A DNA stretch of 64,000 bases from Rhodomicrobium sp. R_RK_3 (GTDB lineage Bacteria; Pseudomonadota; Alphaproteobacteria; Rhizobiales; Rhodomicrobiaceae). The notes under the pieces were generated by a model, which saw only the letters and a list, made by a program, of their open reading frames with translations, did no database searches and was not told the origin of the DNA. The stretch spans positions 42,344 through 106,343 of the forward strand of contig NZ_MWLK01000022.1 in NCBI RefSeq assembly GCF_002198715.1, written 5' to 3'. The translations under genes and the position numbers were made by a program. Positions 1-64,000 of the stretch are shown piece by piece (within the stretch, counting starts at the first letter, position 1; each line of letters starts with the position of its first letter).

Positions 1-24
1 GGGGCCCACTCGCCTCTCCACTTG

Positions 25-86
25 CCGCAGCAATAGCTGAATATGATTGGGTCCCGGCTCGGCCTGACGGCCGTCCGGGACGACGG
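25..86. repeat. Dispersed repeat family R2, copy 1
   Basis: The stretch contains GATTGGGTCCCGGCTC, CTGACGGCC and GTCCGGGACGACG. Comparable words occur at 10470-10555 and 14523-14632. This copy is shorter than the other two. It is probably a non-coding intergenic palindrome of the REP/BIME kind. Confidence 0.6.
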
Positions 87-109
87 GGAGAGGACCTTCG
101 ATACGCAAA

Positions 110-156
110 GGTCTCCCATGGGAGAGGGGACCTGGCTGCGGATTGGTTGAGGGTCG
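110..156. repeat. Dispersed repeat family R3, copy 1
   Basis: A short palindrome, TCTCCCATGGGAGA, is followed by GGCTGCGGATTGGTT. The same trailing words follow the R3 copy near 28981-29030, and a similar one ends the copy at 14721-14845. Confidence 0.6.
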
Positions 157-228
157 TGCGCTGGCTCCCGCTTGAACTATCCTCGTCCAACAGCTCAGTT
201 GCGATCTCTGCGATTGCTCACCTCGCGA

Positions 229-336
229 TGTCATCCCCGCGAAGCGGGGATCCAGTAAAGGGCAACAACCGCCGACAGGCTGTGCCTTACCGCGATTGCT
301 GCGGAGTCCTCGATCTCCGCTTTCGCGGGGATGACA
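229..336. repeat. Dispersed repeat family R1, copy 1
   Basis: The element is bounded by perfect 15-base inverted arms, TGTCATCCCCGCGAA at 229-243 and its complement at 322-336. The core includes GGGGATCCAGTA and GATTGCTGCGGAG. It belongs to the same family as the elements at 7795-7896 and 37231-37337, although the core has diverged. Confidence 0.75.
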
Positions 337-372
337 AAAAGGGGCTCGACTTACGCTGCTTGCGGTCACGCG

Positions 373-2190
373 CTAGCGCCGCGCGAACAGCTTCTCGATG
401 TCGGAGAGTTGCAGCTCGATGAAGGTCGGGCGGCCGTGGTTGCATTGGCTGGCGTTGGGGGTGGCTTCCATCTCGCGCAGCAGGGCGTTCATCTCCTCCG
501 GCTTCAAGAGGCGGCCGGCGCGGACGCTGCCGTGGCAGGCGATGCGGGCGCAGATCTCGTGCAGGCGCTCCTCCAGGCCCGAGGCCGTGCCGAGCGCTTC
601 CAGCTCTTCGGCGAGGTCGGCAACGAGGGCCTTGATATTGCCCTTGGCCAGCAGGGCCGGGACTTCGCGGACGAGGATGGCGCCCTCGCCGAAGGGCTCC
701 AGCACGAGGCCGAGGCGGGTCAGCTCACCGGCGCGGCTGGCGAGCAGGGCGGCGCTGACGGCGTCCAGCTCGACCACTTCCGGGATCAGCAGCATCTGCC
801 GCTCAATGCCGCCATTGGCGAGCGCCGCTTTCAGCTTCTCGTAGACGAGGCGTTCATGCGCGGCGTGCTGGTCCACGATGACGACCGAATTGCCGGTTTC
901 CGCCACGATATAGGTCTCGTGCAATTGCGCGCGGGCGGCGCCGAGCGGGCGGTCGAGCAGATGCACGGGCGGCGGCTCCTGCGCGGCGGTGGCATTGGCG
1001 CTGATCGCGGCGACGCCATCGAGCGGCATCTGCCAATCCTCGGCGAAGCCGCCGCCGGCATATCGGCCGCCGGACGGCCGGGCAGGGTAGGGCGCCGGGC
1101 GCCATGCAGTCGCCGCGCTCGCATTGCGGCTACCTGGCACGGCGCCGCCGAACGCCATCGCCGCTCCGGCGAGCGCGGCGCTGGTCTTGACGCCGCCAGC
1201 CTCCAGCGCCCGGCGGATGGCGCTCACCACCAGCCCGCGCACCAGCGCGCTGTCGCGGAAGCGCACTTCGGATTTGGCCGGATGCACGTTCACATCCACC
1301 TCTTCCGCCGGAAGCGTGACGAACACCACCGCCATCGGATGGCGTCCGCGCGGCACGAGATCGCCATAGGCCGCACGTACGGCGGCGAGCAGCAGGCGGT
1401 CCTTCACCGGGCGGCCATTGATGAAGAGATATTGCATCTGCTGAGTGGGGCGGCTGAGCGTCGGCAGCCCGGCAAAGCCGCCGATGCGCGCGCCTTCGCG
1501 CTCTGCCGCGAGCGGCACGGCGTCTGCCGCGAATTCCTTGCCCATCACGCGGGCGAGACGCAGCCGCAAGCCTTCCCCGTCGCCATCCTGCACCGCCGGG
1601 AAACTCGCCCCGACCCGGTCCCCGCTCGACATCGAAAAGCCGATCTGCGGAAAGGCCAGCGCCACGCGCTTCACCAATTGCGCGATGGCGGCATTCTCGG
1701 CGGCTTCCGATTTCATGAATTTCAGCCGCGCGGGCGTCGCATAGAACAGGTCGCGCACCTCGACCCGGGTGCCGCCGTTCAGCGCCGCCGGCCTTGGACC
1801 GGTTTTGCGCCCCGCATTGACCTCGATCTCGAAGCCCGGGCCGCCGCCGCGCGGCTTCGACGCGATGGTCAGCTTCGCCACCGAGCCGATCGAGGGCAGC
1901 GCCTCGCCGCGAAAACCGAGCGTCGCGATGCGCAGCAGATCCTCGCCCGCCAGCTTGGACGTCGCATGGCGTTCGACGGAGAGCGCGAGATCGTCCGCGT
2001 CCATGCCGTCGCCGTCGTCGGTGATGCGGATCAGGCCGAGGCCGCCGCCGGTCGCCACGATCTCGATATTGCGCGCGCCCGCGTCGATGGCGTTCTCGAC
2101 CAGTTCCTTGACGGCGCTGGCCGGGCGCTCGATGACCTCACCCGCCGCGATCCGGTTGATGAGCTGAGGCGGTAGCTGGCGTATCGGCAT
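373..2190 (-). CDS. mutL: DNA mismatch repair protein MutL
   Basis: MutL couples mismatch recognition by MutS to strand processing. The N-terminal GHKL ATPase shows ENAIDAGA, a DDGDGM motif and GFRGEAL within the first 100 residues. The C-terminal part carries DQHAAHERLVYE (about residues 435-447) and CNHGRP near the end. Both belong to the metal-dependent nicking endonuclease found in MutL of bacteria lacking MutH. At 605 residues it is of normal length. The ATG at 2190 is preferred because GGGGA lies five bases upstream and the protein then begins at the conserved MPIRQLPPQLINRIAAGEV. The start lies inside the end of pgi, so the two are probably translationally coupled as the end of the lspA-M16-pgi-mutL string. 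Confidence 0.96.
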   Translation of the reverse strand: MPIRQLPPQLINRIAAGEVIERPASAVKELVENAIDAGARNIEIVATGGGLGLIRITDDGDGMDADDLALSVERHATSKLAGEDLLRIATLGFRGEALPSIGSVAKLTIASKPRGGGPGFEIEVNAGRKTGPRPAALNGGTRVEVRDLFYATPARLKFMKSEAAENAAIAQLVKRVALAFPQIGFSMSSGDRVGASFPAVQDGDGEGLRLRLARVMGKEFAADAVPLAAEREGARIGGFAGLPTLSRPTQQMQYLFINGRPVKDRLLLAAVRAAYGDLVPRGRHPMAVVFVTLPAEEVDVNVHPAKSEVRFRDSALVRGLVVSAIRRALEAGGVKTSAALAGAAMAFGGAVPGSRNASAATAWRPAPYPARPSGGRYAGGGFAEDWQMPLDGVAAISANATAAQEPPPVHLLDRPLGAARAQLHETYIVAETGNSVVIVDQHAAHERLVYEKLKAALANGGIERQMLLIPEVVELDAVSAALLASRAGELTRLGLVLEPFGEGAILVREVPALLAKGNIKALVADLAEELEALGTASGLEERLHEICARIACHGSVRAGRLLKPEEMNALLREMEATPNASQCNHGRPTFIELQLSDIEKLFARR

Positions 2191-3538
2191 TGCTGTCCCC
2201 AACCGCCATGGCTGCAAGCCGCTCCTTGGTCAGGCGCTTGCCGAGCTCCACGGCGGGCTGATCGAACGGATCGGCGCCGAGCAGTTCGGCGGCGAGAATC
2301 GTCTCAAGCATGAAATGCATCATCAGCCAGCCGAGGCTCCATTCGTCAAGCCGGGGCAGCTCGATTATCCTCACCGGTCTTTTATGGGCGACGAAGGCGT
2401 CGGTGATGGCCTTGGTCTGCGCCATGACCAGTTCGCCGACCGTGCGGCCGCCGAGATAGTCCGCGCCGGCCAGCGCCGCGAGATCGGCGGGCATCGGCGC
2501 GGTGTCTTCCTCCGGCAAGGCGGCGAGGCGGATGATGGTGGTCAGATGGTCCTGCGCGCCGCCGAGATAGAGCTGCAACTGGCTGTGCTGGTCGACCGGG
2601 CCGAGCGCGGCGACGGGCGTGGTGCCTTCCGAATCGTTCTTGCCGAGGCTCTCGGCCCAGAGCTGCACATACCAATCGGAGAAGCGCGCCAGCCGGTCGG
2701 CATAGGGCATCAGCACGGAAATATTGACGCCGCGCTCCTTGGCGAAACCGGCCGCCAGCGCCGCGCCGAGCGCGGGCGGGAAATCGGCGGGCTCGGCGGC
2801 GGCTTCGAGCGCCTCGAGCACGGCTTGGCCGCCGGCGCGGAAGGCGTTGAAATCGAGGCCGCGCGCGAAGGCCGGGATCATGCCGACATTGCTGAAGACC
2901 GAGAACCGGCCGCCGATGTCGCTGCGATGCGGCAGCATCGGCACGCCGAGCGCGGTGAAGAGTGCGCGCAGCCCGTTGGTGACGCCGGGCCGCTCCGGCT
3001 CGGTGATGCCGAGGAACAGGCGCGGGATGTCGGCTTCGCGGCCCTGCTCGCGCAGCCGGCCCATCACCGTCAGCGTCTGGCTGAGGGTTTCGGCGGTGTT
3101 GCCGGATTTGGAGATGACGACGTAGCGGGTGGTGTCGGGGTCGAGGATTTCGAGGCCCTTGGCGAGCGAGAGCGCGTCGAGATTGTCGTAGAAGCGCAGG
3201 CGCGGGCGGCGGCCCTTGCCGATGCGGTCGTCGCCCGGGATGAACCAGCCGCCGAGCTGGGCGAGCGCCTGTCCGCCAAGGCTCGACCCGCCGGTGCCGA
3301 AGATGACCAGAACGCGGGCGCCCTCGACGAGCCTGTCATAGGCCGCCTCGGCCTCCGCGAGATCCGCTTCGTCCGAGAGCACGGCAAGCGGTCCGAGGCT
3401 CTTCTCGCGCGCCTGGCGCTTCAGCTCATCGAGGCGCGGACCGAGCGTGTCGGTCCAGCGCGCCAGTTCGTCTTCGCCGAGCCCGAGCGCGCCGATGGCG
3501 CTGTCCAGGCAGCCGTCAATCCGGTGCGTGATGGTCAT
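2138..3538 (-). CDS. pgi: Glucose-6-phosphate isomerase
   Basis: The enzyme interconverts glucose 6-phosphate and fructose 6-phosphate in the cytoplasm, linking glycolysis or Entner-Doudoroff flow with gluconeogenesis. Sugar-isomerase (SIS) signatures are visible: GTGGSSLGG near residue 80, SKSGNTAET near 145, and the phosphoglucose isomerase signature region GKNDSEGTTP near 300. The C-terminal LPRLDEWSLGWLMMHF stretch is also typical. At 466 residues it is shorter than the 549-residue E. coli enzyme, as in many alphaproteobacteria. Its 3' end overlaps the mutL start by 53 bases, and the gene follows the M16 pair by 16 bases, which suggests one transcript. Confidence 0.93.
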   Translation of the reverse strand: MTITHRIDGCLDSAIGALGLGEDELARWTDTLGPRLDELKRQAREKSLGPLAVLSDEADLAEAEAAYDRLVEGARVLVIFGTGGSSLGGQALAQLGGWFIPGDDRIGKGRRPRLRFYDNLDALSLAKGLEILDPDTTRYVVISKSGNTAETLSQTLTVMGRLREQGREADIPRLFLGITEPERPGVTNGLRALFTALGVPMLPHRSDIGGRFSVFSNVGMIPAFARGLDFNAFRAGGQAVLEALEAAAEPADFPPALGAALAAGFAKERGVNISVLMPYADRLARFSDWYVQLWAESLGKNDSEGTTPVAALGPVDQHSQLQLYLGGAQDHLTTIIRLAALPEEDTAPMPADLAALAGADYLGGRTVGELVMAQTKAITDAFVAHKRPVRIIELPRLDEWSLGWLMMHFMLETILAAELLGADPFDQPAVELGKRLTKERLAAMAVGDSNADTPATASAHQPDRGG

Positions 3539-3554
3539 GCACCGACATTAACGG

Positions 3555-4952
3555 TCAGCCGCGCGGAAGGGAAGCGGGAGCGGCAGGCTTTTCTCCGGTC
3601 GAGGTCAGCCCTTCCGGCTGGCCGACGATGGTGATGACCATGTCGTCGGGCTTGATGATCTTCGCCGCGCGCTTGATGTCGGCCATGGTCACGGCTTCAA
3701 CCAGCGCGTTGCGCTTGTCGATATAGTCGATGCCGAGATCCTCGATCTGCTGCCAGAGCACGATCTGCGCGATCGACTGGCTGGAGCTGAAGCGCAGCGC
3801 GTAGGAGCCGGTCAGATAGCGCTTGGCGTCGTCCAGCTCGGCCTGAGTCGGGCCGTCGGTGGCGATGCGGTTCAGCGTCTTCTTGATGACTTCCAGCGAT
3901 TCGCCGACCGACTTGTTCTCGGTGGCGACGCCGCCGAGCAGGATGCCGGCCCGCTCCAGCGGGTAGAGATAGGTGTAGACCGAATAGGCCAGGCCCCGCT
4001 TCTCGCGCACTTCCTCCATCAGCAGCGAGGCGAAGCCGCCGCCGCCGATGATGTAATTGAGGATGTAGGCGGCCATGAAGTCCTCATCCTTGCGCTTGGG
4101 ACCGGGCTGGCCGAACATCACCACCGATTGCGGCATGGCCATCGGGATGATCTTACTGCGCGGCTCAGTGTGCCAGACGGCTTCGGGGATGGGCTTCAGC
4201 TCGGCCTTGGCCGGCAGCGCGCCGAAAATGCCGTCGAGGCGCTGGGCGAGTTCGGCCGCGTCGATGTCGCCGACCACCGAGACATAGAGATTGTCGCGGG
4301 CGAAATTGCGCTTCACGTAGCCCTTCAGATCCTCGGGGGTGATGCTGGCGACGGTCGTCGCATCGCCCTTGGTCGGCACCGCATAGGGGTGTCCGGCGAA
4401 GACCTGGGCGAACCAGGCGCTGGATGCGACCTGATCGGGGTCTTCATTGTCGGTCTTGATGAGGGTGAAGATCTGCTCGCGGACGCGGTCGACGGCGTCC
4501 TGGTCCATGCGGGGCTGGCTGAGCACGAGGCCGAGCAGGCGGAAGGCTTCGTCCTTGTTCTTGGTCAAGGTCTTGACGCCGCCGGTCAGGACGTCGCGGC
4601 TCGCCTCGAAGCCGATCTCGATGGCCTGGCCTTCGAGCAGCTCCTGGAATTCCTGGCTGCGGATGTCGCCGGCGCCCTCGTCCAGCGTGCCGCTGACGAA
4701 ATAGGCAAGCCCTTCCTTGTTCGCCGGGTCCTGGCTGCTGCCGCCCTTGAAGCCGAATTGCATGGCGATCAGCGGGAGGGTGTGATCCTCCACCAGCCAG
4801 GCTTCGACGCCTTTGGGACTGACGACCTTTTGAATCTGCATGGCCTGTGCCGGAGCAATGAGGAAGAACAGAGTGAAGAGGGAAGATGCAGCCAGCGACG
4901 CCGCGCGCTGGGCGCTTCGGCTCTCACCGTCTCGATTACGCCGCCAGAACAT
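3555..4952 (-). CDS. M16-family peptidase homologue, non-catalytic partner
   Basis: This exported protein has the two-lobe M16 (pitrilysin/processing peptidase) fold but lacks the zinc-binding HxxEH motif. The equivalent position reads KEGLAYFVSGTLDEGAGD. It keeps the second-lobe REKRGLAYSVYTYL region with the Arg/Tyr pair that contacts substrate in M16B heterodimers. An N-terminal hydrophobic segment ending near APAQA looks like a signal peptide. The gene lies 11 bases after a catalytic M16 gene. In known bacterial M16B systems one subunit carries zinc and the other carries the R/Y pair, so these two genes probably make one periplasmic heterodimer. Confidence 0.9.
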   Translation of the reverse strand: MFWRRNRDGESRSAQRAASLAASSLFTLFFLIAPAQAMQIQKVVSPKGVEAWLVEDHTLPLIAMQFGFKGGSSQDPANKEGLAYFVSGTLDEGAGDIRSQEFQELLEGQAIEIGFEASRDVLTGGVKTLTKNKDEAFRLLGLVLSQPRMDQDAVDRVREQIFTLIKTDNEDPDQVASSAWFAQVFAGHPYAVPTKGDATTVASITPEDLKGYVKRNFARDNLYVSVVGDIDAAELAQRLDGIFGALPAKAELKPIPEAVWHTEPRSKIIPMAMPQSVVMFGQPGPKRKDEDFMAAYILNYIIGGGGFASLLMEEVREKRGLAYSVYTYLYPLERAGILLGGVATENKSVGESLEVIKKTLNRIATDGPTQAELDDAKRYLTGSYALRFSSSQSIAQIVLWQQIEDLGIDYIDKRNALVEAVTMADIKRAAKIIKPDDMVITIVGQPEGLTSTGEKPAAPASLPRG

Positions 4953-4963
4953 GGGGTCAAATC

Positions 4964-6412
4964 CTAGTGGATGGTGTCGGTTGGGCCGGGGACGGACACT
5001 TTGCCGCGCGCAGCCAGCGTCTTGTTGACGGCAAGCAGCTCGCCGGTGACGGAGCGCTTGAGGTCGAGATATTTCTGCGCCGCGGTCTGGATGTCGGCCA
5101 GCGTCACCGCTTCGAGGCGCTTGGCACGGTCCTTCATGTCGGCGATCGAGCGGCCGGTGACCATGGCCCAGCCATAGGTGCGGGCCTGATTGAACTGGCT
5201 GTCTTCCTTATAGACCAGTTCGGCGATCTGGGCGTTGCGGGCGCGGGTCAGTTCGGGCTCGGTAACGCCCTTGTCGCGCACTTCGGCGATGACTTCGTCG
5301 GCGGCGGCTTCGATCGCCGAGAGCGGGGTGTCGCCCGCCGCGACCGCATAGAGGCCAAAGGTGCCGGAATCGAGGCTTTCGCCGCCATACCATGCGCCCG
5401 CCGCCGAGGCTTTCTTATCCTCGACCACCAGCTTCTTGTAGAGGCGGCCGGTGCTGCTCGAGCCGATGATGGCAGAGAGCAATTCCAGCGCTTCGGCCTC
5501 GCGGTCTGCGGCGGTGGCGTAGGAGGGGGCCAGATATTGGCGCGACAGCGTGTCCTTGGCGACGCGCGGATCCTTCAGCACGACGCGGCGGGGCGCCTGC
5601 GGCTCGGGCTCGTCGACGCGCTGGCGTGTGAGCGTCAGGCCGGTGGGCTTGACCTTGCCGTAGGTCTCGTTGGCCAGCTTGATGACGGCTTCAGGCTCGA
5701 CATCGCCGGCGACGACCAGGATGGCGTTATCGGGCGAGTAGAAGCGCTTGTAGAAGTCCAAGGCGTCCTGGCGGCTCAGCGACTTGATCTCGTGCTCCCA
5801 GCCGATGACGGGAATGCCGTAAGGGTGGGCGAGATAGAGCGCGGCGCTCATCTGTTCGGACAGGATGCTGCCGGGGTCGTTGTCGACGCGGGTGCGGCGC
5901 TCTTCCAGCACCACCTTGCGCTCATTGACGACGTCCTCCTCCAGCAGCCGCAGGTTGACCATGCGGTCCGCCTCCATATCCATCACCAGCGGCAGGCGGT
6001 CGGTGGCGACGCGCTGGAAATAGGCGGTGGTGTCCTGGGTGGTGAAGGCGTTGTCCTGGCCGCCATTGCGGGCGACGATCTTGGAGAATTCCGCCGGCGC
6101 GATCTTCTGCGTGCCCTTGAACATTAGGTGCTCGAGGAAATGGGCGATGCCGGACTTGCCCTGCGGCTCGTCCGCCGCTCCGACTTTATAGAAGACGATA
6201 TGGGTGGCGACTGGCGCGCGGTGATCGGGGATGACGACCACTTCCATGCCGTTGGCTAATTTCGTGTGGGTAACGTCCGAACTCGCGGCGGAGGCGGCCG
6301 ACGCCGAACCGATCAAGACCATCAGGGATCCCAGAGAGGCCAGAATTCGACTGTGCAACACAATGACACCGTGTTGGTGAACGAGGAATTTATCCGTGCG
6401 GCAGTATCCCAT
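4964..6412 (-). CDS. M16-family zinc metallopeptidase, catalytic subunit
   Basis: The zinc site HFLEH (HxxEH) occurs in GIAHFLEHLMFKGT, with the downstream glutamate region NAFTTQDTTAYF. An N-terminal hydrophobic stretch ending in SASAASAAS is a likely signal peptide, so it should act in the periplasm on misfolded or signal-derived peptides. It sits directly upstream of its zinc-less paralogue. The start is uncertain: ATG at 6412 is used here, but GTG at 6361 gives a shorter and more typical signal peptide and TTG at 6430 is also open. None has a convincing ribosome binding site. Confidence 0.92.
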   Translation of the reverse strand: MGYCRTDKFLVHQHGVIVLHSRILASLGSLMVLIGSASAASAASSDVTHTKLANGMEVVVIPDHRAPVATHIVFYKVGAADEPQGKSGIAHFLEHLMFKGTQKIAPAEFSKIVARNGGQDNAFTTQDTTAYFQRVATDRLPLVMDMEADRMVNLRLLEEDVVNERKVVLEERRTRVDNDPGSILSEQMSAALYLAHPYGIPVIGWEHEIKSLSRQDALDFYKRFYSPDNAILVVAGDVEPEAVIKLANETYGKVKPTGLTLTRQRVDEPEPQAPRRVVLKDPRVAKDTLSRQYLAPSYATAADREAEALELLSAIIGSSSTGRLYKKLVVEDKKASAAGAWYGGESLDSGTFGLYAVAAGDTPLSAIEAAADEVIAEVRDKGVTEPELTRARNAQIAELVYKEDSQFNQARTYGWAMVTGRSIADMKDRAKRLEAVTLADIQTAAQKYLDLKRSVTGELLAVNKTLAARGKVSVPGPTDTIH

Positions 6413-6586
6413 GGGACTGCACAGCGACAAGTTACAATTTGGACAGGCCGACGCAAAGCCTAGTGGCCCGGGCGGTTAATTTCTGCTCGGGCCGCCGCCG
6501 GGAACAACGGGCGAAATCCATGCTGAATCTTGGTGAAACGCCCGCTGTATCTGGAGCGGCGCGCCGTCATTGTGCCAGAAACGGAC

Positions 6587-6620
6587 ACGCCCGGCGCGAT
6601 TGCGGCCGGGCGTAGCATTT
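6587..6620. terminator. Probable intrinsic terminator hairpin
   Basis: ACGCCCGG at 6587-6594 pairs with CCGGGCGT at 6606-6613 around an 11-base loop. On the plus strand it is followed by AGCATTTT, and on the minus strand by GTCCGTTTC. It lies about 75 bases beyond the stop of the minus-strand lipoprotein gene. It could end or attenuate transcription between that gene and the M16 genes. Confidence 0.5.
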
Positions 6621-6652
6621 TCGGTCTACCATACGGCTAAAGGCGGATGCGC

Positions 6653-6668
6653 AGCGGCCTAGGCCGCT
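6653..6668. promoter_or_regulatory. Perfect 16-base palindrome after lipoprotein gene
   Basis: AGCGGCCTAGGCCGCT is a perfect palindrome, followed at once by a partial second copy, CGGCCTAGGCT. It lies just beyond the lipoprotein stop codon. It could form part of a terminator or be a protein-binding site, and the sequence does not decide which. Confidence 0.4.
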
Positions 6669-6685
6669 CGGCCTAGGCTCGCACG

Positions 6686-7156
6686 CTATTGCTGCTGTTC
6701 GACCTGATCCTTGCTGTTCAGGTTTTTGCTGATCGCCTTGCCCAGTTTAGACGGGCAGCGCGCCTCCCGGCCGACATTCTTCTCGAATTCGGTGATGTTG
6801 GCCTTCTTGCTCCAGTCGCCCTCGGCGCAATATTTCTCCTGGGCGGCGGTCTCTTCGTCGGCCTTGCGCTTCTTGATCTGGTCAGCGTCCTGCGGCCAGT
6901 TCTGCTTGCCGTTGATGCTCGCGGTGTGGGTGCCGGGCTCGGGCAGCTTGTCGGTCGAAGGCGGCACGACAAGGCCGGTGCGTTCCGGCAGGTCGTCATC
7001 GTCCTTCTTCTTGGCCGTGAAATTGATGCCGACCGCGTCCAGGATCGGCGCGTCGACATCGACGCCGACACCACCGGCGCAGCCGCCGAGAGCGACGGAA
7101 CCGCCCAGAAGCGAAGCGATCGCCAAATTGCGCAGCAGCCGGACAGTGCTAACCAT
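6686..7156 (-). CDS. Predicted outer-envelope lipoprotein in the lspA-M16 cluster
   Basis: The 156-residue product has a classical lipoprotein signal ending VALGGC, with the lipidated cysteine at residue 26. The mature part is polar and charged, includes a KKKDDDD patch, and has no recognisable catalytic motif. Its position between lspA and an M16 peptidase gene matches the place of DUF3035/BamF-type lipoproteins in alphaproteobacteria. That assignment rests on context and cannot be confirmed here. The ATG at 7156 is chosen over 7177 because GGGGGA lies about six bases upstream of it. LspA, encoded just upstream, would process the precursor. Confidence 0.75.
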   Translation of the reverse strand: MVSTVRLLRNLAIASLLGGSVALGGCAGGVGVDVDAPILDAVGINFTAKKKDDDDLPERTGLVVPPSTDKLPEPGTHTASINGKQNWPQDADQIKKRKADEETAAQEKYCAEGDWSKKANITEFEKNVGREARCPSKLGKAISKNLNSKDQVEQQQ

Positions 7157-7187
7157 TGGATTCCCCCGAATCGCCATTATTGCTGAT

Positions 7188-7733
7188 TTATACGCCTTTT
7201 GGGACTTTTGTGTGACTCGAGAACGCCCAGTCCAGCATCAGCCCGATGACGCCCGCGGTGATCGCGACATCGGCGATGTTGAAGACGTACCAGTAGAATC
7301 CGGCATAGTGAAAGGAAAAGAAATCGGCCACCGCGCCATGCACGATGCGGTCGCAGATATTGCCGAGCGCCCCGCCGGCGATCAGCCCCAGCGAAATGGC
7401 GGCCAGCCGCGAGCCGGCATTGCCGATCCACAGAATGAGCGCCACGACCGCGATCGCCGAGACCGCCGTCAGGGCGATCCGCCCCGCATCGCTGTCCTGC
7501 TGCAAGAGGCCGTAGGAAATGCCGGGGTTCCAGCGCAGCACCAGATCGAAGAAGGAGGTCATCACGACCTTGCCGCGCTCGCCGATGCGGTAGATGTCCA
7601 GCATCCAATATTTGTGGAGCTGATCGGCGGCGAAGGCGACCAGCGCGACGGCGAGGCCGAGCAGGCTGAACCGGCCCCAGAGGCGGGCGCCGCCGAGCCA
7701 ATGATGCCCGATCTCCTTGCCGATTTCCGACAT
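7188..7733 (-). CDS. lspA: Lipoprotein signal peptidase (signal peptidase II)
   Basis: This inner-membrane aspartic peptidase removes signal peptides from diacylglyceryl-modified prolipoproteins. Four hydrophobic segments are visible. The two conserved aspartate regions are present: GNICDRIVHGAVADF near residue 125 and FNIADVAI near 150, which together supply the catalytic pair. Its 181 residues fit the family. The start is preceded by AAGG, and the gene is followed 31 bases later by a lipoprotein gene, itself a likely substrate. It heads the lspA-to-mutL string on the minus strand. Confidence 0.95.
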   Translation of the reverse strand: MSEIGKEIGHHWLGGARLWGRFSLLGLAVALVAFAADQLHKYWMLDIYRIGERGKVVMTSFFDLVLRWNPGISYGLLQQDSDAGRIALTAVSAIAVVALILWIGNAGSRLAAISLGLIAGGALGNICDRIVHGAVADFFSFHYAGFYWYVFNIADVAITAGVIGLMLDWAFSSHTKVPKGV

Positions 7734-7794
7734 GCCCTTGACCTTCTGGTTGCACCGGGAGCCATGCTCGAGGAGAGCCTCGGACTCCTTTCGA

Positions 7795-7896
7795 AATCCC
7801 CGCGAAGGCGGGGATCCAGTAATTACAAACTCTGGGCCGGGGCTCTGCCCGTCCCGAAATGCTGCGGCGTACTGGATCCCCGCCTTCGCGGGGATT
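7795..7896. repeat. Dispersed repeat family R1, copy 2 (best preserved)
   Basis: Perfect 27-base inverted arms lie at 7795-7821 and 7870-7896, starting AATCCCCGCGAAGG and ending GGATCCAGTA. Each arm contains its own smaller palindrome (CCCCGC/GCGGGG around GAA). The 48-base core ends AAATGCTGCGGCG, which is also found in the copy at 37 kb. Such an element could fold as a long hairpin in RNA and may serve as a terminator for neighbouring genes. Confidence 0.85.
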
Positions 7897-7971
7897 GCGC
7901 CGGTATGTATGTCGAACGCGTCCCTGCTGACCCGCTCACCTTCGCATGGCTAGCGGCGTGCGGCGGGGCCG

Positions 7972-10341
7972 TCAAGTCGCGGCGGATGAGAGATCGTTGC
8001 TGCCGCGCGAAAACCGGCGCCGCGCGGCGTTTTCGGCGCGCTTCACCAGGAGCATGCAGGCCGGCAGCAGGAGCAGGCCGCCGACCATGGCCGCGATCAG
8101 CGTCGTCGCGCTGAGGCGTCCGAACAGCCGCAGCGAGGGCAGGTCGGAGAACACGGTGACGGCGAGGCCGCAGGCCAGCACGATGCTGGTGAGGATCAGC
8201 GCCGGTCCCATCAGCACGGCGGCGCGGGCCGTTGCGGCTTCCGGGTCGCGGCCCGGCCGGTCTTCCAGGCGCAGCCGGTTGAGATAATGGATGGTGGCGT
8301 TCAGCCCCAGCCCGAAGGCGACCGTCAGCGCGATGATGCTGGCAAATTGCAGGCCCTCTCCCGTCAGCGCCAGCGAGGCGCCCGCCGTCACCACCGGGAA
8401 CAGGCCGGGCAGCAGGCTGACCGCGCCCATCAGCAGCGAGCGGAAGGCGAGGCCGATCAGCACCGAGACGATCAGCATTTCCGCCGTGAGCATGAGGTTG
8501 ATCTTGTGGATCATGGCGCCGCTATTGCGCGCGGCGATCACGGCAAGGCCGCTGACCGAGATCTGGTAGCCGGGATAGGCCTCGCGGACGGTGTCGAGCG
8601 CCTTGTCCAGCGTGTTGACGGTCGGCAGCAGGTCGCTGGCGTCGATGTCGGGGATGCGGCCGGTGACGACGGCGGCGTCCTGCTCGGGCGTGACGAAGCG
8701 CTGTGTCAGATGGGCCGGCAGGAGGCCGACATAGGTTTGCAGGATGGGGATTTCGGTCTGGCCGGATTCGGCGAGCCAGCGCACCATGGTCTCCACCGAC
8801 CAGACATTGCCGACGCCCGCCTGCTTCTCGACCACCCGGTGTACGGCGGCGATGACGGCCAGCGGTCCGGGCGAATAGACGGTCTCGCCCGGCGGCAGCT
8901 CGATCATGACGTCGACCGGATTGGCGCCGGTGAGTTTGGAGTCGAGACGGCCGGCGGCCTGCACGGCCTGCTCGCGGTCCGGCACCTGATCGGCGAGGCG
9001 GTAGCGCGGCTCCAGCGTGATATGCGCGACGCCAAAGCCGATGACGAGGCCGAGCCCCAGCCCGGCAAAGGCACAGGGCCGCCGCGTCACCCGCCCCGCG
9101 ACCCAGGCGCAGAAGCGGCGCAAGAGCAGCATGGCGCCGTCCTTCTCGGCGAGGCGGGCGGCGATCCGGCTGTCATGGCTGAGCAACAGCATCGCCAACA
9201 GCGGCAGCACCAGGATGACGGCGAGGAAGGTCACGCCCATGCAGACCGCTCCGGCGATGCCGAAGGTCTGGATCAGGGCCGAGTCGGCGAAGGTGAGCGC
9301 GAAGAACGAAAGGGCGGCCGTCGCGCCATTCAGGAAACAGGCGGGGCCGACGACGAGGATGGCGTATTTGGTCGCCTCATAGCGGCTGTCGCCCGCCAGC
9401 ATGCGGTCGCGCAGGGCGAAGGTCATCTGCATGGAATCGGCAAAGCCCATCACCATGGTCAGCGGCGCGATGACGTTGAGGAACAGATTGAGCTGGAAGC
9501 CGGACCAGCCCAGCGCGCCAAGCGACCAGAGCACGGCTATGGCGGGCGGCACCGCGGCAATCGCCATGAAGGAGATGTGCCGGAAGAAGATCATGGCGAT
9601 GATGACGCCGATCAGGAAGCCGAGCCCGTTATAGATGACGCGGTCGCGCTGCACGGCATTGCGGATTTCGAGCTGCATCACCGGAGCGCCCGCGAGCTGC
9701 GCGGTGAGGCCGGTGCCTTGCAGGTTCTGCGCCGTGGTCGCGCCGATTTCGCGGATGGCGTCGTCGAGGGCGGGGCCTTGCGCCGTTACGGGATCGAGCG
9801 CGACGACGATCAGCGTCAATTGCCCGTCGCTGGAGAGGATTTTGCCGGAGATGATCCGGTTGTCCTTCACCTGATGGATGAAGGCGTCGTAAGCCTCGCC
9901 CTCGGGCAGCGGCTCGGGGAAGAGCGGCGGTGGCAGCCGGCCCGGCTCGGGCGAGGCGCGGGCGGAGAAGATCGAGATCAGGCCGCGCATGCCGGGCACG
10001 AACTGCATTTCGATGACGGTGTTGCGCAGGGCCTCGATCGATTCGCGCGCCAGCAGATTCGGCCCTTCGACCACGACCAGCACGTCATATTCGCTGGAGG
10101 GGAAGCGGCTCGACAGTTTTTCATAATTGCGGAAATCGGGCGTGTTGGCGCGGAACAGCTCGGTCAGCGAATCATCGACCCGGATGCGGCTGATGCCGAA
10201 GGCGGCGAGCGTGGAGACGGCGATGACGATGACGAGCGTCAGCCAGCGGAAGCGCATGGCGACGAGGCCGATCCGCTCGGCGCCGAGGCTATAGGAGAGC
10301 CAGCCTTCCGGGGGGAAATCGGGCTCGATATGTTTCTGCAT
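7972..10341 (-). CDS. MMPL/RND-family transporter
   Basis: This large inner-membrane protein of about 789 residues has the RND layout. One transmembrane helix near residues 25-45 is followed by a long periplasmic loop, five or six helices around 235-410, and then a second, repeated half. The family exports lipids, hopanoids or other hydrophobic molecules by proton exchange. The cargo cannot be told from sequence, although hopanoid-associated HpnN-type proteins are one possible comparison. The ATG at 10341 is preferred to the GTG at 10383, since it starts the conserved-looking MQKHIEPDFPPEGW region. No membrane-fusion partner gene lies nearby. Confidence 0.85.
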   Translation of the reverse strand: MQKHIEPDFPPEGWLSYSLGAERIGLVAMRFRWLTLVIVIAVSTLAAFGISRIRVDDSLTELFRANTPDFRNYEKLSSRFPSSEYDVLVVVEGPNLLARESIEALRNTVIEMQFVPGMRGLISIFSARASPEPGRLPPPLFPEPLPEGEAYDAFIHQVKDNRIISGKILSSDGQLTLIVVALDPVTAQGPALDDAIREIGATTAQNLQGTGLTAQLAGAPVMQLEIRNAVQRDRVIYNGLGFLIGVIIAMIFFRHISFMAIAAVPPAIAVLWSLGALGWSGFQLNLFLNVIAPLTMVMGFADSMQMTFALRDRMLAGDSRYEATKYAILVVGPACFLNGATAALSFFALTFADSALIQTFGIAGAVCMGVTFLAVILVLPLLAMLLLSHDSRIAARLAEKDGAMLLLRRFCAWVAGRVTRRPCAFAGLGLGLVIGFGVAHITLEPRYRLADQVPDREQAVQAAGRLDSKLTGANPVDVMIELPPGETVYSPGPLAVIAAVHRVVEKQAGVGNVWSVETMVRWLAESGQTEIPILQTYVGLLPAHLTQRFVTPEQDAAVVTGRIPDIDASDLLPTVNTLDKALDTVREAYPGYQISVSGLAVIAARNSGAMIHKINLMLTAEMLIVSVLIGLAFRSLLMGAVSLLPGLFPVVTAGASLALTGEGLQFASIIALTVAFGLGLNATIHYLNRLRLEDRPGRDPEAATARAAVLMGPALILTSIVLACGLAVTVFSDLPSLRLFGRLSATTLIAAMVGGLLLLPACMLLVKRAENAARRRFSRGSNDLSSAAT

Positions 10342-10469
10342 GTGCGGCTCCCCGCGTCGCCCTCCGCCTGCCGCAGGGTGCACAAGCTTTAGTCAAACGG
10401 GGGGTGGGAGGCAAGGGCGGGGGACGCGCGGCACAGCGGCGATCCCCGCGAATTCAGAAGCCTGTCTTT

Positions 10470-10555
10470 CGTCGCCCCGGCCGTCAGAGCCGGGGCGCAC
10501 TCGCATCAGCATTGCCGCAGTGCTAGCGGATCGATGACGGCGTCCGGGACGACGC
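10470..10555. repeat. Dispersed repeat family R2, copy 2
   Basis: The element runs from CGTCGCCCCGGCCGTCAGAG, which holds a GCCCCGG/CCGGGGC hairpin, to GGCGTCCGGGACGACG. It is the same kind of element as 14523-14632 in the opposite orientation. It lies in the gap between the RND transporter start and the PH-domain protein end. Confidence 0.75.
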
Positions 10556-10561
10556 GTGCGC

Positions 10562-11065
10562 CTACGCCCGCTGCGGCGAGGCCCCGGCGCTCACCGGCTC
10601 CGTCGCGTGCTGGATCTCGCCGATTGCCTCCTGCAGCGCCTTGCGCAGCTCGAGCGGATTGCCGATGGCGGGCAAAAAGATCTCCTCATTGCCGGTGCCG
10701 TGAATGTCCAGCTTGCCGTAGCCGAAAATCCGGCCGCCGATGTCCTGCGCCAGATTGACCTGCTCGATGGCGCGGAGCTGCAATTCGGCGGTCGAGCGCT
10801 TGATGATGCCGGTCTTGTAGATCAGCCGCTGGTTGGTGACGCCGATCTCGGTCGCCCAGATCGGGATCATGATGGCGAGATAGATCACCAGGCCGACAAG
10901 CGGCGGGCCGAGCACCACGATGGGATATTCGGCATTGTAGCTCAGCATGCCGAGCAGGACGGACACGATCAGCGCGCCGTAAGCCAGCGCGTAATGCACC
11001 CAGTGGAAGTGGGCGACATAATGCACGGTCTCGTTCGCGCCGAGGCTGTCTTCAATATAGCTCAT
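10562..11065 (-). CDS. Bacterial PH-domain membrane protein
   Basis: The 167-residue protein has two hydrophobic segments near residues 25-70, followed by a short PH-like (bPH2/DUF304) domain. That domain contains IGVTNQRLIYKTGIIKRSTAE and RAIEQVNLAQDI, which match the family pattern. The role of such proteins is poorly known. They sit in the inner membrane and are often linked to envelope stress. The ATG at 11065 is chosen because AGGAG lies eight bases upstream. It lies 102 bases after rsmD on the same strand. Confidence 0.85.
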   Translation of the reverse strand: MSYIEDSLGANETVHYVAHFHWVHYALAYGALIVSVLLGMLSYNAEYPIVVLGPPLVGLVIYLAIMIPIWATEIGVTNQRLIYKTGIIKRSTAELQLRAIEQVNLAQDIGGRIFGYGKLDIHGTGNEEIFLPAIGNPLELRKALQEAIGEIQHATEPVSAGASPQRA

Positions 11066-11167
11066 GGGCTCCGCTCCTGGCCCGCTCAGCCGCGGCGGGA
11101 CCGTTTTAGGCGCCGAGGCGATTTGCCTTGCGCGTCGAGGTAACACCGGAGAGGGCTTAGCGTTTCG

Positions 11168-11743
11168 TTAACCAGCCGCCGCTTGCGGGGTATACGTAAG
11201 AAAAAACACCGCGGTGTCGCCGTAGACACGCCGGTCGAGCAGCGAAAAGCCCGGCGGCGGCGCGAATTCGGCGTCGGCGTGCTCCTCGACGACCGCAATC
11301 GCGCCCGGCGCGGCCCAGCCGTCGGCCAAGGCGGAGGCGAGCGCCGGTTCGGCGAGACGCTTGCCATAGGGCGGATCGGCGAAGATCAGGTCGAAGGGGC
11401 GCAAATTGCCCCGGCCGCCGAGCTTGGTCGCGTCGCGGCGGTAGATTTTGGTCTCGCCCATCGCGCCGACGGTCTCGATATTCTGCCGGATCAGTCCGCG
11501 CGCCGTCGAATTGTCCTCGACGAAATGCACGTAAGCCGCGCCGCGCGACAGGGCTTCGAGGCCGAGCGCGCCGGTTCCGGCAAAGAGATCGAGCACGCGC
11601 GCGCCTTCGATCTCGGCCCCCTCGATGCCGTGGGCGAGGATGTTGAAGATCGATTCCCGCACGCGGTCGCTGGTCGGGCGGATGTCGTTGCTCTTGGGTG
11701 CGGCGAGCGCCATGCCGCGAAAACGTCCGGCGACGATCCTCAT
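11168..11743 (-). CDS. rsmD: 16S rRNA (guanine-966 N2)-methyltransferase
   Basis: RsmD methylates G966 of 16S rRNA on the 30S subunit using S-adenosylmethionine. It starts with the family hallmark MRIVAGRFRG and IRPTSDRVRESIFN. The SAM-binding DLFAGTGALGLEALSRGA lies near residue 50 and the catalytic DPPYG near residue 125. At 191 residues it has normal length. Its ATG overlaps the rluB stop in an ATGA junction, so the two rRNA-modification genes are translationally coupled. Confidence 0.95.
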   Translation of the reverse strand: MRIVAGRFRGMALAAPKSNDIRPTSDRVRESIFNILAHGIEGAEIEGARVLDLFAGTGALGLEALSRGAAYVHFVEDNSTARGLIRQNIETVGAMGETKIYRRDATKLGGRGNLRPFDLIFADPPYGKRLAEPALASALADGWAAPGAIAVVEEHADAEFAPPPGFSLLDRRVYGDTAVFFLTYTPQAAAG

Positions 11744-12726
11744 CGGGCTGGCCGCTCGCGGCGCGTGGGTTTGCCGCCGGGGCGCGCGGGTTTGCCGCTG
11801 CCGGATGGGCGGGCGGGCTTCTCGGCCCCGCCGCTCGGGCGGGCGCTACGCACCGGCCGTCCGCTCTTGGCGGGCCGTGAAGGCTTCGACGGCTTCGCCT
11901 CCCCCGCCTTCTCGGCCTGCCCCCGGTTCTGCTTCTTGTCCCTGAGGCCGAGCGCCAGCGCGATCTCCTCGCCGAGCTGGTCGCCCAGCACCCGCCGCTT
12001 CACCTCCTCGACGGCGCCGGGCTCCAATTCGCCCAGCGAGAACGGGCCGAAGGACAGCCGGATCAGCCGGTTCACCACCACGCCGAGGTGATCCATGATG
12101 CGGCGCACCTCGCGGTTCTTGCCCTCGCGCAAGGCCAGCGTCAGCCAGCTATTGGCGCCCTGGGTGCGGTCGAGCACCGCCTCGATCGGGCCGTAGCGGA
12201 TGCCGTCGATTTCGATGCCGCCGGCGAGCGCGTCGAGGGCGCTCTGCTCCAGCCTGCCGTTCACCCTAACTCTGTACCGGCGCAGCCAACCCGTTGATGG
12301 CGCTTCCAAATGTCGCGCCAGCGCGCCGTCGTTGGTGAGCAGCAGCAATCCTTCAGTATTAAAGTCCAGCCGGCCAATTGAAATTACCCGCGGCATGTCT
12401 TCAGGCATGGCCTCGAAGACGGTCGGGCGACCCTGTGGATCACGGTGAGTGGTGACGCGCCCCTTTGGCTTGTGGTAACGCCAAAGCCGGACTGGTTCGG
12501 CTGTGGATAAGGATTTGCCGTCTACCAGAATCACATCGCGCGAGGTTACATTGACCGCCGGGCTCGCGAGTGCCCTCCCGTTCAGCGTAACGCGGCCTTC
12601 GCCGATCAGTTTCTCGGCGTCCCTGCGCGAGCACAGCCCAGACCGGGCAATGATTTTGGCGATTCGTTCGCCCTGGGAGCTTTCGGGCAAGCTTGCAGTG
12701 GTGTGTGTATCTCGCCGTAAGCTCAT
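11740..12726 (-). CDS. rluB: rRNA pseudouridine synthase, RluB/RsuA family
   Basis: An N-terminal S4 RNA-binding domain (GERIAKIIARSGLCSRRDAE) is followed by the pseudouridine synthase fold. The catalytic aspartate lies in IGRLDFNTEGLLLLTNDG near residue 120. Homologues convert U2605 of 23S rRNA. After about residue 265 comes a roughly 60-residue low-complexity tail rich in Lys, Pro, Arg and Gly, common in alphaproteobacterial RluB and probably disordered and RNA-binding. Start ATG 12726 is favoured by AGAGG five bases upstream. It is coupled to rsmD. Confidence 0.93.
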   Translation of the reverse strand: MSLRRDTHTTASLPESSQGERIAKIIARSGLCSRRDAEKLIGEGRVTLNGRALASPAVNVTSRDVILVDGKSLSTAEPVRLWRYHKPKGRVTTHRDPQGRPTVFEAMPEDMPRVISIGRLDFNTEGLLLLTNDGALARHLEAPSTGWLRRYRVRVNGRLEQSALDALAGGIEIDGIRYGPIEAVLDRTQGANSWLTLALREGKNREVRRIMDHLGVVVNRLIRLSFGPFSLGELEPGAVEEVKRRVLGDQLGEEIALALGLRDKKQNRGQAEKAGEAKPSKPSRPAKSGRPVRSARPSGGAEKPARPSGSGKPARPGGKPTRRERPAR

Positions 12727-12788
12727 CATTGCCTCTTTTGGACTGTTATAATCTGCGAAACTGATTCTTGACACGACGGGGAGATCAG

Positions 12789-13898
12789 ATGCGTCGAGAT
12801 CGAATAATCAAAGCCGTGAACACACTGAAGGACGCGCTGCAGGCCGCGCAGATCCGGGAACTGCTGCGGGCGGCGCGCAACGGCCAGCAGGCCGAAGGCG
12901 TCAACCGTACGCAAAAGATCCTGCTCGCCTACAATGTCTTCATGCGCCATTATCAGGAATTCGCCGATGACGAAAAGGAGATGATGACCTTCTTCGGTCT
13001 TACTCCCCTGCTCGATCTGGCCTTCTGGTCGGCGCTGATCGACGGCGAACAGGCGGTCTCCCGCAAGCTGATGGCCGATGTCGACGTGGGCGCCTACAAT
13101 GTCATCTTCGTCATGCCCAAGCTGCGCGAGCTGCTCACCCGCGAAAACGACCGCGACCAGCTCATCGTCGCCGACGCGACGGGCGGCGACCAGGAAATCA
13201 AGCGCCTGCGCCTCTTGGTGGCCGAGCGCGAGCGCTCCCTGACCGATCCGCACATCATCATCAATGTGATGCGCTCGCTGGATGAATTCTACGAAGGCAT
13301 GGCGGCGCTGCGCGGCGGCGACAATACCGGCCTGACGGTGGGCTCGATCGATAGCGGCAGCACGAAAAGCTTCGACTTTTTCGGCGCGGCGGCGATCATG
13401 GACGAGATCTCCGAATTGCTGATCGCGGTGTGGGACCGCATCAAATATTCGGCGGAGGACAATTTCCGCTACCAGATCGAAGTCGCCATGATGGCGGCCG
13501 GCTTCATCAACCGCGTCAAGGACGCCCAGACCGGCGGCCGCATCAGCGAAGAGCAGGGCCAGCGCATCACGCGCTCGGTGGCCAAGGCGATCGAGACGCT
13601 GTTCCGCTCCGGCGCCTTCACCGAGGAAATGGATGCGGTCCGCGAAGTGCGCGCCAGCCAGTTCCTGGTGCCCAAGACGCAGCTCCTGGAATATCGCCGC
13701 GAGGAGGCCCGCGTTGAGTTCAAGTCGATCGAAATGCGCGACGGCCTGGACGCCGACAAGGTCGAGCCGCTCACCCGCGTGCATGACGGCAAGGACCAGC
13801 TCGCAGCGGGCGAGGCTCCGGTGGTCGGGCCGGCCAACCTCAAGATGCAGCATGCGGCCGTTCCCGCGCCTGCCAGTGACACTTCGGACGCCGCGTAA
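12789..13898 (+). CDS. Unrecognised predicted cytoplasmic protein, 369 residues
   Basis: I do not recognise this protein. It has no signal peptide or membrane segment and looks mostly helical. It begins with a basic helix (MRRDRIIKAVNTLKDALQAAQ) and has a central charged region. A second conserved-looking helical block lies around SELLIAVWDRIKYSAEDN (residues about 213-230) and RITRSVAKAIETLF. The C-terminus is Ala/Pro-rich and probably disordered. GGGGAG lies five bases before the ATG at 12789. It is divergent from rluB, with a TTGACA word at 12768 between the two starts, and is followed by a strong terminator-like hairpin. Confidence 0.85.
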   Translation: MRRDRIIKAVNTLKDALQAAQIRELLRAARNGQQAEGVNRTQKILLAYNVFMRHYQEFADDEKEMMTFFGLTPLLDLAFWSALIDGEQAVSRKLMADVDVGAYNVIFVMPKLRELLTRENDRDQLIVADATGGDQEIKRLRLLVAERERSLTDPHIIINVMRSLDEFYEGMAALRGGDNTGLTVGSIDSGSTKSFDFFGAAAIMDEISELLIAVWDRIKYSAEDNFRYQIEVAMMAAGFINRVKDAQTGGRISEEQGQRITRSVAKAIETLFRSGAFTEEMDAVREVRASQFLVPKTQLLEYRREEARVEFKSIEMRDGLDADKVEPLTRVHDGKDQLAAGEAPVVGPANLKMQHAAVPAPASDTSDAA

Positions 13899-13907
13899 GC
13901 GGCGTCC

Positions 13908-13953
13908 AGAGCCATCCCCGTTCCGCCTGCATCGGAACGGGGCTCTGCCTTTT
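13908..13953 (+). terminator. Intrinsic terminator after the 12.8-kb gene
   Basis: AGAGCC and CCGTTCCG (13908-13925) pair with CGGAACGGGGCTCT (13933-13946) through a small bulge, followed by GCCTTTTGC. A second inverted repeat, GGACGCCG/CGGCGTCC at 13886-13907, overlaps the stop codon just upstream. Confidence 0.7.
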
Positions 13954-14063
13954 GCTTCGACACGCCTTGCCGTCACACCGGTACGATCCCTGCCTACGCG
14001 GGGACTCGCTTTTGCGCTTCAGGCTCGCGGCCCAGGACCGGGCCGTTTCGCGCGTTCACTCCC

Positions 14064-14513
14064 ATGATGTCAGCCTCGTTCATGACCCTGGCGCTCGACG
14101 AGGCCAAGGCCGCCGCCCTGCGCGGCGAAGTGCCGGTCGGCGCCGTGCTGGTCGGACCTGACGGCAGCGTGCTCGCCCGCGACGGCAACCGCGTCCTGGA
14201 ATTGCGCGACCCGACCGCCCATGCCGAAATGCTGGTGATCCGCGCCGGGGCCGCCGCCCTGGGCAGCGAGCGCCTGACCGGCTGCCAGCTCCACGTCACG
14301 CTGGAGCCCTGCACCATGTGCGCCACGGCGATCTCCTTCGCCCGCATCGGCCGGCTGTATTTCGGCGCACCCGACGAGAAGGGCGGCGCTGTCGAGCATG
14401 GCGTCCGCTTCTTCGCGCAAGCCACCTGCCACCACGCGCCCGAAGTCTATGGCGGCATCGCCGAGACGGAATCGGCGGCGCTCTTGCGCGCATTCTTCAA
14501 GTCGCGGCGGTGA
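14064..14513 (+). CDS. tadA: tRNA-specific adenosine deaminase
   Basis: The enzyme deaminates adenosine 34 of tRNA-Arg(ACG) to inosine, which is needed to read CGN codons. The zinc and proton-shuttle motif HAEM lies near residue 53, and PCTMC supplies the other two zinc cysteines near residue 87. Length (149 residues) fits TadA rather than free-base deaminases, although a guanine-deaminase-like relative cannot be wholly excluded. Two in-frame ATGs open the gene at 14064 and 14067, and another follows at 14082. No clear ribosome binding site decides between them. Confidence 0.9.
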   Translation: MMSASFMTLALDEAKAAALRGEVPVGAVLVGPDGSVLARDGNRVLELRDPTAHAEMLVIRAGAAALGSERLTGCQLHVTLEPCTMCATAISFARIGRLYFGAPDEKGGAVEHGVRFFAQATCHHAPEVYGGIAETESAALLRAFFKSRR

Positions 14514-14522
14514 GGCACTCCT

Positions 14523-14632
14523 CGTCGTCCCGGACGCCGCGAAGCGGTGAGCCGGGACCCAATCATATCTCCGCGATTGCTGCGGCAAGATGTGAGGCGA
14601 CTGGGCCCCGGCTCTGACGGCCGGGGCGTCGG
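14523..14632. repeat. Dispersed repeat family R2, copy 3
   Basis: CGTCGTCCCGGACGCCG opens the element at 14523. It closes with a GGCCCCGGCTC-TGAC-GGCCGGGGC hairpin ending near 14632. The core has GATTGCTGCGG, also seen inside the R1 copy at 229-336. It lies downstream of tadA, between convergent genes, where it could act as a terminator. Confidence 0.75.
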
Positions 14633-14720
14633 CAGGGGATTGCGCCTTTACGCCCGCGATGCCGCAGCGGTCCATCAGAGCGGGTGATTTTGATGGCAAC
14701 GCGCCGCGCCTCGCCGCAGC

Positions 14721-14845
14721 CCAACCCTCTCCAAGGGGAGAGGGTGGCACGCGAAGCGTGCCGGGTGAGGGGTTGCGGACTCGCGGCTCGCTCACGAACC
14801 CCTCACCCCCGCCCTCTCCCGAGGGAGAAGGAGTCCGGCTGCGGA
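14721..14845. repeat. Dispersed repeat family R3, long double copy
   Basis: CCCTCTCC-AA-GGGGAGAGGG at 14725-14744 is followed by a GGCACGC/GCGTGCC hairpin. Further on come GGGTGAGGGGTT and its inverse AACCCCTCACCC, then CCCTCTCCCGAGGGAGA. The stretch can fold into one long composite hairpin. With R2 copy 3 it fills the whole 14514-14891 gap, and no gene is visible there. Confidence 0.75.
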
Positions 14846-14891
14846 TCGTGATTTGGGGGCGTTGATTGGATCCGTTTAAACCGATCCCGCT

Positions 14892-15812
14892 CTAGGCGCG
14901 ACGCCGCGCCGCGATGGCGGCTTCGCAGGCGCGTTTGAAATGGTCCTTGGCGCTGATCGACTCGGCGAAAATCTCGTCGATCTTGTAGAAGTCCAAGACC
15001 CGGAAATGGCCGATATCCGGGCGGATCATGATGTCGGGGGCGGAGGATTTCAGCTTCTCCCGCATCACCGAGCGCATCGAGATCTGGTTCGAGCCGATGA
15101 TGGAGTCGATCAGCGACGGCATCTGGCCCCGGCTCTGCTGCGGCCCGGCGCTGATGTCGATGGCGGCGACAATGTCGGCGCGGCCTTTCAGCAGGTCGAA
15201 CGGCACCGGATTGACGAAGCCGCCATCGACCAGCACCCGCCCGTCCAGCTTGATCGGCCGCAACACGCCCGGCAGGGCGCAGCTCGCCGCGATGGCGGGG
15301 ACGAGCGGCCCGGTACTAATGAGATGCTGGCGCTGCAGGTAATAGTCGGTCGTCACCGCGATCAGTGGGATCTTCAGCGCCTCGAAGCTGCGCGGTAAGG
15401 TCTCCGGCAGCAGCGCTTCGAGGATGCGCTCGCCGGAGAAGACCGAACCGCCGCCGCTGCGCAGCTCGCCAAGCGCGTTCCAGCGCGAAAACAGCCTTCT
15501 GACGATCCGCGTGCGCTTATGGAAGAGCTCTTCGCAATAGGAGCGGATGTCCGGGCCGCTGATGCCGGACGCATAGGCCGCGCCGATCAGTGCGCCGATG
15601 CTGGTCCCGGCGATGACGCGCGGGACGATGCCGAGCTCTTCGAGCGCTTCCAGCATCAGCACGTGGGCGAAGCCGCGCGCCCCGCCGCCGCCGAGCGCTA
15701 GAGCGAAACTCGGATCGGCCCCGTCCGACGGCTGGCCGTCCGGCGTCGCGGCGGGAGGCACGGCGTGCAGGTCCCCTGCCGAAAAAGGGCGGCGGGGCCT
15801 AGCGCGGGACAT
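14892..15812 (-). CDS. Patatin-like phospholipase (RssA-type)
   Basis: This cytoplasmic or membrane-associated serine hydrolase has a Ser-Asp dyad. The oxyanion loop GGGGARG lies near residue 41, the nucleophile elbow GTSIG near 68, and the catalytic aspartate in DGGFVNPVPF near 195. The first 35 residues are Pro/Ala-rich and not part of the fold. Natural substrates for this family are usually acyl lipids, but the exact one is unknown. The start overlaps the end of the upstream hydrolase by 14 bases, so it is probably the last gene of a purD-hydrolase-patatin operon. Confidence 0.9.
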   Translation of the reverse strand: MSRARPRRPFSAGDLHAVPPAATPDGQPSDGADPSFALALGGGGARGFAHVLMLEALEELGIVPRVIAGTSIGALIGAAYASGISGPDIRSYCEELFHKRTRIVRRLFSRWNALGELRSGGGSVFSGERILEALLPETLPRSFEALKIPLIAVTTDYYLQRQHLISTGPLVPAIAASCALPGVLRPIKLDGRVLVDGGFVNPVPFDLLKGRADIVAAIDISAGPQQSRGQMPSLIDSIIGSNQISMRSVMREKLKSSAPDIMIRPDIGHFRVLDFYKIDEIFAESISAKDHFKRACEAAIAARRRA

Positions 15813-16725
15813 CGGGCTTTGCCCCGCTCATGAAGCCGGCAATGGCGGCGATGGTCTCCTCCGGGCATTCCTCCGGCGGGAAATGGCCGGATGGCAGCGA
15901 ATGGCCGACGACATCGTCGCACCATTCCTTCCAGATGCCGAGCGTGCCGCCCGTCTTGCTCGGGATGCCCTTGTCGCCCCAGAACACCGCCGTCGGGCAG
16001 GTGATGCGGCGGCCGGCCTTGCGGTCTTCCTCGTCGGCGGCGAGGTCATAGCCGGCGCCCGCGCGGTAATCCTCGCAAGTGGCGTGCAGACGCTCCGGCT
16101 GATTGAAGGCGGCGCGGTAATGGGCGAGCGCTTCGGGCGCGAAGACGCTGAGATCGCCGGAGCCGCCCCACAGCGCCAGCTTGTGATCGAGCCAGCCTGT
16201 CGGATCGCGGCCGATCATCTCTTCCGGCCAGGGCGCGGGCTGGGCGAGAAACGCCCAGTGAAAGCTCTTCATGGCGAGATCGCGCGTCATGCGGTGCCAC
16301 ATGTCATAGGTCGGCACGATGTCGATGGTGATCAGCTTTTCCACCCGCTCCGGATGGTCGAGCGCCAGCCGGTAGCCGACGCGGCCGCCCCGGTCATGGC
16401 CGCAATAGAGGAAGCGATCGAGGCCGAGCTCATCGGCGATGTCGATGATGTCGCCCGCCATGGCGCGCTTAGAATAGCTGAAATTCTCCGGCTCGTCGGC
16501 GGGCACGGAACTGGCGCCATAGCCGCGCAGGTCACAGATGATCAGCCGGAAATGCGCCGCGAGGGCCGGCGCCACCTTGTGCCAGATCACGCCGGATTGC
16601 GGGTAGCCATGCAGCAGGAACAGCGCCGGGCCCTCGCCGCCGATGCGGGCAAAAATCTCCGCGCCGCGCGTCTTGAAGCGGCGGCTCTCGAAGCCGGGGA
16701 AGAGGTCAGGCAGGCTGTTTTGCAT
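15799..16725 (-). CDS. Haloacetate dehalogenase-like alpha/beta hydrolase
   Basis: The 308-residue protein resembles fluoroacetate dehalogenases along its whole length. The nucleophile elbow is [11 protein letters not shown], with the aspartate nucleophile and the two arginines that hold the substrate carboxylate. [11 protein letters not shown] supplies the His-Trp halide pocket, CEDYRAGA the tyrosine, and SGHFPPEE the catalytic histidine. Hydrolysis of haloacids to hydroxyacids is therefore plausible, though relatives without that activity exist. GGGAG lies seven bases before the ATG at 16725, inside the end of purD, so the two are coupled. Confidence 0.85.
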
Positions 16726-18001
16726 CAGGGGTCTCCCGTTGGACGGCGCGCCAGCCGATGTCCCGGCGGCAGAAGCCGCCGGGCCAGTCGATCCGATCGA
16801 CGGCCTCATAAGCTCGGGTCCGGGCCTCGGCGGCGGTCGCCCCGAGCGCGCAGACATTCAGCACGCGCCCGCCATTCGAGAGAACGCGCGCGCCATCGCG
16901 TTTGGTTCCGGCGTGGAAGATGGTGACACCCTTGATCTCGGCCGCCGCGTCCAGCCCCTCGATCTCGGAGCCCTTCTCGTAAGCGCCGGGATAGCCGTTC
17001 GCGGCCATCACCACGGCCAGCGCGGTTTCATCGCTCCAGCGCAGGTCGAAATTGCCCAGCACGCCGTCAGCGGTGGCAAGCAGCGCGGCCAGCATGTCGG
17101 ATTTCAGACGCAGCATCAGCACCTGGCATTCCGGATCGCCGAAGCGGGCATTGTACTCGATCAGCTTCGGCCCGTCCGCGCCGATCATCAGCCCGGCGAA
17201 CAGCACGCCCTGATAGGCGATTCCGCGCGCGTTGAGAGCGGCGACCGTCGGCAGGATGATCTCGTCCATGACGCGCACGGTCATCTCGGGCGTCATCACC
17301 GGGGCGGGCGAATAGGCGCCCATGCCGCCGGTATTGGGGCCGGTATCGCCGTCGAAGGCGCGCTTGTGGTCCTGGGCGCTGGCGAGCGGCAGCACGTTGC
17401 GTCCGTCGCAGAGCGCGAAGAAGCTCGCCTCCTCACCGTCCATGAAATCCTCGATGACGACCGAAGCGCCCGCCTCGCCGAATGCGCCGGCAAAACAGTC
17501 CTCGACGGCGCGCTCCGCCTCCGCCAGCGTCTCGGCGATGGTGACGCCCTTGCCCGCCGCCAGCCCGTCCGCCTTGATGACGATGGGCATGGTCCGGTCG
17601 CGCAGATAGCCGAGCGCCGCCTCGCGGCTGTCGAAATGGCCGAAACCGGCGGTCGGGATGCCGGCGGTGACGCAAAGCTCCTTGGTGAAGCTTTTCGAGC
17701 CTTCGAGCTGCGCGCCCGCCCGGCCCGGCCCAAAAGTCCTGATCCCGGCCTCGCGCAGATCGTCGGCCAATCCGGCGACCAGCGGCGCCTCCGGTCCCAC
17801 GACGACCAGTTCGATGGCCTGGGCGCGGCAGAAGGCGACGACCGCGCCGTGATCGGCGGCATCCAGCGGCACGCATTCGGCGCAGTCGGCGATGCCGGCA
17901 TTGCCGGGCGCGCAATAAAGCTTGGTCAGGATCGGGCTGGCGCTGATCGCCCAGGCCAGGGCATGTTCGCGCCCGCCGGAGCCAATGATAAGGACGTTCA
18001 T
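16706..18001 (-). CDS. purD: Phosphoribosylamine-glycine ligase
   Basis: PurD makes glycinamide ribonucleotide, the second step of purine synthesis, using ATP. It opens with [18 protein letters not shown] and has the ATP-grasp loop [11 protein letters not shown] near residue 140. The signature FNARFGDPE-type sequence ([12 protein letters not shown]) lies near residue 285. At about 431 residues it is of normal size. The ATG at 18001 begins the conserved strand, whereas the in-frame extension to 18046 adds nothing family-like. It is divergent from xseA with a 116-base gap, and it overlaps the dehalogenase-like gene by 20 bases. Confidence 0.96.
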
Positions 18002-18117
18002 CGTCTGAGCAGTTTTACAAGGGTCATGCGAAAGGGCTGATAGCACGAATCGGCTTAAAAATGCACCGTCTCGGCGGGGACTGGAATTTTGTGAATCATC
18101 CTCTAGATTGAACAGCG

Positions 18118-19713
18118 ATGAACGATACTCCCATCGGCAATGTCGCGGAATACACCGTCACCGAGCTGTCCATGGCGGTCAAGCGCACCGTGGAGGACAG
18201 CTTTGGCTACGTGCGGCTGCGCGGCGAAATCTCCGGCTTTCGCGGCAAGCATTCCTCCGGCCATGCCTATTTCGCGCTGAAGGACGACCGCGCCAAGATC
18301 GATGCGGTGATCTGGAAGGGCACCTTTGCCGGCCTGCGCTTCAAGCCCGAAGAGGGCATGGAGGTGATCGCGACCGGCCGCGTCACCACCTATCCCGGCA
18401 AGTCGAGCTACCAGATCATCATCGAGGCGCTGGAGCCTGCCGGCATCGGCGCGCTGATGGCCCTGCTCGAGGAGCGCAAGAAGAGGCTCGCCGCCGAAGG
18501 GCTGTTCGACGAGGCGCGCAAGAAGCTGCTGCCCTTCCTGCCGCGCGTCATCGGCGTCATCACCTCGCCGACCGGTTCGGTCATCCGCGACATCCTGCAT
18601 GGCTTCGCCGAGCGCTTCCCGCCGGCCTGCGTCTTCATCTGGCCGGTGCGGGTGCAGGGCGAGACCTGCGCGGCGGAAGTCGCGGCGGCGCTGCACGGCT
18701 TCAACCGGCTCGGGCCGGGCGGTCCGGTGGCGCGTCCCGACATCATCATCGTGGCGCGCGGCGGCGGCAGCCTGGAAGACCTCTGGGGCTTCAACGAGGA
18801 GATCGTCGCGCGCGCCGTGGCGGCGAGCGTCATTCCGGTGATATCAGCCGTCGGGCATGAGACCGACTGGACGCTCATCGATTACGTCGCCGACGCCCGC
18901 GCGCCGACGCCGACCAAGGCCGCCGAATGGGCCGTGCCCAAGCATAGCGAACTGATCGCCCGCATGACCGAGCTGCGCCAGCGCCAGCGCCATGCCGTCA
19001 TCCGCGCCATCGAGGGCAACCGCTCCGATCTGCGCGCGGCGGCGCGGGGGCTGCCCAAGCCGCAGGACCTGATCGGCCTCGCCCGCCAGCGTTTCGACGG
19101 GGCGAGCGGCCGTCTGCGCCATGCGCTGCGGGGCTTTGCCTCCGAGAAGCGCGGGCGGCTGGAGCGCTGGCAGGGGCGGCTCGACTTGCGGCTCATCACC
19201 CAGCGCGCCGAACGCTGCCATGAGCGGCTGCGCTCGCTCGACCGCGAGATGAGGCAAGTTGTCCGGCGCCATGTGCAGCAGCGTCATGTACAGCTTGGCA
19301 AGCAGGGCGCGCGTCTGCAGCCGGGGCTGCTGCGCTATCCGGCGCTGCGGGGCCGCGAGCGGCTGGATGTGCTCGCAGCGCGCGCCGGACAATGCCTGAC
19401 GGTCGCCGCCGAGCGCCGCCGCCGCCGCATCGATTCGCTGGCGCAATTGCTGCGCTCGCTGAGCCATAAAAGCGTGCTGGATCGGGGCTTTGCCCTGGTG
19501 CGCGACAGCGAGGGCCGGATGCTGCGCCGCGCCGCCGAGGCGGAAGCGGCGGGTTGGGCCGAACTGGAATTTTGCGATGGCCGCGTCGGCGCCGAGATCG
19601 AGCCCGGATTGGTGGCGGGAGACGGCGAGCGCGTGCCGCAACGCGCCGGCGCGGGCGAAGCGGCGAACCGCAAGCCCAAGAAGGCGAAGGACAAGCAGGG
19701 CCAGCTCTTTTAG
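18118..19713 (+). CDS. xseA: Exodeoxyribonuclease VII large subunit
   Basis: XseA, with several XseB subunits, degrades single-stranded DNA to oligonucleotides in the cytoplasm. The N-terminal OB fold ([26 protein letters not shown]-like [12 protein letters not shown]) is followed by the catalytic core. The core shows [14 protein letters not shown] near residue 145, the [16 protein letters not shown] motif near 215 and [21 protein letters not shown]-type residues. A long Arg-rich coiled-coil region leads to the C-terminus, where the last 30 residues are Lys-rich. No xseB gene is visible in the window. Confidence 0.96.
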
Positions 19714-19882
19714 CGCCCTGCACCGTGTGCCGCATGGCGGCGATCTGTGAAAATGCCCGTTCGAGACTGCGCGGTGAGAAAAAATTCACCACGGTTGAAA
19801 ATACTGGGTGAGAACTTCATCTGTACAACGAAATATGAATACCGGATATTGTGAATGAGTTTCCAATCAGCACGCGGTGTCG

Positions 19883-20116
19883 ATGAATCGCTTTGAGAGA
19901 CAGATCGGGCAGGCGGGAGAAGCGAAGCTGCGCTATCTCGACGGCGAGTTTCAAATCCTCTCGCCCGGCAGCTTCGTGCGCTGCGCCGTGACCGGCCAGC
20001 CCATCGCCATCGAGAACCTGCGCTATTGGAGCGTCGAGCTGCAGGAAGCCTATATCGACGCCGCCGCCTCGCTGCAGCGCTTCCTCGAGATCAAGAACCG
20101 CCGTCGGGGCGTTTGA
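19883..20116 (+). CDS. DUF2093 family small protein
   Basis: The 77-residue protein contains EAKLRYLDGEF, SPGSFVRCAVTG and ENLRYWSVELQEAY, the pattern of the DUF2093 family. These proteins are short, soluble and of unknown function, and they often follow xseA in alphaproteobacteria, as here. The ATG at 19883 is used, with an in-frame GTG two codons earlier as the alternative. A 169-base AT-richer gap separates it from xseA. Confidence 0.85.
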   Translation: MNRFERQIGQAGEAKLRYLDGEFQILSPGSFVRCAVTGQPIAIENLRYWSVELQEAYIDAAASLQRFLEIKNRRRGV

Positions 20117-20131
20117 CGCCTCGCGGCCTGC

Positions 20132-21103
20132 TCAGGAGGACGCCCGCGCGCGCGGCGCGGCGGCGGTCTGGGCGTCGAGTTTCCGGATCGCCTCGATGAC
20201 CGCAGGCCCCTCGACATGCATCAGCATGTGGCCCGCGCCCTTCAGCACCTGGATCTCGGCCGAGCGCAGCCGGTCGAGCGCGTGCAGATGCAGCTCCGGC
20301 GGGAGAACCCGGTCCTCGGTGCCGAACAGGCAGATGACCGGCGCCGCGATCTCCGGGTAGCGTCCGGCGATTTCGCCGGCGGTGGACCGCGCGTCGATGA
20401 AATCCTTGAAATTGGTGACGATGCTGATGGGCCGCAGCCCGAGCAGCGCCCCGCTCGCCATGCCGAAATCCTTGGGCACGGCTTGCGGCGCGAAGACGGC
20501 GGCGGTGATCGCCGGGCCGTTCTTGATCGCAGACGGAATGCCGACCGTCCAGGCGATCAGATGCTGCATGATCGGGGACGGCACATCGAGATAGCGGAAC
20601 ATCGGCGGCGGATCCCGCTGCGGCGCGGCCGCCGGGGCGAGCAGCGCATAGCCGCGCGCCTTGCCGGGATGCAGCACCGCATGGGCGAGCGCCACCGCGC
20701 CGCCGAGCGAGTGGCCGACGATCAGCGGGTCGGCAATGCCGAGCTTATCCAGCAGCTTTTGCAGGATCGCCGCTTGCGCGGCCGGGCTGGCATCCGGCCC
20801 GGCGCGCCCGCTATAGCCGCAGCCGGGGCGGTCGATGGCGATGACGCGGTTGGTCCTGGCGAGGTCGTCGAGGATGGTGGCGGTGAACTGCATCAAATTC
20901 GCCGCGAGACCGTGGATCATCACCACCGGCGCGCCCTCGCCCCGATCGACATAATGCAGCCTCGCCCCGTCGATCTCGGCGAAGCGGCCGGCGGGCGGCA
21001 GCGCCCGCTCCACCCGGCGCGCCATGCGCCATGCGCTCACGGCCAGCGCCGCAAGGAAGATCGCGGCGATGCTCAGCGCGATGGCGATGATCGAAGCCAG
21101 CAT
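20132..21103 (-). CDS. Membrane-anchored alpha/beta hydrolase
   Basis: An N-terminal transmembrane segment (about residues 3-25) leads to an alpha/beta-hydrolase domain. HGLAAN supplies the oxyanion region, GHSLGG near residue 138 the serine nucleophile, FGTEDRVLP the acid and GAGHMLMHVEG the histidine. Substrate is unknown. The closest pattern is that of generic esterases and hydrolases. It faces the DUF2093 gene convergently with a 15-base gap, so they may share a bidirectional terminator. Confidence 0.88.
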   Translation of the reverse strand: MLASIIAIALSIAAIFLAALAVSAWRMARRVERALPPAGRFAEIDGARLHYVDRGEGAPVVMIHGLAANLMQFTATILDDLARTNRVIAIDRPGCGYSGRAGPDASPAAQAAILQKLLDKLGIADPLIVGHSLGGAVALAHAVLHPGKARGYALLAPAAAPQRDPPPMFRYLDVPSPIMQHLIAWTVGIPSAIKNGPAITAAVFAPQAVPKDFGMASGALLGLRPISIVTNFKDFIDARSTAGEIAGRYPEIAAPVICLFGTEDRVLPPELHLHALDRLRSAEIQVLKGAGHMLMHVEGPAVIEAIRKLDAQTAAAPRARASS

Positions 21104-21428
21104 CTCCTCCCACGTCCTGGCCGCATGCGGGCCGACTGCATCATGAATGCATCCAAATCGCGGCGCGCCGATGACGCATGGCCGCTCCGCGTGGATCGCG
21201 CGATGTCCGGCGGGCGACTTTAGGGCCGCATCGTGGCGATCCCGTTAATGGCGCCGATCCGAGAGGCCCGCTCTGGCCCCATTATGCCGGATCGTCGCGC
21301 CCAGGAATATGCCGGGAAACCGAAGGTCGGATTGACGCGCGCGCCGGCTTCGGCGCCAATTAAGTGGATGTTTTGCCAACGGGGCGCATGATAATAACGG
21401 GCCGTCACAGGAGCGGGATCGGGAAGAC
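21104..21428. other. Intergenic leader of pccB, no gene seen
   Basis: This 325-base stretch separates the divergent hydrolase and pccB genes. I see no protein-coding frame or repeat copy. The pccB ribosome binding site could be AGGAGCGGGATCGGGAAG just before the ATG. It presumably holds the promoters of both genes, but no clear -35/-10 pair stands out. Confidence 0.5.
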
Positions 21429-22961
<1,533 letters not shown>

Positions 22962-22986
22962 GGGGCGGAGCAGGGGAGGGGGAATT

Positions 22987-23346
22987 ATGGATATCGCGGC
23001 AGTGATTCTGACCGGGATCGTCCTGGCGATCCATGTTTACATCGTGCTGATCGAGACGGTGCTGTTCCGGACGCGCGGGGCAAAAGTGCTCGGCATCCCA
23101 CCAACCCGCGTCGAGGAGATGGCGCCCGCGATGTCGAACCAGGGCTGTTATAATCTGTTCCTGGTCGCGGCGCTGGTCCTGGGCTTCGTCTATCCGGACC
23201 CGAAGGTCGCCGAAGCCTTTACACTATTCGGACTGGCCTGCGTGATCGTCGCCGGCATCTGGGGCGCGCTGACGGTGAAGCCGCGGATCTTGTTCGTCCA
23301 GACCGTGCCGGCGGCGCTGGCGCTGGGTGCGGTGGTGCTGTCTTGA
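22987..23346 (+). CDS. DUF1304 family membrane protein
   Basis: The protein has 119 residues and four hydrophobic segments. ETVLFRTRG and NQGCYNLFLV match the DUF1304 (YgaE/YqjF-like) pattern. Function is unknown. It starts 25 bases after pccB, preceded by AGGGGAGGGGGA, so it is probably cotranscribed with pccB. It ends four bases from the convergent toxin gene. Confidence 0.85.
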   Translation: MDIAAVILTGIVLAIHVYIVLIETVLFRTRGAKVLGIPPTRVEEMAPAMSNQGCYNLFLVAALVLGFVYPDPKVAEAFTLFGLACVIVAGIWGALTVKPRILFVQTVPAALALGAVVLS

Positions 23347-23350
23347 GAGG

Positions 23351-23764
23351 CTAAGACCCATCAAGAAACTGGACCTCGACGCCGGACAGCTTTCGGGCGA
23401 CCACAGCCATTTTTCGATCCGCCGTCAAAAGCGCCGCGCTTTCCCGTTCGGCAAGCGCCAGATAGAAACAGTCGTAGATCGGGTGGTTGAGGTCATAGCT
23501 CATGCGCGCGGCATCGAGATGGAGCGCGGGAAGCGGCTCGAGGTGGTCGAATAGCGGTGGCACGCGCTTGAGCGCCGCCTCGGCATCGCGGCGGGCCATC
23601 AGGCCGGCGCGGACGGCTTTCCACAAGGCGTTGCCGATTTCGGCAAGGATCAGATCCGGCGCAAGCAGCGCCCTGTCCTGCACGGCGTCCTGAGCCGAGG
23701 GCCAATGCCAGGCAGGCACGAACCAGCGGACGGCGACGCTGGCGTCAACGATAAGGCTCGTCAT
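23351..23764 (-). CDS. PIN-domain ribonuclease toxin (VapC/FitB-like)
   Basis: The 137-residue product is a PIN-domain nuclease. Acidic active-site residues sit in LIVDAS (Asp7), LAEIGN, YDCFYLA and LTADRKM. Such toxins cleave tRNA or other RNA when freed from their antitoxin. Its ATG lies 20 bases inside the end of the antitoxin gene, the usual coupled arrangement. NHPIYDCFYLALAE resembles plasmid- and chromosome-borne VapC of proteobacteria. Target RNA cannot be predicted. Confidence 0.92.
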   Translation of the reverse strand: MTSLIVDASVAVRWFVPAWHWPSAQDAVQDRALLAPDLILAEIGNALWKAVRAGLMARRDAEAALKRVPPLFDHLEPLPALHLDAARMSYDLNHPIYDCFYLALAERESAALLTADRKMAVVARKLSGVEVQFLDGS

Positions 23765-24005
23765 TGTCTCGGTCTTCCCGGATCAGCACCGTCGGGTCGA
23801 GCGCCGTTTGCACCGGCCCCTGTCTCATGGCGGCGGCATGTCTCAGCGCGTCGATTTCCGCCCAGAGGTCGGTCTTGGACGGCTTCGCCGCCTCGACCAG
23901 AATATCGCGGACGGTCTGCTCCAAAGACTGATCGGCCCTCTGCGCCCGCTCCTTCAGCCGCGCGATCACCTGATCGTCCAAATTTCTTACGATGATCTGA
24001 CCCAT
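23745..24005 (-). CDS. Ribbon-helix-helix antitoxin (FitA/VapB-like)
   Basis: The 86-residue protein begins with a ribbon-helix-helix DNA-binding fold (MGQIIVRNLDDQVIARLKER, then SLEQTVRDILVEAA). Its C-terminal tail would wrap and block the toxin. The ATG at 24005 has a strong GGAGG five bases upstream. A longer open frame upstream in the same phase is mostly a shadow of the SH3-protein gene. The palindrome at 24017-24035 immediately upstream fits autoregulation by the toxin-antitoxin complex. Confidence 0.9.
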   Translation of the reverse strand: MGQIIVRNLDDQVIARLKERAQRADQSLEQTVRDILVEAAKPSKTDLWAEIDALRHAAAMRQGPVQTALDPTVLIREDRDNDEPYR

Positions 24006-24016
24006 CGGAACCTCCA

Positions 24017-24035
24017 TGCTATCACGATGATAGCA
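24017..24035. promoter_or_regulatory. Probable toxin-antitoxin operator palindrome
   Basis: TGCTATCA and TGATAGCA form perfect 8-base arms around CGA, 12 bases upstream of the antitoxin start codon. Ribbon-helix-helix antitoxins usually bind such inverted repeats over their own promoter. The role as operator is inferred from position. Confidence 0.7.
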
Positions 24036-24067
24036 CATGCGGCCCACCCAGGGAAGGCGCCCGGGCG

Positions 24068-25219
24068 CTACTTCTTCTGCGGCTCCAGATGACTGGCCCT
24101 CACCCAGCCGGCGATGCCGAGATAGCGGATGTGGCACCAATCGTCGTCGCAGCCGCCGATGGGGACGATGCCGGTCGCATAGGCCGGGATCTGACCGACC
24201 ACCACCGCGTTCGGGTTGGGATAATCGAGCACGTCGAGCGCGTTCCACAGGGCCAGCCCGCTGACCTGGAAGGATTGCGAGGCCTCGATCGCGGCGTCGG
24301 CCAGATGGCGGCGCGCGACCCAGCCGGTGGATTCGCCATAGCGCACCAGGCACCAGCTATCGACGCATTTGCGCAGGCCCTCGACATCCTTGGCGTCGTT
24401 GGGGATCCAGGCGACGATGGCGGCGCTGCTGCCCGGCTCCGCCCGCATCGGCAGCGAGCTTTGCCCGGCGAGACCGGCCAGCGTGTAGGTCTTGGTGTCG
24501 GTGTCGCCGAGAGGCTTGGCGAGGGCGGGGCCGAGCGCGGCGGTCGGCAAAGTCCGGCTCAGGGATTTGTCCTCGGGCTCGGCGGGGGCGAGCGCGGCGG
24601 TGCTCTCATGGGCGAGCGCCGCGTCCTCGGGCTTCAGATTGCTGTTGCTGATCCAGCCGACCAGTTCGCCGGCGCGTACATTGCACCAGGTGCGGATGCA
24701 GGAGCCGAGGCCCTCGACGACGGCGGTGTCGGCGGAGAGGCGGCCGGCGACCGGCAAGGCGTCATTGGGGAAGGCGTAGATGGGGATCGGCCGGCCGTCG
24801 GTGCTGACGAGCTGCAAGGGCTTCTTCAGCCCCGCGCCCAGCACCGGCTCGGACTCGGAGAGGAGCGGGGCGGCAGCCGGCGCCGGTTTCGGCTTGGCCG
24901 CCGCCTCGGTATCCGCGTCGTCGTCGTCATCCGGCTCGATGAAATGGCGGTAGACCCAGCCGTTCATGCCGCGAAATTCGATCGGGCACCAATTGCCCGA
25001 ACAGGCGCCGCCTTCGAGGCCGCGCGCATCGCCGGGGATGTAGGCGAGGATCTTGGCGCGGTTGTTGGGATGGGTGCGCAGATGGATGCGGGCCTCGGAA
25101 TTGAGATTGGCCGCGCGCCAGGTCTCCGCCACGGCGCCGCCGGGCGCCGCGGCCATCAAGGCGCCGAATAGGGGCAGTGAGACCGCCGCAAGCTTTGCGA
25201 GTCCACGCCGCACGATCAT
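24068..25219 (-). CDS. Exported protein with four SH3-like repeats
   Basis: The 383-residue product has an N-terminal signal (ending near GGAVAE) and four bacterial SH3-like repeats. Each contains a Cys-x(3)-WC core: ACSGNWC, SCIRTWC, KCVDSWC and GCDDDWC, followed by GWV or GWI. The two cysteines of each repeat could form a disulfide, which fits the periplasm. Spacers between the first three repeats are Ala/Pro- and Asp-rich. Such modules bind peptidoglycan or regulate other enzymes. No enzyme domain is present. ATG 25219 is chosen with GGGAG seven bases before it. Confidence 0.85.
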   Translation of the reverse strand: MIVRRGLAKLAAVSLPLFGALMAAAPGGAVAETWRAANLNSEARIHLRTHPNNRAKILAYIPGDARGLEGGACSGNWCPIEFRGMNGWVYRHFIEPDDDDDADTEAAAKPKPAPAAAPLLSESEPVLGAGLKKPLQLVSTDGRPIPIYAFPNDALPVAGRLSADTAVVEGLGSCIRTWCNVRAGELVGWISNSNLKPEDAALAHESTAALAPAEPEDKSLSRTLPTAALGPALAKPLGDTDTKTYTLAGLAGQSSLPMRAEPGSSAAIVAWIPNDAKDVEGLRKCVDSWCLVRYGESTGWVARRHLADAAIEASQSFQVSGLALWNALDVLDYPNPNAVVVGQIPAYATGIVPIGGCDDDWCHIRYLGIAGWVRASHLEPQKK

Positions 25220-25467
25220 CAAAACGCTCCCAAACGCACACAAGCTTACCCGCCCGATCGCCAGAAACTCGGGCTTCTGCCAGACGATCTCCTGCCCTGC
25301 GATGGTACCTGTGGCGATTTATCAGTCCTGGCTGGCCGAGTCTTGCGGGCGGACCCGCGCTTGCCGTGAGCGCGTCCTAGGTGTCAACCGCAAGTCCCCG
25401 ATCCTCGGGGCGGAATAATGCCGTAAGGCGAGGCAGTTGGGAACAGTTTTTCGGGGGGCGTCTGCGC

Positions 25468-26652
25468 TTAAGAGTTTTCCTCGAACAGCTCGCGGCCGAT
25501 CAGCATGCGGCGGATCTCGCTGGTGCCGGCGCCGATCTCGTAGAGCTTGGCGTCGCGCAGCAGGCGGCCGGTCGGATAGTCGTTGATATAGCCGTTGCCG
25601 CCGAGGATCTGGATGGCCTCGAGGCTCATCCAGGTGGCTTTTTCGGCGGCGTAGAGGATGGCGCCGGCGGCGTCCTTGCGGGTGGTCTCGCCCCGGTCGC
25701 AGGCGCGGGCGACGGCATAGACATAGGCGCGGGCGGCATTCATCGTGGTGTACATGTCGGCGAGCTTGCCCTGCATGAGCTGGAAGGCGCCGATCGGCTG
25801 GCCGAATTGCTGGCGCTCATGCACATAGGGCAGCACAAGGTCCATCGCTGCCTGCATGATGCCGAGCGGCCCGGCCGCCAGCACGACGCGCTCATAATCG
25901 AGGCCGGACATCAGCACGCGGACCCCGCCATTGAGGTCGCCCAGCACGTTCTCGAGCGGCACTTCGCAATCCTGGAAGACCAGCTCGGCGGTGTCGGAGC
26001 CGCGCATGCCGAGCTTGTCGAGCTTGGGCGAGACGGTGAAGCCGGGGAAATCCTTCTCGATCAGGAAGGCGGTGATGCCGCGCGGGCCAGCGTCCGGATC
26101 GGTCTTGGCGTAGACGACGAGGACATCGGCATGCGGGCCGTTGGTGATCCACATTTTCGTGCCGTTCAGCACGTAGCGGTCGCCCTTCCTCTCGGCCTTG
26201 AGCTTCATCGAGACGACGTCGGAGCCGGCGCCGGCCTCCGACATGGCCAGCGCGCCGACATGCTCGCCGGAGATCAGCTTCGGCAGGTAGCGGCGCTTCT
26301 GCTCCTCGCGGCCGGCGCGGCGGATCTGGTTGACGCAGAGATTGGAATGGGCGCCGTAGGAGAGGCCGACCGAGGCCGAGGCGCGGCTGACCTCCTCCAT
26401 CGCCACACAATGTTCCAGATACCCCAGGCCCGAGCCGCCGAATTCCTCCTCGACGGTGATGCCGTGCAGGCCGAGATCGCCGAGCTTGGGCCAGAGGTCG
26501 CGCGGGAACAGGTTGCTGCGGTCGATCTCCTCGGCGCGCGGGGCGATCTCGTTGGCGGCGAAATCGGCGACGGTGTCGCGAAGGAGATCGGCGGTCTCGC
26601 CGAGGTCGAAATTGAGCCCGCTGCGGTGATTTCTTCCGGCTGCCGGTCGCAT
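25468..26652 (-). CDS. ivd: Isovaleryl-CoA dehydrogenase
   Basis: This FAD enzyme of leucine breakdown oxidises isovaleryl-CoA to 3-methylcrotonyl-CoA and passes electrons to [21 protein letters not shown] and [17 protein letters not shown] form the FAD-binding region. The catalytic glutamate is inferred in [14 protein letters not shown]. That position is specific to isovaleryl-CoA dehydrogenases rather than other acyl-CoA dehydrogenases. [14 protein letters not shown] is also typical. Methylcrotonyl-CoA carboxylase genes are not next to it, although pccB is 2.5 kb away. Confidence 0.92.
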
Positions 26653-26818
26653 CTGCTCTCTCGCTTCTCACCAAAGCCAATCTCGCTACCACAATAAGCT
26701 TGCCCGGTGGGCGCGCAAGCTGGAAGACTGCTCGCGGCCGGGGAGGGCCGGATGGCGGTCTCATGATCGGTTCATCATGGGGCGGGCACGATTGCGGCCA
26801 CACGTAAAGGAGTTTGCC

Positions 26819-28057
26819 ATGCGCATGAGCGATATCTCCCCGGCGGCGGCGGTTTTTCTGTTCGGCGGCCTGATGCTGGCCCCGGCCCCGCTCATCGCGC
26901 AGACGCCGGTCCCGCCGCCCGCGCAACAGGCGGCGCCCGTGCCCGAGCCGCGCACGGTGATGACCGACCGCAAGGCCATCGATCTGCTCGACGCCATCGA
27001 CAGCCTGCTCAGCCGGACGGCGGAGGAGAGGGCGCAGCTCAAGGACCTGCCCCGGCGCGACACCTATGTGATCCCGCCGCTGTGGAAGGAAACGCGCGAA
27101 GACCGCGAAAAGCGGGTGCGCAAGCTCCTGGATTCGGTGCTGGAAATCGTCAGCGACGCACCGGTCGTCGAGATGCAGGCCAAGCTGCAGGAGCACCGGC
27201 GCTCGATTTCGGATCTGAAGGACCAGATTACCGCCTTGCGCGAAAAGCGGCTGCGCGCGCCCGAAGGCGGGCTGATGAACGGCATCTTGACGGACACGCA
27301 AAGCTCGATCGACGGCAAGATCGCGGATCTGCAAGGCCGGATCGCCGCGAACGAAGAGGAAATCGCCAAGGTCAAGCTGGAGATCAAGGCGGCGCTGACC
27401 AAATCGGGCGTCGAGATGAGCGATGCCCAGCTCGATCTGCTGCTCGACAGCGTGCTCGGCAGCGATCTGATCCGGCTGGTGACGGCGTTCCAGGCGGCCC
27501 GCGCGGTTGACGACCAGCTCGGCACGCTGCTCGGCCAGTCGAACGAGGATGTGAAAGCGGCGCGGCGCTATTTCGCCATGCACGCCGCTTTGTTCGCGAT
27601 GATGGTACACGCGCAGGACATGCTGATCGAGAAGATCGACGACGTCTATATCACCAAGCTGCGCGGCATTCTGGGCGACATCCGCAAGACGCGCGAGATC
27701 AGCAAGCGGCTGCTCGGCGAGCCGAACCGGCCGGACCAGAAGCGGGCGCTGGACGCCAATGTGGCGGCGCAGAATTTTTCCGAGAAGGTGGCGAGCTTCT
27801 ACCGCGACTATCTGCTGACCCAGCGCCGCCAGCTCGCCGAGGCGCGCGACCGGACGCTGCGCGATCTGGCGATTGCGGACAACACGTTCGAGACGGTCGA
27901 GGCCAGCTTCCAGTTGCACGACCTGATGGAGGACGCGCGAACCTCGTTCGAGGCCCTGCAGCGGCTGGAAGCGCCGGGCTTCGATCAGGTCTTCCGCAAT
28001 GAGACGCTGCGGAAGGAGTTCGAGAGCCTGACGCAGAAGCTCGGGCCGAGTTCCTGA
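26819..28057 (+). CDS. Exported coiled-coil protein of unknown function
   Basis: The 412-residue product starts with a signal-like hydrophobic stretch (about residues 8-27, ending near PLIAQ). It is then almost entirely helical. A coiled coil spans roughly 125-200 (EMQAKLQEHRRSISDLKDQI, then IADLQGRIAANEEEIAKVKL), and more helices follow. I do not recognise a family. It would be periplasmic. A strong AAAGGAG lies six bases before the ATG. Head-to-head with ivd, it probably has its own promoter, and it faces the acetyltransferase gene downstream. Confidence 0.85.
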   Translation: MRMSDISPAAAVFLFGGLMLAPAPLIAQTPVPPPAQQAAPVPEPRTVMTDRKAIDLLDAIDSLLSRTAEERAQLKDLPRRDTYVIPPLWKETREDREKRVRKLLDSVLEIVSDAPVVEMQAKLQEHRRSISDLKDQITALREKRLRAPEGGLMNGILTDTQSSIDGKIADLQGRIAANEEEIAKVKLEIKAALTKSGVEMSDAQLDLLLDSVLGSDLIRLVTAFQAARAVDDQLGTLLGQSNEDVKAARRYFAMHAALFAMMVHAQDMLIEKIDDVYITKLRGILGDIRKTREISKRLLGEPNRPDQKRALDANVAAQNFSEKVASFYRDYLLTQRRQLAEARDRTLRDLAIADNTFETVEASFQLHDLMEDARTSFEALQRLEAPGFDQVFRNETLRKEFESLTQKLGPSS

Positions 28058-28082
28058 AGCAGCACCGCAGGCCGGCTCTGTT

Positions 28083-28559
28083 TTAGCTGGCGCGATTGAT
28101 TTCGGCCGCCGCCAGCCAGGGATCGCTGATCGCCAGATAGCCGGCCCCCTTCAGGCAGCCGCCTCTGACCGTCTGAATGCCGGAGCGGATCACCCGGGCG
28201 GGGTTGCCGGCCACGATCGATCCGGGCGGCACGTCCCGCGTGACCACGCTGCCCGCCCCGACGATCGAGCCGTTGCCGATGCGGACCCCCGGCAGGATGA
28301 TCGAGCGGCCGCCGATGAAGCAGCGCTCGCCGATATAAGTGTCGGCACGCAAGCCCCGGGTCATGTCGTGGGTAAGGATGGTCGCCTCAAAGGCCACATA
28401 GCTGAAGGCGCCGATATGCACGCCGCGGGGATTGTCCAGGTCCAGTCTGGCTTTCAGGGAAATGGAGCAGGTCGGGTGCAGGTCCATTCCAAAGATTTTC
28501 GCAAGATACCATCGCCTAATCCCGAGCACGAAAAGCCGGGGATGCCGCAGCAAACGCAT
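28083..28559 (-). CDS. Left-handed beta-helix acetyltransferase (WcaF-like)
   Basis: Hexapeptide repeats run through the protein (VHIGAFSYVAFEATI, YIGERCFIGGRSIILPGVRIG, GSIVGAGSVVTRDVPPGSIVAG). The NPARVIR ending of the helix is typical of putative colanic-acid-type or sugar O-acetyltransferases that use acetyl-CoA. At 158 residues it is compact. The ATG at 28559 is chosen because GAGG lies six bases upstream. The in-frame extension to 28655 has no family-like sequence. Its substrate is likely a surface polysaccharide, but no other polysaccharide gene is adjacent. Confidence 0.85.
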   Translation of the reverse strand: MRLLRHPRLFVLGIRRWYLAKIFGMDLHPTCSISLKARLDLDNPRGVHIGAFSYVAFEATILTHDMTRGLRADTYIGERCFIGGRSIILPGVRIGNGSIVGAGSVVTRDVPPGSIVAGNPARVIRSGIQTVRGGCLKGAGYLAISDPWLAAAEINRAS

Positions 28560-28686
28560 TTGTAACCTCGGAGGACAAATTCTTTGTGGCGGTTCGGGGT
28601 TAGCGCCCCAATGGGGTCGATTTCGGATTGCCGGAAGCGCCGACGTCGGGGGCAAACGGCTCGAGCATAGATCGGCCCATCGCTAG

Positions 28687-28736
28687 AATTTTTGGCCGCT
28701 GCGAAGCAGCAATCCGGACAGCCGGAGGCCAAAATT
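28687..28736. promoter_or_regulatory. Three-way-junction palindrome in AT-rich leader
   Basis: AATTTTTGGCC at 28687-28697 pairs with GGCCAAAATT at 28727-28736, enclosing two smaller hairpins: GCTGC-GAA-GCAGC at 28698-28710 and CCGG-ACAG-CCGG at 28714-28725. The fold resembles a small cruciform or three-way junction. It lies about 130 bases upstream of the acetyltransferase start. It could be an RNA element or terminator, and its function is unknown. Confidence 0.5.
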
Positions 28737-29114
28737 GATGATCCTTATTATCAGGAAATAACTGCAACCCCTATACGTAGAGTGCGTTTGTCCACAACTC
28801 GAGCCAATTCGGAAAAAATCGGCGCTTAATAAAATTTTATCTAAGATTCATTTTTCGTTCTGCGTTCGTCCTGCCGGATCGCGGCGGGAATGTGGCCGTG
28901 TTCTGGTGGGGCGTCTGAGCGCATCGCATGAGTCGGGCTCAGCCAGAGCGGTGTCTCTCAACCTTCCAAGTCGCGAGAGCCCAGCCCTCTCCCCATGGGA
29001 GAGGGAGCTAGGCTGCGGATTGGTTATGGGCGTCGGTTTCCGACTAAACCGATGCATGCATAGCGGCTCCCGGGGGGCGCTTTTGCTCCGCCCCAGCCTT
29101 GCGGTCCGTCGAGA
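28737..29114. other. AT-rich intergenic stretch followed by repeat copy, no gene
   Basis: The segment 28740-28860 is unusually AT-rich for this genome (for example GCGCTTAATAAAATTTTATC). The remainder is ordinary GC-rich sequence with an R3 repeat copy. No coding frame is convincing. It lies between the acetyltransferase start and the end of pyrG, so it can hold the acetyltransferase promoter and the pyrG terminator. Confidence 0.55.
28981..29030. repeat. Dispersed repeat family R3, copy 3
   Basis: CCCTCTCC-CCAT-GGGAGAGGG followed by GGCTGCGGATTGGTTATGGG. The trailing words match those following the copy at 110-156. Confidence 0.7.
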
Positions 29115-31389
<2,275 letters not shown>

Positions 31390-31406
31390 TTGCCGCCTCC
31401 TCGAAT

Positions 31407-32087
31407 TTAAGATTTAAAGCAACAATCGAATAACACATCCCCTCCGCCAAGCGCGTAGGAGCGCGTTACCGGCGTGAGCGCTTCGTCAACTTCCTCGATC
31501 GGCGGCAGTTCCAGGCCGGTCTGCCCCGAACCCAGGATCATGGGCGCCACGAGCAAATAAAGCCTGTCGACCGCCCCCGCCGCGAGGAATCGCGACACCG
31601 TTTTGGCGCCGCCCTCGATCAGGATGCGCCTGAGGCCGGCCTTGTGCAGGGCGCGCACGATGGCGTGCGGATCGAGCCCGTCCGGCCCGGCGTCGACGCA
31701 GATCGTGCTGGCGGCGGGCGAGTCGCAATTTTTTAGGGGCGTCACTACATAAATTGCTGTGCCGTCATCAGATAGACACTTCGCCCCTGTTGGTAACCTG
31801 CCATTAGGATCGATGACGACGCGCGCTGGAGACCGTCCCTCCACGCGGCGCACGGTCAGCAGAGGATCGTCCGCAATGACGGTGCCGATACCGACGACGA
31901 CGGCGTCAACCGAGGCGCGCAAGCGATGCAGGAAATCGAGGGCACTTGGCCCGTTGATATATTTCGAAGCCCCAGTCGGCGTGGCGATGCGGCCATCGAG
32001 CGACTGCCCTAGCTGGGCCACCACATAGGGACGGGCCGGATCGCTCGCGGCGATCGGATCCAAGGCTGATGTTGGGTCGTTGTTCAT
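31407..32087 (-). CDS. RibD C-terminal-type reductase
   Basis: The 226-residue protein has the dihydrofolate-reductase-like fold of the RibD reductase domain. This domain reduces the ribosyl side chain of the pyrimidine intermediate in riboflavin synthesis using NADPH. Visible are AQLGQSLDGRIATPTG, the substrate region VVVGIGTVIADDPLLTVR and the NADPH loop ILIEGGAKTVSRFL. The deaminase half of a fused RibD is missing. It is divergent from ribA, which supports a flavin role. The start is uncertain: ATG 32087 is used, with TTG 32120 or 32096 possible. Confidence 0.8.
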   Translation of the reverse strand: MNNDPTSALDPIAASDPARPYVVAQLGQSLDGRIATPTGASKYINGPSALDFLHRLRASVDAVVVGIGTVIADDPLLTVRRVEGRSPARVVIDPNGRLPTGAKCLSDDGTAIYVVTPLKNCDSPAASTICVDAGPDGLDPHAIVRALHKAGLRRILIEGGAKTVSRFLAAGAVDRLYLLVAPMILGSGQTGLELPPIEEVDEALTPVTRSYALGGGDVLFDCCFKS

Positions 32088-32211
32088 CGTCAATGAAGGA
32101 CGCTCCGTTGAATCAGACAATCGATCACGCCTTTTTTTTCACTAGCGTACAGAATAGTCCGCCAAGCAAACGTGTTAATGCATGCGGATCATGAAGGGGA
32201 GCAAAACTGAG

Positions 32212-33318
32212 ATGGGTAGCGAGAGTTTAATGGACCTGATGGGCGATCCGCATGAAGTGCGGGTTGAACGGGCGCTGGCGGAAATTCGTTCCGGCCGTCC
32301 CGTCCTGCTGAGCGCCGCAGGTGCCGACTATCTCGTCATGAGCCCCGAAACCGTCGACGACGAGGCGCTGGCCGCGATCCGCGCGGCGAGCAAGGCCCAG
32401 CCGCAGCTCGTGCTGTCGCGGCCGCGGCTGCGCCTGCTCGGCCATAAGGGCGACGATGCCGGCATCATCCCGGTCAAGGGCATGAACGCCGCCGAAATTC
32501 ATGCGCTGGTCGCGCATACCGACATTCATCTGAACGGCCATGCCCCGAAGCCGGCCGGCGAAGCCGACAAGGCCGCGCTCGACCTCGTCCGCCTGGCCTA
32601 TCTGCTGCCGGCGGCGATCGTCGTCGAAATGCGGCAGGAGCCGAACGCGCCCGCCTCGACACTGGTGCGCGTCGAGGTAGAGTCAGTAAAGCATTACCGC
32701 GAGCATGTCCTGACCTCGCCGCGCATCGTTTCGCGCGCGCCGGTGCCGCTCGACGATATCGGCGAGACCGAATTCGTGGTGTTCCGCGGCGGCGAAGGCA
32801 TGCGCGATCAGGTCGCCGTCGTCATCGGCAAACCCAAACCGGGCGAGCCGGTCTATGCGCGGCTGCATTCGGCCTGCCTGACGGGCGATCTGTTCGGCAG
32901 CCTGAAATGCGATTGCGGCGACCAGCTTCGCGGCACGGTGAAATTCATGGCGGAGAATGGCGGCGGCGTGCTGCTCTATCTCGACCAGGAGGGGCGCGGC
33001 AACGGCATCGCCAACAAGATCCGCGCCTACCGGTTGCAGCATGCCGGCTACAACACGTTCGACGCCGACGAGATTCTCGGCTTCGATCACGACCAGCGCC
33101 GCTTCGATTTCGCCGCCGCCATGCTGAAGCAGCTCGGCTATCAGTCGATCCGCCTGCTCACCAACAATCCCGCCAAGGTCGAGGCCTTGCAGGCGGCCGG
33201 TCTCGATGTGGTCTCCAGCCACCGCGCCAAGGCCCGGTTCACGTTGCAAAATGTCGGCTATCTCGCCGCCAAGCGCGATCACGCCGGCCATATGATCGAA
33301 GAAGACTTGAAATACTGA
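32212..33318 (+). CDS. ribA: GTP cyclohydrolase II with degenerate N-terminal region
   Basis: The C-terminal 200 residues are GTP cyclohydrolase II, the first step of riboflavin synthesis. The zinc ligands lie in ACLTGDLFGSLKCDCGDQ, and the catalytic region in LDQEGRGNGIANKIRAYRL and NNPAKVEAL. The N-terminal 160 residues align in layout with the RibB synthase half (VERALAEIRSGRPVLL) but lack its acidic DDEDRENEGD-type active site, so that half is probably inactive. Several in-frame ATGs open the gene, and 32212 is used with GGGGAG ten bases upstream. A cytoplasmic enzyme. Confidence 0.9.
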   Translation: MGSESLMDLMGDPHEVRVERALAEIRSGRPVLLSAAGADYLVMSPETVDDEALAAIRAASKAQPQLVLSRPRLRLLGHKGDDAGIIPVKGMNAAEIHALVAHTDIHLNGHAPKPAGEADKAALDLVRLAYLLPAAIVVEMRQEPNAPASTLVRVEVESVKHYREHVLTSPRIVSRAPVPLDDIGETEFVVFRGGEGMRDQVAVVIGKPKPGEPVYARLHSACLTGDLFGSLKCDCGDQLRGTVKFMAENGGGVLLYLDQEGRGNGIANKIRAYRLQHAGYNTFDADEILGFDHDQRRFDFAAAMLKQLGYQSIRLLTNNPAKVEALQAAGLDVVSSHRAKARFTLQNVGYLAAKRDHAGHMIEEDLKY

Positions 33319-33401
33319 CGTAACCAGTCCATTCACCGCAAGGATGCCTTGCGGGCTTCCCCTGACGCATCGCCAATTGCCCCGCCGTTGAGGGATCGAG
33401 C

Positions 33402-34931
33402 ATGAATCGACGCGCTTTCCTGATGGCTGCGGGGCTCGGCAGCCTCGCCGCCGCGCTTGGCCGCAGCGGCTTGGCGGCGCTGGCCGAGACCGGGCCCGCC
33501 ACGGATTTTTCCTGGGACATTCTGAAGGCGAAAGCCAAGGCGCTGGCCGGCGAGCCTTACCGCTCCGCCGCCGGCCAGATCGCGCCCGCCCTCGCCGACC
33601 TCAATTACGACCAGTTCCGCAATATCGAATTCGACAGCGACAAGGCGATCTGGAGCGGCACCCAGATCCCGTTCCGGATGGAGCTGTTCCATAACGGCTA
33701 TATCTACCGCGACCCGATGGACATCTATCTGGTCGAGAACGGCAAGGCGGCGCCGATCCGCTACGACAAGTCGATGTTCAATTTCGGCCCCGCCGAGCAG
33801 CGCGTGCCCTTGCCCGACGATGCCGGCTTTTCCGGCCTCAGACTGCACGCGCCGGTGCATGAGCCGAATGTGTTCGAGGAATTCCAGGTCTTCCAGGGCG
33901 CCAGCTATTTTCGCGGCAAGGCGATGGGGCAGACCTACGGCCTCTCCGCGCGCGGCCTCGCCATCAACACCGCGCGCGAGGGCGGCGAGGAATTTCCCAG
34001 CTTCCGCGCCTTCTGGGTGGAGACCTCGGCGGCCGATTCCCACACCGTCACCGTCTATGCGCTGCTCGACAGCGACAGCGTCGCCGGCGCCTACCGCTTC
34101 GTCATCGGCCGCGCCGTCGATGTGGTGATGGATGTCGACTGCGCCATCTATCCGCGCAAGGCCATCCAATATCCGGGCATCGCGCCCTTCAGCAGCATGT
34201 TCTTCTTCGGCCCGGCCGATCACACCCCGCACGATGATTTCCGCCCGCGCGTGCATGATTCCGACGGCCTCCTGCTGCTCACCGGCGAGGGCAACTGGAT
34301 CTGGCGCCCGCTCGTCACCGCGCCGCAAATCCTCTATTCGGTGTTTTCCGACAAATCGCCGCGCGGCTTCGGCCTGATGCAGCGCCAGCGCGATTTCGAC
34401 CATTACCAGGACATCAACGCCGCCTATGAGCGCCGCCCGAGCGCCTGGGTCGAGCCGCTGTCGGATTGGGGCGACGGCAGCGTCGACCTGATCGAGCTGC
34501 CGACCGGCACCGAATATGCCGACAATATCGTCGCCTTCTGGCGGCCGAAGGACCCGCTCCAGGCCGGCGGCAGCTACGACTACCGCTACCGCCTGACCTG
34601 GTGCTGGCATGTGCCGGGCGAGCGCCCCGTGGCGCAGGTGCTGCGCACCCGCAGCGGCGTCGGCCTGCCGCCGGGCAGCCGCTATATCATGATCGATTTC
34701 GCGGGCGGCGAGCTCTATGCCGATGCCGATGATGAGCATTGGGATTATGACGTCACCGCCAGCGCCGGTTATATCAAGGCCTATACGATCGCGCCGAACC
34801 CCTTCACCGGCGGCAAGCGTGTCGGCATCGAATACCACCCGGACGGCAGCAAGGAAGCGGATCTCGCCTTCCAGATCAGCCGTTTCGGCAAGAAGCTGAC
34901 GGAGAAATGGGTCTATCGCTGGGCGCCCTGA
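33402..34931 (+). CDS. opgD: OpgD-like periplasmic glucan biosynthesis protein
   Basis: OpgG/OpgD proteins act in the periplasm on osmoregulated glucans, and the family includes beta-1,2-glucan hydrolases. The sequence shows QFRNIEFDSDKAIW, FSGLRLHAPVH, QGASYFRGKAMGQTYGLSARGLAINT, HDSDGLLLL and WVEPLSDWGDG. The N-terminus MNRRAFLMAAG followed by a hydrophobic run is a likely twin-arginine signal. At 509 residues it has normal length. GAGG lies eight bases before the ATG. It stands alone, far from opgH, and overlaps the convergent HPP gene by 19 bases. Naming it opgD rather than opgG is tentative. Confidence 0.88.
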   Translation: MNRRAFLMAAGLGSLAAALGRSGLAALAETGPATDFSWDILKAKAKALAGEPYRSAAGQIAPALADLNYDQFRNIEFDSDKAIWSGTQIPFRMELFHNGYIYRDPMDIYLVENGKAAPIRYDKSMFNFGPAEQRVPLPDDAGFSGLRLHAPVHEPNVFEEFQVFQGASYFRGKAMGQTYGLSARGLAINTAREGGEEFPSFRAFWVETSAADSHTVTVYALLDSDSVAGAYRFVIGRAVDVVMDVDCAIYPRKAIQYPGIAPFSSMFFFGPADHTPHDDFRPRVHDSDGLLLLTGEGNWIWRPLVTAPQILYSVFSDKSPRGFGLMQRQRDFDHYQDINAAYERRPSAWVEPLSDWGDGSVDLIELPTGTEYADNIVAFWRPKDPLQAGGSYDYRYRLTWCWHVPGERPVAQVLRTRSGVGLPPGSRYIMIDFAGGELYADADDEHWDYDVTASAGYIKAYTIAPNPFTGGKRVGIEYHPDGSKEADLAFQISRFGKKLTEKWVYRWAP

Positions 34932-35383
34932 CCGGCCCCAGCCATCGCCTGCAAGCGCTCCGACGTCCGCGCCAGCAGCATGACGCAGAGCGCCCCCGCC
35001 AGCACCGGCATGAACAAAAAGGTCCAGTCCAGCGACGAATTGTAGATCACCAGCGGCGTGATGCCGGCGGGCGGGTGGAAGACGTCGAACACCAGCATCA
35101 GCGCGATGCTGAGCGCGACCACCGCCGCCACCGTCGCGATGCCCTCGAAGCCGCTATAATGCAGGGCGATGCCGGCGCTGGCGCAGATCAGATGGCCGAA
35201 GATCACCGCCTTGCTCCGCGCCGGCGGCGATCGCGGGGCGCCGGCGACCAGCACGATCGAGGTGGCGAAGGGAATGGCGCCGAGCGGCGTGCCGGACAGG
35301 GCGGCGAGCGTCAGCATCGCGGCAATGCCGAAGCCCCCGCATGCGGCCGAAATCAGAGTATGGGCGAGAGCCTTCCTGTCCAT
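34913..35383 (-). CDS. HPP family membrane protein
   Basis: The 156-residue protein has four hydrophobic helices and the family motif FHPPAGITPL near residue 100. HPP proteins are integral membrane proteins, and some relatives have been linked to nitrite transport. The actual cargo here is unknown. It converges on the opgD-like gene with a 19-base overlap of coding sequence. Its start at 35383 follows no strong ribosome binding site. Confidence 0.85.
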   Translation of the reverse strand: MDRKALAHTLISAACGGFGIAAMLTLAALSGTPLGAIPFATSIVLVAGAPRSPPARSKAVIFGHLICASAGIALHYSGFEGIATVAAVVALSIALMLVFDVFHPPAGITPLVIYNSSLDWTFLFMPVLAGALCVMLLARTSERLQAMAGAGQGAQR

Positions 35384-35723
35384 CCGGAGAGTATCGGGTA
35401 TATTGCCAAAATTTCACTTGAGGATGATAGCGGCGCGCGCGATTTTGCCCATGCGACGCGGTCTTCGCGGTGATGATCGGAAGAGCGCAATCTTTTTTCG
35501 ATGCATATGCGCCGCAAGTTGTGTAAACGCGATGCAACGCAGGCTGCAGTTTCGATACGGCCGGCCAAGAATCGCGACACATTGAAAGTCGCCATAGTTT
35601 AGGGGTACGGCAAAAACCGCCCGGCAGTCCGCGCTCAATACAGCGAACTGTTGGCGCCGTTTGCGGGTTAGACACCTGCTGATTTTAGACTCCTGGATGT
35701 TTGAACCTTTGCCGGGCAAGACA
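35384..35723. other. Intergenic leader of the EipA-like gene, no gene seen
   Basis: This 340-base region lies between divergent genes. It includes moderately AT-rich patches such as CGCAATCTTTTTTCGATGC. No repeat copy or coding frame is convincing. It presumably contains the promoters of the HPP and EipA-like genes. Confidence 0.5.
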
Positions 35724-37103
35724 ATGCGCCGATTGAAACGATCCTCTATGGTTCGCCTCGCGGTCTTCGCGGGGGCCCTGTCCCTTTCCGGCCTCGCCGC
35801 CTCGGGCGCGCGGGCCTGCAACGCCGCCGATTTCGGCGCGGTCGTGGACCAGACGGCGCAGGCCCTGCGCGACCTCAACGTCAACGGCGCCCAGCGCTAT
35901 CAGGCGAAGCTGAATGCGCTGCGGCAAAAACATCATCTCAGCGACCAGGAGATCGAGCAGCGCGCCGAGTCGCTGCAGGACGACAAGATGAGCGATTTCA
36001 ATCGTGAGATTGAAATGCTGGTCGGCCAGATGGACAGTCTCAGCACGACGCCGAACGACAAAATCACCTGCGACAAGCTGGAGGAGCTGAAGCGCGTCCG
36101 CGACCGGCTGCTGACGGTGATGGGCCAGAAATCGGGCTATATGCTCGCCAAGGCCGATATCGAATTCGACCGCCCGAGCGGCGCGGCGCCGACGCCCCCG
36201 AAGACCGAGGCCCGCGAGGCGGTGAAGCCGCCGAAGGACGCGCCCCTGCCGACCACCACCAGCAAAGAGGATCGCCTCACGCCGGCGCCCGCGCCTCAGG
36301 CCGAGCAGCGCACCACCGCCGCCGTGCCGCCGCCGCCGCGCGAGGAGATCGTCACCAGCAAGCCGGTGGCGCCCGAGCCGCCCAAGGAAGCCGCGCGGAA
36401 AGATCCGCCGCCTGCGCTCAATCCGGGCCTGCCCGCCCGCCGCGAAGGTCCGGCGCAGACCGCCAAGAACTGGGCGCCCGATCCGCAGCCGATCGCGCCG
36501 CCGCCCGCCGCCGAGCGCCGTCAGGTCCTGGCCGACAACCGCAACAATCCCGAGCCGCCGACCATGCTCGCCCCGCCCCCGCCCGGCGAGCCGCTGCCGC
36601 TGCCGAGCGACCGCATCGAGGCGACCTACAGCATCGACGAGATCCAGGAAGCCGGCCGGGGCATTTTCGGCACCATCACCGCCCAATTCGGCGGCGCCAT
36701 CAATTACGCCTTCCAGCAATTCGGCCGCCCGAACGCCTATATCACCGGCAGCGAAGGCGGCGCCGCGATCCTGGCCGGCCTGCGCTATGGCAAGGGCACG
36801 CTGCACAGCAAGACCGCCCCCGAAAGCCCGATCTATTGGCAAGGCCCCTCGCTCGGCTACGATCTCGGCGCGGAAGGGTCCAACGCCCTGTTCCTGGTCT
36901 ATAATCTCGAAGACCCGAACCTGATCTACGGCCGTTTTAGCGGCATCGGCGGCTCGGCCTATGTGGCTGGCGGCGTCGGCCTGAACGTGCTCGGCAAGAG
37001 CGGCATGGTCATGGTCCCGATCCGCTCCGGCATCGGCCTGCGCCTCGGAGCGAACCTGGCCTACCTGAAATTCACCGAGCGCCAGACCTGGAACCCGTTC
37101 TGA
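35724..37103 (+). CDS. eipA: EipA-like envelope protein (DUF1134)
   Basis: The exported protein ends in a roughly 150-residue DUF1134 domain (AGRGIFGTITAQFGGAINYA, then YAFQQFGRPNAYITGSEGG). In Brucella, EipA is a periplasmic protein needed for envelope integrity and linked to lipopolysaccharide O-antigen. The N-terminal part has a signal (ending near SGARA), a helical region of about 100 residues and a long Pro/Ala-rich linker of about 160 residues, much longer than in the simplest homologues. ATG 35724 is used, with 35748 as an alternative. No operon partner is evident. Confidence 0.88.
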   Translation: MRRLKRSSMVRLAVFAGALSLSGLAASGARACNAADFGAVVDQTAQALRDLNVNGAQRYQAKLNALRQKHHLSDQEIEQRAESLQDDKMSDFNREIEMLVGQMDSLSTTPNDKITCDKLEELKRVRDRLLTVMGQKSGYMLAKADIEFDRPSGAAPTPPKTEAREAVKPPKDAPLPTTTSKEDRLTPAPAPQAEQRTTAAVPPPPREEIVTSKPVAPEPPKEAARKDPPPALNPGLPARREGPAQTAKNWAPDPQPIAPPPAAERRQVLADNRNNPEPPTMLAPPPPGEPLPLPSDRIEATYSIDEIQEAGRGIFGTITAQFGGAINYAFQQFGRPNAYITGSEGGAAILAGLRYGKGTLHSKTAPESPIYWQGPSLGYDLGAEGSNALFLVYNLEDPNLIYGRFSGIGGSAYVAGGVGLNVLGKSGMVMVPIRSGIGLRLGANLAYLKFTERQTWNPF

Positions 37104-37141
37104 GGGTGGCCCGCTCGGCGTTGGGGTCAACGGCGAGGCAT

Positions 37142-37200
37142 AACCCCCTCACCCGGCGCTAACGCGCCGCCCTCTCCCGATGGGAGAGGGCTGGGCGAGG
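37142..37200. repeat. Dispersed repeat family R3, copy 4
   Basis: AACCCCCTCACCC, a GGCGC-TAAC-GCGCC hairpin and CCCTCTCCC-GAT-GGGAGAGGG form the left half of a composite palindrome. Its right half is the copy at 37388-37431, with an R1 element between them. Confidence 0.75.
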
Positions 37201-37230
37201 CCGAATGACCGAAACCAATGCACCCCTCAA

Positions 37231-37337
37231 CGAAATCCCCGCGAAGGCGGGGTCCAGTAATCCCAGCGCTAGCGGTCGCACTCTGCGCAACCCCAAATGC
37301 TGCGGCGTACTGGATCCCCGCCTTCGCGGGGATTTCG
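37231..37337. repeat. Dispersed repeat family R1, copy 3
   Basis: CGAAATCCCCGCGAAGG at the left end and its complement CCTTCGCGGGGATTTCG at the right end bound the element. The core ends AAATGCTGCGGCGTACTGG, nearly identical to copy 2 at 7795-7896. One base is missing in the left GGGGATCC arm. Confidence 0.85.
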
Positions 37338-37387
37338 GAGTCATTGTCTGTTTAGGAGCGAACGAGCCATCCTTACGCCGCAACCGG

Positions 37388-37431
37388 ATTCCCTCTCCCA
37401 GGGGGAGAGGGTTGGGGTGAGGGGGTACTGC
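37388..37431. repeat. Dispersed repeat family R3, copy 5
   Basis: CCCTCTCCC-AG-GGGGAGAGGG followed by TTGGGGTGAGGGGGT, the inverse of the start of copy 4. Together the two copies flank an R1 element and fill the 37104-37485 gap, in which no gene is seen. Confidence 0.75.
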
Positions 37432-37485
37432 CTATCCGTTGGTCCGTAGCCCGGCCGCTTGCTCCGCTGCTTCCAGCCGCGAACC

Positions 37486-38004
37486 TCACCCTTCCCGATT
37501 GCCCCCGGCCTGCGACTCCCAGCGGTTCAGCAAATCCATATTGTTGCGGATATACGGGTTGTTCGGCGACTGCGACGCCGCAGCCTGCAAGGTCTGCCGC
37601 GCGCCGGCGAAATCGCCTTTCAGCATCTGGTGGTAGGCCAGATTGTTCAGCACCGTCGGCGTGTTGCCTGCCAGCTTGATGAGCTGGTTATACGCCCGCT
37701 CGGCATGGTCGAAGCGCTTCAGCCGGTCGTAAGACGCCGCGAGCCCCAGCCAGGCCTCGGCATTGTTGTGCCGCTCCTCGATGGCCTGCCGGTAATAGCG
37801 CTCGGCGAGGCCGTAATTGCCGTTGCGGTAATAGGTCTTGGCCTTTTCCAGCCATTGCGCCTCCGGGGCCGATCCGAAAGACGAGGTGTCGGTGATCTCG
37901 GTGGTCAATTCCTCTTCCGGCGCGCCGTCGAGCGCGGTCTTGCACCCCGCCGCGGCAAGGGCCAGCGCTCCCACCGCCAGCAATCTCAAGATATGTCCCC
38001 TCAT
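37486..38004 (-). CDS. tadD: TadD-like TPR lipoprotein of the pilus locus
   Basis: The 172-residue protein has a lipoprotein signal ending LAAAGC (Cys21), and residues about 50-165 form tetratricopeptide repeats (KAKTYYRNGNYGLAERYYRQ and the next units). TadD lipoproteins assist assembly of the Flp pilus secretin in the outer membrane. AAGGGG lies six bases before the ATG at 38004. It is the last gene of the operon, 23 bases after tadC. The start inside a longer open frame is set by the lipoprotein signal. Confidence 0.88.
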   Translation of the reverse strand: MRGHILRLLAVGALALAAAGCKTALDGAPEEELTTEITDTSSFGSAPEAQWLEKAKTYYRNGNYGLAERYYRQAIEERHNNAEAWLGLAASYDRLKRFDHAERAYNQLIKLAGNTPTVLNNLAYHQMLKGDFAGARQTLQAAASQSPNNPYIRNNMDLLNRWESQAGGNREG

Positions 38005-38027
38005 CTTTTTCCCCTTCGAGGCAAAAT

Positions 38028-39032
38028 CTAAAACAACGCGTTTTTTATTCGTATGAAAACCGGCAGGCCGATCACCACCAGCATCACCGGGAAGATGAAC
38101 AAGCCCAGCGGCAATGTCAGTTTGACCGGCAGCGAATGCGCCTTCTCCTCGGCGCGCGACAGACGCTTGTCCCGCATTTCTTCGCTGTAGATGCGGAGCG
38201 CATCGCCGATGCTCGTGCCCAACTGTTCGGTCTGGTAGAGCAGCGACCCCAGATTGACGACTTCTTCCAGCCCGGTGCGCAGGGCGAGGCTTTCGACGGA
38301 TTCGGCGAGCGTCGCGCCGGCCCGCAATTCCAGGCTCATGAAGTAGAGATTGGCGCCCAGAAACGGGTAGCTGTAGGAGATCTCCCGGCTGATCCGGTCG
38401 ATGGCGGCGCGCGGGCTGAGCCCGGCTTCGGAGCACACCACCATCAAATCCATGAAATCGGGAAAGCCCTCGCGGCATTCGCGCTGATAGGCTTTGCGAC
38501 GGGCGACGAGATATCGCCCCGGCAGCAGGAAGGCGACGCCGCCGATCGCGGCCAGCAGGCCGAGCTTGGTGGTCGGCTGCAAGCTCATATTGAGCGCGCC
38601 CATCAGCAGATGCGCGGCGAGCGGCGCCCCGACCAGCATCGCCAGCCGGATGCCCTGGAACCACAGCGCGCTGTTCGGGCCGAAATAGCCCGCGCCGACG
38701 AGATCGCGCTGCAGCCTGGTCTTCTCGCTCTGCCATTCCTGGCTCTTGCGGCCGCGCTCGACCTTGGCCAGCAGCGCCGAATTCTCCGCATAGGACTGGA
38801 AGCGCAGCGAGCGGCCGGTCGTCTCCCATTCCTGCTCGAGGGCGATATTGCCCGAGGTCAGCACCCGGTCCATCGCGGTGCGCTTGCGGATGTCGCTCCG
38901 GCGTTGGGCGACATCCGTCACCGCCAGCACGAAGAAGAACATGAACATGAAGGTAAAAAAGATCGCGCCGAGCAGCACGGCGCTATCAGCTTGATTGGTT
39001 CCGCCGGAAATGAAGGCCAATATCGATTGCAT
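38028..39032 (-). CDS. tadC: Tad pilus inner-membrane platform protein TadC
   Basis: The type II secretion F-family domain (EGFPDFMDLMVVCSEAGLSPRAAIDRI, then AGATLAESVESLALRTGLEEV) occupies the C-terminal half. Three to four transmembrane helices lie near the N-terminus, the middle and the C-terminus. With TadB it forms the platform that passes pilin subunits to the assembling pilus, driven by CpaF. At 334 residues it fits the family. The start codon shares one base with the tadB stop (TGATG). Confidence 0.93.
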   Translation of the reverse strand: MQSILAFISGGTNQADSAVLLGAIFFTFMFMFFFVLAVTDVAQRRSDIRKRTAMDRVLTSGNIALEQEWETTGRSLRFQSYAENSALLAKVERGRKSQEWQSEKTRLQRDLVGAGYFGPNSALWFQGIRLAMLVGAPLAAHLLMGALNMSLQPTTKLGLLAAIGGVAFLLPGRYLVARRKAYQRECREGFPDFMDLMVVCSEAGLSPRAAIDRISREISYSYPFLGANLYFMSLELRAGATLAESVESLALRTGLEEVVNLGSLLYQTEQLGTSIGDALRIYSEEMRDKRLSRAEEKAHSLPVKLTLPLGLFIFPVMLVVIGLPVFIRIKNALF

Positions 39033-39984
39033 CAGATGTTAAACTTTACCATTCGATACATGATGTAATTGCCGAACATCATCCAGGCGACGGCGCCGCC
39101 GAGCACCGGCTTGACGATGGCTTCATTCCAGATCTGGCCGTAATAGCTGGGCGAAATGATCGCCAGAACGCCGAACAGCGCGATGGGCATGACGCTGAGG
39201 AAGATCGCCGAATAGCGGCCCTCCGCCGAGAGTGCCTTGGCCTTACGCCGAAGCTTGAAGCGGTCGCGGATCACGCGCGAGAGATTGCTGAGGATTTCGG
39301 CGAGGTTGCCGCCCATCTTGGCCTGGATCGACACCGCCAGCACGATCAGCGACAAGTCGGCCTGCCCGACGCGCGAGCGCAGATTGACCATCGCGGTTTC
39401 CAGATCGAGCCCGTAGGTCAGCTCGCCCGCCGTGATGCTGAACTCGCCGCCGAGCGGTTCGGCCATCTGCCGCCCGACCGTCGCCAGCGCGACCGGGATG
39501 GCGTGGCCGGCCTTCAGCCCGCGCACCAGGATGTCGATGGCGTCGGGAAGCTGCTCTTCAAAACGGCGCTGGCGGGAGGCGCGCATCGAGCGCAGCACCA
39601 CCACCGGAAATCCCAGCCCCGCGACGATGCCGCCCGCGACCGCGATCACGGCGCCCGCCTTCAGCATCGCCAGCACGAAATAGACGCCGGCGAACAAAAA
39701 CAGCATCGAGAACAGGATGCCCTGGATGCCGACCGTGACGCCGGATTGCAGGATGAGCTGGTTCAGCGGGATGAAGGGCAGGGCGTAATGCCCGTCGGTG
39801 GATAGGCTGCGGCCGCGCCGGATGCGCATCAGCTCGCCCTGATTGGCTTGCGCCGGGCCGAAATCGGTCAGCCGGCGGCTCACCGTCTTCCGCCGCGTGC
39901 GCTGGGCGGAGGCGGCCAGATAGCCCGCCGTCACGATCAGCAGCACGGCGATGAAGACGAGGATCGGCACCAGTTGCACGGCGG

Positions 39985-39988
<4 letters not shown>
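39032..39988 (-). CDS. tadB: Tad pilus inner-membrane platform protein TadB
   Basis: This T2SSF-domain protein of 318 residues has [20 protein letters not shown] near residue 140 and helices at both ends. It is the partner of TadC in the pilus assembly platform. The sequence [31 protein letters not shown] is typical of TadB. It overlaps cpaF by four bases and tadC by one, so the three are translationally coupled. Confidence 0.93.
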
Positions 39989-41388
<1,400 letters not shown>

Positions 41389-41418
41389 CGCCCTGACCCC
41401 GATCCGCTAGAGGCGCCC

Positions 41419-42663
41419 TCAGCCCTTGTTCTTGAGAATGCGCTCCAGCGCCTTCTCGACCTTGCTGCCGCGATTGATGTCCGAGATCGGCACGCCGCGA
41501 TTGATCGCCTCCTGCACCAGATCGGGCGCGTCGGGGATGAAGCCGGCGAGCCAATTGCGCAGCATCTGCTCGGCGTCGCTCTTCTTCAAACCCGCGCCAA
41601 ACATGCTCTCGCGATGCTTGTTGACGATCACCGACACCTTGGCGTCGTTGACGATTTTCGCCGAGATGGCGTCGATCATGTAGCGGGCGTGGCGCAGCGC
41701 CGGGACGGTGAAATTCGTCACCACATAGACCTGGTTCGAGCCCCAGATGACGTTGTCGGTCCAGGGGTACCAGTTCTTCGGCAGATCGATGACGACATTG
41801 TCGAAGGACCGCGACAGAAGGCCCAGCACAGCGCCGATCAGCCCTTCGCTGATCTCGAAATATTTCGCCGGCACGCGCGGCGTCGCCAGCACCGAGAGGC
41901 CCGAGGAATGGCGCGTCAGCATCACGTCGAGGAGCTGGCCGTCGAGGCGGCCGGGCGCATTGGCCAGCTCCTCGATGCGGAAGGCGGGGGCGATGTCGAG
42001 ATAATCGGCGATGGAGCCGTCCTGGAAATTCAGATCGACGAGGCAGGTCGATGCCATGTCGCGGCTGGTGCGGCCGAGCTGGAAGGCGGTCTGGATGGCG
42101 AGCGTCGTATTGCCCGCGCCGCCCGAGGCCGGGAAGAAGGAATAGCAGACGGCGTCCTTGTTGCGCCCCTCGACCTGCGGCGTGCGGTTCAGCCGCTCGC
42201 AGGAGCGGTAGATGTCGACGAAGGGGCTGTCTTTCGGCAGCCAGTCGTCGACCTTGATCTGCACCAGCCGGCGAACGATTTCCTGGTCGAGATAGCTGGA
42301 GATGGCGATGATCGGCGTCGCGGCGAAGCGCCCCCGCTTGATCCGCTCCAGCGCCGCCAGATCCTCGGGCGAGGCGCTTTTCAGATCGACCAGCAGCACG
42401 CCCGGCACGCCTTCCATGCCGAGCATCTTCTCGGTGTTGGCGACGGTCCCCTTCACCGTGCGCATGACGAAATGCTTCTTCTCGGCAAACCCCTTGGCGA
42501 GCATCTCCTTCAGCTCGACATCCTCGCTGACGAGGAGAATGTCGACCTGCTGATCGCCGCGCAAGGCGCTCTGTCTGACCATGTCATCGAGCCCGGTCCC
42601 AGACATGCCACGGCCGTCGGCAGGTTTAGCCACGGCAGGCCGGAACTTTTCCATTATCGCCAT
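41419..42663 (-). CDS. cpaE: Pilus localization protein CpaE/TadZ
   Basis: CpaE/TadZ proteins mark the cell site for pilus assembly. The N-terminal 130 residues look like a receiver-type domain (LLVDLKSASPEDLAALERI). The C-terminal MinD-like ATPase has a deviant P-loop, FFPASGGAGNTTLAIQTAF, in which the usual lysine after GG is not present, as in other TadZ proteins. The switch region DLNFQDGSIADYLD follows. It lies between the small lipoprotein and cpaF in the same operon. Confidence 0.9.
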   Translation of the reverse strand: MAIMEKFRPAVAKPADGRGMSGTGLDDMVRQSALRGDQQVDILLVSEDVELKEMLAKGFAEKKHFVMRTVKGTVANTEKMLGMEGVPGVLLVDLKSASPEDLAALERIKRGRFAATPIIAISSYLDQEIVRRLVQIKVDDWLPKDSPFVDIYRSCERLNRTPQVEGRNKDAVCYSFFPASGGAGNTTLAIQTAFQLGRTSRDMASTCLVDLNFQDGSIADYLDIAPAFRIEELANAPGRLDGQLLDVMLTRHSSGLSVLATPRVPAKYFEISEGLIGAVLGLLSRSFDNVVIDLPKNWYPWTDNVIWGSNQVYVVTNFTVPALRHARYMIDAISAKIVNDAKVSVIVNKHRESMFGAGLKKSDAEQMLRNWLAGFIPDAPDLVQEAINRGVPISDINRGSKVEKALERILKNKG

Positions 42664-42724
42664 TTCGAAACCTGACCATACGCTAACATACGCGGCCCCA
42701 GAGGGTTAAGCCGGGGCGCGAAAA

Positions 42725-43066
42725 CTAGTCTTTGACCTGCGTGCTGCCTTGGCTACCCGGACCCGACTGGCCGGAAATCTCGGTCGTGTTCAAGCCGCTC
42801 GGCGGGATCGACTTGTTCTGCTGATAGCGCTCGATGGCCACCCTTGCCCGCTCGCCCTCCTGGTGGATTTTGGTGTTCTTGACGTTCTTGTTCCAGGGAT
42901 CGATGGTCTGCGTCACCGCGTTGGTCGCGGTGGCGTCTCCCGCGCCGAGCGAGATGGTGTCGCGGCGGGATTCATAGTCGGTCTCGTAGCAACCCGAGAG
43001 CAGGATCGCGGGAAGGGCGGCGGCCGCCACGGCGAGGCCAGAGCGCTTCTTGATGCGGGTCATCAT
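42725..43066 (-). CDS. Small lipoprotein in the cpaD position
   Basis: The 113-residue protein has a lipoprotein signal ending LLSGC (Cys26). The mature part carries YESRRDTISLGAGDATATNA and TIDPWN, followed by a Gln-, Gly- and Ser-rich tail. It occupies the place of cpaD in Caulobacter-type loci but is about half the length of CpaD, and I see no clear CpaD domain. Its stop codon and the cpaC reading frame touch (TAATG), so it is coupled to cpaC. A role as pilotin or stabiliser of the secretin is inferred from position alone. Confidence 0.82.
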   Translation of the reverse strand: MMTRIKKRSGLAVAAAALPAILLSGCYETDYESRRDTISLGAGDATATNAVTQTIDPWNKNVKNTKIHQEGERARVAIERYQQNKSIPPSGLNTTEISGQSGPGSQGSTQVKD

Positions 43067-44541
43067 TATTTCGCTCCTTTGAAGCCGCTGACCGGAGCCT
43101 CGTCCTGCCAGTCGATGATGTGGCCGGTGAAATCCTCCGGCTTGCCGATGTTCACCTCCTGCTTGCCGCGCAGGAAGAATTCGCGGTCATTGCTCGGCAG
43201 GGTCTTATCCAGCGGCGTCGCGATCTTCTGGCCGGGCGCGCGCGGCTGGACGAGGCGCGGCGTGACCAAGATGACGAGGTCGGTCTCCTTCTTCTCGAAA
43301 TTGGCGCTCCGCAGCAGCGCTCCGAGCACCGGCACGTCACCCAGCCACGGCACCTGACGCAAGGCTTTGGCGTTGTTGCTCTGCAGCAGGCCCGCCATGG
43401 CAAAGGTCTGGCCGTCGCGCAATTCCACGGTCGTGGAGGCGCGGCGCACAATGAGGCCAGGGATTTTCAGCCCGTTGGCCGTGATGCCGCCATTGGGGTC
43501 GAGCTCGCTGACCTCAGGCTCGATCTTGAGGTTGATCTGGCCCTCCGAGAGCACGGTCGGGGTGAAGGCCAGGCCGACGCCGAATTTCTTGAATTCGACC
43601 GTCACCTTGTCGTTGTCGGCCGACACCGGGAACGGAAACTCGCCGCCCGCCAGAAAACTCGCGGTATCGCCCGAGAGCGCGACCAGGTTCGGCTCGGCGA
43701 GGCGGCGGGCCAAGCCGCGCTCCTCGAGCGCCTCGACCGTGGCGGAAATCTTGGTGCCGCCGGTGATGATGCTGCCCGAGAGCGATCCGAAGGGGACCGA
43801 ATTCGTGATCAGGCCCAGTCCGCCCTCGGTGAATGACCCGTCCACGTCGCCGCCCTGCACGTAGCCGCTGACGCCGAGTGCCCGGCCGGCGCTGCGCTGG
43901 GCCTCGATGAAGCGGACTTCGAGCATGACCTGCTGCGGCGCGGCCACCCGCATGGCATTGGTGACTTCGTCGGCCGAGACCTGCTTGGCCAGGGTCATGG
44001 CATATTGCATGGCCAGCGAATCCGGGACGACGCCCGTCAGCAGGATCTTGCCGTTGACCGACTCGACCTTGACGTTCTTGAGAGCCGGATTGGTGTTCAT
44101 GCGCTTCTTGAGGCCGACGAGGTCATGCGTCACCTCGACATCGACGACGCCGAGCAATTGCTTGTCCTTGTCGAGCAGGGCGAGCCGGGTGACGCCGATC
44201 TTCTTGCCGACAATGTAGATGGCGCGGTCGGTGAGCGGCACCACATCGGCGACCTCGGCATTGCCGACCAGCGCCTCTGTGAAGGGCTGGCCGACGCGCA
44301 CAGTTTCGGATTTGTGCAGGGTCACCTTGATGTCGATGCGGTCGTCGGTCGGCTCGACATGGTAGATGCCGGTGCGCCCTGCCCCCTCATCCTTGGCCAG
44401 CTTGGCCGGCCCGGCAAAGCTTTGCGCGGCGGCGAATGCGGACAGCGCCGCAAGTCCGATGCCCGAAAGCAGGCGGCGGCCGGCGCGGCCGCGCTGTCGC
44501 TCCGCTCCTCCTCCGCCCAAAATCCTCAATGCCCAATTCAT
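43066..44541 (-). CDS. cpaC: Pilus secretin CpaC/RcpA
   Basis: CpaC forms the outer-membrane channel for the Flp pilus. After a signal peptide (ending near QSFA) comes a pilus-secretin N-terminal and BON-like region (KKIGVTRLALLDKD, NGKILLTGVVPDSLAMQYA). The secretin domain follows from about residue 230 (QVMLEVRFIEAQRSAGRALG, VPWLGDVPVLGALLRS). At 491 residues it is complete. It follows cpaB by 85 bases and is coupled to the small lipoprotein gene. Confidence 0.95.
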   Translation of the reverse strand: MNWALRILGGGGAERQRGRAGRRLLSGIGLAALSAFAAAQSFAGPAKLAKDEGAGRTGIYHVEPTDDRIDIKVTLHKSETVRVGQPFTEALVGNAEVADVVPLTDRAIYIVGKKIGVTRLALLDKDKQLLGVVDVEVTHDLVGLKKRMNTNPALKNVKVESVNGKILLTGVVPDSLAMQYAMTLAKQVSADEVTNAMRVAAPQQVMLEVRFIEAQRSAGRALGVSGYVQGGDVDGSFTEGGLGLITNSVPFGSLSGSIITGGTKISATVEALEERGLARRLAEPNLVALSGDTASFLAGGEFPFPVSADNDKVTVEFKKFGVGLAFTPTVLSEGQINLKIEPEVSELDPNGGITANGLKIPGLIVRRASTTVELRDGQTFAMAGLLQSNNAKALRQVPWLGDVPVLGALLRSANFEKKETDLVILVTPRLVQPRAPGQKIATPLDKTLPSNDREFFLRGKQEVNIGKPEDFTGHIIDWQDEAPVSGFKGAK

Positions 44542-44626
44542 GTCCGGAATTTCCCTCAGCCCCTCATGCGCCGTGCCAGACCGCCGGTCGTCTTTAACGC
44601 ATACGCCCCGCGCTTGCGGCCCGGTT

Positions 44627-45505
44627 TCACTGGTGGCTCAAAATCTCGTATCGCCGTTCGTTGCGCCTCTCGTCGGGAAGCACTTGATATTCCTTGCGTT
44701 CGACCGATCGCGTCACCCCGACGACTGGTCCGCCCGGCTTGGCCTTGCCCTTGGCCCCGCGTTCGGCCTCCATCAGATCGTCGAAGGCGATGGTCCCCGT
44801 CGCCTGGGGATCGCCCGTATCGGCGATACGGTTGAGCGCCAGCGACAGCTCACCGACGCGCCCGGCCAGGATCAGCTTTTGCGCCTCCTCGACCGTCACT
44901 TCCAAAGTCACCGCCTTGGCCGGGGTCGGCTGGTCGTTGCGCTGGGTCACCTGATCGGTGGCCAGCACGCGCAAATTTTGCAAAAGCACGACGACGGCGG
45001 ATTTCGCCGCCACCGTGGTCTCGCCCGCGCCCTGGCCGCCATAGGTCAGGAAGACATCGACGCGGTCATCCGGCTGAACGAAGCCGGCCACCCCGGCGAC
45101 GTCGTTCACCCGGATGGTGACGGCCTTCATGCTCTGCGTGAGCTTGGCCGACAGGGCGCTGTTCGATTCCGCGCCCAGCAGCTTCTGTTCGAGGATCGGT
45201 TCGTTCTCGGAGACCGACGACAGCACGATGCGGCCGCCGGCCGGGCCGATCACCTGGTCCTTGGTCAGGAACGCGCCTTTCGGCATGGTGTCGCCCGACC
45301 ACTGGACCAGCTTGACCGCATCGGTGGTCAGCTTCTCCCCATATTTGAGATCGCGCGCGGCCACCACGATCGCACGCGATGCGATCCTTTGCACTTCGGC
45401 GGGTGCCCGGGCGGACTGGCCGACCAGCCAGGCCCGCGAAAGCAATGCAGCTGTGGCGGCACACAGGAACGCGATCAAAAGCATGACCACGTTGCTCATA
45501 CGCAT
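44627..45505 (-). CDS. cpaB: Pilus assembly protein CpaB/RcpC
   Basis: CpaB is a periplasmic protein with one N-terminal transmembrane helix (residues about 6-26) followed by a SAF domain (SRAIVVAARDLKYGEKLTTDAV). The rest is the RcpC-type region, containing VQPDDRVDVFLTYGG and VTLEVTVEEAQKLILA. It is thought to stabilise the secretin or modify the pilus. ATG 45505 is chosen because GGAGG lies five bases before it. It starts 54 bases after the flp pilin gene. Confidence 0.93.
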   Translation of the reverse strand: MRMSNVVMLLIAFLCAATAALLSRAWLVGQSARAPAEVQRIASRAIVVAARDLKYGEKLTTDAVKLVQWSGDTMPKGAFLTKDQVIGPAGGRIVLSSVSENEPILEQKLLGAESNSALSAKLTQSMKAVTIRVNDVAGVAGFVQPDDRVDVFLTYGGQGAGETTVAAKSAVVVLLQNLRVLATDQVTQRNDQPTPAKAVTLEVTVEEAQKLILAGRVGELSLALNRIADTGDPQATGTIAFDDLMEAERGAKGKAKPGGPVVGVTRSVERKEYQVLPDERRNERRYEILSHQ

Positions 45506-45559
45506 TGCCGCCTCCGCCACGCTGTCAAAAAGCCAAGGATCATCAACGATCGATGAGGC

Positions 45560-45739
45560 TTAGCCTGGGAGAAGCGCGCCGATGGCCGTGAATGAACCGA
45601 TGATTTCGGTGCGAAGTGCAGTAATCGCGGTCACCAGCCCGGCCGTGATGATGCCGATCAGAACCGCATACTCGACGAGGGACGCGCCGCGTTCGTCGCG
45701 GGCGAAGCGCTTGACAAGCGCAGCAAATGACGTTGCCAT
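45560..45739 (-). CDS. flp: Flp/Fap type IVb major pilin
   Basis: This 59-residue gene begins with ATG at 45739. The prepilin has the Flp motif RGASLVEYAVLIG: cleavage would fall after the glycine, leaving the conserved Glu at +5 and Tyr at +6 of the mature pilin. A hydrophobic helix follows. Pilin subunits are cut by a CpaA-type prepilin peptidase, which is not encoded in this window. A GGAG lies nine bases upstream, within the short inverted repeat GGAGTAACTCC. It heads the operon and is probably the most highly expressed gene. Confidence 0.93.
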   Translation of the reverse strand: MATSFAALVKRFARDERGASLVEYAVLIGIITAGLVTAITALRTEIIGSFTAIGALLPG

Positions 45740-46430
45740 GAGGAGTTACTCCGACTGTTTCAAACGACAGGTTGGGTAGTTTTGGGGGGTCGAGCTTCGC
45801 AGGCGTTGGCCCCCCAATTCATTTGGGCCAGGGGATCTCCCGGCGCCCATTTGCATCTAAGAGGAAACCCCTAGGGCCTCGCAACGCCATCCGGGTTGCG
45901 CTCTGCATCCCCAAGCCCGCTCCGGTTGCCGAAAAGTCGAGCGCAACTAAAAAATCACGCTTCTGTCACGCATTCGGGCTGAACTGTGGCGGTGGCTAGA
46001 TTGCGACGTGAGCGCCGAGATGAATGGCGCGCTTGACTTGAAAATCTATTCCGTCGATTTGTCGTAACAATGATCTCTTAATATAAGTAATCATCCATTA
46101 AAGCAAAATTGCCGGCTTTTATGCGTCGCTTTTCCTAACGATGCTACGTCATAATACATATGGGATAGGCCGATGTTGCAACACAACCGTCCTGATTATG
46201 AATGCAATCGGCGATTTAGTCGATTCGCCGGAAGCGCTGTTTTGGGATAGGACGTTCACCCCCTGTGTGCAAAACCACTAGGTAAAGCTACTGTGGCGCG
46301 GTAGCCACATCGCCTGCGGAATTACAGCTCCTCCGCAAAAGGGGGTGTAAAAAACGGGGGAGCCCAAACTATGGTTAATGGCGTGGCCACCGTAACTTGC
46401 TGGTTATCGTAGAATGTGAAGCCGAAGGAT

Positions 46431-46448
46431 CTCGCGAGTAGTCGCGAG
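46431..46448. promoter_or_regulatory. Perfect inverted repeat in the Tad leader
   Basis: CTCGCGA and TCGCGAG flank GTAG. It is the tightest palindrome in this gap and could be a repressor site or a small hairpin. No downstream T-run is present. Confidence 0.4.
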
Positions 46449-46696
46449 GGATATGCTAAGCGCCGAATATGATCTTCAGCACAATGCTGTAGGTTACTCG
46501 GTAGTGAAATGTGATTTTTCTGGTATTGGAGGCAGCGTGTCTGCGCTGATCTCGGCGAATGCCGGTACGCGAGACTCGCCCCGGCGGCGCGCGGGGATGG
46601 CGAGGGCGTCGCCGAATGGGGAGCGAAATCCTGAAATCCGTGCTGCCATAAGTACTCTCCGCAAGGCGGAGGCCGGCCGAGGCGGCGAGAGGGATG

Positions 46697-46723
46697 ACTC
46701 CCTCTCCATGTAGGAGAGGGAGT
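46697..46723. repeat. Dispersed repeat family R3, copy 6
   Basis: ACTCCCTCTCC and GGAGAGGGAGT form perfect 11-base arms around ATGTA, just beyond the stop of the redoxin gene. The position would suit a terminator for that gene. Confidence 0.75.
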
Positions 46724-46740
46724 AGGCCGGAGCTGTGCGA

Positions 46741-47388
46741 CTAGGAGCGCTCGTCCTGCGGGCTGTATTTGACCGAGCAGCCATAGGGGCGCGAAACCGG
46801 CGTGGCGACCGGCTTGCCGGATTTCACTGCGTCGAGCGCCAGGCGGACATAGTTGGTCGCGCCCTGGATGTCGGTCTGGCTGGTGGTCGGCTTGTCGTCG
46901 ATGCCGCCCATATAGACCAGCGTGCCGTCGCCATTGATGACGAACATATGCGGCGTGGTGCGCGCGTCATAGGCGCGGCCGATCTTGCCCTTCTCATCGA
47001 GCAGGACACTGGCGGGCTCGGCATGGCGGCTGGCGGTGAGCTGGTCGGCCTCGGCGGGCGAGACATGGCCCTGCTCGCCGGGCGCGGAGGAGATCAGCGA
47101 CAGCCAGACCACGCCTTCGGCGGCGGCTTCGCCCTGGAGCTTCTGCATGTTGCCCGCGCCATAATGCTTGCGGACATAGGGGCAATCGGCATTGGTCCAT
47201 TCGAGCACCACGGTCTTGCCGCGCAAGGCGCTGAGCGCGACTGTCTTGCCCTTGGTGTCGACCGCGCTGAAATCGGGCGCGGGCTTGCCGATTTCGGGTT
47301 TGGCCGAGGCGCCGGTTGCAAATCCGGTGACGCTGCCGAGCGCGAGGGCGGCGCCGATTGCGAGAATGTTCCGTCTGGCCAGCAACAT
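46741..47388 (-). CDS. Exported thioredoxin-fold (redoxin) protein
   Basis: The protein has a signal-like N-terminus (ending near GASAK) and a thioredoxin-like AhpC/TSA-type domain. GKPAPDFSAVDTKGK and the active-site region EWTNADCPYVRKHYG are visible. Only one cysteine is present at the usual CxxC site, the second position being Tyr-Val, so it would not act as a classical dithiol reductase. It follows the DsbD-type gene on the same strand. An alternative TTG start at 47394 overlaps that gene's stop (TTGA). Function is unproven. Confidence 0.88.
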   Translation of the reverse strand: MLLARRNILAIGAALALGSVTGFATGASAKPEIGKPAPDFSAVDTKGKTVALSALRGKTVVLEWTNADCPYVRKHYGAGNMQKLQGEAAAEGVVWLSLISSAPGEQGHVSPAEADQLTASRHAEPASVLLDEKGKIGRAYDARTTPHMFVINGDGTLVYMGGIDDKPTTSQTDIQGATNYVRLALDAVKSGKPVATPVSRPYGCSVKYSPQDERS

Positions 47389-47390
47389 GG

Positions 47391-49631
47391 TCAAAGGTCT
47401 CCTTTGGCTTGCTTGTTGGGGGTGGCGAGGGCCGCAAGCCGGTTCAGAATCATCGATTCCGTCAGCAATTGCGGGAGGATTTCGGGCGCGGACCCCGGCG
47501 CGCCGGAATAGAGAAGATAGAGCGGGACGCCGACGCGGCCGTGAGTCCTCAGAAGCGCGGTGATTTCCGGGTCGCCATTGGTCCAGTCGCCGACGAGATA
47601 GGCGATGCCGCTCGCGGCGAAAGCTTCGGCGATGCGGTCGGAGCGCAGGGCGACGCGCTCATTGACCTTGCAGGTGATGCACCAGGCGGCGGTCAGGTTG
47701 ACGAAGACCGGCTTGTTCTGGCCGGTCAGCTCGGCGAGGCGCGCCTGGGTGAAGGGCTCGGCGCGCGGTCCGGCACTCTCCCCGCCGAGCGCGGATGCGG
47801 AGGTCTGCCGCTGGCCCGCCTCGGGCAGGCTGATGACGCCGAGGCCGATGGCGCCGATGGCGATCAGCGCGGCGGCGATGCCGCGCCAGTTCGCCTCTTC
47901 GTGCGAGCGGCCATAGAGCCACGCCGCGAAGGCGACGCCGATCAGCGCGACAATGCCCGCCATCACGCCGTCGCTGCCCTGCTGCACGCTGATGACCCAG
48001 AGCAGCCAGCCGGCGGTCGCGTAGAGCGGGAAGGCCATGAGCTGCTTGAAGGTCTCCATCCAGGCGCCGGGGCGCGGCAGCCAGCGGCCGAGCGCGGGGG
48101 AGAGGCTGAGCAGCACGATCGGCGCCGCGAAGCCGAGGCCGAGCGTGAACAGCACGGCGAAGATGGTCGGCGCGGGCTGCACGAAGGCATAGCCGATGGC
48201 GGCGCCCATGAAGGGCGCGGTGCAGGGCGTCGCGACGATGGTCGCCAGCACGCCGGTGAAGAATTCTCCGGCAAGGCCCTCGCTGCGGGTCAGCCCGTCG
48301 CCAAGCCCGGCGATGCTGTGGCCGATGGTGAAGACGCCGGACAGTTTTAGCGCCATGGCCAGGAACAGCGCCATCATCGCCAAGACGAAGGTCGGCGATT
48401 GGAACTGCATGCCCCAGCCGATGGCGCCGCCGCCCGCGCGGATGGCGACGATGACGGCAGCGATGGCGATGAAGCTGGTGACGACGCCTGCCAGATAGAC
48501 CAGCGCCTTGGCGCGGCGCGTCTCTCTATTCTCCGCGTCGCGCGCGAGGGACAGGGCCTTCAGCGACAGGACGGGAAAGACGCAAGGCATCAGATTGAGG
48601 ATCAGGCCGCCGAGAAAGGCAAAGCCGAGCGCCAGCGCCAGCGAGAAGGCAGGCGGGGCCTCGCCCTGAGCCGGCGGTCCGGTGCCGGCGAGCGGCGATT
48701 CATCCGCCGCGCTGGCGGCGAATTCCGCCGGCGAGGCGTTGATGCCGAAGCCGCGCCGTTCGATCTCGCCGCCTGCGCCGCGCGTCTCGATGGACAGCAC
48801 GCCGCCCAGGGGCGCGGACTGAGCCGCCTTGCTGGCTTCGCCCGGTGCCAGCCGCAGGATCAGGTCGTCGCCGGAGACGCTGGCGGCTTGCGGCGCGGCA
48901 TGGTCAATCTTGCCCCATTCGAGCGGGAAGAAGCGCACCGTCGCGCCCGCCGGCACCTGCGCGGCGGCATTGGCGATTTTCAGCGTCAGCGGCGTGCCGC
49001 GCGCATCGAAACTGGCCGGCCAGGGCGCGGGCTCGGGAAGGGCTTTCCGCGCGGCGGCGATGGCGGCGGCATTGGGGGAGGGGCGGACCGAAACCGTCTC
49101 GCCGACGAGCGGCAGGCTTAGCCGCAAAGCTGCCTCTTCGGGAACACAGATTTGTTCGCAAACCAGCCATTTTGCGTCTGCCGCCAGATCGACCGAGCTG
49201 CCGGTCGCGGAGGCCGGAATCGTGATGTCGGAGAGCAGAAGGATATCGCCGGAATAGCCGAAATTGACCAGCGGGCCGACCGGAATGGCGCCGGGCGTCG
49301 GCCATTGGATCGGACCGGCGGTGACGCCTTCGGGCAGCGCCCAGTCGATGCGGGTCGGCTCGCCGCTGTCGCCGGGATTGGTCCAGTAGGTGTGCCAGCC
49401 CGGCTTGATACGCTGCCGCAGCGCCACCGTCACCGTTTCGCCGGGGCGGACGGCGGCTTTATCCGCAATCAAATCAGCCTGCACGAGAGGCGGCTTGGGA
49501 GGGCCCGCCTTCGCGAAAGCGTCCTCCGCCTGCGGCCTCATGCTCATGGCCGCGAGCAACGTGAAGAGATAAAGAAGAACGGCCGGAACTCTTCGCTTTC
49601 CAGCCAGTTGCATCATCGCAGGGAATAGCAT
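47391..49631 (-). CDS. Thiol:disulfide interchange protein DsbD/ScsB-type
   Basis: This inner-membrane electron conduit has three parts. The N-terminal periplasmic domain shows QRIKPGWHTYWTNPGDSGEP and CEQICVPEEA. A transmembrane CcdA-type core follows, with the redox cysteines in LNLMPCVFPVLSLK and ATPCTAPFMGAAIGY. The C-terminal thioredoxin domain has the active site AAWCITCK. Electrons pass from cytoplasmic thioredoxin to periplasmic proteins. At about 746 residues it is longer than E. coli DsbD, as in the ScsB group. The start is approximate. The redoxin encoded next may be its partner. Confidence 0.92.
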   Translation of the reverse strand: MLFPAMMQLAGKRRVPAVLLYLFTLLAAMSMRPQAEDAFAKAGPPKPPLVQADLIADKAAVRPGETVTVALRQRIKPGWHTYWTNPGDSGEPTRIDWALPEGVTAGPIQWPTPGAIPVGPLVNFGYSGDILLLSDITIPASATGSSVDLAADAKWLVCEQICVPEEAALRLSLPLVGETVSVRPSPNAAAIAAARKALPEPAPWPASFDARGTPLTLKIANAAAQVPAGATVRFFPLEWGKIDHAAPQAASVSGDDLILRLAPGEASKAAQSAPLGGVLSIETRGAGGEIERRGFGINASPAEFAASAADESPLAGTGPPAQGEAPPAFSLALALGFAFLGGLILNLMPCVFPVLSLKALSLARDAENRETRRAKALVYLAGVVTSFIAIAAVIVAIRAGGGAIGWGMQFQSPTFVLAMMALFLAMALKLSGVFTIGHSIAGLGDGLTRSEGLAGEFFTGVLATIVATPCTAPFMGAAIGYAFVQPAPTIFAVLFTLGLGFAAPIVLLSLSPALGRWLPRPGAWMETFKQLMAFPLYATAGWLLWVISVQQGSDGVMAGIVALIGVAFAAWLYGRSHEEANWRGIAAALIAIGAIGLGVISLPEAGQRQTSASALGGESAGPRAEPFTQARLAELTGQNKPVFVNLTAAWCITCKVNERVALRSDRIAEAFAASGIAYLVGDWTNGDPEITALLRTHGRVGVPLYLLYSGAPGSAPEILPQLLTESMILNRLAALATPNKQAKGDL

Positions 49632-50160
49632 CAAGGTGGTCACGCTGCGAACAATCTCCGGGTCAGGCGGTGGCTGAAGTCAGCGGCAATATCGGTGACG
49701 GCCGCGAGGGGCACCGCCAAAGGCACGGGCCGCAAGATCAACGCATCGAACGGCGTCGCGGTTCGATTATGAGTTTAGATCATAAAATTGGCGCGGCCGG
49801 AACAAACATTGCCTCACAGTTTTTTGAGGACGTGTAGAAGCTGTGTGCAGCGCGCCAAGGTGGCGAAGCAAAAGCGCGAGGGTCTAGGGCCGTTGGAAGT
49901 GCCGTTAAATTTCCGCTTTTCGGGAGGCGCAGGATGCAGCCATTAACAGGCCGCGCTAAAGTCCGGCGGGAATATGGTGTTTTGCGGTGTGCAGACGCCT
50001 CAAATTCGCCTAAAAAAGACGAAAGGTCTGATGACCTCTACGAGCAATCTGGCCGCGGGTTCTGGGGGAAGTACGCTGCCCGTGGCCGAGTTGCACTATT
50101 GTCGGGTGCCAATCTTTTTTACATTGGGGCGGCTTCCGAAACCGGGTGAGCCGAGGGTCG
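49632..50160. other. Leader of the opgGH operon, no gene supported
   Basis: This gap between the divergent dsbD-type gene and opgG contains a TTATGA/TCATAA inverted repeat (49767-49785) and CCTCA/TGAGG around a T-rich loop near 49812. An open frame from 49934 to 50149 has no family-like sequence. The promoters of both genes probably lie here. Confidence 0.5.
49767..49785. promoter_or_regulatory. Inverted repeat in the opgG-dsbD intergenic region
   Basis: TTATGA and TCATAA form 6-base arms around GTTTAGA in an AT-rich patch. It could be an operator for either divergent gene. Evidence is only the symmetry. Confidence 0.35.
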
Positions 50161-51717
50161 ATGAATCGTCGCAACTTCATCAAGCTTGCGAGCGCCTTTT
50201 CGCTTGCCAACGGGCTTTCCTCGGAAGGCGTGACCGCGCAGCCTGGCGAAGCGCCGGCGGTGCAGCCGGCCGCCCCGGGCGAGGAGACCCCGTTTTCCGA
50301 GCAGTGGCTGTTCACCAAGGCGGAAAATCTCGCCCGCCAGCCCTTTCAGGAGCCTGAGCTCAACCTGCCGTCCGAACTGGCCGATCTGGACCAGCAGCGC
50401 TATGGCGCCATCCAGTACAAGCCGGACGCCGCGGTCTGGAAGGACGACCCCTTCACCTTCGACCTGCAATTTTACCATACCGGCTTCCAGTATAAGGTGC
50501 CGGTCGACATGTTCCTGATCGACGGCGGCAATGCGCGGCCGTTCAGATATTCGCCGGGCCTGTTCGATTTCGGCGCGCCGCTCGCGACGCCGCCCGCCGA
50601 TTCCCAGGCCGGCTTCTCGGGCCTGCGGGTCCACGCCCCGGTACACCGCCAGGAATCGATGGACCCGTTCCTGTCGATCCAGGGCGCCAGCTATTTCCGC
50701 GCCGTCGCCACCGGCCAGGCTTTCGGCATCTCCGCGCGCGGCATCAGCATCAACACGGCACAGGCCTCGGGCGAGGAATTCCCCGCCTTCCGCGCGCTCT
50801 GGATCAAGAAGCCCGCCGAGGGCGAACGCCAGCTCCTCATCTATGCGCTGCTCGACGGACCGAGCCTCACCGGCGTCTATAAATTCCGCGCCGAGCCGGG
50901 CCGCTTCACCGTCATGGACATCGAGTGCACGCTGTTCCCGCGCAAAGTGCTGACCCATGTCGGCATCGCTCCTTTGACGAGCATGTATTTCTTCGGCTCG
51001 GCCGATTCAACCCGGCCGGACGACTACCGCCCGAATGTGCATAGCTCGGAGGGGCTGCAGATCTGGAACGGCGCCGGCGAGTGGATCTGGCGTCCGCTGG
51101 TCAATCCGGAGCGGCTGCAATATTCGGCTTTCTCCGACCGCGCGCCGAAGGGCTTTGGCCTCCTGCAGCGCAGCCGCGCCTTCTACGATTACCAGGATAT
51201 CGACGCCCGGTTCGGCGACCGTCCGAGCGTCTGGGTCGAGCCCGTCGGCGACTGGGGAGAAGGCGCCATCGACCTGATCGAATTGCCCACGCGAAGCGAG
51301 ATCTATGATAATATCGTCGCGTTCTGGCGGCCCAAGTCGCCTCTTGCTGAAATCGCTAGCCATTATTTCCGCTATCGCCTGCATTGGGGCTGGGAGCCGC
51401 CCGTCCGCAGCACGAGGGCTGAAGCCGTGCAGACCCGTGTCGGGTCGCGCGGATCGCCCGACGTGCGGCTCTTCGTGATCGACTTTGTCAGCGCCGGTTC
51501 ATGCAATGGCTGTAATGTGCCGCCATTCTCGGCCGATGTACGCGCCGGTGACGGCGAAATAAGAAATGTCGCCGTGCGGTTTAATGCGGCGACGGGAGGG
51601 CAGCGCGTCACGTTCGAGTTTCGGCCTGGGAGGGTTGAGCAAACGGATGTTCGCTGTGAGCTGAAGCAGAACGGCCAAGCGATTTCCGAAACCTGGATCT
51701 ATCGCTGGACAGCTTAA
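50161..51717 (+). CDS. opgG: OpgG-like periplasmic glucan biosynthesis protein
   Basis: It is the second OpgG/OpgD paralogue in the window. Shared blocks include FSGLRVHAPVH, QGASYFRAVATGQAFGISARG, WIWRPLVNPERLQYSAFSD and WVEPVGDWGEG. The N-terminus MNRRNFIKLASAF is a likely twin-arginine signal. Where the first paralogue reads HDSDG, this one reads HSSEG (about residue 297), which may alter the active site. It starts from ATG 50161, with GAGG four bases before it. The glucosyltransferase gene opgH follows 11 bases downstream, so the pair forms the synthesis operon. Confidence 0.9.
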   Translation: MNRRNFIKLASAFSLANGLSSEGVTAQPGEAPAVQPAAPGEETPFSEQWLFTKAENLARQPFQEPELNLPSELADLDQQRYGAIQYKPDAAVWKDDPFTFDLQFYHTGFQYKVPVDMFLIDGGNARPFRYSPGLFDFGAPLATPPADSQAGFSGLRVHAPVHRQESMDPFLSIQGASYFRAVATGQAFGISARGISINTAQASGEEFPAFRALWIKKPAEGERQLLIYALLDGPSLTGVYKFRAEPGRFTVMDIECTLFPRKVLTHVGIAPLTSMYFFGSADSTRPDDYRPNVHSSEGLQIWNGAGEWIWRPLVNPERLQYSAFSDRAPKGFGLLQRSRAFYDYQDIDARFGDRPSVWVEPVGDWGEGAIDLIELPTRSEIYDNIVAFWRPKSPLAEIASHYFRYRLHWGWEPPVRSTRAEAVQTRVGSRGSPDVRLFVIDFVSAGSCNGCNVPPFSADVRAGDGEIRNVAVRFNAATGGQRVTFEFRPGRVEQTDVRCELKQNGQAISETWIYRWTA

Positions 51718-51728
51718 GGCTCAACCCG

Positions 51729-53936
51729 ATGCAAGACATGAATACGGCATTTGCGGCGCCTCTACCGGCTGAAAAATCCGGCGAGAGGTTCCCACAGCAA
51801 GATCTCTGGCGCTTCGATCAGGCGAGCCGGCGCAAGGTCCGGCCCGACGTGAACGGCGTCTTCCGCCGCATCTTCGTGTTCGCGGGCATGGTCCTGCTCA
51901 CCGCCTATCTCACCAGCGAACTGATCCATGTGCTCAGCGTCGGCGGTTTCGCCGCGCTCGAAATCGTGCTGATCGGCCTGTTCGTCCTCAACATCGCCTG
52001 GCTGTCGCTTTCCTTCATGACGGCGCTGTCGGGTTTCCTCGTCGTGCTGTTCGGCATAAAGCCATCCATTGTCAGCATGGTCAGCGAGGAGGAGGCCAAG
52101 CACCTGCCCGAGGGGCGCACCGCCATTCTGGTCTGCACCTATAATGAGGCGCCGGAGCGCATCTTCGGCATGGCGCTCGCCACCATGAAGGAACTGGAGA
52201 CCTCCGGCCACGGCGAGAGTTTCGACGTCTTCATCGTCTCCGACACCACCGACCCCGACATCTGGGTGCATGAGGAGGCCGCCTTCAAGGCTGCCCGTGC
52301 CCGTCCCGGCAACGGCCCGCGCCTCTATTACCGCCGCCGCGCCGCCAATACCGGCAAGAAAGCCGGCAACATCGCCGACTGGTGCCGCCGCTGGGGCCCG
52401 GCCTACGACTATATGATCGTGCTCGACGCCGACAGCCTGATGACCGGCGCCTCGATCGTGCAGCTTGCCCATATCATGGACAAGAAGCCCGAGGCCGGGC
52501 TGATCCAGACCGTCCCCGTCACCATCGGGCGCAACACGCTGTTCGCCCGGATGCAGCAATTCGCCGGCGGCCTCTACGGCCCGATCATGGCCTCCGGCCT
52601 TGCCTTCTGGCATCGCGGCACCGGCAATTTCTGGGGACACAACGCCATCATTCGCGTCCGCGCCTTCATGGAATCGGCCGGACTGCCGCATCTGCCCGGC
52701 TCGCCGCCCTTCGGCGGCCAGATCCTCAGCCATGATTTCGTCGAGGCCGCGCTGATGTGCCGCCAGGGCTGGCGTGTCTGCATGGCGCCCGAGATCAAGG
52801 GCTCCTACGAGGAGATCCCGCCGAGCCTCATCGACTTCGCCACCCGCGACCGCCGCTGGTGCCAGGGCAATCTCCAGCACAGCCGCATCATCGGCGCCAA
52901 GGGCCTTCGGCCGATGAGCCGGGTGCATCTGGGCATGGGCATCATGGCCTATCTGTCGGCGCTGATCTGGCTGCTCTTCCTCATCACCGCGCTCCTGCTG
53001 ACCATCCAGCAGCTCACCGCCAAGCCGATCTATTTCGGTGGCGACCAGACGCTGTTCCCGACCTGGCCGATGCAGGACAGCGAGCGCGCCATGAGCCTCT
53101 TGTTCTGGACGCTGGCGCTGCTGCTTTTGCCAAAACTGTTCGGGCTGGTGCTGGCGCTGTTCAGCGGCGAGAAGCGGCGCGGCTTCGGCGGCATCTGGGG
53201 CCTCGGCAGCAGCGTCGTCATGGAGACGGTGCTGTCCTCGCTGTTCGCCCATGTCATGATGATGGTGCAGTCGGCTGCCATCTTCGACATTTTGCGCGGC
53301 CGCGACAGCGGCTGGAACCCGCAGCGGCGCGATGACGGCTCGCTGCCGATGAGCTGGGTGGTGCGCTATCACCTCTTGCACATGACCATCGGCACCGCGC
53401 TCGGCATCTTCACCTTCATGGCCTCGCTGCCGCTCTTCCTCTGGCTGCTGCCGGCGACGCTCGGCCTTGCCTTGTCCGGCCCGCTTTCGGCGGCGTCGGC
53501 GACGCGCAAATGGGGCGAACGCTTCAAATATCTCGGCATCTTCGCCATCGCCGAAGAACGCCGCCCGCCCGCCATCCTTTTGTCCGCGCGCAAGCATTCC
53601 GAAATGCTGGCGCTGGACTTCTCCAAACACGAGGCGATCTCGCAGCTTGCCGGCGACCCGCAATTGCGCCATCTGCATCGCCAGCTCATCGAGCTTCAGC
53701 CCGTTACCCGCGAGGCGCGCATTTCGCCGAGCCTCGCCGTCGGCCGCGCCAAGCTGGAGATTTCCGCCGATCTGCCGGAATTGCTGCGCCTTTTGAAGCC
53801 GAACGAGAAGGCGGCGCTGCTCTCCGATCCGGAAAGCCTTGCCCGGCTCGAGCAGATGATCCTGCCCTTCATCCCGCCGCCCCCGGCCGCGAAACCGGCC
53901 GAAACCGTGGCCGTGCATGTGGGCGAGCGCATCTGA
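51729..53936 (+). CDS. opgH: Glucan glucosyltransferase OpgH
   Basis: This inner-membrane family 2 glycosyltransferase makes the beta-1,2-glucan backbone from UDP-glucose and exports it. CTYNEAPERIFG starts the catalytic domain near residue 130, DADSLM supplies the DxD motif near 235, and RRWCQGNLQHSR is the Q/RxxRW-type acceptor site near 375. About eight hydrophobic helices lie at both ends. At 735 residues it is shorter than E. coli MdoH, mainly at the N-terminus. It works with the opgG product encoded just upstream. Confidence 0.94.
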   Translation: MQDMNTAFAAPLPAEKSGERFPQQDLWRFDQASRRKVRPDVNGVFRRIFVFAGMVLLTAYLTSELIHVLSVGGFAALEIVLIGLFVLNIAWLSLSFMTALSGFLVVLFGIKPSIVSMVSEEEAKHLPEGRTAILVCTYNEAPERIFGMALATMKELETSGHGESFDVFIVSDTTDPDIWVHEEAAFKAARARPGNGPRLYYRRRAANTGKKAGNIADWCRRWGPAYDYMIVLDADSLMTGASIVQLAHIMDKKPEAGLIQTVPVTIGRNTLFARMQQFAGGLYGPIMASGLAFWHRGTGNFWGHNAIIRVRAFMESAGLPHLPGSPPFGGQILSHDFVEAALMCRQGWRVCMAPEIKGSYEEIPPSLIDFATRDRRWCQGNLQHSRIIGAKGLRPMSRVHLGMGIMAYLSALIWLLFLITALLLTIQQLTAKPIYFGGDQTLFPTWPMQDSERAMSLLFWTLALLLLPKLFGLVLALFSGEKRRGFGGIWGLGSSVVMETVLSSLFAHVMMMVQSAAIFDILRGRDSGWNPQRRDDGSLPMSWVVRYHLLHMTIGTALGIFTFMASLPLFLWLLPATLGLALSGPLSAASATRKWGERFKYLGIFAIAEERRPPAILLSARKHSEMLALDFSKHEAISQLAGDPQLRHLHRQLIELQPVTREARISPSLAVGRAKLEISADLPELLRLLKPNEKAALLSDPESLARLEQMILPFIPPPPAAKPAETVAVHVGERI

Positions 53937-54049
53937 GGCCATGGCTGAATTTTAATCCGGTCCCGGCAATTTCCGGATAGAGGCTTGCGCAATCCGACCC
54001 TAAATACGAGGAAGGCGTCAAGCCTCCCAACATTCAGGAAACGCCGCCG

Positions 54050-54427
54050 ATGACCGATGTCCTTAGCGTCCTCTGGACGATCGTCAGCTTCATTGTCGGC
54101 ATTCTCTGGGGATTGATCTGGTTCATCCTCAGCGACCTCCTGTCGACGCTGCTCTGGATCTGCATCGCCGTCTGGCTCGCCTTCGTGCTGCGTTACCGCA
54201 GCTTCGGCCACGGCTCGCTCGCGGTGCTGCGCTGGGGCCGCTACGGCCTGGCCTTCCTCTGGCGCTGGATCAGAGGGCGTCCCGGCGATGCGCCCATCGT
54301 CATGCCGCAGCCGCAGACGCGGATCGTGCGCGAATATCAGCGCCGCATCCCGCTCGGCTACGCCTCGGTTTCCGAGCAGATCAACATGCTGATCGTGCTG
54401 CTCATCATCGTGATGGCGCATGTCTGA
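54050..54427 (+). CDS. Small membrane protein downstream of opgH
   Basis: The 125-residue product has two or three Trp-rich hydrophobic segments at the N-terminus (VLWTIVSFIVGILWGLIWFI and the next), a basic central region (RWIRGRPGD) and a C-terminal hydrophobic anchor (MLIVLLIIVMAHV). I do not recognise it. It lies 113 bases after opgH on the same strand and could be part of the glucan operon. The start has only a weak AGGAA upstream. Confidence 0.75.
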   Translation: MTDVLSVLWTIVSFIVGILWGLIWFILSDLLSTLLWICIAVWLAFVLRYRSFGHGSLAVLRWGRYGLAFLWRWIRGRPGDAPIVMPQPQTRIVREYQRRIPLGYASVSEQINMLIVLLIIVMAHV

Positions 54428-54757
54428 CGCCGGCCTCCCGGGCCGCCGGACCGCGCGACTGATGCATTTCAATCACAGATAGTGATCAACCTGTTAACGT
54501 GGCGGCAGGTTGCAATTGACCGGTTCCACGTCCGCTGGTAATCGATGATCCATGCAACCGGACATCGTGATGTTCGGCATTTGACGCGCTCAGTACGCCG
54601 GAGCTCGAGAATTTACCGAATCTGCTCCGAACACCGAATATCGCAAAAAAGAGAAAAAAATGTCGCGATCAACGGGAATTGACATTTTCAATCGTCATTA
54701 GACGTCTCTTTAGACTTGTAAAGATTTGTATGAATTTGATTTCTGGAGATTTCGACC
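54428..54757 (+). promoter_or_regulatory. AT-rich leader of the curli-like operon
   Basis: No gene is seen. From about 54640 the sequence is strongly AT-rich. It contains TTGACA at 54679-54684, a possible -35 element, but the base 17 positions on does not make a good -10 box. Also present are an AACCTG/CAGGTT inverted repeat upstream and two TTAGAC words at 54698 and 54710. The leader probably controls csgF and the genes after it. Confidence 0.55.
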
Positions 54758-55174
54758 ATGAGGCGGGAATTTATTCTTGCGGGTGTTCTTGTCTTGTTGT
54801 CCTGCGACACGTCCGTTGCGGACCTGATCTATAGGCCGATCAATCCGTCATTCGGCGGCGAACCCTTCAACTCCGCCCATCTCCTGAACCTGGCGACCGC
54901 TCAGAAGCAGTTCAAGGAACACGAGGAATCATCGTCCTCGCAAAGCACGTCCGAGCGCTTCATCGCCATGCTGCAATCGCGGCTCTATTCCTCTCTCGCC
55001 GGCCAGGTGGCCGATGCGATCTTCGGCGAGGATGCCCAGCCCAGCGGTACGATCGTGTTCGACAACCAGCAGATCACCTTTATCAATACCGGCACGCAAA
55101 TTCAGATGACCGTTACCGATTTCAGTACGGGAAAGGTCACCAACATCACTATCCCGACCTTGTCCACGGAATAG
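54758..55174 (+). CDS. csgF: Curli assembly protein CsgF
   Basis: CsgF sits at the cell surface and couples the CsgG pore to curli nucleation. After a signal peptide (ending near SVA) comes the conserved region DLIYRPINPSFGGEPFNSAH, followed by LLNLATAQKQF, as in other CsgF proteins. The C-terminal half is rich in Ser, Thr and Asn. At 138 residues it matches the family. GGAG lies nine bases before the ATG. csgG follows 100 bases later on the same strand. Confidence 0.93.
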   Translation: MRREFILAGVLVLLSCDTSVADLIYRPINPSFGGEPFNSAHLLNLATAQKQFKEHEESSSSQSTSERFIAMLQSRLYSSLAGQVADAIFGEDAQPSGTIVFDNQQITFINTGTQIQMTVTDFSTGKVTNITIPTLSTE

Positions 55175-55274
55175 CCCTGCGCAGGCAGATTTCGCCGTCC
55201 TGTCCGCGAGTCGATCGCGTTCGGGCCCGGATCGAGTTCTATCGGCGTGAAGGTCTTACAAGGCAAGGCAGCAG

Positions 55275-56564
55275 ATGCAACGGATGACAAAGCTTGGCCA
55301 ATTGGGGATGGCCGCCGCCCTTGTCTTGGGGCTGGCGGGCTGTAGCACCCAGGATATCGCCGAGGAAACGCTCTCGGCGGGCATTCTGCCGCCGGTTATG
55401 AATCCCCTCACCGAGGCGAATCTGAGCCTGCGCGAGCTGCCGCCCCCGTCCCGCAAAGTCGTGGTGGCCGTCTACAATTATGCCGATCAGACCGGGCAGT
55501 TCAAACCGTCCGAGACCACGCAGACCCTCTCCAAGGCCGTCACCCAGGGCGCCACCTCGATCCTGATCAAGGCGCTGCAAGATGTCGGGCAGGGGAGCTG
55601 GTTCACCGTCGTCGAGCGGGAGAAGATCGACAACCTCTTGAAGGAACGCAAGATCATCACGCAGATGCGGATGACCTATCTCGGCGAGACCCGGATCGAT
55701 CCCAATGCGCTGCCGCCTCTGCTCTTTGCCGGCATCATCTTCGAGGGCGGCATCATCGGCTTCGACAGCAACATCCAGACCGGCGGTCTCGGCGCCCGGC
55801 TGTTGGGCATCGGCGGCGACCTGAAATACCGGCTGGACACCATCACCATCTATCTGCGGGCGGTCAGCACCAAGACCGGGCAGGTGGTGGGCTCGGTCAC
55901 CACGCATAAGACCATCGCCTCCTACGGCCTGCAGGGCGGCGTGTTCAAATTCATCGCCGTCGACAAGATCCTCGAGGGCGAGGCCGGCTTCACCAAGAAC
56001 GAGCCGGAGCAGCTTGCCGTGCAGCAGGCGATCGAGAAGGCGGTCTACGCCATCCTCATCGAAGGCGCCGAGACCGATGTCTGGTCCTTCGCCGATGCCG
56101 CCAGTCAGGCAAGGCTGATCCATGAATATAAGTCGGAGCAGTACGAGGCGCGCCAATTCGCCAGCAACGGCAATCCGGCGACCGCCAACGCCAAGGTCGC
56201 CACGGCTGCAACCGCCACCCCGGCGCCGGTGAAGACCGCCGGCAAGGAGGGCGCCGCCCCGGCCGCTCCAGCGGCGACGGCGGCGACGGGCAGCGGCCCG
56301 GTCGCCGGCCCCGGCGGTTCGGCCCCGCCGCCTGCCGCCTCGGCGGCCAAGGAACCGCTGGCCCCGGCCGCTCCCGGCGCGGCGCCGGCGGCGAGCGGGG
56401 GCGGATCATGGAAGCCATCGATCTCCAGCCTTGAGCCGCGCCCGCGCGACGCGCCCGGCGGCAGCGGTTCCGCGCGCCGCGAAAGGCGCATGCCCGGTGG
56501 AGGATGGGCCACCACCCCCGTCACGGTGAAGGAAAGATTCGAACATGCGGTCACCAGCAATTGA
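55275..56564 (+). CDS. csgG: Curli secretion pore CsgG with long C-terminal extension
   Basis: The first 285 residues form CsgG, the outer-membrane lipoprotein channel through which curlins are exported. It has a lipoprotein signal ending LGLAGC (Cys23) and VVAVYNYADQTGQFKPSE. FTVVEREKIDNLLKERKI, IIFEGGIIGFDSN and YLRAVSTKTGQVVGSV also fit the family. The remaining roughly 140 residues are Ala/Pro/Gly-rich (for example APVKTAGKEGAAPAAP) and end in a basic segment. Standard CsgG proteins stop near 277 residues, so this tail is unusual. It would extend into the periplasm. Confidence 0.94.
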   Translation: MQRMTKLGQLGMAAALVLGLAGCSTQDIAEETLSAGILPPVMNPLTEANLSLRELPPPSRKVVVAVYNYADQTGQFKPSETTQTLSKAVTQGATSILIKALQDVGQGSWFTVVEREKIDNLLKERKIITQMRMTYLGETRIDPNALPPLLFAGIIFEGGIIGFDSNIQTGGLGARLLGIGGDLKYRLDTITIYLRAVSTKTGQVVGSVTTHKTIASYGLQGGVFKFIAVDKILEGEAGFTKNEPEQLAVQQAIEKAVYAILIEGAETDVWSFADAASQARLIHEYKSEQYEARQFASNGNPATANAKVATAATATPAPVKTAGKEGAAPAAPAATAATGSGPVAGPGGSAPPPAASAAKEPLAPAAPGAAPAASGGGSWKPSISSLEPRPRDAPGGSGSARRERRMPGGGWATTPVTVKERFEHAVTSN

Positions 56565-56736
56565 CCCCGGCGCCAACGCGCCGAACGCGACCGGTTTCTC
56601 GCCTTCTGGCGAAGAAAGGGGAGGCAGAGACATTCCGGATCTGGACTGAATGTCGCTGCTTCTCGAACTAGAAGGGCAACAATGCCCTCACCCCCGGGAT
56701 GCACAGCGTGCCTCCCTTAAATTAATGGAGAATGAT

Positions 56737-57246
56737 ATGAAGAATTTTGTTGCAGTTTCTCTTTTCGCTATGCTTGCCGCAACGCCCGCTCTGGCCGACG
56801 GAAACACCAACACGTCGAATATCGATCAGATCGGCGCGAATCTGGTGGCCACCGCGACCCAGGAAGGCAGCGGCAATACCAGCGTCTCCAATATCGATCA
56901 GGGCCTGTTCGGCGTGGGCGACAACCTGCTTGCCACCGTCACCCAGGGCGGCACCGACAATGTGCAGGAAGCTCACATCAAGCAGAACAATTCCGACAAT
57001 ACCGGCGAAATCAGCCAGGGCGGTGATGGCAGCACCAATTATGGCTTTATCGGCCAGGACGGCATCGAGAACGAGGCCACTCTGACTCAGGATGGCGTCG
57101 GTACCTCGAACAGCGCCGAGATCCATCAGTTCGGCACTGGCGGCCTGAACGTCGCCACGGTCACCCAGGGCGGCGACGCCAATTTCAATGTCGCCGGCGT
57201 CGGCCAAAATGGCAGCGGCCTGACCGCGACGGTCAACCAGCATTAA
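56737..57246 (+). CDS. Curlin-repeat protein 1 (CsgA/CsgB-like)
   Basis: The 169-residue secreted protein has a signal peptide ending ALA-DGN near residue 20. About six imperfect repeats follow, of the curlin type Q-x-G-x-(G/D)-N-x(3)-A-x(3)-Q (for example TATQEGSGNTSVSNIDQ and ATVTQGGDANFNVAGVGQ). Such repeats stack into amyloid beta-solenoids that form surface fibres. GGAG lies six bases before the ATG at 56737. It is probably a structural subunit exported by CsgG. Whether it is the major subunit or the nucleator cannot be told. Confidence 0.9.
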   Translation: MKNFVAVSLFAMLAATPALADGNTNTSNIDQIGANLVATATQEGSGNTSVSNIDQGLFGVGDNLLATVTQGGTDNVQEAHIKQNNSDNTGEISQGGDGSTNYGFIGQDGIENEATLTQDGVGTSNSAEIHQFGTGGLNVATVTQGGDANFNVAGVGQNGSGLTATVNQH

Positions 57247-57263
57247 GCGGCAGACCAGCCAAT

Positions 57264-57289
57264 CCCAGCCGGCCTCCGGGCCGGCTGGG
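57264..57289 (+). terminator. Strong hairpin between the two curlin-like genes
   Basis: CCCAGCCGGC and GCCGGCTGGG form perfect 10-base arms around CTCCGG, 18 bases beyond the stop of curlin-like gene 1. There is no T-run directly after it. It could attenuate transcription into the second gene or protect the upstream message. Confidence 0.6.
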
Positions 57290-57290
57290 C

Positions 57291-57392
57291 CTAGATCATG
57301 ATGATTTTGGGTTGGATCGATCTAAAATCGTGGACGGTGATCTCGTTCTTAAATTTCGAGCGGGATGACCATTTTACCTCATCCCGCTCCAG
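57291..57392. repeat. Dispersed repeat family R4, copy 1
   Basis: GATCATGATGATTTTGGGTT opens the element, and GAGCGGGATGA-CCATTTTACC-TCATCCCGCTC (arms 57358-57368 and 57379-57389) closes it. The words ATTTTGG, GGATC and GAGCGGGATGAGGTAAA recur in inverse order near 61112-61216. A degenerate third trace may lie near 14855-14890. Confidence 0.7.
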
Positions 57393-57429
57393 GGTGAACG
57401 AACGAAGCCGACTTCGGCAGGAAGGGTGC

Positions 57430-58143
57430 ATGCGCATGACCAGCAAGCCTTCGCTCCTCGTGATCTCCGTTCTTGCCGCCGCCGTGCCCAGCCCGGCCGG
57501 CGCCGCCGAGAACATCTCTTCGATCGAACAGATCGGCACCGATCAGATCGCCGAAATCGCGCAGCAGGGGACTCTCCGGCTCAACAGCGCCCGGGCGTTC
57601 CAGTCGGGCAGCGGCAATGCGGCGGCGATCGCGCAGGACGGCACCGGCGCCGCCGGCAGAAACCTTGCCGGCACCTATCAGGCGGGCACGGGCAACCAGG
57701 CGCAAGTCGATCAGTCCGGCGCCGACCTCGCCAATGAGGGGCTGATTTCGCAGACCGGCGACGGCAACGCCGCCTCCATCGAGCAGGGCGGCGCGGGCAG
57801 CGTCAATTTCGCCGGCATCCTGCAGCAGGGCGTCCTGAACAATGCCAGCATCAGCCAGAACGCCGTCGCCGACCAGACCCGCCGCAACTATGCCGCCATC
57901 GGCCAGACCGGCAGCGGCAATGCCGCCGCGATCGTCCAGAACGGCAGCGGCCACGAGGCCGAGATCCTGCAGCAAGGCTCGGATAATAGCGGCACGATCG
58001 AGCAAAATGACAGCGACCAGAAGGCCGTTCTTAAGCAATTCGGCGATAATAATAGCTGGTCGATCCAGCAGTCCGGTCCCCCTGGCGGGATCACGGTGGA
58101 GCAGTTCGGTTCGGGCGGCGGAGTGGTCATCACCCAATTCTGA
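57430..58143 (+). CDS. Curlin-repeat protein 2 (CsgA/CsgB-like)
   Basis: The 237-residue protein has a signal peptide ending AGA-AEN near residue 26 and about eight curlin-type repeats (FQSGSGNAAAIAQDG, YQAGTGNQAQVDQSG, ISQTGDGNAASIEQGG and others), closing with VEQFGSGGGVVITQF. It is more Ala-rich and more regular than the first curlin. Together the two could be fibre subunit and nucleator, as CsgA and CsgB are. AGGAAGG precedes the ATG at 57430, and another in-frame ATG lies at 57436. Confidence 0.88.
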   Translation: MRMTSKPSLLVISVLAAAVPSPAGAAENISSIEQIGTDQIAEIAQQGTLRLNSARAFQSGSGNAAAIAQDGTGAAGRNLAGTYQAGTGNQAQVDQSGADLANEGLISQTGDGNAASIEQGGAGSVNFAGILQQGVLNNASISQNAVADQTRRNYAAIGQTGSGNAAAIVQNGSGHEAEILQQGSDNSGTIEQNDSDQKAVLKQFGDNNSWSIQQSGPPGGITVEQFGSGGGVVITQF

Positions 58144-58202
58144 CCGGACCGCCGGCCCTATCGGCCTTCTCCGTGACTGCGGTGCATTCCGGAGATTATC
58201 CG

Positions 58203-58613
58203 ATGGTAATGGTTTGGCGTTTGATCGGCATCGGCTTCGTCGCCATCGGCCTGCAAGCCGGCGATGCGGAGGCTTCGCAGCCCCGCCGCCGTGCCAAGGC
58301 GCCGAATTTCCACGGCATCGCCTATGTACAGCAGGTGCCGCGCGCCGCTTGGGCGCATCGCCGGGTGGTCTATAGCCGGGAATTCGAGGCGCTCTATACG
58401 GGGCCCGAGGATGCGGTGGCTTATCGCCGGGCGCGGCGCAACCCCAAGAGCTTCCTGGACGCGCTGCTGGAAGTGCCGAACCCCGATACGCGGCCCATTC
58501 TCTTCGATCTCGGCATCCCCGCCGTCGACGACGTGCCGCCGATCGCGCTGCTCTACGGTCTCCAGCGCCACCCGCGCCATGAATTTTTCCGCCGCTTCGG
58601 TCCGCGCCGATAG
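58203..58613 (+). CDS. Small exported basic protein at the end of the curli operon
   Basis: I do not recognise this 136-residue protein. It has a short hydrophobic signal ending AEA and a basic region (PRRRAKAPNFHGIAYVQQVP). Tyr- and Arg-rich sequence follows (REFEALYTGPEDAVAYRRA), and the C-terminus RHEFFRRFGPRR is strongly basic. No curlin repeats are present. GGAG lies eight bases before the ATG. It begins 59 bases after the second curlin gene on the same strand, so a role in fibre assembly or attachment is possible but unproven. Confidence 0.75.
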   Translation: MVMVWRLIGIGFVAIGLQAGDAEASQPRRRAKAPNFHGIAYVQQVPRAAWAHRRVVYSREFEALYTGPEDAVAYRRARRNPKSFLDALLEVPNPDTRPILFDLGIPAVDDVPPIALLYGLQRHPRHEFFRRFGPRR

Positions 58614-58826
58614 GCCGGGGCGGAGAGCGGGGCGCGGCTCGCGTGCGCTTTCCGCTTATGCATCAAGCCTGTGCGCCCGCCGACCCCGGTTTCCGCCAGG
58701 GATTGTAGCGCAAATTGCAAAGATCCCTTCGCTACCACTGTAGATAAACGCTCTTCCGCCGGCCTGCATTCAATGCTATTGCGGCGCCGCACGGTGCGCC
58801 ACGCCGGGCCAATCGAAGGAGCGCGC

Positions 58827-59096
58827 GTGAATTCGGCATGGATCGACCTGGTCGGAGCACTCGCTGCGCTCCTGACCACCACGGCATTCTTCCCGCAGGC
58901 CATCAAAACCCTTCGCACCCGTGACATTAGCGGCCTGTCGCTGACCATGTATACGCTGCTGGTGACGGGTGTCGCGCTCTGGCTGCTCTACGGGCTTTTC
59001 CTCGGCAATTGGCCGCTGATCCTGGCCAATGCGGTCGCGCTCGTCCCCCAAGGCCTGGTCATGGCGATGATCTTGCGGGCGCAGCGCTCGAAGTGA
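58827..59096 (+). CDS. SemiSWEET-type sugar transporter
   Basis: The 89-residue protein has three transmembrane helices. The PQ-loop motif lies in TTTAFFPQAIKTLRTRDISGLS near residue 25, as in bacterial SemiSWEETs. These work as dimers that move sugars down their gradient. The start is GTG at 58827 with AAGGAG five bases before it, although a longer in-frame extension exists upstream. Sugar specificity cannot be told. Confidence 0.88.
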   Translation: MNSAWIDLVGALAALLTTTAFFPQAIKTLRTRDISGLSLTMYTLLVTGVALWLLYGLFLGNWPLILANAVALVPQGLVMAMILRAQRSK

Positions 59097-59238
59097 ATTT
59101 GGCGCGGCGCTGGCGAGGCACCGCTGGTTCGCCGCCGCCCCGACACAAGCGCGGCCTCCGCGTCAAGTCAGGCAGAGGCGGCTGTTCGCGGCAGCGCGGT
59201 CTACGCCGCCGCAAGCCGGCGCGCCAAGCCCGCGCGGA

Positions 59239-60000
59239 CTACCCATCCGCATCGAACGGCCGGCCCGTCACGATCACCATCTCCAGCAGCACGCGCTCGG
59301 TCAGCCGGCCCTCGGCTTGCAGATGGCGGTCGCTCTCGAATTTGCGGATGGCGTCGCGCGTCTTGCCGTCGAGCTGGCCGTCGACCGGCCCGGAAGTGTA
59401 GCCCATCCGGGCCAGCATGTCCTGCACCCCGGCGACCAGCGCCTGCCGGCCCTCGAAACGGCCGTCGGGGCCGGGCCCGCGCTTGCCGGCGGCCTTGCCG
59501 AAGATCAGCGATTTCAGCACCGCTTCGCTGGCCTCGCCCGCCAGCGGCAAGCCCTCGTCGAATTCGAAGGCGAGGATGGCGGCCCGCGTCTGCATGCCCA
59601 AAAGCCCGCTTTCCTGGCCGACGCTATAGCCGCGCCCGGCCAGCTCGCGCTGGATCGCCCGCACCAGCTTTGCCGGCGGCGGCGGGGCGGTATCGCGGAC
59701 CACGGCGTCGAGACTGCCGAGCGGCGCCAGCGTGCTGCGCGGGATGCTGGCGGCGGGCGCTTCCGGCTTCACTTCCTCTTTCTGCAGCGCGGCGGTCGCG
59801 GTTGCGGTGGTCTCAGCCGCAACGGGCGCGGGCGCCGGGACGGGCGCTACGGGAGCCGCGCGGGCGAGCTCGGCCGGGCGGGCGCGCGCGGCCGTGCCGG
59901 CAAGCTTGGGCGCTTCCTGCAGATAGAGCGCGTTGACGGTGATCGCCGCCGCAACAGCCACGAACGCGCTTCCGAACAGCCGCAATCGGAGAGGTGTCAT
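59239..60000 (-). CDS. Peptidoglycan-binding-domain protein
   Basis: The 253-residue protein has an N-terminal membrane anchor or signal (RLFGSAFVAVAAAITVNAL). A long Ala/Pro-rich linker of about 80 residues follows, and then two PG-binding-1 type repeats: RAIQRELAGRGYSVGQESG near residue 135 and VQDMLARMGYTSGPVDGQLD near 210. Both contain the DG-x-x-G-x-x-T-x-x-AI core. It is probably a periplasmic cell-wall-binding protein, and no hydrolase domain is visible. The ATG at 60000 begins the membrane segment. Confidence 0.85.
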   Translation of the reverse strand: MTPLRLRLFGSAFVAVAAAITVNALYLQEAPKLAGTAARARPAELARAAPVAPVPAPAPVAAETTATATAALQKEEVKPEAPAASIPRSTLAPLGSLDAVVRDTAPPPPAKLVRAIQRELAGRGYSVGQESGLLGMQTRAAILAFEFDEGLPLAGEASEAVLKSLIFGKAAGKRGPGPDGRFEGRQALVAGVQDMLARMGYTSGPVDGQLDGKTRDAIRKFESDRHLQAEGRLTERVLLEMVIVTGRPFDADG

Positions 60001-60250
60001 GCCACCAGCGTAAAGAAAACCTGCCTTCGACCCGCATAATAAAGCGGGAAAGCGTAAAGGTTGGCTTAACGCTCTTTTCCCAGCGCCTTGAAAGCCGGGC
60101 GCTGACGCGCCAGCGCCCACAACAAAAACGCCGAGACGGTCCTGTGCGCAAAAAACATTTAGCTAAAAACCCTCCGCCCATCGTGAAATTTGCTTAGCGC
60201 TGCTTTGCTAAGACTGAGGCTTCGTTACGCGGTTAAAGGTGAGCGTCGTC
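60001..60250. other. Intergenic region between divergent PG-binding and DUF5330-like genes
   Basis: No coding frame is evident in these 250 bases. AT-rich patches near 60150-60190 could carry promoters. Confidence 0.45.
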
Positions 60251-60649
60251 ATGTTTTTCGTCAAAGCTGCCTTCTGGATGACTGTCGTTCTGCTCCTGCT
60301 GCCGAGCAATGGCCAGGAACGCTACGAGCTGTATGCAACCGTGCAGCGTACCGCCGCCGATATCGGCAGCTTCTGCACCCGCAATCCCGAGGTTTGCGAA
60401 AAGACCTCATCGATCGCCAGCGGCTTCGTGCAGAAGCTGAAGAACACGGCGCAGACCATCGAGGACATGCTGCGCGAGACCGGCATTGCCAGCCGGCGTC
60501 ACGAGCAGTCCAGCCTCGACCCGGCCCGCTATCCCCGCCATAAGGGCTGGGGCGGCGATGCCGGCGTGAGCTCGACCTCGAGCCTCAACGGCGACACGCT
60601 GACCAGCGAGGATCTGCGTCCGCGCTGGCGCGGTCCGGGCCGGATCTGA
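60251..60649 (+). CDS. DUF5330-like small exported protein
   Basis: The 132-residue protein opens with a hydrophobic segment, MFFVKAAFWMTVVLLLLP, and has a helical part with two cysteines (FCTRNPEVCEK) of the kind found in alphaproteobacterial DUF5330 proteins. The C-terminal third is Ser-, Gly- and Arg-rich. Function is unknown. ATG 60251 is used, with an in-frame GTG four codons earlier as the alternative. Confidence 0.78.
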   Translation: MFFVKAAFWMTVVLLLLPSNGQERYELYATVQRTAADIGSFCTRNPEVCEKTSSIASGFVQKLKNTAQTIEDMLRETGIASRRHEQSSLDPARYPRHKGWGGDAGVSSTSSLNGDTLTSEDLRPRWRGPGRI

Positions 60650-60735
60650 GCCCCGGAAGCCGCAGCTTGTGCCGGGGAGCGGATTTCGGAGGATTCTCCG
60701 TGAGCCTTCGCCGCCAATTATGCTATATTTTTAGA

Positions 60736-60758
60736 CAGCGGCCGCTAAAGAGCCGCTG
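60736..60758. terminator. Small hairpin downstream of DUF5330-like gene
   Basis: CAGCGGC and GCCGCTG form 7-base arms around CGCTAAAGA. The T-run TATATTTTT lies on its upstream side, so as read on the minus strand this hairpin would be followed by an A/T-rich run. Its direction is uncertain. Confidence 0.4.
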
Positions 60759-60851
60759 AGGCTGGGGAAATCGACCGCCCGCGTTCATAATCCATGCCGA
60801 TAATGGCGCAATGACGCGGCAAAACTCACATAGGCTGAGGATAGGATCTGA

Positions 60852-61109
60852 ATGATAAGGCTGGCTCTCATTGGCGTCGCCATCCTGCTCATTCTCATCG
60901 GTCTCATCATCCTCCCGACGCCGATCCCCTTCGGCGCGGCGATTTTCCTGCTGGCGGGCTGCGCGCTGCTGATTTCGGTCAGCGATACCGCCGCGCGCCG
61001 CATCCGGCGGGCCCGGCTCGAACATCCAAGGCTGAACGCCGTGTTCGCCAGCGTCGAAAAGCGCCTGCCCGGCGCCTTCGGCCGCGCCATCCGGCGCACC
61101 TCGCCTTGA
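60852..61109 (+). CDS. Small membrane protein, 85 residues
   Basis: A strongly hydrophobic N-terminal half holds two segments (LALIGVAILLILIGLIIL, then PFGAAIFLLAGCALLISV). A basic C-terminal tail follows (ARRIRRARLEHPRL and FGRAIRRTSP). I do not recognise a family. AGGA lies upstream of the ATG. It is a short stand-alone gene between repeat and terminator elements. Confidence 0.7.
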   Translation: MIRLALIGVAILLILIGLIILPTPIPFGAAIFLLAGCALLISVSDTAARRIRRARLEHPRLNAVFASVEKRLPGAFGRAIRRTSP

Positions 61110-61111
61110 TG

Positions 61112-61216
61112 AGAGCGGGATGAGGTAAAGGCGATACGGGTTTACCGCCCGTCAGCCCTCTCTGAATATAAGACCGAGATCACTGGTCATGATTTTGGAT
61201 TGATCCATGTGATCTA
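61112..61216. repeat. Dispersed repeat family R4, copy 2
   Basis: GAGCGGGATGAGGTAAA at about 61114-61130 is the inverse complement of the end of copy 1. Near the other end come GATCACTGG, CATGATTTTGG and ATTGATCCATGTGATC, corresponding to the start of copy 1. GGTAAA/TTTACC and GATCAC/GTGATC pairs would form two hairpins. It lies downstream of the small membrane protein and upstream (in sequence) of the hemolysin III stop. Confidence 0.7.
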
Positions 61217-61849
61217 GGGGATCACGGCGCCGTAGATCGAGGCATATTGCACAATGGCGCCGCAGAGCACGAAGACGTGCCAGACCACATTGTGGAACGG
61301 CATCCGCTCCATCAGATGGAAGATCACCCCCGCGCTGTAGATGCCGCCGCCGATGACCAGCAGCAGGAAGCTGGTGTCGGGCAGGGCCTCGAGCAGCGGG
61401 CCCATGGCGAAGACGATCATCCAGCCCTGGGCGAGATAGAGCGCGACCGAAATCTTGTCCAGCCTGCGCGGAAACAGCAATTTCACCGCAACGCCCAGCA
61501 CCGCCACCGTCCACACCACCAGCAGCAGCAAAAGCCCCGTCTGCCCGCCGATTTTGCTGAGCGCGAAGGGCGTGTAGCTGCCGGCGATCATGACGAAGAT
61601 GGCGGCGTGATCGGCGCGCCGCAGCCATCCTTTCAGCCGGGGCCGATCGACCATGTGATAGGCCGCCGACGCCGAAAACATCACGATCATGCCGGCGCTA
61701 TAGATCAGCAGGCCGGTGACATCGCGCGTGGACAATTGGCCGAGCGCCGCGAGCATCAGCGCGGCGGTGCCGGCAATGCCGAAGGCAATTCCCGCCACAT
61801 GCACAACGGCATCGGCGGCGCGTTCGCGTCTTGAATAGGCCGGGAACAC
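61214..61849 (-). CDS. Hemolysin III / PAQR-family membrane protein
   Basis: The 211-residue protein has seven hydrophobic helices. The conserved family residues are SAAYH near residue 64, DHAAIF near 80 and the C-terminal HNVVWHVFV. Family members bind a metal and some act as membrane hydrolases; a haemolytic role is only historical. The start is GTG at 61849, which has GGAG seven bases upstream. Confidence 0.87.
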   Translation of the reverse strand: MFPAYSRRERAADAVVHVAGIAFGIAGTAALMLAALGQLSTRDVTGLLIYSAGMIVMFSASAAYHMVDRPRLKGWLRRADHAAIFVMIAGSYTPFALSKIGGQTGLLLLLVVWTVAVLGVAVKLLFPRRLDKISVALYLAQGWMIVFAMGPLLEALPDTSFLLLVIGGGIYSAGVIFHLMERMPFHNVVWHVFVLCGAIVQYASIYGAVIP

Positions 61850-61979
61850 AGGGCCGCTCCGCCATCGGCGATTTCCCCCAAAATCGCGTGATCATCCTCA
61901 CGGCACGACGCCGTTCTCATCCAAAACCGCGCAAAGCCCACCGGCGGCCCAATTCCGGCTCAAGCCAAGCGCGACGATA

Positions 61980-62270
61980 TTACCGACGCCGGGGAGGTCC
62001 GCCGCCGCCGCTGCGCTGCGGCCGCGCGCCGCCCGGGCGCGGGCCCGATTCGGTCTTGTGCCGGAATACCACGCGCCCCTTTTCCAGATCATAGGGCGTC
62101 ATCTCGACCGTCACCCGGTCGCCGGCAATGGTCTTGATCCGGTTCCGCTTCATGCGGCCGGCGGTGTAGGCGACGATCTCATGTCCGTTGTCGAGCTGAA
62201 CGCGGAACCGCCCATCCGGCAAAACGTCGGTCACTGCGCCTTCAAATTCCAGCAATTCTTCCTTAGCCAT
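61980..62270 (-). CDS. infA: Translation initiation factor IF-1 with Gly/Arg-rich tail
   Basis: IF-1 binds the A site of the 30S subunit during initiation. The sequence [40 protein letters not shown] and [16 protein letters not shown] matches the OB-fold factor. The core ends near residue 72. It is followed by about 24 residues of Gly, Arg and Pro that are absent from the usual 72-residue alphaproteobacterial IF-1. AGGAG lies five bases before the ATG at 62270. A second, standard copy may exist elsewhere in the genome. Confidence 0.93.
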
Positions 62271-62624
62271 CACGTCTCCTGTGTTAGGACCAGCAGGAGG
62301 CGCCTCATGGACATGTCCAGGCGACAGGCTCCCGGCGGGCTCGGGCAAAGCGGCCCAACGCTCAACCAGCGTCCGGTCCGCACCCTCTGGCGATCCGCCC
62401 GACATTATACGCTGGGCGCCGCCGGCCATGCGCCGACAATACGCGCTCTTTATGCAGATTTCCGCACCGCTAATATGCACAAATAGCCGTGCGCCGCCAT
62501 CCTTTCGGCGCCGGAGCAGCAACCGCCCACCGTTTTGGCGGGCGGGCGGCTCCGAATGCGCGAAGCCGCCGGGCTAAATGTCACCCGGAGAATTGGTCGC
62601 GGCGGGAGGCGAAGTCAAGCGCGC
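62271..62624. other. Intergenic region with GC-rich hairpins, no gene
   Basis: This 354-base gap holds GGCGGCT (62545-62551) paired with AGCCGCC (62564-62570) and a neighbouring CCGCCC/GGGCGG pair. Neither is followed by a T-run in the minus direction, so termination of the CAP-domain gene here is possible but not certain. No coding frame is convincing. Confidence 0.5.
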
Positions 62625-63605
62625 TCAGTTGGCTTTGCCGAGTAAACCGATGCCGACTTTCTTGCCCTCGCCATTGGCCGAGACGGTAAAGCCGAGATGG
62701 GTGCTCTCGGCATCGAGCAGCGTCTCCGAATAGCTGGGATTGCGGAACCACTGGGCGGTGAAGCGGCCGACATCGGCCGCCGCCGGGGCGAGGCCGCAGC
62801 CGCCGCAGATCGCCGCGACCATGGCCAGCCCATCCCAATTTTCCCGCTCGGAATCCGGCATCAGGTCGAACAAGGGCGGCGGCTTCTGCTGGCCGAAGGT
62901 GGAGACGGAAGACGGCGGCGCCAGCGCGCGCGCCGCCTGGGTCAGTGCCTGGCTGAATTTCAGCGGCGCGCGGCCCGCCTTGCCGCGCTCCTTGTTGATC
63001 GCCTCGAGCGCCAATTGCGCCTGCTCCTCCTGCGGGATCGCCTTGCCGCCATCGGCCGGGCCCTTCGCATCATCCGAGGTGCCGGGTCCGGCGAAATTCT
63101 GCACCGCGTACATGCCGCCCTTGGCGTCCATGACGATGCCGTAGCCGAATGTCGTCAGGCCCTTGCGCAGGATATTGGCGCGGTGGCCGGGGCTGTTCAT
63201 CCAGCCGTCCTGGAGCCGGCGCAGCACGGCGTCGGTGACGGGCGGGCGGCAGGTCTCGCAGCGGGCGATGTTTTCCGCCGTCAGCATCCATTTGCTGCCG
63301 CCGACGGCCTGATAGCGGTCGGCGGGCGTCTTGCCCTCCGGCGTGTTATGGGCATAGAAATTACGCTTCAGCATGTCGAGCGCGTGGCGCATAGCGGCCT
63401 GATTGAGCTTGGGCTCCAGCGCCAGCGGCGGCAATTTCTGCGCGCGGCGCGATTCGTTGACCAGTTCGAGCGCGCGCTGGCGGGCGGCGTCGATGCCGAG
63501 CGCGGCGTCCTGGGCGGCGGCGGGGCGCGCGAGAGCGGCGGCCAGGACAAGCGCGCAGCAAAGCCCCGCGATCTCGGTTAGGCTGATCCGGCGCGGCTTC
63601 GGCAT
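62625..63605 (-). CDS. CAP/SCP-domain secreted protein
   Basis: The 326-residue protein has a signal peptide ending RPAAAQ and a CAP (cysteine-rich secretory, PR-1-like) domain in residues about 40-170. LVNESRRAQKLPPL, the histidine in MRHALDM, TAENIARC and HRANILRKGLTTFGYGI are visible. The C-terminal 130 residues have no clear domain. Bacterial CAP proteins are exported and of largely unknown role. Four or more cysteines could form disulfides in the periplasm. Confidence 0.87.
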   Translation of the reverse strand: MPKPRRISLTEIAGLCCALVLAAALARPAAAQDAALGIDAARQRALELVNESRRAQKLPPLALEPKLNQAAMRHALDMLKRNFYAHNTPEGKTPADRYQAVGGSKWMLTAENIARCETCRPPVTDAVLRRLQDGWMNSPGHRANILRKGLTTFGYGIVMDAKGGMYAVQNFAGPGTSDDAKGPADGGKAIPQEEQAQLALEAINKERGKAGRAPLKFSQALTQAARALAPPSSVSTFGQQKPPPLFDLMPDSERENWDGLAMVAAICGGCGLAPAAADVGRFTAQWFRNPSYSETLLDAESTHLGFTVSANGEGKKVGIGLLGKAN

Positions 63606-63704
63606 GCGGGTTCACTCCCAAGGTTGACGGCGCGTCACGGTCTGACAGGTTTTTGCCTCAGCGCAAATAGCGCCAAAGCCGGGAGGCTGCAAAGGAGCCG
63701 CGCG

Positions 63705-64000
63705 ATGAAACCCACCGCAATTTTGGAAACCATCCTCTATGCCGGCGATCTGGACGCGGCGGAGCGGTTTTATGGCGATGTTCTGGGGCTCGAGCGCATC
63801 GCCCGCGCCGGCAGCCGGCATGTGTTCTTCCGCTGCGGCGGCCAGGTGTTGCTGATCTTCAACCCGGCCGAGACGAGCCTTGCCCCGCCACCCGGCGCGC
63901 TGCCCGTGCCGCCGCATGGCGCGACCGGACCGGGGCATCTGTGTTTTCGGGCCAGCGGCGCCGAGATCGAGCGCTGGCGCGAGCGCCTCGGCGCGGCGGG
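63705..64000 (+). CDS. VOC-family (glyoxalase-like) protein, truncated by window edge
   Basis: It begins at ATG 63705 with AAAGGAG seven bases upstream. The sequence TILYAGDLDAAERFYGDVLG is a vicinal-oxygen-chelate domain start, followed by RHVFFRCGGQVLLIFNP and TGPGHLCFRASGAEIERW. The domain continues past the window, so the C-terminus and metal ligands cannot be judged. It is divergent from the CAP gene, 99 bases away. Confidence 0.82.
   Translation, partial: MKPTAILETILYAGDLDAAERFYGDVLGLERIARAGSRHVFFRCGGQVLLIFNPAETSLAPPPGALPVPPHGATGPGHLCFRASGAEIERWRERLGAA

Follow-up and report, generated by a model that had tools for sequence, protein, structure and literature searches.

Curli are sticky protein fibers carried on the surface of bacterial cells. 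In Escherichia coli, the curli genes form two divergent operons, csgDEFG and csgBAC. For Alphaproteobacteria, csgFG-csgA/B(-csgH) operons have been described in which csgF, csgG and several curlins share one strand and csgH always adjoins csgA/B, and the absence of csgC, csgD and csgE from the class was published in 2012 (Dueholm et al. 2012, PMC3521004). The Rhodopseudomonas palustris protein CsgH shares its fold with CsgC and inhibits the assembly of E. coli CsgA into amyloid (PMC4838910).

We analyzed a curli locus in a 64,000-nucleotide stretch of DNA (hereafter the window) from Rhodomicrobium sp. R_RK_3. It shares with the described alphaproteobacterial operons both the csgF, csgG and curlin genes on one strand and the lack of csgC, csgD and csgE, but differs from them in that csgH stands alone on another contig and that a gene for a small secreted protein, ORF5, fills the slot after the curlins. 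With the E. coli system it has CsgF, CsgG and curlin-repeat subunits in common, whereas its genes lie on one strand, CsgD, CsgE and CsgC are missing, and CsgG carries a long C-terminal tail. We read the locus as a standard alphaproteobacterial curli (type VIII secretion) operon, with a probability of about 93%, on the basis of the gene identities, layout, absences and distribution observed below, where the recurrence of a hairpin is shown as well.

Genes of the curli locus

Combining the list of open reading frames with a reading of the sequence, we found five genes at 54758-58613 (Table 1). The order csgF-csgG-curlin-curlin-small secreted protein on a single strand, as given in the initial annotation, was borne out by the reading frames and, for the first four genes, by Pfam. 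In CsgF, the DLIYRPINPSFGG N-terminal motif comes after a signal peptide, and the protein aligns along its length with E. coli CsgF of known structure (6l7a). CsgG, by family the curli export lipoprotein of the outer membrane, has the lipobox LAGC; its residues 19-279 align with solved CsgG (6lqh/3x2r), and a Pro/Ala-rich tail of ~150 aa forms its C-terminus. Both curlins combine a signal peptide, judged by eye, with curlin repeats. The starts listed for curlin 1 and ORF5 are corrected ones, at which an ATG is followed by a signal-peptide-like stretch (also by eye). NCBIfam agreed in kind for csgF, csgG and the curlins, while its equivalog cut-offs were reached by none, which is what one would expect of proteins only distantly related to those of enterobacteria. 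The locus holds three features of curli/type VIII secretion: a CsgG pore lipoprotein, curlin-repeat subunits with signal peptides, and CsgF. The two curlins had been described as long repeat proteins; at the lengths in Table 1 they are in fact short among alphaproteobacterial curlins, which reach ~900 aa in the related operons that we compared.

Table 1. Coordinates of the features discussed. Positions are those of the window unless another locus (L) or contig (C) is named.
Feature	Position	Strand	Description
OpgG + OpgH	50146-53936		upstream of csgF
ORF	54050-54427		125 aa, membrane-like, no family match
csgF	54758-55174	+	138 aa, full length; Pfam PF10614 CsgF, E 2.5e-34
csgG	55275-56564	+	429 aa; Pfam PF03783 CsgG, E 8.5e-57
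curlin 1	56737-57246	+	169 aa; Pfam PF07012, 5 curlin-repeat stretches, E 1e-15
G+C-rich hairpin	57264-57289	+	11-bp perfect stem, between curlin 1 and curlin 2
curlin 2	57430-58143	+	237 aa; Pfam PF07012, 6 curlin-repeat stretches, E 4.6e-23
ORF5	58203-58613	+	136 aa, small basic secreted protein (predicted)
ORF	58671-59096		downstream of operon; resembles SemiSWEET/PQ-loop type membrane protein (by eye)
third curlin gene	C25 74745-74894 (L069 8269-9204)		unlinked to operon
ORF5 homologue	L060 10945-11709		ORF5-like N-terminal part, curlin-like repeats at C-terminus
short CsgF	L061 585-884		
short CsgF	L062 7506-7790		
short CsgF	L063 2099-2407		
short CsgF	L064 5830-6150		
short CsgF	L065 8117-8401		
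short CsgF	L066 8001-8264		
short CsgF	L067 7583-7858		
CsgE of Bacteroidota	L143 6842-7570		CsgC/CsgH-like N-terminal stretch
CsgE of Bacteroidota	L145 6717-7451		CsgC/CsgH-like N-terminal stretch
CsgE of Bacteroidota	L154 6699-7460		CsgC/CsgH-like N-terminal stretch

The OpgGH genes, said by the initial annotation to lie directly before the curli genes, are indeed upstream of csgF, but a 125-aa ORF and 330 bp of non-coding DNA intervene. This neighborhood is not conserved, since no OpgG or OpgH homologue was found near csg in any of 98 related loci, and a functional link between Opg and curli was dismissed on that ground. The intervening ORF likewise had no homologue in the 98 loci. On the other side of the operon, a reading frame resembling a SemiSWEET/PQ-loop type membrane protein follows.

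Search of the genome for the missing genes

Profile searches of the whole genome (5.79 Mb in 39 contigs, 99.5% complete) found the operon's csgG as the only gene of the CsgG family, and no match to CsgE or to CsgC. For CsgD, NF007505 returned 13 matches across the genome, which we dismissed as generic LuxR-type matches far under the cut-off (best 58.6 bits, cut-off 250). The initial annotation had seen no csgD, csgE or csgC in the window, and the search for all three through the rest of the genome upheld this. As no specific match exists anywhere in a genome of this completeness, the absence of csgC, csgD and csgE is real within the sensitivity of the profiles used.

By contrast with these absences from the operon's surroundings and beyond, a clear CsgH, the form that CsgC-like chaperones take in Alphaproteobacteria, is encoded away from the operon on contig C1 (E 3.3e-25); none is hidden in any reading frame of the 64-kb window. 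A third curlin gene lies on contig C25 (Table 1), and the stretches surrounding csgH and this curlin hold no other csg genes. Because csgH lies outside the operon, family function is what ties it to the system, and CsgH would by analogy probably fill the role of the CsgC chaperone.

Layout across Alphaproteobacteria

We assembled 98 loci, namely 18 stretches from this genome, its family and its order, together with 80 named loci. Setting aside duplicates, loci from outside Alphaproteobacteria and those that lacked csgG left 76 distinct ones. The order csgF-csgG followed by at least two curlins on the same strand recurred in 53 of these 76 alphaproteobacterial csgG loci, a proportion that is not an unbiased rate for the class, as the loci were chosen by CsgG similarity or membership of the same order. 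CsgH followed further downstream in 22 of the 53, with none within the fetched DNA in the other 31. One of the 53 is labeled Flavobacteriaceae (L108); its likeness to Erythrobacter loci suggests that it is probably a mis-binned contig.

A profile search of 385 alphaproteobacterial genomes, in which the E. coli control was positive, detected CsgE in none and CsgF in seven. Hence, csgF-csgG-curlins without csgC, csgD or csgE is the usual state of the class and not peculiar to this organism. The layout had been taken for an unusual one; with the order this widespread, CsgE at 0/385 and the absences already in print (PMC3521004), that lead proves false and is removed. Two small leads are left in its place, an unnamed curli-linked protein family (ORF5) and a hairpin that recurs among operons and might fix the ratio of subunits inside one operon.

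ORF5, a small secreted protein

ORF5 matched nothing in Pfam, NCBIfam or PDB, but belongs to an unnamed family present in two of eight genomes of the bacterial family, its own (G000) and one other (G139). These two are also the sole CsgF carriers among the seven family members sampled for CsgF. In G139 the order is csgF-csgG-curlin-curlin, then two ORF5 homologues, then a CsgH-like gene. One of the two homologues (in L060, Table 1) joins an ORF5-like N-terminal part to curlin-like repeats that are visible in the sequence, although their Pfam curlin score of 18.8 bits falls below the cut-off of 20.7. SZAS-18 (L078), whose CsgG is the nearest in the set of named genomes, also encodes a small secreted protein at the ORF5 position. 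This protein was the top non-member in the ORF5 profile search, and its weak score (E 0.19) makes homology to ORF5 no more than suggestive. Across the class, beyond its own genome, ORF5 gave only marginal, short or frame-broken matches, which we took as chance and did not count as a wider distribution. From synteny and the one fusion to curlin-like repeats, we infer that the secreted ORF5 protein probably has an accessory role and attaches to the fiber.

A recurrent hairpin after the first curlin gene

The hairpin between the two curlin genes begins 17 nt past the curlin 1 stop codon and has no T-run behind it. The RNA of positions 57247-57310 (64 nt) folds at -35.9 kcal/mol (z -3.7), and 0 of 200 shuffles were as good. 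The hairpin was seen in the window first and tested afterwards, in a survey of mechanically called reading frames that folded 120 nt past each stop codon against dinucleotide-preserving shuffles (p<=0.02). A hairpin followed the first curlin in 29 of 54 operons, our own included, compared to 4/54 after csgG and 0/54 after csgF (together 4 of 108 positions), 6/51 after the last curlin and 15/39 after middle curlins. Fisher tests gave 3e-13 for the first curlin versus csgF/csgG and 4e-6 versus the last curlin, for operons that are not phylogenetically independent. The stem sequences differ among genera; most lack a T-run, but a few resemble intrinsic terminators. A limited literature search found no description of stem-loops in curli operons. 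The hairpin may stabilize or attenuate the message, and probably sets the ratio of the curlin messages.

Alternative readings and the likely working of the system

The absence of CsgE and the presence of two long repeat proteins had been taken to suggest a variant export or nucleation scheme. If such a scheme were peculiar to this lineage, parts of the operon, for example the CsgG tail or ORF5, would replace CsgE; the tail is indeed long compared to the median of 67 aa in related alphaproteobacterial proteins, and ORF5 co-occurs with csgFG within the bacterial family. We nevertheless consider this unlikely, as tail length does not follow the presence of CsgE: Bacteroidota loci with CsgE in the operon have CsgG tails of ~190 aa, while in Alphaproteobacteria, where CsgE is missing, many CsgG tails measure 20-50, and the tail was dismissed as a CsgE substitute for this reason. 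Furthermore, CsgE is gone from the whole class sample, whereas ORF5 occurs in few genomes. The loading of CsgG in the absence of CsgE concerns the class as a whole, not the R_RK_3 locus in particular.

Alternatively, the system might be degenerate, with csgH lost from a decaying locus, given that a CsgH-like gene directly follows the ORF5 position in G139 and SZAS-18 and is missing there here. The intact reading frames of all operon genes, the regular repeats, the retained hairpin and the strong CsgH elsewhere in the genome make decay very improbable.

For the standard operon that we favor, we infer the following working. Sec would carry curlin 1 and curlin 2 into the periplasm, where CsgH, encoded elsewhere in the genome, would keep them unfolded. 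The unfolded curlins would then cross the CsgG pore, its outer mouth narrowed by the CsgF N-terminus, and polymerize on the cell surface as amyloid, one curlin probably being the main subunit while the other nucleates the fiber or adds a second kind of subunit. CsgE would be dispensable, or substituted by some other factor, as in the whole class. ORF5 would probably join the fiber, and the hairpin would probably tune the balance of curlin messages. A bolder proposal, that ORF5 founds a new family of fiber-riding curli accessory proteins and that alphaproteobacterial curli operons use a hairpin behind the first curlin gene to set their curlin ratio, is one that we offer only tentatively in its joint form.

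Variant CsgF and CsgE proteins in related loci

Among genomes of the same order, we noted seven short CsgF proteins of 87-106 aa (Table 1) that keep an NPSFGG-type N-terminal motif while the rest of CsgF is gone. A csgG lies near five of them; for L066 and L067 the fetched stretch showed none. Such short forms would part pore plugging from other CsgF roles.

Three CsgE proteins of Bacteroidota carry a CsgC/CsgH-like N-terminal stretch. Their CsgE match is at E 1e-9 to 2e-13, and their Tafi-CsgC match is weak (0.0004 in L145, 0.07 in L143, none in L154). Judging from this arrangement, they may possibly be natural fusions of a chaperone with an adaptor.
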